A stretch of DNA of 64,000 bases from Aminobacterium mobile DSM 12262 (lineage in GTDB: Bacteria; Synergistota; Synergistia; Synergistales; Aminobacteriaceae), in contig NZ_JAFZ01000001.1 of the NCBI RefSeq assembly GCF_000526395.1, positions 1,054,001-1,118,000 of the forward strand, given 5' to 3'. This document shows, piece by piece, positions 1 to 64,000 of the stretch (positions are counted from its first letter, which is position 1; each line of letters begins with the position of its first letter). Both the position numbers and the translations under genes were made by a program. The notes below the pieces were generated by a model. That model worked only from the letters and a program-made list of their open reading frames with translations. It had not been told where the DNA came from and did not search any database.

Positions 1-1682
1 ACTCCCTTGATCTGGAGCGAGAACGCGGCATTACTATAAAACTGGTCCCGGTACGTATGAACTATCGCGCGTTAGATGGCCAGGAGTATGTTTTAAATCT
101 CATTGATACTCCCGGACATGTAGACTTTACATATGAAGTTTCTCGTTCAATTGCTTCCTGTGAGGGAGCTCTTTTGGTTGTAGATGCCTCTCAAGGTGTG
201 GAAGCACAGACGGTGGCTAATGCCTACATGGCTGTAGATCATAATCTCGAGATCATTCCTGTAATAAACAAGATAGATCTTCCATCGGCTCATCCAGAAA
301 CAGTGAAAGGCGAAATAGAAGAGGTAGTGGGCATTGATGCTGAAGATGCTATCCTGGCCAGTGCGAAAGAAGGAATTGGCATTCAGGATATTCTTGAACG
401 GATAGTAGCATTAGTTCCAGCTCCCACTGGGGATGTAGATGGGGTTCTTCAAGCCCTGATTTTCGACTCTGTTTACGATAACTATCGTGGGGTCATTTGT
501 TACGTTCGAGTGATGAACGGTACGCTGGAAGCCGGGCAGATGGTGAAGTTTATGGCTACGGGGTCTATGTATCAAATAGAGGAAGTTGGGGTATTCAAAC
601 CACTTCTTGAGCCTGTAGAGAGTCTTTCTGCTGGAGAGGTAGGTTACGTAGTTGCTAATATAAAAACAGTAGCAGAAGCCCATGTAGGAGATACAATTAC
701 AGATGGGAATAATCCATGTGCAATGGCTCTCCCAGGGTATAAAAAAGTTAAACCTGTTGTTTTTTGCGGTTTCTATCCGGTAGAGCGAGACGATTATCCT
801 CAGCTTCGAGATGCGCTGGAAAAATTAACCCTCAACGATTCTTCAATTACCTTCGATCCAGAAACCTCTGTCGCATTGGGGTTCGGGTTTCGGTGCGGAT
901 TCCTGGGCCTTTTGCATATGGATGTAGCCAAGGAACGGCTGCGCAGAGAATTTGGAGTGGAACTCGTCGCTACAGCTCCCAACGTTGTCTATGAGATTAC
1001 GCCCCAAAAAGGAGAGCCAATAGAAGCCCATCGTCCCTCGGATTTCCCGGATGTTTCTGAGATAGAAGAGGTGAGAGAGCCTATCATTCGCTTAACGAGC
1101 TTTCTTCCTTCAGAATATGTTGGGAAAGTTATGCAGCTCTGCCAAGATAAGCGAGGTACCTTTATCTCTATGGACTATCTCTCTCCAGAGCGGGTACGGT
1201 TAGTGTACGATCTGCCTCTGGCTGAATTTATTCTTGATTTTCATGACAAGCTCAAATCTCAGACTCGTGGGTTCGCCTCGCTGGATTATGAATATCGTGG
1301 TTTTAAAGCAGCTGACTTGGTGAGGGTAGATGTGTTGATCAACAACGAAGCGGCAGATGCCTTCTCTTTTATATGTCATAAGGATGCAGCCTATCATCGA
1401 GGGCAGGCAGTGGTTCGAAAGCTTAAGGAGCTCATTCCACGTCAACTTTTTGAGATCCCCATCCAGGCGTCCATAGGCAGGAGAGTCATTGTTCGTCAAA
1501 ACGTAAAAGCCCTTCGTAAAGACGTGTTGGCCAAGTGCTACGGAGGAGATATTTCCCGAAAGAGGAAATTACTTGAGAAGCAGAAGGAAGGAAAAAAGAA
1601 GATGAAGCAGATAGGAAGAGTATCCATTCCTCAAGAGGCATTTCTAGCCTTCCTTAAAGTGGATGAGGAGGATGAACAATAA
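1..1682 (+). CDS. lepA: Elongation factor 4 (LepA), 5' end missing
   Basis: Ribosomal back-translocase/assembly GTPase of the EF-G family, cytosolic, acting on 70S ribosomes. The reading frame is already open at base 3, with the switch I sequence [10 protein letters not shown] just after the edge, so the P-loop and start codon lie outside the window. About 560 residues are visible. DTPGHVDF (G3), NKID (G4) and a SAKEG motif (G5) follow, then the EF-G-like domains and the lysine-rich LepA C-terminal domain ([22 protein letters not shown]). The internal ATG at 57 is not the start. hemW follows 11 bases downstream, a pairing seen in many bacteria. Identification is certain; only the N-terminus is lacking. 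Confidence 0.97.
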
Positions 1683-1693
1683 CATCTTTATCT

Positions 1694-2791
1694 GTGTATG
1701 TGCACGTGCCTTTCTGTGTACGGAAGTGCCCTTATTGCGCATTTTATAGTATATGGGGCAACGAAGGAGAGAAAGAAGATTTTATAAGTGCTCTTGACGT
1801 AGAGTTACGAGGGTGGCAAGAGAAGCTGGGGGGCCCCCTGAACGTATCGACACTTTATATTGGTGGTGGAACCCCTACGCTTTTATCTTCGAAGCAGTGG
1901 GAGCGTCTTATTGAGATATTGAAGAAACATATCGTTTTCTCCCCAGATGTGGAAATTTCCGTGGAAGGGAACCCAGATTCTTTAACGGGAGAACATTGCT
2001 ACATATGGAGAGAGTGGGGAGTGAAACGGGTAAGTCTTGGTGTCCAGAGTCTCCATGACGATGAGCTACGTTGGCTGGGGAGACCCCATTCGGCCTTGCA
2101 GGCTTTGCGCGCCTTAGACCTTTTACAAGAAAAAGGTTTTGATGTAAGCGCCGATCTGATGTTTGGACTAGCAAATCAGACGTTGAGAAAGTGGCATGAG
2201 TCTCTTTCTTGCCTTGTCCATTTGGAGATACCTCATCTCTCTATTTATCAGTTGTCCATTGAGGAAGGATCCCTCTGGGGGCGGACTCCTCCAACAGGTG
2301 TTCAGAATGGGTATGTTCACTATCGATGGGCTCAGTGGTATCTTGAACAGAAGGGGCTTCTTCAGTATGAGATAGCGAGTTTCGCTAGAAAGGGGAAAGA
2401 GTGTCGTCATAACCAAGCCTATTGGTTCGAGCGAGATGTATTGCCTCTTGGGCCTTCTGCATGGGGATATTTTCGAGGGACTCGTTTTTGGAACGTGAGA
2501 ACGCTAGAGGAATATTTGAAACGCATATCATCTGGCATCTCTCCCTTAGCAGGAGAAGAACGCTTGAGGAGGGAGAAGCGGGGAAGAGAGGCAGCTGTTT
2601 TGGCATTGCGAACCCGTTATGGAATCCATCTACCGTCTTTTTGCGAGGAATATGGAGAGGTGTTACTCCAGGATATTTTAAATAATTTGGAAAATGTGCC
2701 ACCAGAATGTCTTGCTTTCAGCGGCGAAACATTGGCACTCTCCCAAAAGGGAATGCGAGTTGCTAACTCTATATGGTCTCTCATCATATAA
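1694..2791 (+). CDS. hemW: HemW-like radical SAM protein (heme chaperone)
   Basis: Radical S-adenosylmethionine protein related to oxygen-independent coproporphyrinogen III oxidase; HemW members bind heme and are thought to deliver it to target proteins. The 365-residue product begins MYVHVPFC and has the CxxxCxYC cluster motif (CVRKCPYC), then YIGGGTPTLL and the family sequences GVQS and DLMFGL. The only normal start in frame is GTG at 1694. The best ribosome-binding site (AGGAGG around 1666-1671) lies over 20 bases upstream, ideal instead for an ATA codon at 1679 that would give [13 protein letters not shown], closer to typical HemW N-termini. Downstream of lepA and probably cotranscribed with it. 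Confidence 0.9.
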   Translation: MYVHVPFCVRKCPYCAFYSIWGNEGEKEDFISALDVELRGWQEKLGGPLNVSTLYIGGGTPTLLSSKQWERLIEILKKHIVFSPDVEISVEGNPDSLTGEHCYIWREWGVKRVSLGVQSLHDDELRWLGRPHSALQALRALDLLQEKGFDVSADLMFGLANQTLRKWHESLSCLVHLEIPHLSIYQLSIEEGSLWGRTPPTGVQNGYVHYRWAQWYLEQKGLLQYEIASFARKGKECRHNQAYWFERDVLPLGPSAWGYFRGTRFWNVRTLEEYLKRISSGISPLAGEERLRREKRGREAAVLALRTRYGIHLPSFCEEYGEVLLQDILNNLENVPPECLAFSGETLALSQKGMRVANSIWSLII

Positions 2792-2810
2792 AGAGTGAGG
2801 AAGTGAGGGA

Positions 2811-3395
2811 ATGTATTGGCTTTTAAAAACCTATTCTGGCGATGAAAATTTTTTTGAACATATCCTTTTGCGCATTCCTCGTTTTTATTTTCAAGAATCC
2901 CTGTACCCTCAAAGTTATGGAGTTCGGGTAAGCGAGAACCTTCAAGGTGCCCTTAGCTATATGGCGAGGGAGGAAGCTACGCTGTTTTTCCCTCTTCATA
3001 CGATGGTTCGTATTTATGCTGCAGGGCAGAATAACGAAACCTTTGTTATGTTTGTAGGGCAGGAAGTGGACAAATTGGGGGTATGGTTGGAGAAAGAGAA
3101 AAAAGTCCAGGATAGCGCTATGAGTCTGGGAATATCGTCTGATATCCCTGATATGGAATGGACTATTTTGGGGATCACATTCCCTAGATGGATTGTTTTG
3201 TTCGACGAAGGGGTTGCTATGGCGTGTCGCGATGAACTTGACGATAACATTGGGGCAATTTATGTTCCAGTTCCTGAAGACCTTTTAGATGAAATAAAGC
3301 CAGAGAAGGGAACGGAAGAAGTGGCATCATTTTTAATGAATGCCGTCTTTAGTTCTCTTCCGTTCCGGAACCTCGTCGATTTTATATCGAAATAA
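2811..3395 (+). CDS. Conserved-context protein of unknown function
   Basis: A 194-residue protein that I do not recognise. It begins 19 bases after hemW, behind a purine-rich ribosome-binding site (GAGGAAGTGAGGGA), so it is probably the last gene of the lepA-hemW unit. There is no signal peptide or membrane segment. It has aromatic-rich N-terminal sequence (YWLLKTYSGDENFFEHILLRIPRFYF) in two short blocks and a central acidic/hydrophobic part (MEWTILGITFPRWIVLFDEG), and it looks like a globular cytosolic protein. Its last 14 bases overlap the 3' end of the oppositely transcribed yedF. A role in selenium metabolism is only suggested by position. Confidence 0.75.
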   Translation: MYWLLKTYSGDENFFEHILLRIPRFYFQESLYPQSYGVRVSENLQGALSYMAREEATLFFPLHTMVRIYAAGQNNETFVMFVGQEVDKLGVWLEKEKKVQDSAMSLGISSDIPDMEWTILGITFPRWIVLFDEGVAMACRDELDDNIGAIYVPVPEDLLDEIKPEKGTEEVASFLMNAVFSSLPFRNLVDFISK

Positions 3396-3990
3396 CTTTT
3401 GTTGCCTTGAGCAATGTATCAGTAATTTCAAACATGTTAGAAATAGTTCCCACTCCAACTTGCTCGGTTACTCCAAAGTGATTTGTGCATGTTCCACACA
3501 CGAGAATAGTTGTCCCCTTCTCCGTCATTTCTAGAAGATGGTCGCACGTAGATGTCCCTTTCAATGCGAGGAGTACACCCTCGTTCATAAAGGCTATAAA
3601 ACGGGGAGGGCAGTCCATTTGAGCCAAAGTGCCGAGGAACCCTTTAATGAGGACTTCTCCCAATTCTTTGTCGTGACCTCCGAGAATGTTTCTTGTAATA
3701 AATATAGCCACTTCTTCTTTGTTCCCTTTTGAAGGGTAAGAAGGGGCAGATTTCTCTTGGGGTCGAGCATGAGTGTTTTCTCCCGCAAGAGCTTCAATGA
3801 CAATAGTGTCCCCCTCCCTATGAGGGGATACGGAAAAGCCTTCTTTGGTCAAGAACCGTTGAACATTGGAAGCCGCTACGTCATTGTCTACTAAGACGGA
3901 AAGTTCTTTTTCTCCTTTTTCAACTGCGGCTTTGGTCATTATAACCGGCTGTGGGCATGCTTTCCCCCGAGCGTCAATTTCAGTTTTCAT
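3382..3990 (-). CDS. yedF: YedF-type selenium metabolism protein (TusA + DsrE domains)
   Basis: A 202-residue fusion of an N-terminal TusA-like domain (MKTEIDARGKACPQPV, with the conserved CPQP cysteine near residue 12) and a C-terminal DsrE/DsrF-like domain (IFITRNILGGHDKELGEVLIKGF, FMNEGVLLALKG, then a CGTC motif). This architecture is the sulfurtransferase-like YedF family that co-occurs with selenium-using genomes; a role in handling or sensing selenium or sulfane sulfur is inferred by family. An ATG at 3996 also exists, but the GGAGG site is only 2 bases from it and 8 bases from the ATG at 3990, so 3990 is preferred. It is divergent from selA-selB, which supports a selenium role. Confidence 0.85.
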   Translation of the reverse strand: MKTEIDARGKACPQPVIMTKAAVEKGEKELSVLVDNDVAASNVQRFLTKEGFSVSPHREGDTIVIEALAGENTHARPQEKSAPSYPSKGNKEEVAIFITRNILGGHDKELGEVLIKGFLGTLAQMDCPPRFIAFMNEGVLLALKGTSTCDHLLEMTEKGTTILVCGTCTNHFGVTEQVGVGTISNMFEITDTLLKATKVISI

Positions 3991-3996
3991 TATCAT

Positions 3997-4268
3997 ATCC
4001 TCCGATCTCTATTTTAAGAAATATAACAGGTCTGTATATCTGCCTGTCTTGCGAGTACAATGATAAAGACTCGTAATTTATAATACCCTTGTTTGGGAAT
4101 AACAATTATAAATGTATCTCATCCCTCTCTCTTTTTCCAGCACTTCTTCATAGAAAGGTGTTGTGAGGAGCTCGAAATGTTGGATTTGATTGAGACGGTG
4201 ACGCCGGGCACATTTTCATAGGAAGGTGCTATGGGAAGGGATGAGGCACAGGAAGGCAGGGAGTGCAT
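3997..4268 (+). other. yedF-selA intergenic region with possible leader peptides
   Basis: 272 bases between two divergent selenium genes. A TATAAT lies at 4079-4084 (+ strand) without a good -35. A short ORF at 4177-4221 (MLDLIETVTPGTFS) has a GAGGAG site 6 bases before its ATG. A second short ORF at 4231-4296 (21 codons) overlaps the selA start out of frame. A 19-base imperfect direct repeat (TTCATAGAAAGGTGTTGTG at 4147 and TTCATAGGAAGGTGCTATG at 4215, 3 mismatches) precedes each of them. No tRNA-Sec was found here on either strand. Function is unproven. Confidence 0.4.
4020..4028 (-). promoter_or_regulatory. Candidate extended -10 promoter for yedF
   Basis: On the - strand the sequence reads TGTTATATT, an extended -10 (TGn plus TATATT, 5 of 6 to consensus), about 20 bases ahead of the yedF ribosome-binding site. 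No good -35 is seen. Inference from sequence only. Confidence 0.4.
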
Positions 4269-5675
4269 ATGGACGCAAAGAAAAATGAAATCTTAAAAAA
4301 ACTTCCCGCTATGGACGGGTTGTTAAACCAACCCTGGGTTTTCTTATACGAAAGACAGCTTGGCAGGGAAATGGTAAAAGGTGTTTTCTCACAGATTCTT
4401 TCAGAAGTCCGAAAAGCAGTGTTAGAAGACGTGCCAGTAGACGCTTCTCTAGAAGGAGTGAACACGAAAGCTGAGGCCATTTTACAGAGACGAACCACGC
4501 CAGGCCTGCAAGCTGTAGTGAATGCTACTGGGGTGGTTGTTCATACTAATCTGGGCCGTTCCTGTCTTCCCCAGGAAGCGGTAGAGGCTGTAAGTCACGT
4601 TGCAGCTCGGTACAATACACTTGAGTTTAACTTGCTAGAGGGGAAACGAGGACAGCGGAATGCTCACGTAGAGTGGCTGCTTTGCCAAGTAACAGGGGCT
4701 GAGGCTGCCATTGTCGTTAACAATAACGCAGGTGCCGTTCTTTTATGTCTTGCTGCGCTGGCTCGGGAAAAAGAAGTGATTGTCTCTCGGGGGGAGTTGG
4801 TAGAAATAGGGGGCTCTTTCAGAATACCGGATATTATGGCTTTCTCAGGAGCCCGTCTTGTAGAGGTAGGAGCGACAAATAGGACGCACCTTCGTGACTA
4901 CCATCGAGGCCTTTCTGATAATACCGCCATGGTTCTGAAAGTTCACCCATCCAATTTTAAGATAGAGGGTTTTACCGCCATAGTCGATAGAGAAGAATTG
5001 AGCTGTTTTGCAAAAGAAAATGGCCTCATTTTCATGGAAGATTTGGGGAGTGGTGTTCTTGTGGATCTCTCTCCTTGGGGGTTGGTGGGAGAGCCTACTG
5101 TTCGAGATTGTATTAAGGCGGGAGTAGACCTTGTAACTTTTTCCGGCGATAAGATGTTAGGTGGCCCTCAAATCGGAGCTATTGTAGGGAAAAAAGAGCT
5201 TGTGGATACATTGCGAACGTACCCCCTTCTACGAGCATTGCGCGTAGATAAAATGACATTGGCAGCCTTTGAAGTTATTCTCAGAATGTACCTTCAGGAT
5301 CGGTGGCAAGAGGTTCCCACATTAAAGATGCTTACGTTGGAGTTGGAAACTTTAAAAAAGAGAGCTCGGCGTCTTAGGGGCATGCTGAAAAGAAGATTCC
5401 CGCATATAATTGCGACGGTGGTGGAAACCCAAGATGCAGTAGGTGGCGGAGCTTTCCCAACCACAATCATAAAAGGCTATGGGGTGGCGTTGCAGATCCC
5501 TGCATTAGGTAGTGCTGGAAGCCTCCAAGCCCTTTTGCGTAATGCAGCCATGCCAGTGGTGGCAGGAGCGTCAGAGGATTGTTTGATACTTCATTGCCGT
5601 ACATTAATGGAGGGCGATGAGAGTCGGATCGTGGAATCTCTCTCTTCTATTGGGGAGGTGGGAATTTGTGAATAA
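4269..5675 (+). CDS. selA: L-seryl-tRNA(Sec) selenium transferase
   Basis: Pyridoxal-phosphate enzyme converting seryl-tRNA(Sec) to selenocysteinyl-tRNA(Sec) with selenophosphate from SelD. 468 residues, the usual length. The PLP-binding lysine lies in [17 protein letters not shown], at residue 295 when counted from the ATG at 4269, the same number as in E. coli SelA. GTG at 4263 is in frame, but the GGGAG site (4258-4262) is 6 bases from the ATG at 4269, so the ATG is preferred. selB overlaps its 3' end by 8 bases, giving the classical selA-selB pair. With SelD (48.5 kb) and SelB it shows that the organism makes selenoproteins. Confidence 0.96.
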
Positions 5676-7608
5676 CCGCGAAATTTCTTTAGTTTTGGGC
5701 ACGGCAGGACACATTGACCATGGAAAAACTACCCTTGTTAAAGCTCTTACAGGGGTGGATTGTGATCGGCTCAATGATGAGAAAAAACGAGGTATTACAA
5801 TTGAGCTGGGTTTTGCTCCCCTTAAACTTTCAGATGGGCGTATTGTAAGTTTGGTGGATGTACCAGGTCATGAAAAATTTATTCGACAGATGGTGGCAGG
5901 AGCTTCTGGTGTAGATGCTGTTATGCTTGTTGTTGCTGCAGATGAAGGCGTTATGCCGCAGACGAGAGAGCATCTTGCCATTCTTAACTTGCTTGGTGTC
6001 TCAGATGGTCTTATTGCCATCTCTAAAGCGGATTTAGTAGATGAAGAGCTATTAGATCTTGCTATAGAGGATGTGGCAGACTTTGTACGAGGGACGTTCT
6101 TGGAAGGAAAGGCTATAGTACCAGTTTCTTCCGTGACGGGAAAGAATATCCCTAAGCTTATGGAAGAGTTGAGTGCTCTTGTGGATAGAGTGAAAGTCAG
6201 AACTCGCCAAGGCCCTTTCTTTATGCCTATCGACAGATCTTTCCCTATCTCTGGTTTTGGAACCGTTGTAACGGGAACGGCCTACCGAGGTCAGATTTCT
6301 CCGGGGATGGATGTGTCTATTTTGCCATTGAACCGAGACGTTCGAGTTCGAAGTGTGCAGGTTCATGGGAGCTCCGTAGATGTGGCCTGGGCCGGACAAC
6401 GAGTGGCCATTAGCCTGTCGGGTGTATCTCTTGAAGAGTTGAGCAGAGGGGATATTGTTTGCGCCAAAGAAATATTCCGCCCCACTCGATGTTGTGATGT
6501 GGAGCTTTCTCTTTTATCGTCATCGCCGGAACCTCTCTCCCATTGGCAGCGGGTAAGGCTTCATGTAGGTACAGCAGATGTGCTTGCCAGGGTATCTCTT
6601 TTTGACAAGACAAAACTTTTGCCTGGAGAAAAAACGGTAGCGCAGCTCGTAATGGAAGAAGATATTGTAGCTTCCATAGATCAACGATTTGTTATCAGGT
6701 TTTACAGTCCCCTTGTCACTATTGGTGGAGGCAAAATACTGTCTCCCTATGGGCACAAGCCGAAAGGGAAAGGCGCCAAGGAAGATTATATGGATGGCCT
6801 TAACCATTTCTTGGAAGCTGAGGATTCTGAGAAAAGATTGGAAATTCAAGTTCATTCACACGGAATCCTTAAAAAAAGTGATGGAGTGCTTGCCCTTCAG
6901 GAATTACCGGAAGATTTGGATAAACTGGCCCAAAGTTTGGAAAAAAGAAAAAAAATAGTTATTCTTTCAGCTGGGGCCGATTATTATGTCTCGTGGAGCG
7001 AGTACAGTGATCTATTAGAGAGGACAGTATCATTCTTGCACTCCTTCCATAAAGAGCGTCCTCATCAGGAAGGAGCCATTATAGATGACTTGTTGACCGG
7101 GCCTTTGAAAACTGTAGAGCGCAGATTGGCTCGTACCTTTCTTGATCACTTGCAAGCTGATGGCGTGTTAGTGATAGCAAACAAGAATGTAGTAAGGCTT
7201 CCAGATTTCGCACCTCAAGATGATTCTGCTTTTTTTAAGGATCTGGATCGTTTCAATGCCTTTTGTGACGAAAAAGAGTTTCAGCTCCCAATGATAGAAG
7301 AAGTTCAGGAAGGGCTAGGTATGAAGGAGAAAGATTTTTCTCGTTTTCTCAAGGATATACGGGAGCGAGGAGAGGCATCTCTTGTGGGAGGGAAATATGT
7401 ACTGTCACAGCGGGTAGAGAACAAGCTTCTTCATATCCTTAAGGAAATAAAAGATAACATGACGATAGGCACGGTACGTGACATTACGGGGAGCAGTCGT
7501 AAGTATATACTTCCTCTTTTGGAATATATGGATGCTAAGGGCTTTACTCGCCGAGTTGGAGAGAAAAGAATTCTACTCTTGCAGCGCTTAGAGAAAAAAA
7601 GTCAATGA
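5668..7608 (+). CDS. selB: Selenocysteine-specific elongation factor SelB
   Basis: EF-Tu-like GTPase that brings Sec-tRNA(Sec) to the ribosome at UGA codons marked by a SECIS hairpin. 646 residues from the GTG at 5668, which overlaps the selA stop and is preceded by GGGGAGGTG. G1 is [13 protein letters not shown], switch [11 protein letters not shown]3 DVPGHEKF, G4 SKAD. Domains II-III follow (about residues 175-345). The C-terminal half carries the winged-helix repeats that bind SECIS RNA (for example [20 protein letters not shown] and the last helix-turn-helix [19 protein letters not shown]). A longer in-frame ORF starting at 5617 inside selA is unlikely. Translationally coupled to selA. 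Confidence 0.96.
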
Positions 7609-7643
7609 TAAGGTAACAATTTAGCAAGGTTCTAGCCTCATAG

Positions 7644-7673
7644 TTTGTGTTTTATGCGATTTTGTGTTATAAT
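7644..7673 (+). promoter_or_regulatory. Promoter of veg (extended -10)
   Basis: TGTTATAAT gives a perfect TATAAT at 7668-7673 with an upstream TGn extension. The -35 (TTTGTG/TTGTGT at 7644-7650) is weak. The position is 30 bases ahead of the veg ATG and downstream of selB, so veg has its own start site. Confidence 0.6.
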
Positions 7674-7704
7674 TCATAAAACTTAATATTAGGGGTGACC
7701 CTGG

Positions 7705-7947
7705 ATGGCTGGAAACCTTGCCTCAATTCGGGAGAAAGTAGCATTGTACAAGGGTCTACGTGTGAAATACCGGACATCCAAAGGACGTCGCAAAGTAGAG
7801 GAAAAACAAGGGATTGTCCTTGAGACTTATCCGAATCTCTTTACTTTATATGTGGAGTCGCAGGATAGCAAAGTCTCCTTTAGTTATGCAGAGCTTTTGA
7901 CAAAAGAAGTAGAGCTCGTGCCATTGTCCGGAAACCATAATAAATAG
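7705..7947 (+). CDS. veg: Veg family protein
   Basis: An 80-residue protein of the small Veg/DUF1021 family, known in Bacillus subtilis as a highly expressed gene linked to biofilm matrix expression and spore outgrowth; the biochemical role is not settled. Family sequence: a basic start (LASIREKVALYKGLRVKYRTSKGRRKVEE), then QGIVLETYPNLFTLYVE, and the SFSYAELLTKEVEL tail. ATG at 7705 follows AGGGGTGA. It has its own extended -10 promoter and a strong terminator, so it is monocistronic. In B. subtilis veg precedes ispE and purR in the same way, which supports the call. Confidence 0.92.
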   Translation: MAGNLASIREKVALYKGLRVKYRTSKGRRKVEEKQGIVLETYPNLFTLYVESQDSKVSFSYAELLTKEVELVPLSGNHNK

Positions 7948-7965
7948 CCTTGTAATGCAGCTTTG

Positions 7966-7997
7966 AATGCCCTGGCGTACGAAACGCCAGGGCATTT
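7966..7997 (+). terminator. Rho-independent-like terminator after veg
   Basis: A 13-bp perfect stem (AATGCCCTGGCGT at 7966-7978 with ACGCCAGGGCATT at 7984-7996) and a 5-base loop. The following T tract is short (TTT), so read-through into ispE is possible. Confidence 0.65.
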
Positions 7998-8039
7998 CGT
8001 ATGTATGTCGAGGCAATATACATAGAGGAGGGTAGGGCT

Positions 8040-8912
8040 TTGGTAACATATTCCGTGCAATCAGACGCGAAAATAAATCTGACCCTTCGAATAACAGGGG
8101 TTCTGCCGAGTGGGTATCATTCGTTGGTCTCTCTGTTTTTACGTCTTCCATCGGCTGAGTTATTGACAATTTCAACTCTGGAAGAAGATAATGTTAAGGA
8201 TATTGTAACGACTCGAAATATGCAGATAGAAGGGGAAAATATTTTAGAAAAGGCTCTTCGTGTCTTGCGAAGAGAAAAAATGTGTCTATCCCCTTTCAAA
8301 ATTGAAGTGAAAAAAAACCTTCCTCCAGGAACTGGCTTAGGGGGAGGAAGTGGGAATGCGGCGGCATTTCTTTCTTGGGTCGAGAAGTATTATGGTATAA
8401 AAATATCTACAGGTTTGGCCTCTCAGATAGGAGCAGATGTTCCGTTCCTTCTAAGCGCTTCTTCTCTTGCTCTTGTTCAGGGGATAGGAGATCAATGTAC
8501 ACTTTGGCCGGCGTTGCCTTCTTTTCTGGTTGTTACAGCCATACCTAAATGGAGAGTGGCTACGGCGGAAGCATATGCAGGGCTAGATTCCTTTTATGAA
8601 AAACAGGGGGGATTCCCTCTTAATACCTCAGAGTGTCTGGATGAAATTCACGGCATATATGAGAAACTTGCACAAAAGAAGAGAGTGGGGTTCCTGCCCA
8701 ATGATTTCTCTCCATGGCTATTAAAACGGCACCCTGAGTATGAAGATTTTTTTAGGTTTAGCGAGGAACAGAAAGCGTTAGCTTATGGCTTTTCAGGGAG
8801 TGGAAGTAGTGTTTTCGCTCTTTTTGATCCAGTAAAATTGCAAGTACGGCTTTCCCGATTTGAAAATTTTAATTGGGTTGAACAAATTCTATTATGGAGT
8901 GATGATCGTTGA
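8040..8912 (+). CDS. ispE: 4-diphosphocytidyl-2-C-methyl-D-erythritol kinase
   Basis: GHMP kinase of the non-mevalonate isoprenoid pathway, phosphorylating CDP-methylerythritol at the 2-position. The N-terminal AKINLTLRITGVLPSGYHSL and the ATP-binding glycine-rich loop PGTGLGGGSGNAA are diagnostic; GADVPF and the C-terminal GSGSSVFALF also fit. Start chosen as TTG at 8040 because GAGGAGGGT (8025-8033) is correctly spaced for it; an in-frame ATG at 8001 sits against the veg terminator and would add 13 unlikely residues. 290 residues, normal length. The stop overlaps the purR start by 4 bases. Confidence 0.93.
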   Translation: MVTYSVQSDAKINLTLRITGVLPSGYHSLVSLFLRLPSAELLTISTLEEDNVKDIVTTRNMQIEGENILEKALRVLRREKMCLSPFKIEVKKNLPPGTGLGGGSGNAAAFLSWVEKYYGIKISTGLASQIGADVPFLLSASSLALVQGIGDQCTLWPALPSFLVVTAIPKWRVATAEAYAGLDSFYEKQGGFPLNTSECLDEIHGIYEKLAQKKRVGFLPNDFSPWLLKRHPEYEDFFRFSEEQKALAYGFSGSGSSVFALFDPVKLQVRLSRFENFNWVEQILLWSDDR

Positions 8913-9706
8913 AAGGACAGAGAACGGAACGTCTTATTCGGACAGTATCCCGTTTTTTGGTAGCACCATCACGGCAAATTTCACTCACAGCTCTCTCTGG
9001 AGATTTTGGGGTTTCAAAAACTGTTATCAGTGATGACGTAGTTATGATTGACGCAGCTTTAACTCAGGAGGGGCTTGGTGGAATTCAAGTTGACCGGGGG
9101 CGGACTGGAGGAGCTTCTTTTGTCCCAGCCATGTCAGATGAGATGAAGAAGCAGTTTTTTGAAGAAATAGTAGCCTTACTTTCTCACGAGGATCGGATTT
9201 TACCTGGCGGTCTCATCTACTATAGCGATATTATTTTCAATCCATACTATGCTTCTCGTTTAGGGCTTGCTATGGCTACTCTTTTTCAGAATGCGAAACC
9301 AGATATTGTCATGACGTCAGAAGTGAAAGGTATCCCTCTTGGGCTCTTTACCGCATATTCTTTAGGTGTTCCATTGGCCGTTTGTCGTTTCCGCAATCGA
9401 CCTAGCGATGGATCTGCTGTGGCTGTGCATTTCCCCACTAAAACTGGAGAGGTTCGGCCTATGTACATGGGTACCAAACAACTAAAACGCGGAAGCCAGG
9501 TTCTTGTTGTGGACGATTTTATGAGGGGAGGCAGTACTGCCGCAGGAATGCTGCTCGTAGCAAAAGAGTTTGGTGCTGAAGTTTGTGGCATTGGTGTTTT
9601 TCTTGCAGCGGCAGAACCGGAAGAGAAGGCAGTGTCGAATTATACAGCCTTATTGAGGCTTAAGGGGATGGGGAAGTCTTCTCCTGAAGTGTGTATTTGG
9701 GAGTGA
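8909..9706 (+). CDS. purR: Pur operon repressor PurR (PRPP-binding)
   Basis: Firmicute-type purine repressor: an N-terminal winged helix (TERLIRTVSRFLVAPSRQISL..LSGDFGVSKTVISDD) followed by a phosphoribosyltransferase-like domain whose PRPP loop is VLVVDDFMRGGSTAAGM. In the family PRPP acts as the inducer, releasing DNA when purines are scarce. 265 residues. Starts with TTG at 8909, overlapping the ispE stop (TTGA), so translation is coupled. The veg-ispE-purR order is the same as in Bacillus. Known family targets are purine genes; purB lies in this window at 58 kb, but no PurBox was identified there. Confidence 0.92.
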   Translation: MKGQRTERLIRTVSRFLVAPSRQISLTALSGDFGVSKTVISDDVVMIDAALTQEGLGGIQVDRGRTGGASFVPAMSDEMKKQFFEEIVALLSHEDRILPGGLIYYSDIIFNPYYASRLGLAMATLFQNAKPDIVMTSEVKGIPLGLFTAYSLGVPLAVCRFRNRPSDGSAVAVHFPTKTGEVRPMYMGTKQLKRGSQVLVVDDFMRGGSTAAGMLLVAKEFGAEVCGIGVFLAAAEPEEKAVSNYTALLRLKGMGKSSPEVCIWE

Positions 9707-9721
9707 TTTTTCGCAGAGAGT

Positions 9722-9750
9722 TTGACTCCCTCCCTTACCTGAGATAAAAT
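9722..9750 (+). promoter_or_regulatory. Strong sigma-70-type promoter for ferredoxin
   Basis: TTGACT (9722-9727), 17-base spacer, TAAAAT (9745-9750). The predicted transcript starts near 9757, so the ribosome-binding site (AGGAGGAGGTGA at 9759-9770) lies practically at the 5' end: a very short leader. Confidence 0.75.
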
Positions 9751-9770
9751 CCTGTTTCAGGAGGAGGTGA

Positions 9771-9962
<192 letters not shown>

Positions 9963-10025
9963 ATTATTAGATACAGATTTCCCCCCACCTTTTCTCAATA
10001 ATGTTATAAATAAAGAATTAGGGGC

Positions 10026-10055
10026 TTGTCATAAAGGGGGAAAGAGGCGTATAAT
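10026..10055 (+). promoter_or_regulatory. Promoter of the CAU tRNA
   Basis: TTGTCA (10026-10031), 18-base spacer, TATAAT (10050-10055), 17 bases ahead of the mature tRNA 5' end at 10073. Confidence 0.75.
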
Positions 10056-10072
10056 TGGCAGCGTTCTTTTTT

Positions 10073-10149
10073 GGGCCTATAGCTCAAGTGGCTAGAGCCA
10101 CCGGCTCATAACCGGAAGGTTCCTGGTTCGAGTCCAGGTAGGCCCACCA
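10073..10149 (+). tRNA. tRNA with CAU anticodon, probably tRNA-Ile2 (lysidine type)
   Basis: Complete cloverleaf of 77 bases with encoded CCA: acceptor GGGCCTA/TAGGCCC, D stem GCTC/GAGC, anticodon loop CTCATAA, T stem CCTGG/CCAGG with loop TTCGAGT. The first pair of the anticodon stem is an A-A mismatch. A CAU anticodon can be Met or Ile2. The GGGCCTA acceptor stem is like that of Firmicute tRNA-Ile(GAU), and the loop plus T arm resemble tRNA-Ile2, so I favour Ile2, whose C34 would be modified to lysidine by TilS. Elongator Met is not excluded. Confidence 0.9.
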
Positions 10150-10157
10150 TTGAAGAT

Positions 10158-10192
10158 AAATGCCGTTTCCCAGCAGGAGGCGGCATTTTTTT
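10158..10192 (+). terminator. Terminator after the CAU tRNA
   Basis: AAATGCCG (10158-10165) pairs with CGGCATTT (10181-10188), followed by a seven-T run to 10192. Separates the tRNA from the downstream Nif3-like gene, although some read-through would be needed if that gene lacks its own promoter. Confidence 0.8.
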
Positions 10193-10213
10193 ATATGCAG
10201 CTGGGGGTCTATT

Positions 10214-10990
10214 ATGAATGTTGAGGAAGTGCTTCTGAGGATCGAGTCGTTTGCTCCTTTAGAGAAAGCGGAGTCTTGGGACAATGTAGGTCTCATGGCA
10301 GGAGACACTCAATGGTCTGTAACAAAAATAGGCGTAGCCTTAGATCCCTCTCTGTCAGCGGTAGAGGAGGGGGTCCAAAAAGGATGTGACCTTTTAGTAG
10401 TCCACCATCCCCTGATCTTTTCTCCCCTTCAGAAAATAGACCTTAAGGAACCTCTCTGCCAAGCAATTCTTTGGGCCCTTGAAAATCATCTGGCTATTAT
10501 AAGTCTTCATACAAACTGGGACAAAGCGCCGGAGGGAGTTAATGTACAATTAGGCAGAGTTCTTTTTAAAGATGGTTTCCTTCCCTTAGTTCCTGAAGAA
10601 AAAACGTGGGGTCTTGGTGCAGTAGGAGAATTGATCCACCCCCTATGTTTGAGGGATCTCATGGCAAGTCTTCGTTCTTTGTGGAATCTCTCTTGGGTAG
10701 TTGGATATGGAGATGAGAATAAACCTTTGTGTCATGGTGCTCTCTGTGGAGGATCTGGTGGAGATCTTTGGAAAGAGGCGATGGACAAGGGAGCTCAGGT
10801 CTTTATTACAGCTGATATGAAATATCATCAGATATTGGATGCTTGTTCAGCAGGTCTATCTTTGTGTATAGTTGATCATGGAGAAATGGAACGTTTCTCT
10901 TTGGCCTCCCTTGCAGCATTATTGAGGACTCCTGAAATAGTTGTTTTTGAATTGGAGGATAAAGGGCCGTTAAGGATTGTAAGCGAATAG
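10214..10990 (+). CDS. Nif3-like dinuclear metal protein (DUF34)
   Basis: 258 residues of the Nif3/YqfO/DUF34 family, a widespread metal-binding fold annotated as GTP cyclohydrolase I type 2 homologue; true activity is unsettled. Family motifs are clear: AESWDNVGLMAGD near the start, VVHHPLIF, SLHTNWDKAPEGVN, CGGSGGDLW, ADMKYHQ and DHGEMER. The His and Asp residues in these are the metal ligands in family structures. Start at ATG 10214 (MNVEEVLLRIESFAPLE) behind a GGGGG tract; the open frame running back to 10160 crosses the tRNA terminator and is not used. Followed by trpS. Confidence 0.92.
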   Translation: MNVEEVLLRIESFAPLEKAESWDNVGLMAGDTQWSVTKIGVALDPSLSAVEEGVQKGCDLLVVHHPLIFSPLQKIDLKEPLCQAILWALENHLAIISLHTNWDKAPEGVNVQLGRVLFKDGFLPLVPEEKTWGLGAVGELIHPLCLRDLMASLRSLWNLSWVVGYGDENKPLCHGALCGGSGGDLWKEAMDKGAQVFITADMKYHQILDACSAGLSLCIVDHGEMERFSLASLAALLRTPEIVVFELEDKGPLRIVSE

Positions 10991-11029
10991 TAAAAGAGAT
11001 TTTTTATAAATAAATGAGGTGGAGAAAAC

Positions 11030-12025
11030 ATGGCTAAAAGAGTTTTTAGTGGCATGCGCCCTACAGGAAAGCTTCATTTGGGACATTTAGCCGGGGCTCT
11101 TACTAATTGGGTTCGGCTACAGAATGAATATGAATGTCTTTATAGCATTGTAGATTGGCATGCTCTTATGTCAGATTATGCAGATAGTAGCAAAATAAGG
11201 GATAACAGTAAGGAAGCCCTTCTAGACTGGCTTGCGGCGGGCCTTGATCCAGAGAAAAGCATTATTTTTGTACAATCTCATGTCCCTCAGCATGCAGAGC
11301 TTCATCTAGCCCTGTCCATGGTGGCACCTCTCGGATGGCTTCAGAGAAATCCGACCTATAAAGAGCAAATTTTAAATATACAGAATAAAGATTTAAGCAC
11401 GTATGCCTTCTTAGGCTATCCAGTGCTTATGGCAGCCGATATTCTGCTTTATAAAGCAGAAATGGTTCCAGTAGGTGAAGATCAAAATGCCCATCTTGAG
11501 CTTAGCCGAGAAATGGCACGGCGTTTCAATAATTTCTATGGCAACATTTTCCCAGAGCCACAAACACTTCTGACCCCAACCCCAAAGGTTCCTGGAGTTG
11601 ATGGTCGTAAGATGAGCAAGTCTTATGGGAATGCCATTAATATTTCAGATACTGCAGAGGAAATGTGGGAGAAAATTCGTACCATGATAACCGATCCCGC
11701 ACGACAGAGACGTACGGACCCAGGCGATCCTGAAAAATGCCCCGTTTGGGATATTCATAAAGTGTTTAACAACGATATGGAACAGCGTCAGGAGATTATA
11801 AAAGGATGTAAAACTGCAGGGATTGGTTGCATACAATGCAAGAAAATGCTTATGGCGCATATTAAGGAAATTATGGCTCCTATCCATGAGCGTCGACGTT
11901 ACTATGAATCTCATGCAGAAAACCTTCGAGATATTGTTTTATCTGGTGCTGAAAAGGCTAAGGTAATTGCTCAGCAGACTATTGATGAAATAGTAGAAGC
12001 TATCGGGTTTGTTCCGAGAAAGTAG
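11030..12025 (+). CDS. trpS: Tryptophanyl-tRNA synthetase
   Basis: Class I aminoacyl-tRNA synthetase charging tRNA-Trp in the cytosol. 331 residues, the usual bacterial size. The HIGH motif appears as HLGH in SGMRPTGKLHLGHLAGAL and the second signature is KMSKS (DGRKMSKSYGN). A cysteine pair set (GIGCIQCKKM) lies near residues 265-275. ATG at 11030 follows GAGGTGGAG. The gene is 39 bases after the Nif3-like gene and 9 bases ahead of scpA, so probably in one transcript with scpA-scpB. Confidence 0.96.
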   Translation: MAKRVFSGMRPTGKLHLGHLAGALTNWVRLQNEYECLYSIVDWHALMSDYADSSKIRDNSKEALLDWLAAGLDPEKSIIFVQSHVPQHAELHLALSMVAPLGWLQRNPTYKEQILNIQNKDLSTYAFLGYPVLMAADILLYKAEMVPVGEDQNAHLELSREMARRFNNFYGNIFPEPQTLLTPTPKVPGVDGRKMSKSYGNAINISDTAEEMWEKIRTMITDPARQRRTDPGDPEKCPVWDIHKVFNNDMEQRQEIIKGCKTAGIGCIQCKKMLMAHIKEIMAPIHERRRYYESHAENLRDIVLSGAEKAKVIAQQTIDEIVEAIGFVPRK

Positions 12026-12034
12026 AGAACGTAT

Positions 12035-12814
12035 ATGGTAGGGAAAGGAACCTTTCCTCTCCAGGTAGAAGTAGAGGGGTTTTCAGGGCCCTTAGATTTG
12101 TTATGCTACTTGGTGGAGAGCCGTCAATTTCAAGCGACCCAGATTCGAGTTTCAGATTTAGTGCGGATCTATGGTAGTTACTTGGCTCGCTCACAAAAGA
12201 CTTCTTTGTACGTTATTGCGGAGTTTCTTTCCCTTGCTGCAGGGCTTGTGTTAGAGAAAGTTTTGGCTCTCCTTCCGGAACAGGAGCAGGATGACTCTTT
12301 GTCGTGCAGTGAATCGGAAGAAGAGCCTCTATCAGAGGAAGAGCTTTTGCAACAGCTATCTCGATATCGCCCTTACAGACGAGTATCTTTTTGGCTTATG
12401 GAAAGAAAAGAGTATAGGGATCGTTTTTTTAGGAGAATGTTGCTTGAAGAAGCTCCAGTATATGATGTAGGTGATCTCTATAGCTTGTGTCGTTTGTGGT
12501 GGGAAATGCTCGCTTCTCATCAAAAAGAGGAGTCATTGCAGGCTGCTTTACGGGGAAGAATCGTTGAAGGTTGGCAGGGGATCCCTTCGGCTGTGCCGGA
12601 AGAGGTACAGATAGATAAAAAAATAGAGGAACTTTCTACGTATTTGAGGGATCATGCGAGCCTCTCTCTTTCAGTGGTTTTGGAAAAAACTTCTTCCGTG
12701 TCAGTGGTGGTAGTAACGTTGTTGGCTCTTCTGGAAATGTCTAGGACAGGGAAAATCGACCTGTTTCAAAAGGAGCTGTTTGGAGATGTTGTCATCTCTT
12801 GCCAAACAAATTGA
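12035..12814 (+). CDS. scpA: Segregation and condensation protein A
   Basis: Kleisin subunit of the bacterial Smc-ScpAB condensin. 259 residues. The N-terminal signature (PLQVEVEGFSGPLDLLCYLVE) binds the Smc neck; the middle is acidic (SCSESEEEPLSEEELLQQL); the C-terminal winged helix (SVVVVTLLALLEMSRTGKIDLFQKELFGDV) would bind the Smc head. The scpB start lies inside its 3' end, so the two subunits are translationally coupled. No smc gene is present in the window. Confidence 0.93.
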   Translation: MVGKGTFPLQVEVEGFSGPLDLLCYLVESRQFQATQIRVSDLVRIYGSYLARSQKTSLYVIAEFLSLAAGLVLEKVLALLPEQEQDDSLSCSESEEEPLSEEELLQQLSRYRPYRRVSFWLMERKEYRDRFFRRMLLEEAPVYDVGDLYSLCRLWWEMLASHQKEESLQAALRGRIVEGWQGIPSAVPEEVQIDKKIEELSTYLRDHASLSLSVVLEKTSSVSVVVVTLLALLEMSRTGKIDLFQKELFGDVVISCQTN

Positions 12815-13331
12815 AGCTCTTTTATTTGTAGCGACGACCCCTGTCTCTTCTGAAGAACTGGCTTGCTTTACACGTAGAGAACGAGGAGAAGTAGAGGGCG
12901 CGTTACAGGAGCTTTCATTTCATTATTCTGATGGTCATGGCCTCGTTCTGTGCAGAGTGGCGGAAGGCTGGGAGATATGTACAGCTCCAGATCTGGCCGG
13001 TATAGTTTCTGATTTTCGAGAGATAGTTTCTCATCAGAAGGTTCGTTTGAGCCGTGCAGCAGTGGAGTGTTTGGCGATTGTCGCTTACAATCAGCCTGTA
13101 ACGCGAGCGGAGATAGAAGAGATTCGGGGAGTGCGCTGTGAAAGAGTACTAGAAACTCTTCTTTCTTGTGGGGTTATTCGTATTGCCGGGAGACGAAAAG
13201 GAACGGGCTCTCCTCTCTTGTACAGGACGACAGACGCTTTTCTAGAGCATTTTGGCCTATCGGCTATATCAGAACTTCCTACGCTAGAAGAAGTGGAAGA
13301 ATTTGCCCCGCAAAAGGATGAAGGGGAATGA
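12786..13331 (+). CDS. scpB: Segregation and condensation protein B
   Basis: Winged-helix partner of ScpA in the Smc condensin complex, about 181 residues. Starts at ATG 12786 (MLSSLAKQIEALLFVATTPVS); TTG 12780 is possible but is too close to AAGGAG. Family motifs AIVAYNQPVTRAEIEEIRGV and GRRKGTGSPLLYRTT are present. Overlaps scpA by 29 bases and is 6 bases upstream of a pseudouridine synthase gene; scpA-scpB-rluB is a common bacterial order. Confidence 0.94.
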   Translation: MLSSLAKQIEALLFVATTPVSSEELACFTRRERGEVEGALQELSFHYSDGHGLVLCRVAEGWEICTAPDLAGIVSDFREIVSHQKVRLSRAAVECLAIVAYNQPVTRAEIEEIRGVRCERVLETLLSCGVIRIAGRRKGTGSPLLYRTTDAFLEHFGLSAISELPTLEEVEEFAPQKDEGE

Positions 13332-13337
13332 ATAATA

Positions 13338-14054
13338 ATGCGGTTAAATCGTTATCTTGCAGCGTGTGGGCTGACATCTCGCCGCAAGGCCGAGAATCTT
13401 ATTCGTTCAGGGCGAGTGTCTATTAATGGTGAAATTGTTTGTGAGTTTTCCATAATCGTCAATGAGAATGACGTTGTTTGTGTAGATGGTACTCAAGTTG
13501 TGCCAGAGAAAAAAGTATATATTGTTATGAATAAGCCACGAGGGGTTGTTTGTGCGGTAGAAGACCCCTTCGATAGAACTGTTATAGAATTGTTGCCGAA
13601 AGAATATGAAGAGGTGAGGATCTTTCCTGTAGGGCGTCTCGACAAAGAGAGTGAAGGGCTTTTAGTATTGTCAAATGATGGGGATTTTGCTCATTTCCTA
13701 ATGCACCCTTCGTCGAATATACCTAAAAGTTATGAGATTTTTTTGAATAAGAAGGTTTCTGAAAGAGATCTTGTATCTTGGAGAAAAGGGGTCACCATTG
13801 AGGGTGGTTTTGTTCGCCCGCTTCTCGTGAAAGTTTTAAAACGAGAACCGTTGGGGATGTGGCTTTTTATCCAGATCGGGGAAGGATTGAAACGAGAGAT
13901 CCGATTAATGGCCGAAAAACTCGGATTCAGGGTAAGGGTGCTTATTCGTCGAAGAATTGGTAGAATGGAACTAAGAAACCTTAAAACAGGGCACATAGTT
14001 AAGCTGTCGCAAGATGTATTATTAAAAAAGATACAACAAGGTGGTTTTGTTTAA
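13338..14054 (+). CDS. rluB: RsuA/RluB-family rRNA pseudouridine synthase
   Basis: 238-residue pseudouridine synthase with an N-terminal S4 RNA-binding domain (MRLNRYLAACGLTSRRKAENLI) and the catalytic domain with the active aspartate in GRLDKESEGLLVLSNDG. In the RsuA/RluB family this modifies 16S or 23S rRNA; the scpB-linked member in other bacteria is usually RluB (23S U2605 region), so that name is inferred. The start of the next gene's leader overlaps its 3' end. Confidence 0.9.
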   Translation: MRLNRYLAACGLTSRRKAENLIRSGRVSINGEIVCEFSIIVNENDVVCVDGTQVVPEKKVYIVMNKPRGVVCAVEDPFDRTVIELLPKEYEEVRIFPVGRLDKESEGLLVLSNDGDFAHFLMHPSSNIPKSYEIFLNKKVSERDLVSWRKGVTIEGGFVRPLLVKVLKREPLGMWLFIQIGEGLKREIRLMAEKLGFRVRVLIRRRIGRMELRNLKTGHIVKLSQDVLLKKIQQGGFV

Positions 14055-14085
14055 GCTCTTTCACATAGATACGGAGGGTGGAATT

Positions 14086-14976
14086 ATGACCTATATGGAC
14101 GATCGGTCCAGGGAATTGATCAAATCGCGAATAGTCAATCGTGTTAAAGAAATAAAATCATTCCCTCAGTTTGTTATAGAGACCCTCAGATTATTGAATG
14201 ACCCTGAAAGCAACGCCAAAGATGTAGCGACAAGTCTGGCTCGTGATGAAGGGCTTGTAGTGCGTACTTTGCGTTTAGCGAACTCAGCAGCTTACGGTAT
14301 GTCTCGAAGGATAAGCAGTGTTGCGGAAGCTATTTCTCTTCTAGGGTATAAAAATATAAGTAATATTGTACTTGCTGCTTCAGTATACTCTTTTATGGAT
14401 AAAAGTCTTAACGGTTATGCTCTTAATCGGGGGGAATTGTGGCGGCACTCCCTTACTGTAGCTTATGCGTCTCGATATTTGGCCCAAAGGGCAGGAAAAA
14501 CCACACCAGAAGAAGCGTATGTCGGCGGTTTACTTCATGATATAGGAAAGGTGGTTTTAAACGATTACGTTCGCTTTGGATATAGCCTTATCATGAAACT
14601 TATAGACGAAGAAAAAATATCGTTTCTTGACGCTGAAATTCAGGTGTTAGGTTTTGACCACGCTCTTGTAGGTTCGCTCTTGGTAGAGAAGTGGGGATTG
14701 CCTGAACAATATCAGTACGTTGCAGCCTGCCATCATACGCCGGATCGCCTTCCTGATGAAGTCAAGCAACATCAACCCCTTATAGATACTGTACATCTTG
14801 CCAATTCTTTATGCCTTATGTTAGGGGTTGGTATTGGAGCAGAAGGCCTTCAGTATCCTCTCTATCCGGATGTTTTTGATCGGCTTGGTATTTCTGATTA
14901 CGAAGCATTACTTTCAGAGATAGTTGATTTTGTGACGGTTGCAACGCAAGAGCTGGAAGAGATGGGAGATTTGTAA
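14086..14976 (+). CDS. HDOD-domain protein
   Basis: 296 residues, nearly all one HDOD domain: the entry sequence FPQFVIETLRLLNDPESNAKDVATSLARDEGLVVRTLRLANSAAYG is diagnostic, and LLHDIGKVVLNDYV plus CHHTPD show a retained HD-type His-Asp pattern. HDOD proteins act in signalling and in stress or surface-behaviour control; the ligand or activity is unknown. No receiver, GGDEF or EAL domain is attached. Start at ATG 14086 behind GGAGGGTGG. Placed between a pseudouridine synthase and cmk, so constitutive cotranscription is likely. Confidence 0.9.
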   Translation: MTYMDDRSRELIKSRIVNRVKEIKSFPQFVIETLRLLNDPESNAKDVATSLARDEGLVVRTLRLANSAAYGMSRRISSVAEAISLLGYKNISNIVLAASVYSFMDKSLNGYALNRGELWRHSLTVAYASRYLAQRAGKTTPEEAYVGGLLHDIGKVVLNDYVRFGYSLIMKLIDEEKISFLDAEIQVLGFDHALVGSLLVEKWGLPEQYQYVAACHHTPDRLPDEVKQHQPLIDTVHLANSLCLMLGVGIGAEGLQYPLYPDVFDRLGISDYEALLSEIVDFVTVATQELEEMGDL

Positions 14977-14979
14977 TCG

Positions 14980-15657
14980 ATGAGAATGAAAAATCTGGTT
15001 GTTGCCATTGATGGGCCAGCGGGGGCTGGCAAAAGCACTGTAGCCAGACGGGTAGCGGAGGATCTTGGGCTGGATTATCTTGATACGGGCGCTATTTACA
15101 GGGCTCTTGCTTTTTACTTGAATACTATGGGGTTTGAGCCAACGGAAGGTGCAGAATTAGCCATCGTGCTTTCTAAAATTAAGGTTTCTTTAGGAGATGG
15201 CTGTGTCTATATTAATGGTGCCGACGTGACAGAACATATTCGGTCACCATGGGTAGATAGCATAGTATCGGGGTATGCGGCACTTCCCGCAGTGAGGGAC
15301 TGTTTACTTGCCACGCAACGAGAACAAGCCGAAGAGACAGGACTCGTAGCTGATGGCAGGGATATGGGAACAGTTGTTTTTCCCGATGCTGCTGTAAAGA
15401 TATTTTTAACGGCAAGTGACGTAGTTCGGGCAGAGCGACGCTATCAGCAACTTGTCGAACGAGGAGAGACAGTTACCTTCGAAGAAGTTCTTCGCCAGAT
15501 TCGATGTCGTGATGAATTTGATACGAATCGTGCAACGGCTCCCCTTCGCAAAGCTCCAGACGCTGTGGTTATCGATACGTCTTATATGACTATTGAAGAT
15601 GTTGTTGCTAAAATCATTCATATCGTGAAAGAACATACTCAACAGGTGGCTTTATGA
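14980..15657 (+). CDS. cmk: Cytidylate kinase
   Basis: Phosphorylates CMP and dCMP to the diphosphates. 225 residues. P-loop AIDGPAGAGKSTVARRVA at the start, then the substrate motif LDTGAIYRAL, and DGRDMGTVVFP with the arginine-rich lid (CRDEFDTNRATAPL). ATG at 14980 follows GGGAG at about 12 bases; ATG at 14986 is an alternative. Overlaps plsC by 4 bases (ATGA). cmk-plsC adjacency is common in Firmicutes-like genomes. Confidence 0.95.
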   Translation: MRMKNLVVAIDGPAGAGKSTVARRVAEDLGLDYLDTGAIYRALAFYLNTMGFEPTEGAELAIVLSKIKVSLGDGCVYINGADVTEHIRSPWVDSIVSGYAALPAVRDCLLATQREQAEETGLVADGRDMGTVVFPDAAVKIFLTASDVVRAERRYQQLVERGETVTFEEVLRQIRCRDEFDTNRATAPLRKAPDAVVIDTSYMTIEDVVAKIIHIVKEHTQQVAL

Positions 15658-16280
15658 ACCATTTATTCTACAAGCTGGCAAAACTGTTTTGCTTCTTAGT
15701 GTTAAAAATATATAATAGACTTACTGTTATCTGGAAAAAATCTCTTATATCTACTTCGCCAGTAATAGTGGCGGCGAACCATTGCAGTAATCTAGACCCT
15801 GTGATTATCGGGGCTGTTTTCCCGAGGCGGCTGAGGTATTTGGCTAAATCCGAGCTTTTTACAATCCCAGGTTTAAGCCTACTTATTCGGATATTAGGAG
15901 CCATTCCAGTTGTAAAACAGAATAGTCAAAGTGCCGGTGCGGCATTAAAGGCTTTTTTAGAGCTCTTAGAACAAGGGGAAAATGTTCTTCTTTTCCCAGA
16001 GGGGGCTCGTTCCCGAGATGGGGGGCTTCAACCCTTAGAGGGTGGTGTCGCCTTGATAGCTATGAAGAGCGGTGCTCCTATCATACCAGCATATATCCAG
16101 GGGAGTTTTCAATCCATGCCTCCTGGCGCCCGTTTCGTTCGACCTACTCGAATTAAAGTAACGTTTGGGCCAGCTATAGTTCCAGCGGAGAGGACAATAG
16201 GACTCTCTTCCAAAGAGGGCCGACTCAAGTTATTAGAGGATGTTGAAGAGGCGCTGAAAAAACTTGAAGAAACTAATTGA
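15654..16280 (+). CDS. plsC: 1-acyl-glycerol-3-phosphate acyltransferase
   Basis: Second acylation step of phosphatidic acid synthesis, at the inner face of the membrane. 208 residues. The catalytic HX4D motif is NHCSNLD, and the glycerophosphate motif is FPEGARSRDG; an N-terminal hydrophobic helix (LFYKLAKLFCFLVLKIYN) likely anchors it. Overlaps cmk at the start (ATGA) and the hflX start at the end. Works with PlsX (38.7 kb in this window); plsY is not seen here. Confidence 0.93.
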   Translation: MNHLFYKLAKLFCFLVLKIYNRLTVIWKKSLISTSPVIVAANHCSNLDPVIIGAVFPRRLRYLAKSELFTIPGLSLLIRILGAIPVVKQNSQSAGAALKAFLELLEQGENVLLFPEGARSRDGGLQPLEGGVALIAMKSGAPIIPAYIQGSFQSMPPGARFVRPTRIKVTFGPAIVPAERTIGLSSKEGRLKLLEDVEEALKKLEETN

Positions 16281-17394
16281 TACTCAGAAGAATCAAAGTT
16301 ACAAGCGAGCTGTTGTGGCAGCTCTCGATTCTCCTGGAGCCCCTTTTGATTATCGAACTTTACTTGATGAACTTGCTATGCTTCTTAAGAACCTTGGGGT
16401 AATTGTTGTAGGAGAGATTGTTCAAAAAAAAGAGAAACCGGATCCAGCTTATATGCTGGGGAAGGGGAAGATTGAGGCTGCGGCTTTATTTTGCAAAGAA
16501 GTACAGGCCGATCTCTTTGTGTGTAATGAGCGGCTGACTCCAGGACAACGTTTTAATGTTCAGAAAATTCTAGGGCTGGATGTTTGGGACCGGCCTTTTG
16601 TTATCATGAAAATTTTTGAGAAAAGAGCTCGTACTACAGAAGCTCGTTTACAGGTGGAACTTGCTCTTTGTGAATATGAAATTCCACATTTGAAGGGGTT
16701 GGGCCGTCAAATGTCCCGACTGGGCGGGGGGATTGGAACTCGAGGGCCTGGAGAAACAGAGTTTGAACGGCATCGACGGAAGCTCGAAAGGCGTGTTCGA
16801 GGTATTAATGAGAGATTGGAACGTGTGCGTAAAAGACGAACGTTCCAACGGGATCGGAGGCAAAAGGCTGGGTTCCCTACTGTAGCGCTGGCTGGGTACA
16901 CAAATAGTGGTAAATCTACCCTTTTGCGGCAGCTAAGTTCGAGTCGGGACCTTTTTGTAGCGGATCAGCTTTTTTCTACACTGGACACGTATGTTCGCAA
17001 AGTGTGGCTCCCTCAAGGCCATCAAATACTTTTTTCAGATACAGTTGGTTTTATTCGAGAGCTCCCTCCAGACTTAGTGGCAGCGTTCAGGACAACTCTT
17101 GAGGAAATATCTGCCTCGGCGTTGATTCTTCTTGTTCTTGATGGAAGCGCTCCAGATATAATGGAAACTCTTGATGTAGTTGAGGCCACTCTTGCTGAGA
17201 TACAGTCGGGAGATATCCCTCGACTTATAGTGCTTAATAAAGTAGACAAGATGGATACAGATATAATTCCATATCTTCTGGCTCAGATCCAGGCACGAAG
17301 CTCCACCCCAGTGGTTCCTATTAGTGCTTTGAAAGGGGAGGGGCTTCCTCTTTTGCTTGAAGAGGTAGAGCGTTTGTTGTTTGATACGAACTAA
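16264..17394 (+). CDS. hflX: GTPase HflX
   Basis: Ribosome-associated GTPase, linked to rescue of stalled or heat-damaged ribosomes. 376 residues. N-terminal HflX domain (AYMLGKGKIEA; NVQKILGLDVWDRPFVIMKIFEKRARTTEARLQVELA), a glycine-rich linker (RLGGGIGTRGPGETEFE) and a long basic coiled helix, then the G domain: GYTNSGKSTLL (G1), DTVGFIRELP (G3), NKVD (G4). TTG at 16264 inside plsC is the likely start; there is no better start upstream. Translationally coupled to plsC. Confidence 0.93.
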   Translation: MKKLIDTQKNQSYKRAVVAALDSPGAPFDYRTLLDELAMLLKNLGVIVVGEIVQKKEKPDPAYMLGKGKIEAAALFCKEVQADLFVCNERLTPGQRFNVQKILGLDVWDRPFVIMKIFEKRARTTEARLQVELALCEYEIPHLKGLGRQMSRLGGGIGTRGPGETEFERHRRKLERRVRGINERLERVRKRRTFQRDRRQKAGFPTVALAGYTNSGKSTLLRQLSSSRDLFVADQLFSTLDTYVRKVWLPQGHQILFSDTVGFIRELPPDLVAAFRTTLEEISASALILLVLDGSAPDIMETLDVVEATLAEIQSGDIPRLIVLNKVDKMDTDIIPYLLAQIQARSSTPVVPISALKGEGLPLLLEEVERLLFDTN

Positions 17395-17422
17395 AAAGGC
17401 AGAAAATGAAGGGGGATTCATC

Positions 17423-18307
17423 GTGCTCTTAAGCATGACAGGGTTCAGTAGAGAAAGTGAAAGTTTTAAGTGGGGGACGCTCTCTGTAGAGATATCCTCA
17501 ATTAATCATCGGTACTTGGATGTTTCTATTCGTCTTCCCCGAGAATTATCTTTTTGTGAGCCTTCTATTAACGATCAAGTAAGAAGTTCCCTCAGACGTG
17601 GGAAAGTTCGTTTGTCTGTAGATGTCACATGGCCCTCTGATCTGTTGGCCGTGACCGTAAATTCTGATATCTTGAAAAATTATTATTATCAAATTCAAAA
17701 GATTCAAGAAGATCTCCACATATCTGATCCAATAAACATTGTTTCTTTGCTTCATCTTCCTGGAGTTACAGATTCTCCATCGAACAGACAAGATATGGAG
17801 AAAGAAGTAGAGCAAGCCCTTGAAGACATAGTGAGGAAGGCTGTGTCATCACTGCAAGTTATGCGTGAAAAAGAAGGAGCGCATCTGGAAGAGGATATAA
17901 ATACGCACCTTTCTTCCTTTCATGGATTTCTAAATAATATTCAAAACAGATGGATAAATGCGCGAGATGAGGCTATGGTAGAAACTCGAGAGCGTATCAA
18001 AAAAATCTTAGAAGAAAACGGCCCAGATTTGGATGAAGGTCGCATAGCTCAAGAAATTGCTCTTATGGCGGATAAGTGGGATATATCTGAAGAGCTTACT
18101 CGAGCAGAGAGCCATATAAAAAAATTTCAATCTATACTGAAATCTTCAGAATCTGAGGGACGGAAGATGGATTTTCTTATCCAGGAGATGAATAGAGAAA
18201 TTAACACTATAGGCTCTAAAGTAACGGATTCGGATATTCGTTGGCTAGTAGTAGAAGCAAAAACAGCTCTTGAAAGGATTCGAGAGCAAGTACAGAATGT
18301 GGAGTGA
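17423..18307 (+). CDS. yicC: YicC family endoribonuclease-like protein
   Basis: 294 residues of the YicC/DUF1732 family: [30 protein letters not shown] at the N-terminus and the C-terminal DUF1732 block [39 protein letters not shown]. coli YicC has been implicated in RNA decay. Start taken as GTG 17423 because GAAGGGGG lies 7 bases upstream; the frame is open to 17381, inside the end of hflX. The stop overlaps the remA start region (TGATG). The yicC-remA-gmk-rpoZ-coaBC-priA order is a conserved block. Confidence 0.9.
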
Positions 18308-18312
18308 TGGCC

Positions 18313-18576
18313 ATGTCCTATCGATTAGTTCATATTGGGTTCGGAAACATGATTGTCGCTGAAAGGATCGTTGCGATTATTCATCCGAGTTCAGCTCCTA
18401 TAAAACGTCTAAAAGAAGAGGCCAAAGATGAAGGGCGCCTTATAGATGCTACTCAAGGCCGAAAAACTCGGGCTATTCTCGTAACGGATAGCAACCACGT
18501 GGTCCTCTCCGCTATACAGCCGGAGACGATCGTTAACCGTTTTGAAGAAGAGCCAGACGATGAGGCAACAGAATAA
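18313..18576 (+). CDS. remA: RemA-like regulatory protein (DUF370)
   Basis: 87 residues from ATG 18313 ([22 protein letters not shown]); ATG 18307 and GTG 18304 are in frame, but GGAG spacing favours 18313. Closely follows the DUF370 pattern: [48 protein letters not shown]. In B. subtilis RemA is a DNA-binding activator of biofilm matrix genes that forms ring assemblies; elsewhere its targets are unknown. Located between yicC and gmk as in many anaerobes. The acidic tail ([10 protein letters not shown]) overlaps the gmk start. Confidence 0.92.
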
Positions 18577-19138
18577 GCGAGGAAGGCTCTTCGTCCTGTC
18601 AGGGCCAAGTGGAGCAGGAAAGGGGACAGTCCGCAAGAGGTTGTTTGAATCAATGCCGGACCTTATTTTTTCCATTTCATGCACAACACGAGATCCTCGG
18701 CCAGGTGAGGTGGATGGGGCGGATTATCGGTTCATAAGCGAGGGATATTTCAAAAGTCTAGTGGATCAAGGTCTTTTTCTTGAATGGGCTCATGTCCATG
18801 ATCATCGTTATGGAACTCTGAAATCAGATGTGGATAAAGAGCTGTCCCAAGGAAGAGATGTCGTCCTTGAAATAGATGTGCAGGGAGCTCTTCAGGTTCG
18901 GTCCGCATGTCCTGAGTGTGTCCTTATCTTTATTATGCCCCCATCTATAGCGGAACTGGAGCGTCGACTTAAAAAGAGAGGGACGGAAGAGGATTCGGCA
19001 GTAGAATTACGGTTGCATAACGCAGTAGAAGAGATGAAGATGTCTGAGAAGTACGATTATGTAGTTGTAAATGATGAAGTAGAGCGGGCAGTTATGGAAA
19101 TTCGAGAAATAATTTTAAATTACAGAATTAATCGTTAA
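18560..19138 (+). CDS. gmk: Guanylate kinase
   Basis: ATP:GMP phosphotransferase of purine metabolism. 192 residues from ATG 18560. P-loop [14 protein letters not shown]-binding sequence [19 protein letters not shown], and DVQGALQV. Overlaps remA by 17 bases; a TTG at 18542 is possible but has no better ribosome-binding site. Followed by rpoZ at 14 bases. Confidence 0.96.
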
Positions 19139-19152
19139 AAGGAGGTTCCTCT

Positions 19153-19404
19153 ATGAAATTTTATGACATAGATGACTTAGAGAAAAAAGTTGGAGTAAGT
19201 AACAAGTACCTCTTAACAGTCCTTGTAGCAAATTGGGCTCGCCGAGTAAGCGAACAGAAGAGCCGTGTACTTGAAGAAAACTCTGAGCAGTATCTTTCTC
19301 ATGCAATTCGAGATTTTGAAAAAGCTAACATCAAAATTCATCTCCCTGAATCGCGCTCTGAGGGGTTTCTTTCAGGTGGTTCCAATGCTCAAATGGAAGG
19401 ATAA
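19153..19404 (+). CDS. rpoZ: RNA polymerase omega subunit
   Basis: 83-residue small subunit that helps beta' fold and joins core RNA polymerase. The pattern DDLEKKVGVSNKYLLTVLVANWARRV is the omega helix region; the position between gmk and coaBC is typical. AAAGGAGG stands 8 bases before the ATG. The C-terminal SRSEGFLSGGSNAQMEG overlaps the coaBC start by 20 bases. Confidence 0.9.
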   Translation: MKFYDIDDLEKKVGVSNKYLLTVLVANWARRVSEQKSRVLEENSEQYLSHAIRDFEKANIKIHLPESRSEGFLSGGSNAQMEG

Positions 19405-20611
19405 GCGACGGATAGTATTAGGAGTTACAGGAGGTATAGCTGCATATAAAGCGCCAGAGATTCTTCGAGCCTTAGTAAAAGCTGGCTGTGAGGTAGAAGT
19501 TGTTTTGACAGAAAGCGCAGAAGCTTTTGTAAGCCCTATGGTGCTTTCAACCTTGGCAGGAAGACGAGTATGGAGACAAAGGGATTTCCTTTCAGATGAA
19601 AATGGTTGGAAGATCCCCCATATCCATCTTGCTGATTGGGCTGAAGTCGTTATTGTCGCCCCCTGTACAGCCGAAACCTTGGCACGTCTTATAGAGGGTA
19701 AGGGTGAAATGCTTCTTGATGCTCTCGTTTTGGCCTCAAAAGCTCCAATTCTTCTTTTTCCCGCCATGAATGTGCACATGTTAGAACATCCGGCTACGAA
19801 AAATAATGTAAAACGAGCGGCAGAATTAGGCTACAAAGTTATAGATCCGGAATCAGGAACGTTAGCCTGTGGTTATGAGGGGCAGGGGCGGCTGCCTGAC
19901 ACATCGGTTATAGTTGAAGAAGCATGGCGTGCCCTTTCTCCCCTCCGTGATTACGATGGAGTTTCTACTCTCATCACAGCTGGTCCGACATGGGAGTTTT
20001 TGGATCCTGTTCGCTTCATCAGTAATCCGAGCAGTGGGAAAATGGGGTTTGCTCTTGCTCGGACAGCTTGGTATAGAGGAGCACATGTACAACTTGTTTC
20101 TGGTCCTGTTTCCCTTCCACACCCTCACGGAATATCTTTTCGATCAGTGACGACTGCTCTTGAAATGCGTAATGCTGTAATAGAAGAGATGGAGAATATG
20201 GATGTAATCGTTAAAGCAGCTGCTGTAAGCGATTACAGAACAGCTCATACCTCTGAAGAAAAGATAAAAAGGGAGGGGAAGGATACTCTCAGTTTGGAGT
20301 TAGTTCAAAATCCCGATATTGCTGCAGAGGTGGGGAAGCGTAAAGGGCCACATCAGATTCTTGTGGGCTTTGCGGCAGAGAGTGGTCATTTAGTAGAACA
20401 TGCCAGAGGAAAAATGGAAAGAAAGAATTTGGACCTCATCATAGCTAATGATATTACCGCTACAGATGCCGGTTTTGCCGCGGATACCAATCGAGTAAAA
20501 ATCATTACTAGAGAGGGCGACATTACGGATTTTGAAGGCTCGAAAGAAGAAGTGGCATGGCATATCTGGAACATAGTGGCGGATCTTCGGCAGGGGAGAC
20601 TGAGCCATTGA
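19385..20611 (+). CDS. coaBC: Bifunctional PPCS/PPC decarboxylase CoaBC
   Basis: Two coenzyme A biosynthesis steps in one protein: phosphopantothenoylcysteine synthesis and decarboxylation. 408 residues from ATG 19385. CoaC flavoprotein half: VLGVTGGIAAYKAPEILRAL, PAMNVHMLEHPATKNN, and the active cysteine in GTLACGYEGQGRLPD. CoaB half: LITAGPTWEFLDPVRFISNPSSGKMG and VKAAAVSDYR, with the lysine-rich IKREGK loop. Translationally coupled to rpoZ upstream and priA downstream (TTGA overlap). Confidence 0.94.
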   Translation: MLKWKDKRRIVLGVTGGIAAYKAPEILRALVKAGCEVEVVLTESAEAFVSPMVLSTLAGRRVWRQRDFLSDENGWKIPHIHLADWAEVVIVAPCTAETLARLIEGKGEMLLDALVLASKAPILLFPAMNVHMLEHPATKNNVKRAAELGYKVIDPESGTLACGYEGQGRLPDTSVIVEEAWRALSPLRDYDGVSTLITAGPTWEFLDPVRFISNPSSGKMGFALARTAWYRGAHVQLVSGPVSLPHPHGISFRSVTTALEMRNAVIEEMENMDVIVKAAAVSDYRTAHTSEEKIKREGKDTLSLELVQNPDIAAEVGKRKGPHQILVGFAAESGHLVEHARGKMERKNLDLIIANDITATDAGFAADTNRVKIITREGDITDFEGSKEEVAWHIWNIVADLRQGRLSH

Positions 20612-22428
20612 CCTTAGTGGAGGTATCAGTTCCTGGTCCATGGTGGAACAGCCTTACTTATAGCAGTGAGAATGTGCTTCCAGAAGGAGTCCGTGTTTCT
20701 GTTCCCATGGGACCCTCAAAACGTATCGGTTTTTCGTTAGGCGTTGCTTCGGAACAAAAGAATTCTTCTAAGACGTATCGTATTCGTCCTCTCCATTCAG
20801 TGATAGATTCGGTTTCTCCTTTCCCCCAAGATCTTTGGCTTCTAAGTGAGTGGATTGGGGCTTATTTTTTTTGTGGGAGAGGAACTGCTCTTAAAGTAAT
20901 GTCTCCATCTTTTCTCCTTAAAGGTGATTGTATAGACAGTAAGATTCTCGCGAATGGGGGGGGCATAAGACCTGTAAAACGTTATGCAGAAGAGTATTGT
21001 TATTTTCCGGAAGATGAGGGGCGTTATAAAAAATATATATCTCACCTCAAGGAAAACCCCGGTCCAGCCCTTCTCCTTTTCCCTGAAGGAAGAGTAGCCG
21101 AGCTTTTTTGTGCTCGTATGGAGGCTGAGGGATTCTCGAACGTCGTTTTTTGGCCCTCTAGTGGAGGGAAAAAACAGTGGGAAGCATGGCAGTTGGTTCG
21201 TAGCGGTGAAGTTAATACAGTGGTTGGGGGTCCTGGCGCTGTTTTTGCTCCCTTACCCCAGTTAAATACTATTCTAGTGGATGAAGAGAGCAGCCCTGTT
21301 TATCGCATGCAAGCTTACCCTCATCTTCATAGTCGTGCTGTGGCTATGCAGAGAGCTCGTATCGCTCAATGCTCTATATTTCTTGGAGGTCGTTTGCCCT
21401 CATCTAAAGTGTATCTTTACAAAAAGCTGGGGAGGAATAGCTACTCGCCAAAATCCAGACTTACTTTTGTTGATATGAAATGTTCCGGGCAAGCGGAAAT
21501 TCCGGGTATTTCTCATTCGATACCTCTAAGTGAATCTTTGGTGAAGGGAACGTTAAACTGTGTTTCAGAGGGACATACGGCCCTTTGGATCCTTGACCGC
21601 AAAGGATATGCAGGGGAAATTTCCTGTGAGGAGTGCGGAGGAACACTGACATGTCATCACTGTGGAGTCCTTCTTCGTGCTGAAGAGAAAGCCTCTCGTC
21701 TTGTGTGTCCCTTGTGTGGGTATTCTGCGGCAGTGCCCGAGCGATGTCCTCGTTGTGGAAGCCTGCTGCTTATAGGTCGGCGTCCTGGGCTTGAGACCAT
21801 AACGCCTATTGCTAAAGCCCTAGTTGGCGCCCATATCCCCGTGTTAGAATGGCATTCAGATAAGAATGTAAGCAAAAAGGCTCTTCGCGAAACGCTTTTA
21901 AAATTAAAAAAAGGTGGTATCGTTGTCGGTTCAAGGCTTGCTCTTTCTTTAAGTGATGAAGTAATGGTAGGTTTAATAGGCTGGATTGATGCAGATAGCG
22001 AATCACGAAAAGTAACGTACCGGTCCCGTTTTGATGCTTTTCGGCTTATATGGGAATCTTGTTGGAGGGGCATAGGAGCCGATGATCGTAAGGTTATTGT
22101 TCAGTCGCGCCGACCTGGTAAAGGTTGGCAGCGAGGGCTTATGAGGGGATGGGATATGTTTTGGCACAGGGAATTGAAAGAAAGAAAGGATTTTGATTTC
22201 CCCCCTTATAGCATGATGGCTGAGATAACAACTTCTTTGGCTATGAAAAAGCCATTGTTAGAATACATGCAAAACCACGAAGTACAAGTTATGGACCCAG
22301 GGGATAAAGATCCTTCTCTCTGGGTTTTTGTCCGTCACCCTAACGCGTTGATGGACATACTGAAACCTTGGTTTCATATTTCTCGATCTAAAGAGGGCTT
22401 TCCTAGCGTGGCTCTTTGGATTGACTAG
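20608..22428 (+). CDS. priA: PriA-like primosomal protein lacking helicase motifs
   Basis: Homologue of replication-restart protein PriA, 606 residues from TTG 20608 (an ATG at 20557 inside coaBC is in frame). The 3'-DNA-binding domain start (EVSVPGPWWNSLTYSSENVLPEGVRVSVP) and the eight zinc cysteines (about residues 340-387: CEECGGTLTCHHC, CPLCG, CPRCG) are kept, and a HFRELKERKDFDFPPY-like end block (HRELKERKDFDFPPYS) is clear. The ATPase signatures are gone: no GxGKT Walker A, DEEH is DEES (residues 225-228), SATPS is GRLPSS, and the QVAGRAGR motif VI is unrecognisable. Probably a structural primosome loader without helicase activity, as reported for actinobacterial PriA. Confidence 0.88.
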   Translation: MTLVEVSVPGPWWNSLTYSSENVLPEGVRVSVPMGPSKRIGFSLGVASEQKNSSKTYRIRPLHSVIDSVSPFPQDLWLLSEWIGAYFFCGRGTALKVMSPSFLLKGDCIDSKILANGGGIRPVKRYAEEYCYFPEDEGRYKKYISHLKENPGPALLLFPEGRVAELFCARMEAEGFSNVVFWPSSGGKKQWEAWQLVRSGEVNTVVGGPGAVFAPLPQLNTILVDEESSPVYRMQAYPHLHSRAVAMQRARIAQCSIFLGGRLPSSKVYLYKKLGRNSYSPKSRLTFVDMKCSGQAEIPGISHSIPLSESLVKGTLNCVSEGHTALWILDRKGYAGEISCEECGGTLTCHHCGVLLRAEEKASRLVCPLCGYSAAVPERCPRCGSLLLIGRRPGLETITPIAKALVGAHIPVLEWHSDKNVSKKALRETLLKLKKGGIVVGSRLALSLSDEVMVGLIGWIDADSESRKVTYRSRFDAFRLIWESCWRGIGADDRKVIVQSRRPGKGWQRGLMRGWDMFWHRELKERKDFDFPPYSMMAEITTSLAMKKPLLEYMQNHEVQVMDPGDKDPSLWVFVRHPNALMDILKPWFHISRSKEGFPSVALWID

Positions 22429-22454
22429 GATATTTTTAAAGGAGGAGCGAGACT

Positions 22455-23765
22455 ATGCCCATTGTTGCTATTGTGGGTCGCCCTAATGTAGGGAAATCAT
22501 CGCTTTTCAATAGAATTCTTGGACGTCGAGAAGCTATTGTTGACGATATGCCCGGGGTGACTCGGGATCGAATTTATGGAGAAGTAGAGTGGAAAGGAAA
22601 AAATTTTTATATAGTTGATACGGGTGGTCTCCTTATTCGTGATGACCATCCACTAGTGGATGGAATTCGTAAACAGGTGACTTTAGCCATCCAGGAAAGC
22701 CAGGTTATACTTTTTGTTATTGATGGGATGGAAGGGCCAACGTGGATGGATGAAGATGTGGCGCAGATTCTTCGTCAGTCTGGCAAACCTGTTGTTGTAG
22801 TGGCTAATAAGCTCGATGATGGAGTGCATGAAGATCGTGTTTATGATGCCTATACCTTTGGCTTTGAACATGTAATAGGGATCAGCGCTCTTCATAAACG
22901 GTATATAGATGATCTTCTCGATATGGTTGCCTCTTTTTTACCAGCGGAAGAAAAAGAAATAGTGAACCCTGACGAAATTCGCGTTTCTATTGTTGGGAGG
23001 CCCAATGTAGGGAAATCGAGTATTATTAACGCTCTAGCTGGAGGCGAACGTGTTCTGGTCAGTGATATCCCGGGAACGACTCGAGATGCCACAGATACTG
23101 TTATAGAGACAGAGAAGGGAGACTTTCGTCTTATAGATACGGCAGGGCTTCGTAAAAAGAGCCGTTTTGATAGCGATCTTGAATATTATTCTTTTGTAAG
23201 AACTCTTCAGGCGGTAGATCGTAGTGATGTAGCTTTGCTTATTATGGATGCTTCCGAACCGGCTACTGATCAAGATAAAAAAATGGCAGCCCAGGTGATA
23301 GAAAAGGGGAAGGGAATTATTCTTGTAGTTAATAAGTGGGATACCCTTAAAGTGTCACCTAAACTTGGGGATGAAATGAAGAAAAAAATATATGAAGAGA
23401 TGCCATTTTTAACATATGCACCTATTCTTTTTGTTTCAGCATTGACTAAACGTGGTCTTCACAAACTTTTAGAAGCTGTTGTTACTGTCCACGGGAATCG
23501 TAAGCGTCGCATAGGTACTACAGAATTGAATCGCCTTATGAGAGATGTTTTGGCCTTTCAATCGCTTCCTACCAATAAGCGTGGACGGGCCCTTAAAATT
23601 TATTATTGCACCCAAATAGAAATAGAACCTCCAACATTTGTTTTCTTTGTAAATGATCCAGAAATAGTTCCTCTATCTTTTAAGAGACATATAGAAAACA
23701 AAATAAGAGAAATGTCTACTTTTGATGGATCCCCACTGCGACTTTTTTGGCGTATAAGGCAATAA
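22455..23765 (+). CDS. der: Ribosome-assembly GTPase Der (EngA)
   Basis: Double-GTPase needed for 50S subunit maturation. 436 residues. First G domain: VAIVGRPNVGKSSLFNRI, DTGG, NKLD; second: SIVGRPNVGKSSIINALAG, DTAGL, NKWD; C-terminal KH-like domain (RALKIYYCTQIEIEPPTFVFFVNDPEIVP). ATG at 22455 follows AAAGGAGG. 26 bases after priA, so it could be the last gene of the long trpS/cmk transcript before the separate HU gene. Confidence 0.97.
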   Translation: MPIVAIVGRPNVGKSSLFNRILGRREAIVDDMPGVTRDRIYGEVEWKGKNFYIVDTGGLLIRDDHPLVDGIRKQVTLAIQESQVILFVIDGMEGPTWMDEDVAQILRQSGKPVVVVANKLDDGVHEDRVYDAYTFGFEHVIGISALHKRYIDDLLDMVASFLPAEEKEIVNPDEIRVSIVGRPNVGKSSIINALAGGERVLVSDIPGTTRDATDTVIETEKGDFRLIDTAGLRKKSRFDSDLEYYSFVRTLQAVDRSDVALLIMDASEPATDQDKKMAAQVIEKGKGIILVVNKWDTLKVSPKLGDEMKKKIYEEMPFLTYAPILFVSALTKRGLHKLLEAVVTVHGNRKRRIGTTELNRLMRDVLAFQSLPTNKRGRALKIYYCTQIEIEPPTFVFFVNDPEIVPLSFKRHIENKIREMSTFDGSPLRLFWRIRQ

Positions 23766-23779
23766 AATGAAATTCGGAC

Positions 23780-23809
23780 TTGACCATATGCCATGTTACT
23801 GGTAATAAT
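23780..23809 (+). promoter_or_regulatory. Promoter of the HU gene
   Basis: TTGACC (23780-23785), 18-base spacer, AATAAT (23804-23809). A second AT-rich -10-like site (TATATT in CTTTATATTAAAT) lies closer to the gene. The leader is about 60 bases. Confidence 0.5.
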
Positions 23810-23876
23810 AAATCGTCGCAAAGCGTGTCTGTAACAAGACTTTATATTAAATCAAAAGAAAAGGAGGTAGTTTAGG

Positions 23877-24152
23877 GTGACAAAGACAGATCTTGTTAAT
23901 GCGGTTGCCAAAGCAACAGGTTTGAATAAGCGGGAAGCTGGTGCCGCCGTGGGGGCAGTATTGGAGGCTATTGAGAATTCTCTTGCCAAGGGCGATAAAG
24001 TTCAACTTGTTGGTTTTGGAACCTTTGAAGTGCGAGAGAGAGCTGCCAGAGAGGGACGAAACCCTCAGGACCCCAAAAAGATTATTAAGATTCCTGCAAA
24101 GAAGGTTCCTGTTTTTAGACCGGGTAAGGCTCTTAAAGAAAAAGTGGAGTAG
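23877..24152 (+). CDS. hup: DNA-binding protein HU
   Basis: 91-residue histone-like nucleoid protein that bends DNA as a dimer. Family sequence throughout: [21 protein letters not shown] at the start, [23 protein letters not shown], and the [11 protein letters not shown]-terminus. Starts with GTG at 23877 behind AAAGGAGG. Own promoter and a strong terminator make it monocistronic. Confidence 0.96.
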
Positions 24153-24175
24153 GAATTTTTAAATTTTTTTCGTAA

Positions 24176-24211
24176 AAATGGAGCCCTTTCTACAGAGAAA
24201 GGGCTCCATTT
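24176..24211. terminator. Bidirectional terminator between hup and rsmA
   Basis: A 16-bp perfect stem (24176-24191 with 24196-24211; arms AAATGGAGCCCTTTCT / AGAAAGGGCTCCATTT) with a four-base loop ACAG. A/T-rich flanks on both sides (TTTATTTATG on +; TTTTACG on -) suit convergent hup (+) and rsmA (-). Confidence 0.85.
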
Positions 24212-24213
24212 AT

Positions 24214-25029
24214 TTATGTTATTTTTTTATAAAGAGATTTCCAAAGAGCAAGCCATTCTTCTCCTGTTAAATCCTCAGCTCTTAAAGTAGGTGGGAAATG
24301 AAGAGTGGAGAAACTTTCTATGAGACTTTCTTTATCAATGCCATTTCGAGCTGCTGAATTTATCAATGTCTTTCTTCTTTGTGCAAAAGAGGCGCGGAGA
24401 AGATTTCTCCAACTTTCTTGCCTGGGTAAATCAAAATTTTTCTCAACTTTTATATTTATAACGGCAGATTCCACATTAGGTTGAGGGAAAAATACCTGAG
24501 GCGGTACTTTTCGCAATATTTTTTGTACCCCCATCAATTCTAAGGTAATACCTAGCGGATATCTATCTTTAGTTTTAGGAGGAGCAATTAAACGTAAAGC
24601 AGCTTCTTTTTGAACCATAAAAAGCATAGACTGTAACCCCTTGCCTGAAAAAGCCTCAAGAAGACGCCATATAAGTGGAGTAGTAATGTGATAGGGGATA
24701 TTTGCGACAACCTTATTAGGAATAGCCGGCAGATTTTTTTCGTAATCGAATGTTATGGCGTCCGCCCAAAATATGGAAAGGCGAGGTTTATATTGTTCTT
24801 CAAGTGGGTCGAGATATTCATGAAGTGTTTTATCTATTTCCAGAGCAAAAACAAACGCACAAGGGGACAACGCTAATTGTTGGGTTAAGACGCCTTGTCC
24901 AGCTCCAACCTCCAATATAATATCTGTCTCCTCAATAGAGGCCCACTTGACAATCTGAGCCAGAATGTTTTTGTCTTGTAGGAAATTTTGTCCTAAGCTT
25001 GATTTATGTTTAAACGTTTGGTCTTTCAT
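24214..25029 (-). CDS. rsmA: 16S rRNA dimethyladenosine transferase
   Basis: KsgA/RsmA methylates two adjacent adenines (A1518/A1519 in E. coli numbering) in the 3' hairpin of 16S rRNA. 271 residues. SAM motif LEVGAGQGVLTQQL, then the NIPYHITTPLIW motif (N-I/L-P-Y/F of N6-adenine methylases), and SLGQNFLQDKNI at the N-terminus. ATG 25029 has GGAGG four bases upstream; the ORF extending to 25104 lacks such a site. Convergent with hup. Confidence 0.95.
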   Translation of the reverse strand: MKDQTFKHKSSLGQNFLQDKNILAQIVKWASIEETDIILEVGAGQGVLTQQLALSPCAFVFALEIDKTLHEYLDPLEEQYKPRLSIFWADAITFDYEKNLPAIPNKVVANIPYHITTPLIWRLLEAFSGKGLQSMLFMVQKEAALRLIAPPKTKDRYPLGITLELMGVQKILRKVPPQVFFPQPNVESAVINIKVEKNFDLPRQESWRNLLRASFAQRRKTLINSAARNGIDKESLIESFSTLHFPPTLRAEDLTGEEWLALWKSLYKKIT

Positions 25030-25236
25030 TTTTCCTCCGCATCTATTTTCCTTATTCATCAACCGATTTCGTATTATGCCATAAATTATAGAGAGCGCAA
25101 ACATTCTTAGAACAAAGAAGTAGGAAATATAGTAGACGCCATCTGCATCCTCCTGAAAAAGGGTCCTCAGAAGTATACTTTGCCTGTCGAATTTATTATC
25201 GCCGTTTTTATTGGTAACGGGAAAAAACGGAAAATT

Positions 25237-27261
25237 TTACCGCACTATTATCGAAAACAGATCTCCTGGTTCTCCTGCCAGGAACACTAGGCTTCCCCCA
25301 GGTACGAAGAGCTCGCTGCTGTCTATAATGCTGTCGTAAACTTTCTCCACCTGCCGTCCGGGAAAAACGATCACTCTGCCATTTGCAGGCTTTTCGATGG
25401 ACATAATACCTCCCTGTTCGACCTTCCTCCATTCGTTTTCGCCTTCAGATCCGATCATTATGGTATTTTCCCCCGGTACTAGCGTTCCTGCGATATCCTC
25501 GCTTGAATAAACGAACTGGATTGCCTTCAAACGGATAGCTTCGTCTTTCTTATAGAGCTGGATATTGCACTGATCGCGGAAGCCTGTTGCGGCAATTGCC
25601 CCAAAGTCGGGGGTTTCCGCCCTGTTCACTCCAAAGAATTTCACATACCCGGGAAGATCGCCGTATACTTCGGATTTTACCAGCAAAACATCAGGAAGTT
25701 GCACATACTGAGAAGCGTTGCGTATCAGCCAAAACCTGCCGTCCATTTCCACTGACAGACTTTTTGTTTTTTCTACTGGATCGATCTTCTGGAACATGGG
25801 AATATCTGCCCCGTACCGCGGGATTTTTTCCGCGACAAGATAAACTGTCTTCTCTTTCGTTAGAAAGTAATATCGGTAACCAGTTGCAAAATCATGAAAT
25901 AAGCCTCCGTTGTGAACCAGTGAAAGAATCGGCTTTTGTTTATTCTCTTTCGACTCTTCGTCTTCCGAAGGAGAAGCGAGGGAGTAGACGTTCAGCGTAT
26001 GACTCTCATTGTCAAAGACCATGCGAACAGCTTGTTGTGTGTTTACATAGAATCCTTCGAGTTTCAAAAACTCATCGGGAATAGGCTCTGGCTTTTGAGG
26101 TTTGACGGGAAAAACCGGTTTCGGTTCGAGGAGCCCCCTGTCTTTCATGAGCGCCTCCATAATACGGAACGTAGCTTCCGCGGCGCTAGCTTGTCCGGAG
26201 TAAATCACTGCAACCGCCATCCGTTCCTGTGGAAGAATCTGGAGATTGGTTGAATAGAACAAGGTCCCGCCGCTTTTACCCAGAACCTGGTACCCATTCT
26301 CCCGATAGGCCGGAAGGAGTGCATAATCCCACCCAAAGGCGTCCAAAAGGGCATCCCCCTTCAGTAAAGAAGAAAAGGGGGTAGGCTGTCCCTTCAAAAC
26401 ATCCTTTAGCGAGGAATCTGAAAGAATGTTCTTTCCGCCGGGGGCAAAACTGTCCCCAAACCGGCAGAGGTCCTCCGGAGTGGAGGAGAGTCCGCCTGCG
26501 CCCAGCACCGTTACTACCTCGGGGGGATATTTATTCCCCTCTTCATCGTAGAATTCGGCAATCTTTCCTCCAGTAACGCCGACACTTTCACTCGAGTTCC
26601 ACATCTCAAGGGGAGTAAATATTCTTTCGGTGACAAACGAGGCGAATGACTTCCCTGAAACCCGCTCAACGATCATCTCGGCCAGGGTGAAACCGTCATT
26701 GCAGTAAATACTCATTTCACCTGGGGTGTGCTTGAGATCCGCATTCTTCAGTGTTTCAAGCAATAGGGTCCGGTGATCCTTGTCAGCCTTGTACCCAAAA
26801 ACAAATGTGGAGCCAGGCAGGCCTGAAGAATGATTGAAAAGCATCCGCACTGTAATGTCCCGGTATCGGGGATCTTTCATTACGAATTCAGGTATATGCT
26901 TTACCACAGGGTCTTCGAGGCTTAATTTACCCTCATCTGCCAGCAGCAGAATTGCCACGGCAGCGAACATTTTGCTCGTTGAGCCTATATTGAACCGAGT
27001 GTCTTTGTCCACGAGACGGTTAAGTGAGCGGTCTGCCGGTCCAAATCCCTCCGAATACACTATATTGCCCCTGTCCATCACTGCTACCGATGCGGAGTTT
27101 CCCCCTCCAGAGATAATAGTTTCCCATATTATTTCTCTTGCGGCCGAAACTGTGTTCGGGTAATTAGCGACATTGCCAGAACACGGCAGGATGAAGATGA
27201 TAAAAATTAATATAACACACGGAAGACTCATAAGAACAGGCAACGCTTTACGGGTTCTCAT
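25237..27261 (-). CDS. Secreted serine beta-lactamase/penicillin-binding-like protein
   Basis: 674 residues. A hydrophobic N-terminal segment (VLMSLPCVILIFIIFILPC) acts as signal peptide or anchor; then a class C beta-lactamase/PBP4*-type domain with SxxK as STSK (residues 94-97), a Tyr motif YCN (SIYCNDGFTLAEM) and GKSGGT in the KTG position. Members are esterases, D,D-peptidases or peptide hydrolases; substrate unknown. A long C-terminal part (from about residue 390) of beta character has no domain I recognise. Base composition varies and is richer in G+C than neighbours (one 60-base line at 26461 is 70%, another at 25981 is 48%, a rsmA line is 43%), suggesting transfer. ATG 27261 follows GGGAGGAAACATTA. 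Confidence 0.85.
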   Translation of the reverse strand: MRTRKALPVLMSLPCVILIFIIFILPCSGNVANYPNTVSAAREIIWETIISGGGNSASVAVMDRGNIVYSEGFGPADRSLNRLVDKDTRFNIGSTSKMFAAVAILLLADEGKLSLEDPVVKHIPEFVMKDPRYRDITVRMLFNHSSGLPGSTFVFGYKADKDHRTLLLETLKNADLKHTPGEMSIYCNDGFTLAEMIVERVSGKSFASFVTERIFTPLEMWNSSESVGVTGGKIAEFYDEEGNKYPPEVVTVLGAGGLSSTPEDLCRFGDSFAPGGKNILSDSSLKDVLKGQPTPFSSLLKGDALLDAFGWDYALLPAYRENGYQVLGKSGGTLFYSTNLQILPQERMAVAVIYSGQASAAEATFRIMEALMKDRGLLEPKPVFPVKPQKPEPIPDEFLKLEGFYVNTQQAVRMVFDNESHTLNVYSLASPSEDEESKENKQKPILSLVHNGGLFHDFATGYRYYFLTKEKTVYLVAEKIPRYGADIPMFQKIDPVEKTKSLSVEMDGRFWLIRNASQYVQLPDVLLVKSEVYGDLPGYVKFFGVNRAETPDFGAIAATGFRDQCNIQLYKKDEAIRLKAIQFVYSSEDIAGTLVPGENTIMIGSEGENEWRKVEQGGIMSIEKPANGRVIVFPGRQVEKVYDSIIDSSELFVPGGSLVFLAGEPGDLFSIIVR

Positions 27262-27958
27262 TAATGTTTCCTCCCTTTCACACGTTTTACTGCTTCAAGT
27301 TTGAAATCCGGTGTGTAATATTTGCCCATCTTCTGCGGCACCTCTCTGATCTCCAGTATATCGTCTCTTTATACTGTCCATTAATTCGGGGGCGCTACGA
27401 TCAGGTGTGCACGTAATCCGAGTTTTCGCATTGAGCGCTTTTTTGTGATAGGAAGTCTATAGTAAACGCACCTTGTTTTTTCTCCCAACGTTGACCACCC
27501 AACAACGAGGTGTATTACTATCGAGCAAATAACATAATTGTCAATATTGTTCAAACGATCATAGCACCTTCTTGCAGAAAATGTAAGATTTGTGTCTTGT
27601 TTGGGGGTGGATGGGAAGGCAAGCGATCAAAAGTAAGCGCAAACAAGCAAAGACGGAGATACAAATGATCGCGTTACCCTTGGGGATATGGCGTAATGTT
27701 GAGCTTCAGCGAAATGGGACTTTCCCCCGCCTTATGAGACACAGTATGAAAAAAAAGCGTAAGATCTTTAAACGGACATTGTATGCATTCCGCCAAGTTT
27801 TAGGCGGAAATGACTTAATGTTACCCACAGTGGCATATCCCATGTCATCAACCCCCTTGAATGTAAGGCTTTGACATTGAAAATCCGCTTGTTTTTGACC
27901 CCCTGCTGGGGGCTTTTTAGCCCTTGGAGAGAAAAAACTAGAGAATGGTTAAAAGACA
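27262..27958. other. Gene-free stretch beside tRNA-Pro
   Basis: About 700 bases with no gene I can support. It holds a 7-bp hairpin (TTCCGCC/GGCGGAA near 27785-27805) and a small CCCCC-TGCT-GGGGG hairpin followed by TTTTT near 27899-27919, which looks like a terminator with no gene before it. A 94-codon open frame at 27590-27874 (+) is lysine/arginine-rich at its start, has no good ribosome-binding site and matches nothing I know. The stretch may be the decayed part of an island inserted next to tRNA-Pro; no terminal repeats were found. Confidence 0.5.
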
Positions 27959-27995
27959 CAAAAAAGGGACGCCTACTAGATTTAGCGCCCCTTGT
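27959..27995 (-). terminator. Terminator after tRNA-Pro
   Basis: On the - strand, AAGGGGCGC pairs with GCGTCCCTT (one G-U; core arms at 27985-27991 and 27966-27972), followed by a run of T residues (27959-27965 read as TTTTTT). Lies about 10 bases after the tRNA CCA end. Confidence 0.75.
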
Positions 27996-28002
27996 ATATT
28001 CA

Positions 28003-28080
28003 TGGTCGGGACGAGAGGATTCGAACCTCCGACCACCTGCACCCCATGCAGGTGCGCTAGCCAGGCTGCGCTACGTCCCG
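28003..28080 (-). tRNA. tRNA-Pro(GGG)
   Basis: 78-base cloverleaf with encoded CCA: acceptor CGGGACG/CGTCCCG, D stem GCGC/GCGC, anticodon stem CCTGC/GCAGG with loop ATGGGGT (anticodon GGG), T stem GGAGG/CCTCT with loop TTCGAAT. Reads CCC and CCU codons. It has its own promoter and terminator. Confidence 0.96.
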
Positions 28081-28091
28081 ATGACTTGGGT

Positions 28092-28120
28092 ATTGTACCT
28101 AATCTTCCTCTCGTGGTCAA
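28092..28120 (-). promoter_or_regulatory. Strong promoter of tRNA-Pro
   Basis: On the - strand TTGACC (28120-28115), exactly 17 bases, TACAAT (28097-28092), about 11 bases ahead of the tRNA 5' end. Confidence 0.8.
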
Positions 28121-28169
28121 GAGTTGAGAAGGTCTTTCTATTAGAAATTGTCCACGTGTTCTGGAGGAT

Positions 28170-28202
28170 AAAAAAGAGGCAGTCTCTTAAGAAGACTGCC
28201 TC
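28170..28202 (-). terminator. Terminator of the pyruvate:ferredoxin oxidoreductase gene
   Basis: A 10-bp perfect stem (GAGGCAGTCT at 28176-28185, AGACTGCCTC at 28193-28202) with a 7-base loop, followed on the - strand by TTTTTA. 26 bases after the stop codon. Confidence 0.9.
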
Positions 28203-28227
28203 TCACGTTTCATTTACGTGAAGCTAT

Positions 28228-31779
<3,552 letters not shown>

Positions 31780-31823
31780 TCATGTACCCCCTCTAAGTAT
31801 TTTCAATCATGAGCTTTTTCACT

Positions 31824-31845
31824 ACTGGTCCAACCAATAAGTATA
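31824..31845 (-). promoter_or_regulatory. PdhR/GntR-type operator and -10 upstream of the PFOR gene
   Basis: ACTGGTCCAACCAAT (31824-31838) contains the inverted repeat TGGTnnnACCA and differs by one base from the ATTGGTnnnACCAAT pattern I recall for PdhR/FadR-subfamily GntR regulators. A - strand TATACT (31845-31840) sits directly upstream, so the operator would lie at the transcription start, a normal repressor position. No convincing -35. The cognate regulator is not in the window. Confidence 0.45.
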
Positions 31846-32182
31846 AGCCCTTCTATTGAAATATAATAATAATTAAGTGCTAAAAAAGAAATAGGTATTG
31901 ATAAAGGAAAAATTTTGACAAGAGATGGACATTTTTCACACAAGTGCATTGTTTTTGCATTTTTTACTCTAATCAATTTTTTCTAAATAGAGAGATAAAG
32001 GCTCCCTTCTTTGGGGTCATATTATCACAACGAAAGGAGCTGTCAATGTTATTATATTAACATTCTATTCGTGGTTTATCATTGTTATAATAACTAATTC
32101 CCAAGGGATTATGAAAGGCTGTTATAATCTATCTGCTTTATTTTTCACGGCGAAGAGAGATGTAAGAGGAGGAGGCGTTTTA
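31846..32182. other. PFOR-trmB divergent intergenic region
   Basis: 337 A/T-rich bases. Seen: a 7-bp palindrome AATGTTA-TTATAT-TAACATT (32045-32064) and an extended -10 (TGTTATAAT, TATAAT at 32086-32091) pointing to trmB. Otherwise homopolymeric A/T tracts that could act as UP elements. No gene or RNA recognised; an ORF upstream extension of trmB to 32111 is open but lacks a ribosome-binding site. Confidence 0.45.
32083..32091 (+). promoter_or_regulatory. Extended -10 promoter for trmB operon
   Basis: TGTTATAAT: perfect TATAAT with TGn extension, 92 bases ahead of the trmB start; the -35 region (about 32063-32068) is poor. The palindrome at 32045-32064 would overlap or flank the -35 and could be an operator. 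Confidence 0.45.
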
Positions 32183-33130
32183 GTGATTTCCTTGCCTTTG
32201 GAGAGCGTTATATTGCGTCCAGAAATAATGAGCATCCCTTTTGATCTTTCCTCTTTTGGGAAAGGGCAAAATGTTGTTGAAATAGGTTTTGGGAATGGAG
32301 AATTTCCTGTCCATATGGCTCGGACATATCCGGACGATACGTTTTTTGGTATTGAGGTTTCCCAAACATGCGTTTTGAAAGCGGCAAAGCGTGTACGACA
32401 GTTAGGACTTGAGAATGTATATCTTATGTGTGGAGATGCCCGATTTCTTATGAGGGAATGTTTTGAGAATGGATCTATCCATAAAATATATATGAATTTC
32501 CCTTGCCCGTGGCCGAAGTCTCGCCACTCTAAGCGAAGGGTTACTGCTCCGGGCTTTTCTGATGTGCTTGCAGGAGTCTTGGCTCCTAATGGAATTTTTG
32601 AGCTTGTTACCGATGAAGAGTGGTATGCTTTGGAAGTACGGGATGTTTTATCTGTTCACCCAGCATTGGTTCTTTATTCTTATGTTAAAAATCCTGTCCG
32701 GCCTGTTACTACAAAATACGAACGAAAATGGTTGGCGCAGGGGAAAGATATTTATAGGATACAGATTCGCAAGAAAGAAACATTTTTAATGGAGCGCCTG
32801 GTAAAAGAAGGTGAGAGGATGCATACTAAAGTTGATGTTATAGATTGGAGTCGCTCTTTTTTTCAAACAATAAAAGGAGAGAGCGAGAGTGAAAACGAGT
32901 GTCATTGGACATATCGAAATTCCTATTTTTCTCCCGAAGGAGTTATTTTACTCGAAACAATTGCTACGGACGGAAATTTTGAGCAAAAATTCTTTTTGAA
33001 AATAGTGAAAGAAGAGAAAGAAACTCTTATTAAGCTTGATGGAAGCTGCTTGGTGTATCGTACGCCAGCAGTCAAGAAATCTATATTTTACCTTGCCGAA
33101 CGATTGCGTCGTGAGGGGTTGAGACAGTGA
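32183..33130 (+). CDS. trmB: tRNA (guanine-N7)-methyltransferase, extended form
   Basis: SAM-dependent enzyme making m7G46 in tRNA. About 315 residues from GTG 32183, placed after AGGAGGAGG. Motifs: [31 protein letters not shown], and the family motif [15 protein letters not shown] with [10 protein letters not shown]. Normal TrmB is about 215-240 residues; here a C-terminal extension of about 100 residues (from roughly residue 205; [17 protein letters not shown]...) is present, as in Thermotoga/Aquifex-type TrmB. Overlaps trmO by 4 bases. Confidence 0.92.
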
Positions 33131-33528
33131 AGGGGTGTACTTTTTACCCTATAGGGGTTGTTCATTCGCCAGTGAAAGACCCGGTTCACCCTGATCTTTT
33201 GAAAGATGTAGAGGCTAAGATCGAGATTAAACCTTTTTATGAGCTGGGATTAGATGACCTTAGGGAGGGACAGGAGATCATAATAGTTTTTCGTTTTCAT
33301 AGATCTTCGTCTTTCCACTTCCACGTTCATCCCAAAGGAGATCTGGCGCGTCCCTTAAAAGGGGTTTTTGCCACGTGTTCGCCTCGACGGCCTAATTTCC
33401 TTGGTGTCAGTCGATGTGTTTTAAAGCGCAAAGAGGGGTGTTGTCTTCACGTCTCTGGCCTTGATGCTATAGATGGAACGCCGGTACTCGACATTAAGCC
33501 TTTTGCTCTATATGGAGGAAGGGGATAA
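33127..33528 (+). CDS. trmO: TrmO-like tRNA (t6A37) methyltransferase domain protein
   Basis: 133 residues of the TsaA/UPF0066 (TrmO N-terminal) family, SAM-dependent N6-methylation of t6A37 in tRNA-Thr in E. coli. Family motifs: [13 protein letters not shown] at the start, [31 protein letters not shown] and [15 protein letters not shown]. The E. coli protein has a C-terminal domain that is absent here, as in many short homologues. GTG start at 33127 overlaps the trmB stop, and its stop overlaps the rsmD ATG (TAATG). In a four-gene run of RNA-modification genes. Confidence 0.88.
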
Positions 33529-34040
33529 TGAAAGATGTACGGCCCACATCTTCAAAGGTGCTCCAAGCGTTGTTTAATATCCTTGACTCCCTTAATGGAA
33601 AGGCTTTTCTTGACTTATTTGCTGGATCTGGCCGCGTAGGGCTTTATGCTTATGAAAAAGGTGCCAGACCTGTTGTAGAAGTAGAATTGCTGAGAAAAAG
33701 AGCAACTGCTATTAGACAAATGTTTCGAGGAGAGGATACAGATTTTATTGTTCTTTCTATGGACATCCGTCGAGCGCTTGGGTGGTTAGCGAGAAGAGAG
33801 TTTTCTTTTGATATTGTTTTTGCGGATCCACCTTATGAGGAGGGGTGGCCCTCTAAAATTATCGAACTTATGACCGAATACGAAAGATTATTGAAGGACG
33901 ATGGAGTGTTAATTATAGAGCACTCAGTAAGAGAGTGTGTTGAAGTGCCATTACATTTATTTGTGCTTGATGACCGTCGTACGTACGGAGATACTGTCCT
34001 GACATTTTTAAAAAAGGAGAGGAAGGAGGACTCCCGATGA
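33528..34040 (+). CDS. rsmD: 16S rRNA (guanine-966-N2)-methyltransferase
   Basis: 170-residue SAM-dependent methyltransferase. N-terminal sequence RPTSSKVLQALFNIL, SAM motif FLDLFAGSGRVGLYAYEKGA, catalytic DPPYEEGW, and IIEHS near the end are typical RsmD. Overlaps coaD by 4 bases (ATGA); rsmD-coaD is one of the most conserved bacterial gene pairs. Confidence 0.93.
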   Translation: MKDVRPTSSKVLQALFNILDSLNGKAFLDLFAGSGRVGLYAYEKGARPVVEVELLRKRATAIRQMFRGEDTDFIVLSMDIRRALGWLARREFSFDIVFADPPYEEGWPSKIIELMTEYERLLKDDGVLIIEHSVRECVEVPLHLFVLDDRRTYGDTVLTFLKKERKEDSR

Positions 34041-34543
34041 GGCGCCCTATTAGGGCTGTATACCCAGGGTCTTTTGATCCAATTACTAACGGGCATATTT
34101 ATATCGCAGAGAGAGCGGCAGCCCTTTTTGATGAGTTGGTAGTCAGTGTTTTGTTGAATCCTCAGAAACAGTCTGCTTTTACGGTGGAAGAGCGCCAAGC
34201 AATGGCTCGTGAAGCTTTGAGTCATCTCCCCAACGTGAAGATAAGCTCTTTTAATGGGCTGCTTGTTGATTTTTTGCGTCAGGAGCGGAGCCGCATTATT
34301 ATTCGGGGACTTCGTGCCCTTTCTGATTTTGAGTATGAATTCCAACTTGCTTTAATGAATCGTCAGCTAGCCCCGGATATAGAAACGCTCTTTATTGTTA
34401 CTGACGCTAAATATTCTTATCTTTCAAGCAGTGCCGTGAAAGAGATTTTCAATTTTGGGGGGCCAGTACAGGAGATGGTTCCACCTGGAGTTTACAGGAG
34501 GCTTCGAGAGCGGTTTCCTCGTCCCATCCAAAGTCAGAGGTAA
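34037..34543 (+). CDS. coaD: Phosphopantetheine adenylyltransferase
   Basis: Fourth step of CoA synthesis (4'-phosphopantetheine + ATP to dephospho-CoA). 168 residues. Nucleotidyltransferase motif YPGSFDPITNGH (the T/HxGH site), FNGLLVDFLR, RGLRALSDFEYEFQ and the ISSS-like SYLSSSAVKEI. Converges on tmcAL with 10 bases between stops. Confidence 0.96.
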   Translation: MRRPIRAVYPGSFDPITNGHIYIAERAAALFDELVVSVLLNPQKQSAFTVEERQAMAREALSHLPNVKISSFNGLLVDFLRQERSRIIIRGLRALSDFEYEFQLALMNRQLAPDIETLFIVTDAKYSYLSSSAVKEIFNFGGPVQEMVPPGVYRRLRERFPRPIQSQR

Positions 34544-34553
34544 AAAGGATACC

Positions 34554-35762
34554 CTAAAAGCGTAAAGGGGTGGCTTTGATTTCGTGGTTAACTATAGAGT
34601 TGGGAACTAGGTTTTCCCATAAAATCGAAGCTTTATTTTCTATCTGGAGGAGTTGGGCTGCTGGCCCTTTGGATGAAGGCATATGTCCCCTCGTTATAAG
34701 AGGGATGGAGCCGTGTTTCTTTATTTCTCGTAGTATATCCTGTCCACGATCTGAGAATCCTAATATTCTGATATATTGTGGCCCCAAACGTTGAAAAGCT
34801 CGATTTTCCCAATGAGTCAGTCCAAGAAGGAAATGAATGGCTAAGCGTTGCAGAGTACTTCTTGTGTAACGTCGAGATGTTGCCCTTGAGAAAAAATCAT
34901 CCCAAGAGGAACTAGTGAAGGCCAGTTTGTAGAAGAGATTTTCCAGCCCTTCCCGCATCTCTGCGTATTTCGCTATTTCCTTAGGGGTAGATCTAATAAG
35001 GGATACTTGAAGAAAACGCCATAGGTTTTCGAAAGAAAGAAGACACCGGCCGCTTTTAAGAGACGTATTAATGATCTTTCTGGAGAATTCTGGAATTCCT
35101 TTCTCTCCCTGTTTGTAGTTACCGCTCCAGTAAGCTTTTCTGATAGCTGTTGCGCTGGCCCATGTTCCTGAATGGGGATCATGATAACCATACCCCACCC
35201 GTTCTATGGCGAGAGGATATAAAGGGTATTTTTGGGTTTTAATGCGGCGGAGATAGGCCAGAGCTAGAGAATTATTAGGTAGAGAAATGAATTGTCCGCC
35301 TCCGGCTACAATGCTATCCAGAGCCATAGCTCTAGCCTGGACATAAGAATATCCTTCATCCATGAGGTTGCGGAGTTCTCTCTTGAAAGGTTCGGGTTCG
35401 TGAATTAGAATGTCAAGGATTGTGGAGATATGGCAGTTGCTGTTTTCCATACCAAAAGCAAGGTGAGTTACGCACTTGCAAGCAGCGAGAATGTCTACAG
35501 CTCCTGCTGCAAAAATGCCGGCATTATGGCACGAAAAGAAAACTGGAAGTTCTATAACGACATCAGCTCCGGCTTCAAGAGCAGAAGCAGCTCTTTGCCA
35601 CTTATCGATGAAAGCCGGTTCTCCTCGTTGTGTGAAATGAGAGGAGAGAACAACGACAACCCCTGAAGCTTCTGTTCGCTTCACGGCTTCTTTTAAATGG
35701 TAGAAGTGTCCATTATGGAACGGATTATATTCAGCGATGATTCCCACAATTTTGGGATTCAT
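34554..35762 (-). CDS. tmcAL: tRNA(Met) cytidine acetate ligase TmcAL
   Basis: 402 residues of the YlbM/DUF795 nucleotidyltransferase family; in B. subtilis TmcAL makes ac4C34 in elongator tRNA-Met using acetate and ATP. N-terminal IIAEYNPFHNGHFYHL with the HxGH-type site, SSHFTQRGEPAFIDKW, GADVVIELPVFF, and the later GYGYHDPHSGTWASATAIRKA match the family. On the - strand, divergent from ackA. The use of free acetate by this enzyme and the acetate kinase next door is noted but may be coincidental. Confidence 0.92.
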   Translation of the reverse strand: MNPKIVGIIAEYNPFHNGHFYHLKEAVKRTEASGVVVVLSSHFTQRGEPAFIDKWQRAASALEAGADVVIELPVFFSCHNAGIFAAGAVDILAACKCVTHLAFGMENSNCHISTILDILIHEPEPFKRELRNLMDEGYSYVQARAMALDSIVAGGGQFISLPNNSLALAYLRRIKTQKYPLYPLAIERVGYGYHDPHSGTWASATAIRKAYWSGNYKQGEKGIPEFSRKIINTSLKSGRCLLSFENLWRFLQVSLIRSTPKEIAKYAEMREGLENLFYKLAFTSSSWDDFFSRATSRRYTRSTLQRLAIHFLLGLTHWENRAFQRLGPQYIRILGFSDRGQDILREIKKHGSIPLITRGHMPSSKGPAAQLLQIENKASILWENLVPNSIVNHEIKATPLRF

Positions 35763-35849
35763 ACGTCATCACGCTTTCTTTGATTATGATCCATTTAAGA
35801 TACCTTGTAGAATACTATCAGGTCAAGAAGAGGGAGGAATCTAGAAATA

Positions 35850-37052
35850 ATGAAAGTCTTAGTTATTAACTGCGGCAGTTCTTCGTTGAAGTACCAACTT
35901 TTTGATATGGAGACAGAGGACGTACTGGCTAAGGGGCTTGTAGAGCGTATAGGGATAGAGGGATCTCGTATTAAACATACGAAAGTTGGCATGGATCCCA
36001 TCGTTCAGAACGTAGATATTCCCAACCACAAGGTTGGTATAAAGTTAGTTCTCGATGCCCTTCTCGATGAGAAACATGGTGTGCTCAAGAGCCTTGACGA
36101 GCTTGGAGCCGTAGGCCATAGAGTGGTACATGGTGGTGAAAAATTTGCAAGTTCTGTCTTGATCGATAAGGCTGTTGTTGATGCGTTGCAGGAATGCGTG
36201 CCTCTTGCGCCTCTTCACAACCCGGCTAACCTTATGGGAATTGAAGCGATGCAGGAAGTACTCCCCAACACGCCTCAGGTGGGGGTATTTGATACGGCCT
36301 TCCATCAGACGATGCCTGGCTATGCCTATATGTATGGTGTCCCCTATCATTACTATGAAAAATATAGAGTTCGCAGATATGGTTTCCACGGTACGAGCCA
36401 CTATTACGTTTCTCGCAGAGCTGCTGAGTTCCTTGGGAAGAAAGTGGAAGATCTTAAAATAGTTACCTGTCATTTAGGTAACGGGAGCTCTATTGCGGCA
36501 GTAGATAAAGGTAAATCTATCGATACAAGTATGGGCTTTAGCCCTCTTCCTGGAGTTATAATGGGAACACGAGCTGGAGACGTTGATCCTCTTCTCTTGA
36601 CGTTCCTTGCCGAACAGGAAAATATTGATCCTAAGGCAATGAGCCATATTCTCAACAAGGAAAGCGGCCTTCTTGGCATCTCTGGAGTGAGCAGTGATCT
36701 TCGTGATATTGAAGAAGAAGCTTCTAAGGGAAATAAGAGGGCAGAGCTTGCAGAGTCCATGCTTTACTATGGCATTAAGAAATATGTTGGTGCCTATGCA
36801 GCAGCTATGGGCGGTATAGATGTACTTGTATTTACTGCTGGAATTGGTGAAAATAGCGCAGCAGCCCGAGAAAAGGTTTGTAGTGGCTTGGACTTTTTGG
36901 GTATTTCTATTGACCCGGAAAAGAATAATGTTCGAGGGAAAGAAACTCTTATCAGCACCGATGACTCTCGGGTCAAAGTGCTTATTATTCCTACGAACGA
37001 AGAGTTGGTTATCGCCCGAGATACTCAAAGCATCGTAGAAACACTTAAATAA
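35850..37052 (+). CDS. ackA: Acetate kinase
   Basis: Interconverts acetyl phosphate and acetate with ATP formation; the substrate-level phosphorylation step of fermentation. 400 residues. ASKHA-fold motifs: [64 protein letters not shown] and [20 protein letters not shown] precedes the ATG. Works with PFOR (28-32 kb); phosphotransacetylase is not in the window. Followed by yceD after 35 bases. Confidence 0.97.
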
Positions 37053-37087
37053 GGAGTATTTTAGGGGCTGTATGAGGAGGGTTTGCT

Positions 37088-37651
37088 GTGCCTATTAGTG
37101 ATCTGCCATCTGACTGGTCGCTGCGAATGCAAATTCCAGAGCAGGATGTGCATCTCGGTACCACAGAAATGGATTGGGACGTGGCTATTCGAGATACAAT
37201 CTCTTATGTGGGGGAGCTTTATTCTTTTAAAACGCCCCTTCATGTACACGCCGAGTCTCGTTGGGCTGATGAGTCGTTGATGGTGGATATATATTTAGAT
37301 TCGACTATTTCAGTTCCCTGTATTCGATGTCTTGAGATGACAGATATTGCATTGAAGACACATTTCATGTATCTTTACTCTTTGCGAGATAAAGAAACTG
37401 CTGCTGGAAAAGATGACGAGCATCTTGTAAGGGTTGATATGCTGGAGAAGCAATTGGATATTATGCAACAAGTGTGGGAAAGCTTGATTTTAAGTCTCCC
37501 CACTAATCCTTTGTGCAAAGAGGACTGTCGAGGACTTTGTCCTATTTGCGGAGCTTCTCTGAACAAGGGCGATTGCGGTTGTCGCCAAAACAATATCGAT
37601 CCACGTCTCGCGGACTTGCTGAAGTTTAAAGACGAAGATTCTGAAGTTTAA
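37088..37651 (+). CDS. yceD: YceD family protein (DUF177)
   Basis: 187 residues, GTG start at 37088 after GAGGAGGG. DUF177/YceD family: DSTISVPCIRCLEMTDIALKT in the middle and the C-terminal LSLPTNPLCKEDCRGLCPICGASLNKGDCGC, with a cysteine-rich cluster that could bind zinc. In many bacteria YceD is encoded directly before rpmF and is tied to 23S rRNA processing/accumulation. Here it is 19 bases from rpmF, which supports the assignment. Confidence 0.93.
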   Translation: MPISDLPSDWSLRMQIPEQDVHLGTTEMDWDVAIRDTISYVGELYSFKTPLHVHAESRWADESLMVDIYLDSTISVPCIRCLEMTDIALKTHFMYLYSLRDKETAAGKDDEHLVRVDMLEKQLDIMQQVWESLILSLPTNPLCKEDCRGLCPICGASLNKGDCGCRQNNIDPRLADLLKFKDEDSEV

Positions 37652-37670
37652 AGTAAAGGAGGGAACTGAC

Positions 37671-37874
37671 ATGGCAACACCTAAAAGAAAAGTATCACAT
37701 GCGCGTACACATAAACGGAAGGCTGTTTGGCTTGGTTCTGCTACTGCTCCAGGGCTTACCACATGTCCTCATTGTGGGGAGATGATTATGAACTATCGTG
37801 CTTGCCCCGAGTGCGGATATTATCGTGGCCGCAAGGTTGTCTCTACATCTGAAGAAGTAACGGAAGAAGCATAA
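37671..37874 (+). CDS. rpmF: 50S ribosomal protein L32
   Basis: 67 residues. MATPKRKVSHARTHKRKAVW is the typical basic N-terminus and the CPHC..CPEC pair (TTCPHCGEM, ACPECGYYRGRKV) is a zinc ribbon, so this is the zinc-containing form of L32. AAGGAGG lies 9 bases before the ATG. A terminator follows, separating it from the fatty-acid operon that in many bacteria is transcribed directly after rpmF. Confidence 0.97.
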   Translation: MATPKRKVSHARTHKRKAVWLGSATAPGLTTCPHCGEMIMNYRACPECGYYRGRKVVSTSEEVTEEA

Positions 37875-37911
37875 GTTTGCTACAGTAACGAATATAAAAG
37901 CAAAAATGATG

Positions 37912-37950
37912 GCGGAAGGCATTTATAGTGTAAGCCTTCCGCTTTATTCT
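37912..37950 (+). terminator. Terminator after rpmF
   Basis: GCGGAAGGC (37912-37920) pairs with GCCTTCCGC (37934-37942), 13-base loop, followed by TTTATTCTTTTT. Confidence 0.85.
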
Positions 37951-38046
37951 TTTTCTGTCCTTGATAGTTGCTCATGGTGAGGTATATGCACGCTAACTGC
38001 GAGCTTTCGCTTTGTCCTTTTCTGCCCTCTATAGGCGAAAATCTTC

Positions 38047-38075
38047 TTGACCGGCAGGAAGAAAAATATTATACT
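38047..38075 (+). promoter_or_regulatory. Promoter of the fapR-fab operon
   Basis: TTGACC (38047-38052), exact 17-base spacer, TATACT (38070-38075). Predicted start near 38082, just ahead of the FapR-like operator. Confidence 0.8.
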
Positions 38076-38097
38076 GACCCAGTCATCAGATCAGATG

Positions 38098-38114
38098 TTG
38101 ATACCTGGTCTTAA
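38098..38114 (+). promoter_or_regulatory. FapR-like operator
   Basis: TTGATACCTGGTCTTAA is an imperfect inverted repeat (TTGATACC-T-GGTCTTAA, 6 of 8 positions symmetric). From memory the Bacillus FapR box centres on TTAGTACCTGGTNNTAA, which this matches closely. It lies about 16 bases after the predicted transcription start, where bound repressor would block elongation or promoter clearance. It precedes fapR itself, giving autoregulation and malonyl-CoA control of the whole operon. Confidence 0.7.
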
Positions 38115-38171
38115 AACTGGAGGGAGTTTGTTATCCGTTCAAAAAAAAAGAAACTCAGGCAGGAAAAACTA

Positions 38172-38705
38172 TTGAAACTCCTTGAACAAAATCCGCTTTA
38201 TACAGACAAAGAACTGGCACAAGCCTTAAAGGCTAGTGTCAGCACTATTCGCCTTGACCGGGCATTGCTTGGCGTTCCAGAGTTGCGAGAGAGGACCAAG
38301 CATATGGCGCAGCGGGCAACAAGTAAGCTCCGTTCTTTAAAACAGAGTGAGGTTGTAGGCGATCTCCTCGAGCTCGAACCTAATAAATGGGCTCTATCTG
38401 TTCTTCAGACGAAAAAAGAAATGGCGTTCCGTCACACGGATTATGTTTGCGACCACTATGTCTACTCTCAAGCCAGCTCTATAGCTATAGCTGTAGTGGA
38501 AGCAGACATGGTTATAATCGACTCTATGAGAGGCGAGTATAAGAGGCATGCCAAAGTGGGCGATGTGTTAATTGCTCGGGCAAAAGTCGGTGTTCATAAA
38601 GACAATAAATATATAGTGAGCGTAAGAACTCGGGTTGGCGATCAGGAAATTTTTGTCGGCCGTTTTATTGCTGTTGCCATCGACTCCCTCGAGCCACAAG
38701 ATTAG
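38172..38705 (+). CDS. fapR: FapR, malonyl-CoA-responsive lipid synthesis repressor
   Basis: 177 residues from TTG 38172. N-terminal helix-turn-helix (YTDKELAQALKASVSTIRLDRALLGVPELRERTK) and a C-terminal hotdog (thioesterase-like) domain that binds malonyl-CoA in the family (MAFRHTDYVCDHYVYSQASSIAIAVVEADMV). The frame is open upstream to 38115 and encodes a good FapR N-terminus (RSKKKKLRQEKLLK) without any ATG/GTG/TTG before 38172; the strong GGAGGG site at 38119-38124 points to ATC at 38133, while TTG 38172 has a weaker AGGA. An A9 tract (38141-38149) lies between. Start therefore uncertain. First gene of the fatty-acid operon. Confidence 0.92.
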   Translation: MKLLEQNPLYTDKELAQALKASVSTIRLDRALLGVPELRERTKHMAQRATSKLRSLKQSEVVGDLLELEPNKWALSVLQTKKEMAFRHTDYVCDHYVYSQASSIAIAVVEADMVIIDSMRGEYKRHAKVGDVLIARAKVGVHKDNKYIVSVRTRVGDQEIFVGRFIAVAIDSLEPQD

Positions 38706-38723
38706 AGGGGAGGACTTTTTATA

Positions 38724-39722
38724 ATGTTGCTAGCTCTCGATGCAATGGGGGGCGACAACGCTCCTCGTGAGCTTTGTAAAGGTGCTTTGTTAGCCTGTAA
38801 AGAATTTGAGGATCTTGAGATTATTCTGGTGGGGAATCAACGCCAAATTGAACCCTACGTTACTAACGCTGAAAATTCGGTACGGAAAAGAGTATCTATT
38901 GTTCATACTGAAGAGTATATTGCTATGGATGATCACCCTAGTCAAAGTATTCGCAAGAAGAGGCATTCTAGTTTGCGTCTTGCCATGGAAATGACGAGAA
39001 GTGGCGAAGTGGATGGCTGTGTTTCTGCAGGAAATACAGGAGCCATAGTGGCTGGCGGTGTTCTTGTAGTAGGACGTATTTCTGGAATTGATAGGCCTGC
39101 TTTGGGTGTTGCTCTTCCCACTCTAAATAAATATACCTTTTTGCTTGATGTAGGCGCCACAGTGCGGGCAAAACCAGTAAATCTTTTTCAATTTGCTCTC
39201 ATGGGAGATATTTATTCAAAATGTATTCTGGGTGTTACTTCTCCAGAAGTGGCGCTTCTCTCTAACGGATCAGAAGATATAAAGGGCGATGAGGTTATAG
39301 CGAGCGCAAGAGAAATATTAAGAGCGAGCGCTTTGAATTTTACCGGCTATATAGAAGGAGACGAAATTCCCTTTAGTAAGGCTGATGTAGTTGTTTGCGA
39401 TGGGTTTTCTGGAAATGTTGTCTTGAAATTTGCTGAAGGTGTTATCCAGGCAGTGTATTCCATCGCTAAAGATGAGATCGATCGGAGGATGTTGCCTAAA
39501 ATAGGACTTCTTTTTATGGTTCCGATGTTAAAAGATCTCTGGAGTCGTTTTGATTATGAAAAGCATGGAGGGACACCCCTTCTAGGCGTAAATGGAGTTG
39601 TAGTGAAAGCCCATGGACGATCAAAAGCTCCGGCTGTGGCCAGTGCTATACGAGTTGCACGTAACTTTGTGCTTCAGAAAGGCGTTGATCTGATATCTAA
39701 CGAGCTTAACAGGGAGGTATAA
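38724..39722 (+). CDS. plsX: Phosphate acyltransferase PlsX
   Basis: Makes acyl phosphate from acyl-ACP for the first acylation of glycerol-3-phosphate. 332 residues. ALDAMGGDNAPRELCKGALLA at the N-terminus, DDHPSQSIRKKRHSSLRLAM, GCVSAGNTGAIVAGG, and CDGFSGNVVLKFAEG are typical. 18 bases after fapR and 3 bases before fabH, so cotranscribed; fapR-plsX is the FapR-regulated order known from Bacillus. Confidence 0.97.
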   Translation: MLLALDAMGGDNAPRELCKGALLACKEFEDLEIILVGNQRQIEPYVTNAENSVRKRVSIVHTEEYIAMDDHPSQSIRKKRHSSLRLAMEMTRSGEVDGCVSAGNTGAIVAGGVLVVGRISGIDRPALGVALPTLNKYTFLLDVGATVRAKPVNLFQFALMGDIYSKCILGVTSPEVALLSNGSEDIKGDEVIASAREILRASALNFTGYIEGDEIPFSKADVVVCDGFSGNVVLKFAEGVIQAVYSIAKDEIDRRMLPKIGLLFMVPMLKDLWSRFDYEKHGGTPLLGVNGVVVKAHGRSKAPAVASAIRVARNFVLQKGVDLISNELNREV

Positions 39723-39725
39723 CAA

Positions 39726-40724
39726 ATGGGCCTGTTTAGTGGACGTGAGGTTTCAATTTTGGGGACAGGCATGTATGTCCCAGAGCGTATTATGACTAAC
39801 GACGATCTGTCGAAAATGGTGGAAACGAGTGACGAGTGGATACGAGAAAGAACTGGCATTCGGGAGCGTCGTATAGCAAGAGACGATGAACTAACAAGCG
39901 ATCTGGCATATAATGCCTCCCTGGTGGCGTTAAAGGACAGTGGCGTCCTTCCATCAGAACTAGATATGGTTATTGTAGCTACCAATACTCCTGATACTCT
40001 TTTCCCTGGAGTAGCTCCTAAATTGCAGGGAAAACTTAAAGCATCTCGGGCCGGCGCTTTTGACGTGCAGTCGGGATGTACCGGATGTATTTATGCCATA
40101 ACGGTGGCGGTTTCCGGGATAGCATGTGGACTTTGGAACAAAGTCCTTGTGGTAGGAGCAGAGGTGTTATCCCGTATTATAAACTGGCAGGATCGCAATA
40201 CCTGTGTTCTTTTTGGGGATGGAGCAGGAGCTCTTGTCTTAGGCCCTTCTTTATCGGGGCAGGGGCATTTTATATCAGCAGAACTCCGTTCTGATGGTGC
40301 GAGGTCGGATCTTATAACTCTTCCAGGAGGTCTGATAGAACATCCTGCCTCAGAAGAGACTCTCCGTGAAGGGCTTCATTATGTTCATATGAAGGGGAAT
40401 GACGTCTTTAAGTTCGTGAACAGACTGCTCCCTTCTTTTTTGAAGAAAATGGTACAGACTGCTGGTTATCAGTCCGATCAAATTGATTGGTGGCTTTTCC
40501 ATCAAGCGAACCTCCGAATTGTAGAGGGCGTTTTGCGACGTCTGGATGTGGACATGGATAAAGCTTTCGTTAACCTTGATCGTTATGGAAATACATCAGC
40601 AGCATCTATATTTTTAGCATTGGCGGAGCTTTTTGATAGTGTAAATTTGGTAAAAGGCCAAAAATTAGTTTTATCGAGCTTCGGGGCAGGCATGACTTAC
40701 GGAGCGATTTTGTACGAGATGTGA
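39726..40724 (+). CDS. fabH: 3-oxoacyl-ACP synthase III
   Basis: Condenses acetyl-CoA (or a branched acyl-CoA) with malonyl-ACP to start fatty-acid synthesis. 332 residues. Catalytic triad visible: Cys in QSGCTGCIYA, His in WWLFHQANLRI, Asn in YGNTSAASI. N-terminal ILGTGMYVPERIMTNDDLSK..TSDEWIRERTGIRERRI. Primer preference (straight or branched) cannot be judged from sequence alone. Confidence 0.97.
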   Translation: MGLFSGREVSILGTGMYVPERIMTNDDLSKMVETSDEWIRERTGIRERRIARDDELTSDLAYNASLVALKDSGVLPSELDMVIVATNTPDTLFPGVAPKLQGKLKASRAGAFDVQSGCTGCIYAITVAVSGIACGLWNKVLVVGAEVLSRIINWQDRNTCVLFGDGAGALVLGPSLSGQGHFISAELRSDGARSDLITLPGGLIEHPASEETLREGLHYVHMKGNDVFKFVNRLLPSFLKKMVQTAGYQSDQIDWWLFHQANLRIVEGVLRRLDVDMDKAFVNLDRYGNTSAASIFLALAELFDSVNLVKGQKLVLSSFGAGMTYGAILYEM

Positions 40725-40736
40725 GGTGAACATATT

Positions 40737-41684
40737 TTGGTTTGGAATAACAGAGTAACTCAACTTCTCGGCACCAAATATCCTCTTATTCAGGGGGGAA
40801 TGGCATGGGTTGCAAATTCTACCCTTGCCGCAGCGGTGAGTAATGCTGGTGGCTTGGGACTTATAGGGGCAGCCAATATGCCTCCTGAGATACTAGATCA
40901 AGAGCTCCAGAGAATAAAGACGTTAACTGATAAGCCTTTCGGCCTTAATATTATGCTGATGTCTCCTACGGCTGATGACGCAGTAGAATTAGCAGCTAAA
41001 CATAAGGTTCCTATAGTCACTACAGGGGCTGGAAGTCCAGGTAAGGTAATAGAAAAGCTTAAACCCATGGGAACTGTAATTATACCGGTTATTGCTTCAG
41101 TAGCTCAGGCTAAAAGGGTAGAAAAGCAAGGTGCAGATGCTGTAGTGGCAGAAGGGACAGAGGCAGGTGGCCATATTGGTGATTTAACGACTATGGTGCT
41201 TGTCCCACAAATTGTGGATGCTGTGCAACTTCCCGTTATTGCGGCTGGTGGAATTGCAGACGGGAGAGGGATAGGTGCGGCTTTTTGTCTTGGAGCAGAA
41301 GGAATTCAGATAGGGACTCGTATGGTGTGTTGCACTGAGTGTACGGTCCATCAAAACTACAAACAAGCAATTATCAATGCAAGAGATCGTAGCAATGTGG
41401 TTACCGGACGTAGCACGGGACATCCAGTTCGTTGCTTGCGCAATAAATTGACAGCTCGGTTTGAAGAACTAGAAACAAGCGGAGCTTCGGTTGAAGATAT
41501 AGAAAAGCTGGGAACAGGGCGACTTCGCGCCGCAGTGGTAGATGGAGATATAGAGTGGGGATCTCTGATGGCTGGCCAAAGTTCAGCCCTTATTCATGAT
41601 GTGAGGCCAGCTGCCGAAATTTTGCAGAATATGTTCGCAGAGGCAGCTGATGTTATTACTCGATTACCCCGTTTTGAGAGCTAG
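40737..41684 (+). CDS. fabK: Enoyl-ACP reductase II (FMN-dependent)
   Basis: Last reduction in each elongation cycle; the FMN-dependent TIM-barrel reductase found in anaerobes and streptococci instead of FabI. 315 residues, TTG start at 40737 after GAGGTGA. YPLIQGGMAWVANSTLAAAVSNAGGLGLIG, EGTEAGGHIGD, AAGGIADGRGIGAAFCLGAEGIQIGTRMV match FabK / nitronate-monooxygenase family; position inside the fab operon fixes the role as FabK. No FabI is seen in the window. Confidence 0.95.
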   Translation: MVWNNRVTQLLGTKYPLIQGGMAWVANSTLAAAVSNAGGLGLIGAANMPPEILDQELQRIKTLTDKPFGLNIMLMSPTADDAVELAAKHKVPIVTTGAGSPGKVIEKLKPMGTVIIPVIASVAQAKRVEKQGADAVVAEGTEAGGHIGDLTTMVLVPQIVDAVQLPVIAAGGIADGRGIGAAFCLGAEGIQIGTRMVCCTECTVHQNYKQAIINARDRSNVVTGRSTGHPVRCLRNKLTARFEELETSGASVEDIEKLGTGRLRAAVVDGDIEWGSLMAGQSSALIHDVRPAAEILQNMFAEAADVITRLPRFES

Positions 41685-41704
41685 AGAGTCGAGGTGACCG
41701 TATA

Positions 41705-42655
41705 TTGAAATATGCATTGGTTTTCCCAGGTCAGGGAGCGCAGGAAGTTGGTATGGGGAAATCCCTTTTCGATATGTTCCCAATAGCAAGAGAAATCTTT
41801 CAAAGGGCTGATAGTTCTTTGGGATTTCATTTAAGCCAGTTGATATTTAACGGACCTGAAGAGAAGTTGACACTGACAGCTTATACTCAGCCAGCTATTT
41901 TGACAGTAAGTGTGGCAGTCTATGAGATTCTTTCTCAAGAATTTGGGTTGCACTTTTCTCCAGCCTATATAGCGGGCCATAGTTTGGGAGAGTATACAGC
42001 TCTTGTTGTGGCAGGAGCTCTATCTTTAGAGGATGGAGTTCGTCTTGTCCATCTCCGAGGTTCTCTTATGCAAGAGGCGGTTCCGGAGGGAGAAGGAGCG
42101 ATGGCTGCCTTGCTTGGTTTAGAGTCAGATATAGTAGAAGATCTGTGTAAAACTATCGCTCCTCATGGAGAATGCCAGGCTGCAAATTATAATTCCCCAG
42201 GGCAGGTTGTTATTTCTGGAGCAACGGCCTTTGTGGAAAAAGCGGTTGAGGAAGCGAAGGAAAGAGGTGCTCGTAAGGCAGTGATGTTGAAAGTGAGTGC
42301 TCCTTTCCACAGCAAAATGATGAGGCCAGTGGCAAATAAATTGAAAGAGGCTTTTAACGGCTGCCAATGGGAAGCCCCCCAGTGGCCTGTTGTGGCTAAT
42401 GTTTCCGCACAACCTGTTTCCACTGTGCGGGAAGTGCAGAATGCATTGTTCCATCAGACATATATGCCTGTTTTATGGGCAAAATCTGTTGAATATATGG
42501 CATCTCAAGGAGTTGATACTTATTTCGAACTCGGACCGGGAACGGTTCTAGCCGGTCTTATCAAGCGCTGCCAAAAAGGGTCTAAAACCTATTCTGTAGC
42601 TACAGAAGAAGATATAAAGACCATCACTTCTCTTTTTAAGGAGGTGGTAGAGTGA
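41705..42655 (+). CDS. fabD: Malonyl-CoA:ACP transacylase
   Basis: Loads malonate onto acyl carrier protein. 316 residues, TTG start at 41705 after GAGGTGA. YALVFPGQGAQEVGMGKSLF, catalytic serine in AGHSLGEYTAL, LRGSLMQEA, and histidine in VSAPFHSKMM. The stop overlaps the fabG ATG by one base, giving coupled translation. Confidence 0.97.
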   Translation: MKYALVFPGQGAQEVGMGKSLFDMFPIAREIFQRADSSLGFHLSQLIFNGPEEKLTLTAYTQPAILTVSVAVYEILSQEFGLHFSPAYIAGHSLGEYTALVVAGALSLEDGVRLVHLRGSLMQEAVPEGEGAMAALLGLESDIVEDLCKTIAPHGECQAANYNSPGQVVISGATAFVEKAVEEAKERGARKAVMLKVSAPFHSKMMRPVANKLKEAFNGCQWEAPQWPVVANVSAQPVSTVREVQNALFHQTYMPVLWAKSVEYMASQGVDTYFELGPGTVLAGLIKRCQKGSKTYSVATEEDIKTITSLFKEVVE

Positions 42656-43398
42656 TGGGTATGGGTCGAGTTGCTCTCGTCACTGGTGGGGGGAGAGGAA
42701 TAGGCAAACATATTGCGCTGGAACTTGCTGCCCGCGGATATCATGTGGCTATTAGCTATAACAAGAGCGGCACAAGTGCTATGGATGTGTGCGATATGAT
42801 GCAACATTTGGGAGTAGATGCTTTCGCTGTACAATGTGATGTAACGAATCCGGAGCAGGTAGCAGAGATGTTTGTGCAGATAGAGGGGAATCTCGGGGCG
42901 GTAGACATTTTGGTTAATAATGCAGGTATTACTCGAGACAACCTCCTCATGAGAATGAAAGATGAAGAATGGCAAGACGTTATAGCTGCTAACCTGACAT
43001 CAGTTTTTTATTGTACAAAGCAAGCTATTAAGAAGATGGTAAAAGCACGATGGGGAAGGATTATTAACATCTCATCAGTGGTGGGGCTCATTGGCAATCC
43101 AGGACAGTCTAATTACTGTGCTTCTAAAGCGGGTATTGTAGGTTTCACGAAAGCTGTTGCCAGAGAGTATGGCGCTAGAGGGATCACTGCAAATGCCATT
43201 GCTCCTGGATTTATTGAATCTGATATGACTTCGGTCTTGAAAGATGAGATTAAACAGTCTATGCTGGCTCAGATTCCTCTTGGTCGGGCAGGGACTCCTG
43301 ATGATGTGGCCAGAGTTGCGGCTTTTCTAGCTTCAGATGATTCTGCATATGTAACTGGTCAAGTTATTGCCGTAGATGGCGGAATGACCATGTGTTAA
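42655..43398 (+). CDS. fabG: 3-oxoacyl-ACP reductase
   Basis: NADPH-dependent ketoreductase of the elongation cycle, short-chain dehydrogenase family. 247 residues. Cofactor motif TGGGRGIGKHIALEL, NNAG, catalytic Ser in NISSVVG and YCASK (Tyr and Lys), and the C-terminal GQVIAVDGGMTM. GTG 42652, ATG 42655 and ATG 42661 are all in frame; AAGGAGGTGG upstream makes 42652/42655 best. Confidence 0.97.
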   Translation: MGMGRVALVTGGGRGIGKHIALELAARGYHVAISYNKSGTSAMDVCDMMQHLGVDAFAVQCDVTNPEQVAEMFVQIEGNLGAVDILVNNAGITRDNLLMRMKDEEWQDVIAANLTSVFYCTKQAIKKMVKARWGRIINISSVVGLIGNPGQSNYCASKAGIVGFTKAVAREYGARGITANAIAPGFIESDMTSVLKDEIKQSMLAQIPLGRAGTPDDVARVAAFLASDDSAYVTGQVIAVDGGMTMC

Positions 43399-43426
43399 GA
43401 AGAGTAGTGGAAGGGGGTGAAGGAGA

Positions 43427-43678
43427 ATGAAGAAAGAAGAAGTTGTTGCTCGCTTAAAAGAAATTATTATGGACAGACTTGATGTTGAAGATGGCCAGAT
43501 TGTTCTCGAGGCTTCCTTCGTGGAGGATCTTGGTGCTGATTCTCTTGACATCGTTGAGCTCATTATGGGTATTGAAGAAGAATTTGATATTGAAATACCT
43601 GACGAGGATGCTGAGAAGCTCACTTCCGTAGGGGAAGCTATGAAGTATACCCTCGAAAAGCTTGGAGTAGAAGAGTAA
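43427..43678 (+). CDS. acpP: Acyl carrier protein
   Basis: 83 residues, acidic, with the phosphopantetheine-attachment serine in [20 protein letters not shown]. Carries all fatty-acid intermediates. Preceded by GAAGGAGA. A 98-base gap with a hairpin separates it from fabF, in contrast to the tight spacing in the rest of the operon. Confidence 0.97.
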
Positions 43679-43699
43679 TTTGGAATAAAGGCATTTCTG

Positions 43700-43726
43700 G
43701 GCCGGAGGAATATAGATCCCCCGGCC
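43700..43726 (+). other. Hairpin in the acpP-fabF gap
   Basis: GGCCGG (43700-43705) pairs with CCGGCC (43721-43726), extended inward by GGA/TCC across one mismatch. No T tract follows, so it is probably not a full terminator; an RNA-processing or stability element that raises acpP over fabF is possible. Confidence 0.4.
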
Positions 43727-43776
43727 TATTGCAACATCGCGGTGCCCTATCCCTGAACGGTGAGGAGTGACGTGAT

Positions 43777-45015
43777 TTGAGAAGGGTAGTTATTACAGGG
43801 CTTGGAGTAGTGAGCCCAATCGCGAATGGAAGAGTAGATTTCTGGAAAGCTCTTGAAGAAGGACGAAATGGCGTCGGTCCTTTAACGACCTTTGATGCCT
43901 CTGACCTTCCTGTAACTTTCGGAGCTGAGGTCAGAGACTTTGACCCAACTCATTGGCTTGACAATAAAGAGGTAAAACGCTCCGATCGGGTGATCCATTT
44001 TGCTGTAGCTGCTTCAGATATGGCTCTTGAGGATGCCCATCTGGATGTAAAAAGCCTGGATTCTAATAAATTTGGTGTTTATATTGGAACTGGACAAGGC
44101 GGCATAGAGACGACTTTTAATAATTTTCAGACCCTTATTGAAAAGGGCCCAAGGCGAGTAAGCCCCTTTTTCATTCCTATGATGATCAGCAATATGTCTA
44201 CGGCTTACGTAGCTATTCGGTACGGCGCAAAGGGGCCCAATCTATGCGTTGTCACAGCATGTGCTACAGGAACCAATAGTATAGGAGAAGCTTATTACGC
44301 CATACAGCGAGATGACGCAGATGTTATTTTAGCTGGGGGCACGGAAGCTGCTCTTCGTTCTATCAGCATAGCTGGCTTTGCTGCTATGAAAGCTCTTTCG
44401 ACCCGCAATGATGAGCCTCAGCGAGCATCTCGTCCTTTCGATCTGGACCGAGATGGCTTCGTAATGGGCGAGGGTGCGGGCGTTCTCGTGCTGGAAGAAC
44501 TGGACCATGCTCTTCGTCGTGGAGCCCATATATATGGCGAAGTTGTGGGATATGGATCTACATGTGACGCTAGCCACATTACAGCGCCAGATCCAAAAGG
44601 CGAAGGGGCCGTACGAGCGATGCGCCAAGCAATAAGTCAGGCAAAATGGCTTCCAGAAGATGTGGAATATATTAACGCTCATGGAACCTCTACCGGTCTA
44701 AACGATAAAATGGAATCTATGGCGATTCGTACTGTCTTTGGAGAATATACACCCAAGATTTTGGTTAACTCTACAAAATCTATGATTGGACACTGTCTCG
44801 GTGCCGCTGGAGCTCTTGAGACGATAGCTGCAATTCAATCTATTGTAGAGAACGTTGTCCATCCTACTGTTAACTATGAAACGCCAGATCCGGAATGTGA
44901 TATTCATGTGGTAGGGCCTCAAGCGGTGCATAAACCAGTTTCTCGAGTGCTCGTCAACAGTTTTGGTTTTGGTGGGCACAATGCTGTTGTTGCTGTCCAG
45001 AAGTACGAGAGGTAA
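43777..45015 (+). CDS. fabF: 3-oxoacyl-ACP synthase II
   Basis: Elongating condensing enzyme. 412 residues from TTG 43777 (GAGGAG upstream). Cys in VVTACATGTNSIGEA, His in NAHGTSTGLNDKME and in KSMIGHCLGAAGALE, and the C-terminal NSFGFGGHNAVVAVQKY. Last fab gene of the operon; rnc starts 8 bases later, as in many bacteria. Confidence 0.97.
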   Translation: MRRVVITGLGVVSPIANGRVDFWKALEEGRNGVGPLTTFDASDLPVTFGAEVRDFDPTHWLDNKEVKRSDRVIHFAVAASDMALEDAHLDVKSLDSNKFGVYIGTGQGGIETTFNNFQTLIEKGPRRVSPFFIPMMISNMSTAYVAIRYGAKGPNLCVVTACATGTNSIGEAYYAIQRDDADVILAGGTEAALRSISIAGFAAMKALSTRNDEPQRASRPFDLDRDGFVMGEGAGVLVLEELDHALRRGAHIYGEVVGYGSTCDASHITAPDPKGEGAVRAMRQAISQAKWLPEDVEYINAHGTSTGLNDKMESMAIRTVFGEYTPKILVNSTKSMIGHCLGAAGALETIAAIQSIVENVVHPTVNYETPDPECDIHVVGPQAVHKPVSRVLVNSFGFGGHNAVVAVQKYER

Positions 45016-45023
45016 GAGGTCCT

Positions 45024-45815
45024 GTGAAGAATAGTCCTGAAAAAGAACAATGGTGGAATCAGAGTCTTCTCTCTTTTCAGGAAAAATTAGGATACTCTTT
45101 TTTAAGAAGAGAACTTTTAGAAGAGGCCCTCACCCATGCTTCTTATGCTTATGAAGAGGGCCTCCCTTATTATAATGAGCGTCTTGAATTTTTAGGAGAC
45201 GCTGTGTTAGAGCTTGTGGTTTCAGCAGAACTCTATGGTGAGTATCCTGATCTTGACGAGGGGAAGTTAACTCAATTTCGCTCAAATCTTGTTCGAAAAA
45301 AAGCTCTTTTTATATGGGGAAAAAGTATGGAATTACCCCGACTTATTCGGGTGGGGAAAGGAATAGAACATCAAGGCATTAACTCTTCTATTATTGCTGA
45401 TGCAGTTGAGGCAGTGTTTGGTGCTGTTTTTTATGATGGTGGATTTCAGGTAGCACAAAAAGTAATACGCAGATATCTTTTTTTCCAGTCTACTGTTAAT
45501 CCTTATGAAGAAAATCAGGATCCTAAATCTCTTCTGCAAGTTGAAACTCAAAAAAGAGGAATGGGACATCCTGACTATGTAGTGGCCTCCTCTGAAGGGC
45601 CTTCGCATTTACCTAAGTTCATCGTACATTTAAAAATAGATGGAGTTATCTTTGGATGTGGAACGGGGCACTCGCGAAAACTAGCGGAGATTCAAGCAGC
45701 TGCCCAGGGGTTGGGCAAAATATCCCTCCTCAAAAGAGAGGGTATAGAGGGGGGGGAGGAAAAGGAGATTGGCCATGGATCTTATGCAAAAAGCAATTAT
45801 AATGACCAAAGATGA
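45024..45815 (+). CDS. rnc: Ribonuclease III
   Basis: Double-strand-specific endoribonuclease for rRNA and mRNA processing. 263 residues, GTG start at 45024. Catalytic signature ERLEFLGDAVLELVVS and an acidic site in ADAVEAVFGAVFYD; C-terminal dsRNA-binding domain (DPKSLLQVETQKRG..YVVASSEGPSHLPKFIVHLKIDG). The acpP-fabF-rnc order is widely conserved. Overlaps pyrR by about 41 bases. Confidence 0.96.
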   Translation: MKNSPEKEQWWNQSLLSFQEKLGYSFLRRELLEEALTHASYAYEEGLPYYNERLEFLGDAVLELVVSAELYGEYPDLDEGKLTQFRSNLVRKKALFIWGKSMELPRLIRVGKGIEHQGINSSIIADAVEAVFGAVFYDGGFQVAQKVIRRYLFFQSTVNPYEENQDPKSLLQVETQKRGMGHPDYVVASSEGPSHLPKFIVHLKIDGVIFGCGTGHSRKLAEIQAAAQGLGKISLLKREGIEGGEEKEIGHGSYAKSNYNDQR

Positions 45816-46326
45816 TATAAAAAGAGTGTTAAAGAGGATTGGCAATGAGATCATAGAGTGGAACAGGGGAACAGAAGGGATAGCATTACTCGGAATACAA
45901 AGGCGCGGAGTGTATTTAGCTAAGCGACTTCAGGATGTGTTACTCCAGCAAGAAAAAGTAAAAATTCCCACAGGAGAACTTGATATAACCTTGTATAGAG
46001 ATGATTTAACGTTGCTTCACGAGCAACCTATGGTCCATAGCACTTCCATTCCTTTCGATGTCAGTGGCATGAATCTTATTTTAGTAGACGATGTGATCTA
46101 TACGGGACGGACTGTGCGGGCGGCTTTGGATGCTCTTATGGATCTTGGGCGTCCTTCCTCTGTGCAACTTGCAGTATTAATAGATCGAGGACATCGTGAG
46201 CTGCCAATACACCCGGATTTTTGTGGTAAAAAGGTTCCAACTTCCTCTGATGAAATTGTGGAAGTAAGAGTGGAAGAGCTTGACGGCGTAGATGATGTGG
46301 TTATTTGCGAAAAACAAAGTGAATGA
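45775..46326 (+). CDS. pyrR: PyrR, pyrimidine regulator / uracil phosphoribosyltransferase
   Basis: 183 residues from ATG 45775 (AAGGAG 7 bases upstream). PRPP-binding motif LILVDDVIYTGRTVRAALDAL, IALLGIQRRGVYLA, LYRDDLT, and PSSVQLAVLIDRGHRELPI match the PyrR family: UMP-dependent mRNA-binding attenuation protein with uracil phosphoribosyltransferase activity. No pyrimidine genes or PyrR-binding loops are seen next to it, so it is separated from its usual targets here. Overlaps rnc upstream and the next gene downstream. Confidence 0.93.
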   Translation: MDLMQKAIIMTKDDIKRVLKRIGNEIIEWNRGTEGIALLGIQRRGVYLAKRLQDVLLQQEKVKIPTGELDITLYRDDLTLLHEQPMVHSTSIPFDVSGMNLILVDDVIYTGRTVRAALDALMDLGRPSSVQLAVLIDRGHRELPIHPDFCGKKVPTSSDEIVEVRVEELDGVDDVVICEKQSE

Positions 46327-47164
46327 AAAATTCTCCCCCACGAGAAAAGTGAGGTTGTTTTTTGCCTTTTTGCTCCTATTGTTCCTCGTCCCTTGCAGAG
46401 CTTTAGCTATGGACTTGTGCGTATCATCTCCATGGTTGTCTGTTATGTCCAATTTTATGGGGGGCGTATATGTAACAGTCCATCCTATGGTAGTGTGGTC
46501 TGAAGATGGATTGGAAAAAAGAGTGGCGCCAAAAAAAATGTCAGAAGATCTCCCCTTACTGGTATTAGATTATTCAGACGCTCAAAAATATGGAATATCT
46601 GAAAAAAGGAAGAATCTGTATGTTCTTTATCGAAATCTTCCTTTCCCTAGAGAGAAGTTAGATAGCTATTTTGCCGATCCCTCAGTGCTTCCCTTTATTG
46701 CTCAACGAATTTTGAATGTTTTTTCCAGCCTCGACACAGAGCATTATTTTTTCTACCAACGGCGACTAGCGGAGTTTCAGGGGCGTTTAGAGAGCACAGT
46801 CCTTCTAGGGAGACAATTACTGCAAGGTAAAAAAGTCTACGACCTCTCAGCTTCATATGGGGAGCTTTTACGGGCAGCCCGATGTGAAATATTGCGTCCT
46901 TCGGGGGAGAATGTAACTCTTTGGAAAAATGGAGAGTCTTTGGATAGCTTCAAACAAAAAGTAGAGGAAATTATAAAACAAGGTATACCAGTAGTTTACG
47001 ATGCACAAACACCTCGATGTATGCAAGATACGTTGCTAAAGATCAAATCTTCTCAAATTATTCTCCTTAAGCGACCTACTATAGAGGAAGATCTTATTAT
47101 TTCTTTATATGACCAATATCTGTCTATATGGAATATAGCAGCTTCTTCCGCTACATCTAATTAG
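46319..47164 (+). CDS. Exported protein resembling ZnuA/TroA-type solute-binding proteins
   Basis: About 281 residues from GTG 46319 (ATG 46292 also in frame). A clear signal peptide (KVRLFFAFLLLLFLVPCRALA) precedes the mature part. The layout VSSPWLSVMSNFMGGVYVTVHPMV, later YFADPSVLPFIAQRILNVFSSLDTEHYFFYQRRLAEFQGRLE, and GKKVYDLSASYGELLRAARCEI, parallels cluster 9 metal-binding proteins, where a DP..A..I block and the long linker helix are typical. Metal-binding histidines expected at the usual places are largely missing, and no ABC permease/ATPase is adjacent. Function unknown; the relationship is a tentative pattern match. Confidence 0.6.
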   Translation: MNEKFSPTRKVRLFFAFLLLLFLVPCRALAMDLCVSSPWLSVMSNFMGGVYVTVHPMVVWSEDGLEKRVAPKKMSEDLPLLVLDYSDAQKYGISEKRKNLYVLYRNLPFPREKLDSYFADPSVLPFIAQRILNVFSSLDTEHYFFYQRRLAEFQGRLESTVLLGRQLLQGKKVYDLSASYGELLRAARCEILRPSGENVTLWKNGESLDSFKQKVEEIIKQGIPVVYDAQTPRCMQDTLLKIKSSQIILLKRPTIEEDLIISLYDQYLSIWNIAASSATSN

Positions 47165-47167
47165 CTC

Positions 47168-47248
47168 TTAACAGCGGATTCTTTACACCGTCTCGACTGT
47201 CTGTTCCTTTTATCTCACAGGATTTCTAGTTAACAGCAGATTCTTTAC
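47168..47248. repeat. 19-base near-perfect direct repeat at the MFS gene end
   Basis: TTAACAGCGGATTCTTTAC (47168-47186) and TTAACAGCAGATTCTTTAC (47230-47248) differ at one base. The second copy encodes the last codons (KESAVN) of the - strand MFS gene; the first would encode KESAVK, so it looks like a leftover of a small tandem duplication of that gene's 3' end. Confidence 0.6.
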
Positions 47249-48422
47249 CGCTAGCTGTCTTTTTAGGGAAAAAGAGGAATGGAATTGTAGCAGAAAAGAT
47301 CATAAAACTTAAAATATGAAAGGGACTAACTTTTAGCCCAGACTCTACTACAAATCCGTCAAGAATTGGGCCAGTCATCATTCCCAGACTAAAGAAAATA
47401 TTAAAAATACTCATAGTTCTCCCACTTCCGAATTCAGCGCTGTTTTCTGCTGTGATGGCAGCTAAAGAAGGAGAGGAAAGAGCGTGTCCGACCCCGAAAA
47501 TGATACTGGCTACTGTAAGCCCTAAAAAGCTGCGGAAATAGGGTATAACCAGGAAAACAACTCCAGATAAAATGCCACCAAATACAATCAGACGATGTCG
47601 TTCTATGGTATCGGAAAGAGGGCCGAAAAACCGCTGCAGAGCTCCAGTTGCTATGGAGTTAAGAGAAAGTATTATCCCAATTTGGGAAAAAGATAGAGAG
47701 TATCCTTGAGCTAGAAGAGGAATAAGCATAAGGATGGTTCCCCGGCACATGGCAAAACAGAATTGATAGTAAAAACAAATTCGGAGTGCCCAATTTCGTA
47801 GCATTCCTTTTATAGCAGGGAACATCGTTTGACCAGTAGCTTGGGCTCGAGTAGGTATCCGGTGAGGAAGTTTCCGTATAACCATAAACAGAGCAAGACT
47901 TGTTAGGACTGTCATGAAGTAAAAAGGGAGTTGCCATCCCCATCGATCGGTGAGTATGCCGCTGATGAGAGGACCAAAGCCTACTCCTAAAAAATGAGCT
48001 CCTTGCAAAGTCCCAAAAAGACGACCTTCATTTCCCTCTTCAGCAATGTCGGCGCCAATAGCCATAGCTATTGGTATAACAAAAGCGGAACCTAAGCCGT
48101 GAAAGAACCTTATGGCTACTAATGCTACTGTATTGTCGGCTCTTACGTAAGCGAGAGATGCTAAAGAGTAGACCAATAGGCCTGCACCAAGAAGGAGTTT
48201 TCGATCAAAGCGCTCAGCTAACTCACCAGAGATGAGCATCCCTCCGGTTCGGGCAAAAGAAAAGGTTCCAAAAACAAAGCCAAGAACAATACCACTGGCG
48301 CCAAGTTTGGAAGCATATATAGGTAAAATAGGACTAATGACGCCTACGCCAAGCATGGCGCAAAAGAGAGAAAGAGAAAGTGTTAACAGAATATAATTAT
48401 GAGATGTTTGAGAATTTGTCAT
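47226..48422 (-). CDS. MFS transporter
   Basis: 398 residues, about 12 transmembrane helices, cytoplasmic membrane. Loop sequence ELAERFDRKLLLGAGLLVYS after TM2 and the second-half SDTIERHRLIVFGGI fit the major facilitator superfamily; the drug-efflux-like subfamily (DHA1 type, GxLSDRxGRR variants) is likely. Substrate unknown. Start chosen at ATG 48422 (MTNSQTSHNY), since the frame running to 48452 lies within the selD terminator hairpin. Downstream of selD on the same strand but separated by that terminator. Confidence 0.85.
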   Translation of the reverse strand: MTNSQTSHNYILLTLSLSLFCAMLGVGVISPILPIYASKLGASGIVLGFVFGTFSFARTGGMLISGELAERFDRKLLLGAGLLVYSLASLAYVRADNTVALVAIRFFHGLGSAFVIPIAMAIGADIAEEGNEGRLFGTLQGAHFLGVGFGPLISGILTDRWGWQLPFYFMTVLTSLALFMVIRKLPHRIPTRAQATGQTMFPAIKGMLRNWALRICFYYQFCFAMCRGTILMLIPLLAQGYSLSFSQIGIILSLNSIATGALQRFFGPLSDTIERHRLIVFGGILSGVVFLVIPYFRSFLGLTVASIIFGVGHALSSPSLAAITAENSAEFGSGRTMSIFNIFFSLGMMTGPILDGFVVESGLKVSPFHILSFMIFSATIPFLFFPKKTASGKESAVN

Positions 48423-48434
48423 GAGTTGCCCCTT

Positions 48435-48468
48435 CAAAAGATCCCCTCGCATATGTGAGGGGATCTTT
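48435..48468 (-). terminator. Terminator of selD
   Basis: A 12-bp perfect stem (AAAGATCCCCTC at 48437-48448 with GAGGGGATCTTT at 48457-48468), 8-base loop; on the - strand it ends in TTTTG. Lies 17 bases after the selD stop and just ahead of the MFS start. Confidence 0.75.
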
Positions 48469-48484
48469 GGATAACTTTATTGTA

Positions 48485-49531
48485 CTAAATATTATCAACG
48501 ATTTCAATCATACCTTCTCCCGGTTTGAATCTACCTATACATATACTTCTTTCAAAACCAGCATTTTTTAAAGATTGTATTATCCCTTCTGCCTTGTCAG
48601 GGCTCACAGCCAACAAAAACCCACCAGATGTCTGAGCGTCATAGAGGATATCTACTTCCTCATCGGGGAAAGCCTGCATTCCATGAACCATATCTTCGTA
48701 TTGAATGCGGTTATTGTATGTTCCTGCTGGAATCAACCCGCTCTCTGCCAGCTCTATTACACCTGGAAGTAAAGGAACATTGTGAAGTCCAAGAACTAAA
48801 TTAAGATTCTTCAGGGAAAGCATATCCAATGCATGTCCGATCAGACCAAAGCCTGTGACGTCGGTACAGGCATGGATAGCTATTTTTTGGTCTTCTGAAA
48901 GAATCATAGGAACATTGTTAAGGGTTGACATCCATCGAATGGCCTCTGACGGGCCTTGAGGATCTTCAATCATGTCAGCTTTAATGCCAGTAGCTATAAT
49001 TCCTGTCCCAACAGGTTTTGTAAGAATAAGAAGATCTCCAAGCTGAGCTCCTACAACTTGCCATGGGTGCTCTCGTGCCACTTCTCCATATACAGCGAGC
49101 CCATATTTAGGTTCTTCGTCTTCTACGCTGTGTCCTCCCACTAGAAAAGCACCGGCTTCTCTTACTTTAGAATACCCACCTTCTAAGATTTCCCTTAATA
49201 TTTCTATATCGAGTTTTTTTACAGGGAATCCTACTATGTTCAAAGCTACTATTGGATGTCCTCCCATAGCAAAAACATCACTGATAGAGTTACATGCAGC
49301 TATTTCTCCCCACTTTCTCGGATTATCTACGATTGGCGTGATAAAATCCAAAGTGAGAATACCGAGTCGTTTTTCATCTATAATCCAGAGAGCAGCATCT
49401 TCACCAGAAGCCCAAGTAGAAATGATCCTTTCATCATGAACTGGAGGAAGATTTCGTAGTATTTTTTCCAGGTCCGCCGGACCTATTTTAGCAGCTCACC
49501 CACTTGTTCTTGATAGTTCAGTTAATCGCAT
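48485..49531 (-). CDS. selD: Selenophosphate synthetase with active-site selenocysteine (UGA)
   Basis: Makes selenophosphate from selenide and ATP for SelA. Normal decoding gives only an internal 288-residue frame starting MDFITP. Upstream, in the same frame with no other stop, an ATG at 49531 (GGAAAGGAGG 7 bases before) reads MRLTELSRTSG-UGA-AAKIGPADLEKIL, matching the SelD N-terminus; the UGA (49498-49496, codon 12) sits exactly at the catalytic Cys/Sec of the GU/CxxK motif, with Lys15 retained. Later SelD motifs follow: GEDAALW, LTLDFITPIVDNPRKWGEIAACNSISDVFAMGG, DVTGFGLIGHALDM. 348 residues with Sec. SelA and SelB are encoded at 4-7.6 kb. A short SECIS hairpin follows the UGA. Confidence 0.95.
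49470..49484 (-). promoter_or_regulatory. Candidate bacterial SECIS element in selD
   Basis: On the - strand, AGGUCC-GGC-GGACCU: a 6-bp perfect stem with a 3-base loop starting with two G residues. The stem begins 11 bases and the loop 17 bases after the UGA, fitting the bacterial SECIS rule I recall (loop about 16-37 bases downstream, G in the first two loop positions). It would be the SelB-binding signal. Confidence 0.75.
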
Positions 49532-49558
49532 GGTCAATCCTCCTTTCCTTCGAAAGAA

Positions 49559-49567
49559 ATTATAACA
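49559..49567 (-). promoter_or_regulatory. Promoter of selD (extended -10)
   Basis: On the - strand TGTTATAAT: perfect TATAAT (49564-49559) with a TGn extension, 28 bases ahead of the selD ATG. No clear -35. Confidence 0.6.
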
Positions 49568-49605
49568 AATTTCAATCGAAATTATTCGATGAAGCTATGA
49601 GATAC

Positions 49606-49639
49606 CACAAATAATTTACAGCGGAATTATTTGTGTTTT
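49606..49639 (+). terminator. Hairpin with T tract upstream of prfB
   Basis: CACAAATAATT (49606-49616) pairs perfectly with AATTATTTGTG (49625-49635), then TTTT. Reads as a + strand terminator, yet no + strand gene precedes it (selD is divergent), so it could be an attenuator in the prfB leader or a barrier between the divergent units. Confidence 0.45.
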
Positions 49640-49736
49640 CCCTTATTAGGTCGATGAGAGAAGGGCTCTGGATGATATAATGAAACACTTGAATAAGAAA
49701 CTGAAGGTTGTATATTGATGAGGAGGCTCATTATTT

Positions 49737-50844
49737 ATGGTTAATATCCCGAACTCTACAGTATTGGAGGAACTGCGTTCCCTTAAAGAAGAACTGCAGG
49801 AAAGCCTTTGACCTCGTTTTTTTGGAATCTCGTTTGCAAGAGCTTGAAAAAAAGACAGTTGCTCCTTCTTTTTGGGGGAGTGGAGAGGCACGAGGCATAA
49901 CCCAGCAATTGTCTTGGATACGAGACAAACTAGGCTCATGGAGTCAGGTCGTCTCTGAGTTTCAGGATTTAGAAACATTGGAAGAGATGTTACGAGAGGG
50001 AGATGACAAGGAACTCCAGAGTGAATTTGATAGTCGGTCGGTGGCTTTGAAGAAAGAAATAGAAAGGATGCAACTTTTGGAGCTTCTTAACGAAGATTAT
50101 GACCATGGTAATGCCATTCTTTCGATTCATGCTGGTTCAGGAGGGCTTGATTCTCAGGATTGGGCCGACATGCTTTATAGAATGTATGTTCGATGGATAG
50201 AACAAAAGGACTTCCACATAAAAATCTTGGATTTGTTGAAAGATGCGGAGGCTGGAATTAATAGCGTTACACTGCTTGTGGAAGGGAACTATGCCTATGG
50301 GTATTTAAAATCAGAAAAAGGGGTACATCGTTTAGTCCGTATATCTCCTTTTGATTCGGCGGGGAGACGACATACAAGTTTTGCTTCAGTAGATGTGGTT
50401 CCGGAGCTTCCAGAGGATGTGGATATAGAGATTCGCCCTGAGGATATTCGTATCGATACATTCAGATCTAGCGGGGCTGGTGGGCAATATGTGAATATGA
50501 CCGATTCTGCAGTGCGAATAACTCACTTCCCATCTGGAATTGTGGTCAGCTGTCAAAATGAGCGTTCTCAACATATGAATCGAGCAGTAGCCATGCAAAT
50601 TTTAAAAAGCAGGCTTTATCAGCGGGCTCTTGAAGAACGCCACAATGAATTAGAAACCATAGGAGGAGAAAAGAAGGAAATTAGCTGGGGAAGCCAAATT
50701 CGGTCATATGTGCTCCATCCATATACATTAGTTAAAGATCATAGAACTGGCTGCGAGACTGGAAATGTCCAGGCAGTTTTAGATGGGGAGTTGGAAGACT
50801 TCATTATGGCCTATCTACGCTGGAAGAAACAAAGCCGCAAATAA
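49737..50844 (+). CDS. prfB: Peptide chain release factor 2, with programmed +1 frameshift
   Basis: Releases peptides at UGA and UAA. Two overlapping frames: codons 1-24 from ATG 49737 (MVNIPNSTVLEELRSLKEEL..) end in CTT-TGA-C, with TGA at 49809-49811; a +1 shift on CTT continues as GAC (49810) into DLVFLESRLQELEKK. The product is join(49737..49808,49810..50844), 368 residues, the normal RF2 size. AGGAAAG just upstream of the slip site resembles the stimulatory Shine-Dalgarno element. RF2-specific SPF tripeptide (RISPFDSAG) and the GGQ motif (SSGAGGQYVN) are present. RF2 autoregulates by this frameshift. Divergent from selD. Confidence 0.96.
49803..49812 (+). promoter_or_regulatory. RF2 programmed frameshift site
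   Basis: AGC-CTT-TGA-C: slippery CTT followed by an in-frame UGA in the poor termination context UGAC, the same core as in E. coli prfB. An AGGA at 49798-49801 can act as the internal Shine-Dalgarno-like stimulator, though it is shorter than the E. coli AGGGGG. Confidence 0.92.
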
Positions 50845-50864
50845 GTAAGAGGAGGATGGTTCCG

Positions 50865-52769
50865 ATGGAGAGAAAATATAGTTGGCACATTTTATACGTT
50901 CCTATCCTAACCTTTTTAATTGTTTTTTATGCAACTGCGGGGATAGCCGCTTCGGCTCCTTTTTCTCCAAAAATTCCCATTCTTCCTTTACAAGAACTTC
51001 GTCCGGGTATGAAGGGTACAGCGTTGACGGTTGTACGTGGGGAAGAAGTAGTTTCTTTTCCCGTGGAGATTGTTAGCATTGTCCCCCAAATGGAAAGTCG
51101 GCCTCGCCACCTTATTATGGTTCGGGTCAGCGGTAACGTCATAGAGAAGACAGGTGGCATAGCCGCAGGTATGAGTGGAAGTCCGGTTTATATTAATGGA
51201 AAATTGATAGGAGCTATTGGTTACGGGTTTAATTTTAGTGAGCACAACATAGGATATGTGACTCCTATTAAAGATATGGAGTCTATCTGGGCGTGGCCGG
51301 AGGACCCCCCCTCTTTTCCTCAGCCTCTATCTTTGAAGGAAGATGGAAAAGATGCAGAAAAAGGGGTTGAAGAGGAGGAAGCAGAAAACAACGAGGAAAC
51401 TGCGGAAGAGAATAGTGTTGAAAATGAAAATACGGAAGAAACTACAGAAGGAAACGCAGAAAATACGAATTTATCTTCAGGTAGTGAAAAACGAGCTCTT
51501 CCTCTCCAGGTAGGAGGAGTAAGCCAGAGGATAGCGAATCGGGTAGGGGAACGTCTGGGGGAAAAAGTGTTTTTGACAGGTGGCCTCAACGGGAATGAGC
51601 AATTGGTGGATTATAAAGGGACCTTTGCGCCTGGAGAGGCCATAGGAGTTTTGTTAGCGTGGGGCGATGTTACCATAGGTTCCATTGGCACCATCACATC
51701 TGTTGATAAGGATGGTCGATTTCTTGCTTTTGGGCACCCTTTTCTGGGGAGAGGGGCTGTGGCGTTCCCTGCTGTGAAGGTGAAAGTCCATAATGTAGTA
51801 CCCAGCTTAGAGTCTCCCTTTAAAGTGGGGAGTTTTTCTCATATTGTCGGAACAGTAACCCAAGATCGTGCCGAGGCCATAGGGGGGCGCTTAGGATATT
51901 TTGCTCCGTCCATTGAAGCATCCCTACGCTTTAAAGATATAGATAGAAATGAAAGAGATATGAAACGCTTCCATGTCGTACAAGATCCTTTCCTTGGCAT
52001 GGATCTTGCCAGTACCCTTTTCACAGGACTTATTGACAGGTTATGGGGGCGAGTAGGGGAGGGGACGGCCCGAATTTCTCTCCAGGTAGAAGGGAAAGAA
52101 ATTTATAAGGGCTGGACGAGAAGTAATATGTATTTCTCCGAAACTGACGTAGCTGATGAAGCCTTGCAAGAAGTGAGAGATTTAATGAAAAACATAGCCA
52201 TGAATCCCTTTATGGAAATTTCTCCGATGGGAATCCATTTATCTGTGGAAATTACCCGCCAACCGAAGCTTATTTTTATAGAGGGATTGAAAATAGATGG
52301 AGAAATCTTTGTTCCCGGCCAGAAAGTACCTGTAGAAGTTACCCTCAGGCCGTACCGAGGTAAGCAGTCGAAGAAGAAATTAGAGCTTACAGTACCCCAA
52401 GATGCTTCTGGGCCCGTAGAAATAGTTGTTCGAGGGGGAAATATAATGGCTCTTGAAGAGGATGCTATTGTACAGGGCTGGAAAACTATAGATAATTTTG
52501 ATCAAATGTTGAAAGAAATGAGCTCTTTGGAAACAAATAATGAGGTTATAGTAGAACTAAACTATGCAAAAATTCCTGATAGTCCTGAGGATATGATACC
52601 CACCAAGGAAGACACGGAGCTTTTGAGCCAGGTTAAGGAGAGGCGCCTTAATGAAGGAACAATGCGTATTTTTAAGACTGATTCTGTGGTGGAAGGGCTT
52701 TTAAGGAAAATAATACAGGTTCAACCTTCTGATGGACAAGAAGTGGCTGTAGAAAAGGAAGAAGGTTAG
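50865..52769 (+). CDS. Secreted protein with SpoIVB-type S55 peptidase motifs
   Basis: 634 residues from ATG 50865 (GGAGG 9 bases upstream; ATG 50856 touches the GGAGG). N-terminal signal/anchor (HILYVPILTFLIVFYATAGIAASA). Contains GIAAGMSGSPVYINGKLIGAIGYG (Ser106 in MSGSP) and, after a 50-residue acidic Glu/Asn/Thr-rich insert (about residues 160-210), FLAFGHPFLGRG (His291). These are the S55 family serine and histidine motifs, but in reversed order compared with SpoIVB as I remember it. The rest (BamA-like or beta-rich, then EVTLRPYRGKQSKKKLELTVP) is probably a periplasmic beta domain. Substrate unknown. Between prfB and tmk. Confidence 0.8.
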   Translation: MERKYSWHILYVPILTFLIVFYATAGIAASAPFSPKIPILPLQELRPGMKGTALTVVRGEEVVSFPVEIVSIVPQMESRPRHLIMVRVSGNVIEKTGGIAAGMSGSPVYINGKLIGAIGYGFNFSEHNIGYVTPIKDMESIWAWPEDPPSFPQPLSLKEDGKDAEKGVEEEEAENNEETAEENSVENENTEETTEGNAENTNLSSGSEKRALPLQVGGVSQRIANRVGERLGEKVFLTGGLNGNEQLVDYKGTFAPGEAIGVLLAWGDVTIGSIGTITSVDKDGRFLAFGHPFLGRGAVAFPAVKVKVHNVVPSLESPFKVGSFSHIVGTVTQDRAEAIGGRLGYFAPSIEASLRFKDIDRNERDMKRFHVVQDPFLGMDLASTLFTGLIDRLWGRVGEGTARISLQVEGKEIYKGWTRSNMYFSETDVADEALQEVRDLMKNIAMNPFMEISPMGIHLSVEITRQPKLIFIEGLKIDGEIFVPGQKVPVEVTLRPYRGKQSKKKLELTVPQDASGPVEIVVRGGNIMALEEDAIVQGWKTIDNFDQMLKEMSSLETNNEVIVELNYAKIPDSPEDMIPTKEDTELLSQVKERRLNEGTMRIFKTDSVVEGLLRKIIQVQPSDGQEVAVEKEEG

Positions 52770-52771
52770 AA

Positions 52772-53383
52772 ATGTTTATTACCCTGGAAGGCATCGATGG
52801 GTGTGGCAAAAGCACTCAAGCCGCCATTTTGAACGAGAAAATAGCAGCGTCTACGGGGAAAAATGTTTTTTGGACCCGAGAGCCTGGCGGATGGGCACAA
52901 GGAGGGCTTATTCGTTCTCTTTTACTCGAAGAGGATCTTTATCACCCCTTGAGCGAATTATTTCTTTTCGTAATTGACCGCTGCGAGCATGTGAGGCAGG
53001 AAATAGTACCGGCTCTTTCACGGGGAGATATAGTCGTATGTGAGCGTTACTCAGATTCAACGCGAGCTTATCAAATTTGGGGAAGAGGTATTCCGGAAGA
53101 AAAAGTAGAAACTCTTTTTTCTTGGTGTGAATTTCCTGAGCCAGACCTAACGTTATGGATGGATGTTCCTCTGGAAATGGCTTTTGCTAGGATAGAGTCT
53201 TCTAGAAGTTCTCTTGATCGCATAGAGTCAGGGACAAAAAGTTTTTTAGAGCGTGTATGCCGTGGGTACGAAGAATTGGCTCTTCGCTATCCTAAAAGAA
53301 TTGTTCGCATTGATGGAACGCAATCGTTAGAAAATGTTGCCAATCAGATTTGGAACTCTCTGGAGGTGTTTCTGAACCAGTGA
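52772..53383 (+). CDS. tmk: Thymidylate kinase
   Basis: dTMP to dTDP. 203 residues. P-loop FITLEGIDGCGKSTQA, DR(Y/E) motif REPGG, ERYSDSTRAYQIWGRG and LWMDVPLEMAFARI. The RxxxxR-type lid is shortened (ESSRSSLDRIES). Starts 2 bases after the S55 gene; its stop overlaps yaaR (GTGA). The tmk-yaaR-holB-yaaT cluster is the Firmicutes-type arrangement. Confidence 0.95.
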   Translation: MFITLEGIDGCGKSTQAAILNEKIAASTGKNVFWTREPGGWAQGGLIRSLLLEEDLYHPLSELFLFVIDRCEHVRQEIVPALSRGDIVVCERYSDSTRAYQIWGRGIPEEKVETLFSWCEFPEPDLTLWMDVPLEMAFARIESSRSSLDRIESGTKSFLERVCRGYEELALRYPKRIVRIDGTQSLENVANQIWNSLEVFLNQ

Positions 53384-53814
53384 AAGTACGAAGGAGTTCT
53401 GATAGGAAATTAGATACAGGGATAGATAAATCTTTGACAGGCCACTATAAGGTGGAACGGCGGGTAGATGAAGTTTTCCCTTGCTTTGACGAATCTTTAG
53501 AAGACGCAGAAATTCAGGAACTTTTTGATCGTTTAGAGAAGCTGGGGGAACAGCTATCTCGTTTCCCTGCGGAAAGGCTATTAAGCACCTACAGAACTGT
53601 TGTTAAAGAACTGCTTCGCCGGGCTACTGGTCGACTACGATTGAAGAAAGATCTTCGCTGGAGACGATATGATAAAAATATTTTTGTTTTGATGGAAAAA
53701 ACAGAAACAGATTTACAGGAGCTCTCTGCGGTTTTAAGCAGAGAGGGAAATCGTATGAGAGCTTTACGATTAGTGGAGGAGATTAAAGGATGTCTCATCT
53801 CCCTTTTTTTATAA
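53380..53814 (+). CDS. yaaR: YaaR family protein (DUF327)
   Basis: 144 residues from GTG 53380, overlapping the tmk stop by 4 bases. DUF327/YaaR pattern: helical, with LFDRLEKLGEQLSRFPAERLLSTYRTVVKELLRRATG, RRYDKNIFVLMEKTETDLQELSAVL and RALRLVEEIKGCLI. Function unknown; in Bacillus the gene also lies between tmk and holB. Helical, charged, no membrane segment. Confidence 0.87.
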   Translation: MKVRRSSDRKLDTGIDKSLTGHYKVERRVDEVFPCFDESLEDAEIQELFDRLEKLGEQLSRFPAERLLSTYRTVVKELLRRATGRLRLKKDLRWRRYDKNIFVLMEKTETDLQELSAVLSREGNRMRALRLVEEIKGCLISLFL

Positions 53815-54557
53815 TATCAAGTATTATGTGGGCAGAACTATCAAGGGCTCTTGAGGCAAACCGATTCCCTCAAAGTTTGGCTTTACGTGTACCCCAACAG
53901 TATCATTTTACGGTGGCGACCGAACTTGCCCATTTGATTTTATGTGAGAAGAGATGTAACTGTGGAGTATGTGATGCATGTTTAGCTTGGCATGAAGGCG
54001 TCCATCCAGACCTTCTTTTGGCTGGGACAACGGATAAAGCGCCTCGCATTGAGGCTTGTCGGCAATTGACAGAGGAGCTTACCCTTCGTCCCGTGGCTTC
54101 CCCCCGTCGTTTAGCTGTTGTTTTTGCTGCTGATACCCTTCCGTTAGGTGCAGCTAACAGCTTGTTAAAAGTGGTAGAGGAGCCTCCGAGTTATGCTGTC
54201 ATTCTTTTTATACATGAAGGAGAAGGGCTGCTACCCACACTCAAAAGCCGGTGCTGGAACCTTTCAACTATACATGAATCAGTGCCTGAACAAGAAGTCA
54301 TGCCAAACTCTGAAGAGTCTTGGTTTGCCTGGGTTCGAAATAGCGGGAAAATTTCGGTAGAAGAGTTAGAAATGCAACTTGGTCGGTGGGGTTCTTGGGC
54401 TTTGGCAGAGGGGCATTTTCATCTTATAGAACCTATTGAACGTCTTCGTCTTTTAAGCCAGACAGGGCGTCTTTCTCAGTCCATGCTTTTGGATTATATA
54501 GTATTAGTACTCAAGGAGGGTTTTGCGTTTGAGCATATATTTGACGATTTTCGGTAA
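53790..54557 (+). CDS. holB: DNA polymerase III delta' subunit (HolB-like)
   Basis: 255 residues, clamp-loader subunit. C-x8-CxxC-type zinc cysteines CEKRCNCGVCDACLAW and HPDLLL, then ACRQLTEELTLRPVASPRRLAVVFAADTLPLGAANSLLKVVEEPPSYAVILF, and LPTLKSRC (SRC motif) are typical of delta'. The N-terminal P-loop region is degenerate, as expected for delta'. ATG 53790 is favoured (AAAGG upstream) although ATG 53826 (MWAELSRALEANRF) is closer to the normal N-terminus. Shorter than the E. coli protein (334); the C-terminal domain is reduced. Overlaps yaaT. Confidence 0.85.
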   Translation: MSHLPFFIISSIMWAELSRALEANRFPQSLALRVPQQYHFTVATELAHLILCEKRCNCGVCDACLAWHEGVHPDLLLAGTTDKAPRIEACRQLTEELTLRPVASPRRLAVVFAADTLPLGAANSLLKVVEEPPSYAVILFIHEGEGLLPTLKSRCWNLSTIHESVPEQEVMPNSEESWFAWVRNSGKISVEELEMQLGRWGSWALAEGHFHLIEPIERLRLLSQTGRLSQSMLLDYIVLVLKEGFAFEHIFDDFR

Positions 54558-55887
54558 GCCTAGATATTTAGGACTTGTAGAGATTGAGACCCCTTCTCCC
54601 GAAAGAGGATCCCGTATAGTTGCCGAAACCATGCGAGGGCTTGAGTTGGCCGTTGTTGGAGGGCCGCTCTCATTGGAACAAGAAGATCGTTATAGGAACA
54701 CGTGTACGGAAGATACTTCAGAGGGCCAGCCTAAGGGCGGAGAGCCTATGCTTCAGAATATAACTTTTGTCCGTATGGTTACAGTTGAAGATTTAGAAAT
54801 AGATCGGAACCAGAGGGTTGAGGAAGAGCTCGTGCTTATAAAAGCCAGAGAGATTCTTTCGCAACACGATCTTCCTATGAAGCTTGTAGATGTCGAGTAC
54901 CTTCTTGATCGAAAGAAACTTTTCTTTTATTTTACGTCTGAGCAGCGAGTAGATTTCAGGGCCTATGTTCGAGATCTTGCCCGTGAATTCAAAACAAGAA
55001 TCGAATTGCGTCAGATAGGAGTACGTGACGAAGCCAAAACAGTAAGAGGGCTTGGTCCCTGTGGTAAAGAATGTTGCTGTGGATACTGGCTCCATAAATT
55101 TGATCCTATTTGTATCAAAATGGTAAAGGAACAGAATTTAGCTCTGAACCCTACAAAAATATCAGGGATTTGTGGGCGTCTTATGTGCTGTATGGCCTAT
55201 GAGCATGAGACGTATGGTTCTATTTGGAAAGACCTTCCAAACCCAGGCTCGAAAATTAAGACCCCTACTGGTAACTACGTTATTCTTGGCGTTGATTTGC
55301 AGCATGAGGCTTTTCGGGCTAAGACTCCTGAGGGGACGGAAATACTAGTTCTAGCCCGAAATTTTGAAGCTTTTAAAGAGACGGTAATGAGAGGGGAAGT
55401 ATGGGATAGTACCATTGGTGAGAGCGGTATACCGGCCCTTCCTGTCTTGGGAGAGGACGAATCTGGCGAGTCCCTTGTTTTCTCTGAGAACGATGTTGTG
55501 GCAACAGTCATAACGGATGTCTCGTCAATTGGGATATTGAAAGTTGAAGGAGAAAATGATCATTCTGTCTTAGAAAATTTGGAAGATGTTCCATGCCCGC
55601 CTTATCGTGAATCGGAAGAAAAGAAAGGCGACAATAGGAAGGGAACGGGAGCTGTTTCTAAATCAGGAGGAATAAAACGTCGGCGGCGACGTAAAAAGAA
55701 ACCCCAAAATAATAAGTTAGCGACTCCAGATCGTGAAGGAACAAGATCGGAGGAACAGAGCACTGAAAATAGCGTAGCTAAACGAAATAGGCCTGTGCGG
55801 AAGAAAGGACGGCGTCCTTTTCGAAGGGGAAAAAACTCCAAAAACGAGAGCTCTTCTAGCGAAAAAGAAGGGCCCAACGGTGAATAG
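54523..55887 (+). CDS. yaaT: YaaT-like PSP1-domain protein with long basic tail
   Basis: 454 residues, TTG start (54523 or 54529) after AAGGAGGG. The PSP1 domain (about residues 80-300) carries the YaaT cysteines: GLGPCGKECCCGYWLH and KISGICGRLMCCMAYEHETY. In Bacillus YaaT (RicT) joins RicA and RicF in an Fe-S complex that supports RNase Y-dependent RNA processing and phosphorelay. The tail (from about 365) is strongly basic and disordered (RRRRRKKKPQNN, KGRRPFRRGK), longer than usual and possibly RNA-binding. The N-terminal part before the PSP1 domain is also extended. Confidence 0.9.
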   Translation: MRLSIYLTIFGKPRYLGLVEIETPSPERGSRIVAETMRGLELAVVGGPLSLEQEDRYRNTCTEDTSEGQPKGGEPMLQNITFVRMVTVEDLEIDRNQRVEEELVLIKAREILSQHDLPMKLVDVEYLLDRKKLFFYFTSEQRVDFRAYVRDLAREFKTRIELRQIGVRDEAKTVRGLGPCGKECCCGYWLHKFDPICIKMVKEQNLALNPTKISGICGRLMCCMAYEHETYGSIWKDLPNPGSKIKTPTGNYVILGVDLQHEAFRAKTPEGTEILVLARNFEAFKETVMRGEVWDSTIGESGIPALPVLGEDESGESLVFSENDVVATVITDVSSIGILKVEGENDHSVLENLEDVPCPPYRESEEKKGDNRKGTGAVSKSGGIKRRRRRKKKPQNNKLATPDREGTRSEEQSTENSVAKRNRPVRKKGRRPFRRGKNSKNESSSSEKEGPNGE

Positions 55888-55907
55888 CTTAGGATAGGGG
55901 GGATATC

Positions 55908-56840
55908 ATGTTTCTTTGGGATAAACTTAAGAATGGGCTTAAAGGAGTAAAAAATCGTTGGAGTGGGGGGCTCATTTCTCTCTTTTCTGGAACCTCTATC
56001 GATGATGAGTTTTGGGAGCAAATGGAAGAACTTCTCATTTCCGGGGATGTAGGTTTAGATTTGACGGAAGAGCTCATAGAGTCTCTTCAAAAAGTAGTAA
56101 AAAAAGAAGGGCTCAAGACATCGGATCAATTAATAGATTATTTTATAGATATGCTTACAAGCCATCTTGAAAAAATAGAAGGCATGGGGAAGGAAATTGT
56201 TCTTGATGTAAAGCCTAAAGTAGTAGTGCTTGTTGGCGTAAACGGAAGTGGCAAGACCACGACAGCTGCTAAATTAGCAGAACAATTTCGGCGCCAAGAG
56301 AAAAAGGTAGTGTTGGGAGCAGCAGATACCTTTAGAGCAGGCGCTATAGAACAGCTGAAAATTTGGGGAGAGCGAACAGGAAGTCGAGTTATAGCCCAAC
56401 AACAAGGGAGTGATTCTGCTGCAGTAGCGTATGATGCGTTACTGGCAGCTCGGGCATCCTCGTCAGATCTCCTGATAGTGGATACAGCTGGTCGTCTTCA
56501 TTCGAAGCATAATCTTATGGAGGAACTATCTAAAGTTATACGAGTTTTAGCCCGGGAAGTGGATCAAGAAAATATAGAGATTCTTCTCGTCTTGGACGCA
56601 GTTATGGGACAGAATGGCTTTGCACAAGCACAGGCTTTCCATGAAGCCCTTCACTTAACTGGCGTCATCTTATCTAAATATGATAACACGGCAAAGGGAG
56701 GCATTATTCTAGCTATAGCCCATCACTTAGGCCTTCCAATTCGGTACGTGGGACTGGGCGAAGGAGTTGATGATCTACGTCGTTTTGAGCCTAAGCTTTT
56801 TGTATCTGCTTTGCTGGAGAGAAATAGTGATGAAAACTGA
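55908..56840 (+). CDS. ftsY: Signal recognition particle receptor FtsY
   Basis: SRP receptor GTPase for co-translational membrane insertion. 310 residues, short because the E. coli-type acidic A domain is absent. N domain (DDEFWEQMEELLISGDVGLDLTEEL), G1 GVNGSGKTTTAAKLA, ADTFRAGAIEQLKIW, DTAGRLHSKHNLMEEL, SKYDNTAKGG and RYVGLGEGVDDLRRFEP. GGATATC region RBS is weak. Overlaps the next gene by 11 bases. Confidence 0.97.
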   Translation: MFLWDKLKNGLKGVKNRWSGGLISLFSGTSIDDEFWEQMEELLISGDVGLDLTEELIESLQKVVKKEGLKTSDQLIDYFIDMLTSHLEKIEGMGKEIVLDVKPKVVVLVGVNGSGKTTTAAKLAEQFRRQEKKVVLGAADTFRAGAIEQLKIWGERTGSRVIAQQQGSDSAAVAYDALLAARASSSDLLIVDTAGRLHSKHNLMEELSKVIRVLAREVDQENIEILLVLDAVMGQNGFAQAQAFHEALHLTGVILSKYDNTAKGGIILAIAHHLGLPIRYVGLGEGVDDLRRFEPKLFVSALLERNSDEN

Positions 56841-57633
56841 GGAAGAGCAGCTTCTTAATAGTCTCTCTTTTTCGTCTCCTCTTTCCATCGTTTTGAGGGC
56901 ACTCTTTTGCTTCTCTCTTACAAGAATAGTGCTGCATAAGAAAAATCGCTATAAATATTTTCTGCAAGAGGATCTCGTTGCATTTTTACATAAGACGGGA
57001 AAGGATAGTCACGTTTCCAGCTTATTTCGTAGCTTTGAAAAAGAAGAGGATCCATCTCACACTCCTTTTTATACATTGCCCAATAAAGAAACAGTGTTGT
57101 TTTTATCAGCAGAGGGAGGAGCGTCTATCTCTACTGTAGGGGAGCTTAAACTAATGGTTACTTCCCAAACAGGGGATCTTCCTGAATGGTGGAGTGTTCC
57201 TATCCCTTTATTAGCCATTCAGAAAAAGAAAGTGATTCTCAATGAAAAAGCTTGTTCTCATTTAAAGGGGTACACTTTTTCTTATGATGAAGTAGAATCT
57301 GCGTTGCAGTCTGAGGAACCCATGTTGGCTATAGATAACGCAGAGGGGAGAATGGTCATATGCCCCATAGAAATAGCTCCCCATGTTTTTATGCTTGATG
57401 ATGTCACTTGCGATTTGGATACTGCTGAAAATATGATTTGGTGGGCCGCAGTTGGTCAGGCGTGGGCTCAGAAGAAACGTAGAGCAGGGTATCGAATTCT
57501 TCGCGTCGATGAAGAAATAAAAGAGCCGTCTCCCCTTGATCTTCTTGGCGCCGATGAATATATGACGTGTATATGGGATGGTAAGGTAGTAGGGCACTTA
57601 TGTCTCAGAAAGGAAAAGGAGTCTTCAGAATGA
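56830..57633 (+). CDS. Unknown protein coupled to ftsY
   Basis: 267 residues from ATG 56830 inside the ftsY end; I do not recognise it. No signal peptide. The first part has a mildly hydrophobic helix (SIVLRALFCFSLTRIVL); the middle and end are globular (LPEWWSVPIPLLAIQKKKVILN, AENMIWWAAVGQAWAQKKRRAGYRI) with no known catalytic motif. Its stop overlaps the DUF4416 gene by 4 bases (57630-57633), so the two are translationally coupled and cotranscribed with ftsY. Some signals such as tryptophan-rich ends suggest a protein-protein interaction role, but that is speculation. Confidence 0.75.
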   Translation: MKTEEEQLLNSLSFSSPLSIVLRALFCFSLTRIVLHKKNRYKYFLQEDLVAFLHKTGKDSHVSSLFRSFEKEEDPSHTPFYTLPNKETVLFLSAEGGASISTVGELKLMVTSQTGDLPEWWSVPIPLLAIQKKKVILNEKACSHLKGYTFSYDEVESALQSEEPMLAIDNAEGRMVICPIEIAPHVFMLDDVTCDLDTAENMIWWAAVGQAWAQKKRRAGYRILRVDEEIKEPSPLDLLGADEYMTCIWDGKVVGHLCLRKEKESSE

Positions 57634-58163
57634 TATATCCTGTGAAATTGATTACAGGAGTTCTTTATCCAGATGAATGGTGGTGGCAGTGGGTTTTGCA
57701 GGCGTTATCCCCTATTTGGGGAGAGCCTGAGCGAATTAGCGATGCCTTCCCCTTCGATAAAACAGACTATTATCATGATATTGCACCTGTCTTGTATCGG
57801 CGCTTTATTTCCTTCCCAGGTCTTCGTAATGGGGATGAATTGGTTCGTTGGAAAAAGGAGAGTGGCCTCGTAGAACAGCGGAGTAGCCTCGCTCGAGAAG
57901 AAAGAGACATACGAGCCGTAAATATTGATCCAGGATATATTAATGGGGCTCGATTAGTTCTGGCTTCAACTAAAGATCATGCCCATCGGATATACCTGAC
58001 AGAAGGTATTTTCGCGGAAGTAACAATGCGCTATCGTTTCAAGCAATGGGTTGCGTTTGATTACACTTTCCCCGATTTTGCTAGTAGCAGGTATAATCCC
58101 TTCCTATCGGCAGTGCGGGAGGATTGGCATAGAGATATGGCTATGAGGAGGCATGAGGAATGA
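57630..58163 (+). CDS. DUF4416 family protein
   Basis: 177 residues from ATG 57630 (AAGGAG 8 bases upstream). Matches the DUF4416 pattern: KLITGVLYPDEWWWQW near the start, FPFDKTDYYHDI, VNIDPGYINGARLVLASTKDHAHRIYLTEGIFAEVTMRYRFKQW, and FPDFASSRYNPFLS. Function unknown, but the conserved Asp/His/Lys set (NIDPGY..STKDHAHRI) suggests an enzyme. Found in other anaerobes near ribosomal and purine genes. Overlaps purB by 4 bases. Confidence 0.85.
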   Translation: MIYPVKLITGVLYPDEWWWQWVLQALSPIWGEPERISDAFPFDKTDYYHDIAPVLYRRFISFPGLRNGDELVRWKKESGLVEQRSSLAREERDIRAVNIDPGYINGARLVLASTKDHAHRIYLTEGIFAEVTMRYRFKQWVAFDYTFPDFASSRYNPFLSAVREDWHRDMAMRRHEE

Positions 58164-59455
58164 TAGAAAGATACGAAACAGAAGAAATGAAACGTATGTG
58201 GAGCGACCACAACAAGTATCAGACGTGGCTTCAAGTCGAGCTGGCAGTGTGCAAGGCTTGGACAGAAGAGGGGCTTATTCCAGAAGAGGCTTTGAAAGAT
58301 ATTGAAGAGAAAGCTGATTTTGATATAGAGAGGATCTACGAAATAGAGAGCCAGGTACATCATGATGTCATTGCTTTTGTGTCTGCTGTAGCTGAAAAGG
58401 TGGGGGCCAATGGGCGATATATCCATCTTGGCTTAACAAGCAGTGATGTGCTCGATACAGCTTCTTCCCTTATGTTACGAAAATCTCTCGACGTAGTTTT
58501 GGAAAAGGTCAATAAGCTTGCTGGTCTTATATGGGAAAAAGCGAAAGAATATAAGTATACCCCCTGTGTTGGACGCACTCATGGTATTCACGCAGAACCC
58601 ATGACCTTCGGGCTCAAACTTCTCAACTGGTATTACGAGCTTATTCGAGATCGAGAGCGAATTCTTCAGGCGCGAGAACAAATTAATTATGGGAAAATAT
58701 CTGGAGCGGTGGGAACATACGCTCATTGCCCTACTAAAATAGAAAAACGGGTGTGTGAACTCCTTGGTCTTCATCCAGCTGCGGTCTCCACTCAAATCTT
58801 GCAGCGTGATCGTCATGCTCATATCATGAATGTTCTGGCACTTCTCGGAGCCGGCATAGAGAGAATGGCAGTGGAGATTCGACACCTTCAAAAAACGGAG
58901 GTCCTTGAAGCCATGGAGCCTTTTGGGAAGAAACAAAAGGGATCCTCGGCTATGCCTCATAAAAGAAACCCCATTCTTTGTGAACGTCTAACAGGGATGG
59001 CTCGTCTTTTAAGAGGATATGCTTCTACAGCTATGGAGAATGTGGCACTTTGGCATGAGCGAGATATAAGCCATTCTTCTGTGGAACGAATTATTTGGCC
59101 TGATGCGTTCCATCTCGTGACGTATATGCTGAAGAAAATGTCTCAAATAGTAGAAGGCATGGATATCAGTCCGGAGAATATGGAAAAAAATCTGTATCTG
59201 ACTCAAGGTCTTGTCTTTAGTCAGAGAGTTTTGCTTGAACTCGTAGAAAAGTTCAAGCTTAGCAGAGAAGATGCATATGCAGTGGTGCAAGAGAACGCTA
59301 TGAAATGTTGGCACGGAGAAGGATCTTTTGCCGACCTCCTTTGGTCGGACTCACGGGTGAATCGCTATCTTTCCAGAGATGAACTCGACAAGCTGTTTGA
59401 TATTGATTACTATTTTAAGGCAATAGATGAAATATTTTTAAGATTTTCTGAATAG
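58160..59455 (+). CDS. purB: Adenylosuccinate lyase
   Basis: Two purine pathway steps: SAICAR to AICAR and adenylosuccinate to AMP, each releasing fumarate. 431 residues. [30 protein letters not shown] at the N-terminus, [20 protein letters not shown], and the fumarase/lyase signature [11 protein letters not shown]. Coupled to the upstream gene by a 4-base overlap; the only purine gene in the window. Confidence 0.97.
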
Positions 59456-59466
59456 GAGGGGCCATA

Positions 59467-60468
59467 ATGTCAGTGCCGGAACGTAACTTGGCTCTCGAGC
59501 TTGTCCGTGGAACAGAAGCTGCAGCTATGGCAGCTGGTCGCTGGATGGGGAGAGGAGATAAAAATGCCGCCGATGGTGCAGCGGTAACGGCTATGCGATA
59601 TATGCTCAATACCATTGCGATGAACGGCGTTGTAGTGATTGGCGAAGGGGAGAAAGACGAAGCTCCCATGTTATTTAATGGGGAGCGCTTAGGAACAGGA
59701 GTATCTCCTGAGGTGGACATCGCTGTAGATCCTATTGATGGAACTCGGCTTACCGCTTTGGGCTTACCAGGGGCTATAAGTGTTGTGGCTTTATCGGAAA
59801 AGGGAACGATGTTTAATCCTAAAAATATTTTTTATATGAACAAATTGGCAACTGGCCCTGATGCGGCAGATGTTATTGATATAGACGCTCCTATCGGAGA
59901 AAATATCAAGAGGGTTGCTGCAAAAAAGTCGAAATCCGCAGGAGATATTACAGTTGTAGTGCTTGATCGCCCTCGCCATGACGAAGTTAAAGAGCAGATA
60001 CGAGAAGTAGGGGCTCGGATTAAATTAATCCCTGACGGAGATGTAGCTGGTGCTCTTTTGACATGTAAAGAGCAGGGGGGTGCCGATCTCCTCGTAGGTA
60101 TTGGAGGTTCCCCCGAAGCGGTAATTACGGCGTGTGCTATTAAATGTTTAGGTGGGAATATGCAGTGCAAGCTTTGGCCTAGAAATGAGGCAGAAGCGGA
60201 AGAGAGCCGGGCCAGAGGGCTTGATCTCAACCAGGTGTTAACTCTTGAGGATCTTGTTACGGGAGATAATGTTTTCTTTGCTGCTACTGGCGTAACAGAC
60301 GGAGACTTCCTTAAGGGTGTTCGGTACGAAGGGCGGCGGATACGAACATTTTCCATGGTTATGCGTTCGAAGAGCGGCACTGTTCGTTACGTAGAAGCCA
60401 TCCATCACCCCAAGAAACTATGTAAAATCAGCGGTATCGACTACGCTCCCGAGAGTGTCGATAGATAA
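59467..60468 (+). CDS. glpX: Fructose-1,6-bisphosphatase class II
   Basis: Gluconeogenic hydrolysis of fructose-1,6-bisphosphate. 333 residues of the GlpX family: [34 protein letters not shown] at the start, [11 protein letters not shown], and the metal/phosphate site [17 protein letters not shown]. 11 bases after purB with AGGAGGGG ahead of the ATG. Suggests the cell makes sugars from non-carbohydrate substrates such as amino acids, which fits a fermenter of amino acids. Confidence 0.95.
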
Positions 60469-60490
60469 ATTAATATTTTATGTTTTATAG

Positions 60491-60519
60491 AAGGGCCTTT
60501 CTCTACTGAGAAGGGCCCT
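60491..60519. terminator. Hairpin between glpX and hypF
   Basis: GGGCCTTTCTC pairs with GAGAAGGGCCC (11 bp with one G-U), 4-base loop TACT. It overlaps the hypF stop codon on the - strand, so it can serve both convergent genes; T tracts are short. Confidence 0.7.
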
Positions 60520-62785
60520 CACCCCAATATTCTAGCCCTATCGCAGCTTGTCCAACTGAAACGCTTTCATCATTAGGAGATAAAAGGTGATGAGTAAGGG
60601 GCAGTAACCCTCTTCGGCGTAATTGAGAGAGGGTGAGCACGAGAAGGCGCCTGTTTTGCCATACCCCTCCGGATAGAGCTACATATTTAACCCCATTGTT
60701 GTCAGCAATGGAGCGGCATATTTCAGCTGTAGCCGCAGCCAATCCTCCGTGGATTGCAGCAGCTTTCTCTTCAACAGAGAAGGAAGCGCTCCTTTCCACA
60801 AGCCACTGTATAGTGGGGCGCCAATCGAGAAAGAACTGGTGTCCTTTTTCCATTATGGAGAAGGGGGCGAGAGCGGATCCTTTTGCACATCCTTCTAACT
60901 CCATAGCGGCTTGTCCATCGTAGGAAATGATAGGGCATATCCCTAATAAAGCGGAAACGCCATCAAAGAAACGGCCACATGAAGTGGTGATGGGAGAGTG
61001 TTTCATAATAGCCTTAAGGGAGTCTAAATAACGGGCAGCCCAAGGCCAGAGATTTTGTGCTATATGGCAAGCTTCTTCTCCGTATACAGAGAGAAGCATG
61101 GCAAAAGCGTAACGCCAGGGCTCTAAAACGGCTCGTTCTCCTCCGGGAAGAGGGCATGGAAGAAAAGAACCTTGACGCTGGAAATCACGAGTATTTCCTA
61201 CAAGAAATTCTCCGCCCCAAATTGTTCCGTCGGCACCATATCCAGTCCCATCAAAAATAGCACCTATGGCTGTACCATTAAAACGGTTCTCAAGAAGACA
61301 GGCTGCCATATGGGCATGATGGTGTTGTACAGCCATAGAGCGAGAAGAGCTTATTCCAGAGATTTCCTGTGCTACAGACCGAGAAATATATTGAGGATGA
61401 CGATCATAAACAAGGTATTCAGGATGAAGGTTGTATAACTTCAAGAAATGACGGAGAGCCTTTCTGTAATACTCTATGGTCCCTATCTGTTTTAAGTCGC
61501 CAAGATATTGGCCAGGGAAGATAGTTCGATCTTGTGTGAGTGTAAAAGTGGATTTCATTTCAGCTCCAGCAGCAAGAATTACCGGGCCTTTCCGAGGAGA
61601 TGCTAAGGGAAGGGGAACAAATCCTCTTGCTCTTCGTATAACCACATACTCTCGTCCCTGAGCGGCTATAACAGAGTCATCTATAGCCATATGTATGTCT
61701 CTATTATGCATTAAAAAAACTTGAGCAAGAGGCGCAAGAGAAATCAATGCATCTTTGTTGTTAGAGATAATGGGCGCATCGCTCATATTAGCACTAGTCA
61801 TAACGAGAGCGTCAAAATTTTGTAACAGCAGGTGATGAAGTGGCGTGTAAGGAAGCATAATACCTAAAGAATTTTGTCCTGGCGCTACGAGTGGAGAGAG
61901 CATTGTGTCTTGTCTCATAGGACAAATGACAACAGGTCTCTTGGTCGATGAGAGAATTTTAGCTGCGGTATTCGTGATATACACAAGTTGTTGCGCTTGT
62001 TTGAGATCAGGAACCATGAGGGCGAACGGCTTATCCTTTCGATGTTTCGATTCTCTCAGTTTTTTAACGGCTTCGTGTTGAAAAGGATCACAAGCGAGAT
62101 GAAACCCTCCAAGTCCCTTAATGGCGGCAGTATCCCCTTGTTGAAGTCTTTTACAACAGAGAGAAAGCGCTTCTTTACCTCTAGCTATTATATTCCCTTT
62201 ATTATTTGTAAGCCATAATGAGGGGCCACACAGAGAACACGCATTAGGTTGGGCATGATAACGTCGGTTAAGTGGGGTGTCATATTCTCTCTGACACTCT
62301 TCGCACATAGTAAAACTGCTCATTGTCGTGAGTGGGCGATCATATGGAAGATCTTGAATAATAGTATATCGAGGGCCGCAATTCGTGCAATTAATGAAAG
62401 GGTAATGATATCGTCGGTTTGATGGGTCGTTCATTTCCCGCAAACAGTCATCGCAAGTTGCTATATCTGGTGGGATGAGGACCCGCTGATGTTCAAGGCG
62501 AAGGCTTTTTTCTATAGTAAAATTCCCATTATCCTCTTCTGAACATGTCTTATCTGAGAGGAATTCTATAGACGCTATATACGAAGGGCCGGGTTTTTCG
62601 TCTTGTAAGCGCTGAAGATAGCTTTCGATGGTTTCTGAAGTTCCTCGCAAGGTGATAAGCACACCATCGGAAGTGTTTTTAACACTTCCCCCTAAAGCCA
62701 TTTCTTGAGCTAATCGGGCGCAGAAAGGCCTAAAACCTACCCCTTGTACAATGCCTGTCACTAAAAAAGTTGTGATCTTGAGCAT
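60503..62785 (-). CDS. hypF: Carbamoyltransferase HypF ([NiFe]-hydrogenase maturation)
   Basis: Makes the cyanide ligand precursor for [NiFe]-hydrogenase by transferring carbamoyl to HypE. 760 residues from ATG 62785 (GGAGG 7 bases upstream). Domains in order: acylphosphatase (FLVTGIVQGVGFRPFCARLA), two zinc fingers (CDDCLREMNDP..CTNCGP and CEECQREYDTP..CSLCGP), YrdC-like, and Kae1-like carbamoyltransferase (HHHAHMAACLLE, GTGYGADGTIWGGE, SGGVWQN). No other hyp or hydrogenase genes are in the window, so it stands alone here. Confidence 0.96.
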   Translation of the reverse strand: MLKITTFLVTGIVQGVGFRPFCARLAQEMALGGSVKNTSDGVLITLRGTSETIESYLQRLQDEKPGPSYIASIEFLSDKTCSEEDNGNFTIEKSLRLEHQRVLIPPDIATCDDCLREMNDPSNRRYHYPFINCTNCGPRYTIIQDLPYDRPLTTMSSFTMCEECQREYDTPLNRRYHAQPNACSLCGPSLWLTNNKGNIIARGKEALSLCCKRLQQGDTAAIKGLGGFHLACDPFQHEAVKKLRESKHRKDKPFALMVPDLKQAQQLVYITNTAAKILSSTKRPVVICPMRQDTMLSPLVAPGQNSLGIMLPYTPLHHLLLQNFDALVMTSANMSDAPIISNNKDALISLAPLAQVFLMHNRDIHMAIDDSVIAAQGREYVVIRRARGFVPLPLASPRKGPVILAAGAEMKSTFTLTQDRTIFPGQYLGDLKQIGTIEYYRKALRHFLKLYNLHPEYLVYDRHPQYISRSVAQEISGISSSRSMAVQHHHAHMAACLLENRFNGTAIGAIFDGTGYGADGTIWGGEFLVGNTRDFQRQGSFLPCPLPGGERAVLEPWRYAFAMLLSVYGEEACHIAQNLWPWAARYLDSLKAIMKHSPITTSCGRFFDGVSALLGICPIISYDGQAAMELEGCAKGSALAPFSIMEKGHQFFLDWRPTIQWLVERSASFSVEEKAAAIHGGLAAATAEICRSIADNNGVKYVALSGGVWQNRRLLVLTLSQLRRRGLLPLTHHLLSPNDESVSVGQAAIGLEYWGEGPSQ

Positions 62786-62871
62786 TGACAAACCTCCATT
62801 CTCTGGGCATTTTAAATCAAGATGGGCAGAGACTCAAGAATAAAAATAAAGAAGAAATGAGGAATCCCTAT

Positions 62872-63411
62872 ATGACGAGAGAACACTCCGAAGAGCTAGG
62901 TTTAGTTCAGATTTATATGGGAGATGGGAAAGGAAAAACTACTGCGGCTCTTGGTCTCGCTCTACGAGCAGCAGGATGGGGCTTTACAGTAGGGATTGTT
63001 CAATTTATGAAAGGATGGCCGCACTACGGGGAACTTGTAAGTTTATCACGTATCCCTGAAATTAAAATTATCCAGACTGGTCGTCCTGATTTTGTTGACA
63101 AGACCGCTCCTCTCCAGGTGGATTTTCTTGAAGCCCAGCGAGGTTTGGAGATTGCGGAAAAATGGATTATGGGAGGGCAGTTCAATATAGTAATATTGGA
63201 TGAGATCAATGTTGCTCTTGATTATGGGCTCTTGAAAGCGGAGAGACTTCTTGCTCTTTTGAAGAAACGCACCTCTCATGTAGAAGTTGTTCTTACGGGA
63301 CGAAATCCGCCTCAAATACTTATAGACTATGCTGATCTCGTTACGGAGATGAAAGAGATCCGTCACCCTTTCCAGAAAGGGATCTATGGCCGTAAGGGGG
63401 TCGAGTATTAA
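62872..63411 (+). CDS. cobO: Cob(I)yrinic acid a,c-diamide adenosyltransferase (CobO/BtuR)
   Basis: Adenosylates cob(I)alamin-type corrinoids with ATP. 179 residues from ATG 62872 (GAGGAA upstream); ATG 62857 and TTG 62785 are further in-frame options. P-loop QIYMGDGKGKTTAALGLALRA, VQFMKGWPHYGE, ILDEINVALDYGLL and LTGRNPPQILIDYADLVTEM match the family. Divergent from hypF with only about 85 bases between. Suggests use of B12-dependent enzymes. Confidence 0.94.
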   Translation: MTREHSEELGLVQIYMGDGKGKTTAALGLALRAAGWGFTVGIVQFMKGWPHYGELVSLSRIPEIKIIQTGRPDFVDKTAPLQVDFLEAQRGLEIAEKWIMGGQFNIVILDEINVALDYGLLKAERLLALLKKRTSHVEVVLTGRNPPQILIDYADLVTEMKEIRHPFQKGIYGRKGVEY

Positions 63412-64000
63412 TTGAAAAGCCAAGAGAAACTGTCTAACGGGAAAACCTCCGCTCCTTACGCTTTAGCTGCCGAAGATTTCTTGGAACGTATGGGCGTGGA
63501 TATTGAACAGGGGCTCGGTGATGAAGCAGTAGAGGCTGCAAGGAAGGAATATGGGGGCAACGTTCTTTCTCAAGAGGAATTTCTTCCTTGGTGGCGTTTT
63601 TTTCTCAGACAGTTTGCTTCCCCCATGGTTTACCTTCTCTTTGTAGCCGCTCTTATAAGTTTTATGATGGGAGAACTTCTCGATAGTATCGCTATTTTGG
63701 TTGTTATTTTTATGAACAGCCTTATTGGATTTTTTACAGAATTTCGAGCAGAAAAGGCTCTACAGGCGTTGAAATCCATGACCTCTCCCCATTGTCGAGT
63801 CTTACGGAATGGGAACATATCCCTAATCTCTTCTGCGGATGTGGTCCCAGGGGATATTATGGTACTGGAAGCTGGAGATGTGATTCCAGCTGATGGGCGT
63901 CTTTTCAAAGAAGCAAATTGCATGGTAAATGAGGCTTCTTTAACAGGAGAATCTTTGCCAGTAGAGAAAATCATAGAGTCTCTCCCCCTTGAGACACTAT
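63412..64000 (+). CDS. P-type cation-transporting ATPase, 3' end missing
   Basis: Runs off the right edge; 196 codons are visible, from TTG 63412 directly after the cobO stop (TAATTG). Cation-transporter N domain (PYALAAEDFLERMGVDIEQGLGDEAVEAARKEYGGN), two membrane helices (PMVYLLFVAALISFMMG; SIAILVVIFMNSLIGFFTEF), then the A-domain with PGDIMVLEAGDVIPADGRL and TGES. This is the P2 (SERCA/PMCA-like, Ca2+ or Mg2+) type. The phosphorylation motif DKTG lies outside. Confidence 0.9.
   Translation, partial: MKSQEKLSNGKTSAPYALAAEDFLERMGVDIEQGLGDEAVEAARKEYGGNVLSQEEFLPWWRFFLRQFASPMVYLLFVAALISFMMGELLDSIAILVVIFMNSLIGFFTEFRAEKALQALKSMTSPHCRVLRNGNISLISSADVVPGDIMVLEAGDVIPADGRLFKEANCMVNEASLTGESLPVEKIIESLPLETL

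Follow-up and report, generated by a model that had tools for sequence, protein, structure and literature searches.

Selenophosphate synthetase, SelD, is among the two bacterial selenoproteins with the widest distribution, and 38 selenocysteine (Sec)-containing members are listed in PMC1794560. PMC9312934 and PMC4561486 also count it among the widespread selenoproteins, and the latter treats its SECIS. The phylum Synergistetes is rich in selenoproteins (PMC5029168), and 13 selenoproteins have been listed for an Aminobacterium genome (PMC12013277). Four constraints have been described for the bacterial SECIS (PMC13188914): the apical loop spans 3-9 nt on an upper stem of 4-16 bp, a G stands among the first two bases of the loop, the UGA and the loop are 16-37 nt apart, and the minimum free energy does not exceed -7.5 kcal/mol. 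The same source places Sec12 of SelD within a flexible active-site loop. The efficiency of UGA recoding in vivo is reported as 30-40% (PMC4513850).

The selD gene described here lies in a 64,000-nucleotide stretch of the Aminobacterium mobile DSM 12262 genome, referred to below as the window (Table 1). It is of the ordinary Sec-containing type, a long-known kind that has been catalogued since at least 2006. With other Sec-containing SelD proteins (SPS2-type; COG0709, TIGR00476) it shares a predicted catalytic Sec near the N-terminus, the UxxK motif, and a bacterial SECIS downstream of an in-frame UGA; no functional difference was seen, and the hairpin, with its loop at 17 nt, is close to the minimum of the 16-37 nt range. 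Cys-type SelD, represented by the 3u0o and 2yye chains and by six genomes of another Synergistota family, belongs to the same protein family and has the same active-site loop. In these proteins, however, Cys replaces Sec, and the AGGUCC-GGC-GGACCU hairpin is absent from all six of the Synergistota Cys genes.

Table 1. Position and basis of assignment of selD, its recoding signals and related genes (window coordinates unless a genome position is given).
Feature	Position	Strand	Basis
selD, selenide water dikinase (selenophosphate synthetase), 348 codons including one predicted Sec codon	48485..49531	-	frame, TIGR00476, PDB 3u0o and 2yye
UGA, predicted selenocysteine codon; residue 12, active-site position, UxxK motif	49496..49498	-	frame, PDB alignment, relatives
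Ribosome-binding site AAAGGAGG (AAGGAGG), 7 nt 5' of ATG 49531	49539..49546	-	sequence
SECIS-type hairpin; 5' arm 49485-49479, loop GGC 49478-49476, 3' arm 49475-49469	49469..49485	-	folding, codon conservation, recoding, four constraints
prfB (release factor 2), divergent neighbour of selD; CTT-TGA-C programmed +1 frameshift site 49806-49812	49737-50844	+	
selA, selenocysteine synthase (profile match 4293-5645)	4263..5675	+	557 bits
selB, Sec-specific elongation factor (profile match 5692-7575)	5617..7608	+	363 bits, SelB winged-helix domains
UGA-containing grdA and two grdB-type genes	genome C1:795409-796945 and C1:346277-347317		in-frame UGA

Coding sequence on both sides of the UGA

The selD frame reads from an ATG to a TAG at 48485, and its sole internal stop is the TGA at 49498-49496. 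The N-terminal peptide of the product is MRLTELSRTSG-U-AAKIGPADLEKIL. An initial annotation, made from the sequence alone, had placed this UGA at the catalytic Cys/Sec position, in a frame typical of SelD on both sides and preceded by a good ribosome-binding site, and each of these observations held up on closer analysis. The full product matches the NCBIfam selD model TIGR00476 with 333.1 bits (cut-off 125) over profile positions 1-310 of 311, and scores 298.4 bits against the narrower model NF002098, just under its cut-off of 299. The PDB SelD chains 3u0o_A and 2yye_A align from query residue 1 or 3, with Cys opposite the UGA, and the U/C-x-x-K motif is present as UAAK, aligned with the CAAK of 2yye. 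The gene therefore has the marks of a selenoprotein gene, namely an in-frame UGA, homology on both sides of it, and retention of the UGA in relatives. Full-length SelD homology flanks the single TGA on both sides, and the gene product is almost certainly a genuine Sec-containing selenophosphate synthetase, the only SelD of the organism, with the UGA predicted to be read as Sec in conjunction with the downstream hairpin.

If the UGA were a true stop, the gene would instead start at the TTG at 49351 and encode a protein of 288 residues, and a mechanical ORF call at this locus yields exactly that 288-aa ORF. The initial annotation had anticipated that automated gene callers would miss the first 60 codons; this proved correct for the mechanical ORF call, the one type of caller covered. 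However, the shorter protein scores 280 bits against the selD profile and begins at position 63, such that positions 1-62, including the active-site loop, are missing. Moreover, purifying selection in the genus acts on the codons flanking the UGA, which are also conserved in the phylum, and conservation of a SECIS (see below) would not be expected. Termination at this UGA is therefore very improbable. The initial annotation is a correct one, made by hand, for a gene that loses its first 60 codons and its active site in a naive ORF call.

The TGA is present at the Sec codon in 86 of 86 aligned selD loci (83 distinct), drawn from 30 Synergistota genomes, that of the window included, and from 56 contigs (Synergistota, Clostridia, Desulfobacterota and others) that were picked by resemblance to a Sec-type query, so that the lack of Cys among the contigs is partly a product of selection. 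Among 20 further Synergistota selD genes that were read, 14 have TGA and six have Cys. A search of the phylum matched selD in 134 of 188 genomes, a few of them through low-scoring distant paralogues only, and nearly all full-length matches have one TGA. Among the good genomes, 92 of 116 have a selD match, most holding exactly one internal TGA. The initial annotation had named same-genus homologues with a stop and no SelD-like N-terminus as the outcome that would count against it; the TGA and a SelD-like N-terminus are present in the two same-genus genomes alike (80% and 78% identity). Over codons 13-60, comparison with these two genomes gave 27 synonymous and 4 non-synonymous differences for one, and 21 and 8 for the other.

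Decoding of the UGA as Trp, Gly or Cys, through a general code change or through readthrough, would likewise give full-length SelD. However, 19 of the 57 window ORFs end in TGA as a normal stop codon, and a general change of the code is thereby ruled out. The presence of tRNA-Sec, SelA and SelB in the genome also argues against insertion of another amino acid, as does the occurrence in the phylum of Cys-type homologues, which represent the usual Sec/Cys exchange. This possibility, too, is highly unlikely. A sequencing error or a decaying pseudogene, for which no supporting points were found, is less probable still, given that the same TGA occurs in independent assemblies from three species of the genus and from dozens of genera, and that the rest of the selD frame is intact. 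A Sec-containing SelD with a compact SECIS, as first proposed, is the best explanation of the locus, and the machinery for Sec is found in the genome.

The six Synergistota genomes with Cys-type SelD have diverged proteins (~40% identical). Two relatives of these genomes have a diverged TGA-type SelD, with the motif AG-U-MAK.

The hairpin downstream of the UGA

A 6-bp stem with a GGC loop, starting 11 bases after the UGA, had been reported in the initial annotation and was recovered by folding. The hairpin, UAGGUCC-GGC-GGACCUG (core AGGUCC-GGC-GGACCU), has six Watson-Crick pairs and a terminal U-G; the first Watson-Crick pair is 11 nt after the UGA and the loop is 17 nt after it. The hairpin falls within all four bacterial SECIS constraints, in agreement with the bSECIS model: the loop is 3 nt long on a stem of 6-7 bp, its sequence, GGC, has G in the first positions, the distance from UGA to loop is 17 nt, and the folding energy is -9.0 kcal/mol, or -8.4 kcal/mol for the rigid hairpin alone. 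A scan of the window against Rfam at gathering thresholds found no SECIS family.

The hairpin did not stand out when 44 nt were subjected to plain dinucleotide shuffling (z -1.3), and a plain shuffle of a 58-nt stretch gave no excess of hairpin stability. Because these plain shuffle tests were weak or null, synonymous recoding was used as the fitting null, with the 20 codons after the UGA recoded 1000 times according to the gene's own codon usage. None of the 1000 recodings of this selD had an equally stable SECIS-type hairpin, and the hairpins of the two same-genus selD genes were matched by 7/1000 and 1/1000 recodings. When 37 Synergistota sequences were treated in this way, the fraction of recodings that equalled or bettered the natural sequence had a median of 0.025 and was at or below 0.05 in 23 of the 37, with weaker results in GC-rich genomes. 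In the same 37 sequences, the stem and loop codons GGT, CCG and GCG are invariably used whenever their residue is conserved (100%, compared with 13%, 28% and 28% expected), and an ATA codon is used in 89% (32% expected), while adjoining codons vary. The fixed stem and loop codons, taken with the recoding result, show that selection acts on the RNA and not on the protein alone, with strong synonymous constraint on the hairpin. No covariation was seen within Synergistota for the 17-nt hairpin, the stem of which hardly varies.

The position of the hairpin differs between lineages. All 37 Synergistota sequences have their best SECIS-type hairpin 17 nt after the UGA. The corresponding distance is ~20-21 nt in 11 non-Synergistota sequences (several from Desulfobacterota-type genomes) and 32-33 nt in 21 others, from Clostridia and Desulfuromonadales. 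Under a rigid test, 11 of the remaining sequences have a proximal hairpin and three have none. The 33-nt hairpin has support from covariation: 17 distinct sequences together form 133 out of 136 possible pairs, compared with a maximum of 122 in shuffles that take the sequences as independent and ignore kinship, and eight double-change pair types represent compensatory changes. On balance, these data favor a model in which the selD SECIS has shifted along the coding sequence between lineages, giving at least three registers (loop at ~17, 21 and 33 nt) that differ in the peptide encoded downstream (GPADLEKIL, GPTVLSDTL and LAQVLCQL), the Synergistota form being minimal and nearly invariant with a GGC loop. 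The set of selD hairpin positions could help refine models of the bacterial SECIS.

Selenocysteine machinery and the predicted dependence of SelD on its own product

The genes selA, selB, selC and selD are all present in the genome, selD in one copy. The tRNA-Sec scores 67.7 bits (cut-off 47) and is located ~40 kb outside the window; the true start of selB probably lies 3' of 5617. In-frame UGA codons also occur in genes for glycine reductase, namely GrdA (CFV-U) and two GrdB-family genes (VILTST-U-GT), with hairpins following, and Sec made in this organism would therefore have other clients. The genome has no TIGR03309 match for yqeB (Se-cofactor trait) and no TIGR03167 match for the tRNA 2-selenouridine synthase (ybbB/mnmH); with no selenouridine synthase found, SelD appears, as far as tested, to serve the Sec pathway alone. 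A scan of the window for other UGA-containing genes gave no convincing second selenoprotein, and the hits were rejected as adjacent genes, short upstream extensions or non-coding frames.

From the known biology of Sec insertion and of SelD catalysis, the following sequence of events would be expected. A ribosome would reach the UGA at codon 12, where SelB-GTP with Sec-tRNA(Sec), bound to the GGC-loop hairpin just 3' in the mRNA, would compete with release factor 2 and deliver Sec. The resulting 348-residue SelD, with Sec12 and the nearby Lys15 in a flexible N-terminal loop, would convert selenide and ATP to selenophosphate for SelA, which in turn would supply Sec for SelD itself and for other selenoproteins such as glycine reductase. 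SelD would, in this sense, depend autocatalytically on its own activity, and all Sec synthesis in this organism would go via one Sec-dependent SelD with no Cys copy.

The initial annotation concluded from this dependence that a bootstrap supply of Sec is needed. The logic is fair, and the genome has no Cys-type SelD, but inherited SelD protein would suffice. Because daughter cells inherit SelD protein, the loop would presumably keep going in dividing cells, and a special bootstrap mechanism need not exist.

Genes adjoining selD

The divergent neighbour of selD is prfB, such that two UGA-recoding genes face away from each other head to head across 205 bp. Many Synergistota genomes of several families, though not all, have this divergent pair, and a birA-like gene frequently separates the two. 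A functional link of selD to prfB was considered, but since some genomes of the phylum lack the pairing, the arrangement is recorded as no more than an observation. On the other side, a gene at 46292-47164 (+) encodes a 290-aa protein with no Pfam match. This gene is convergent with the MFS gene that adjoins selD, and is a conserved neighbour of selD in Synergistota.
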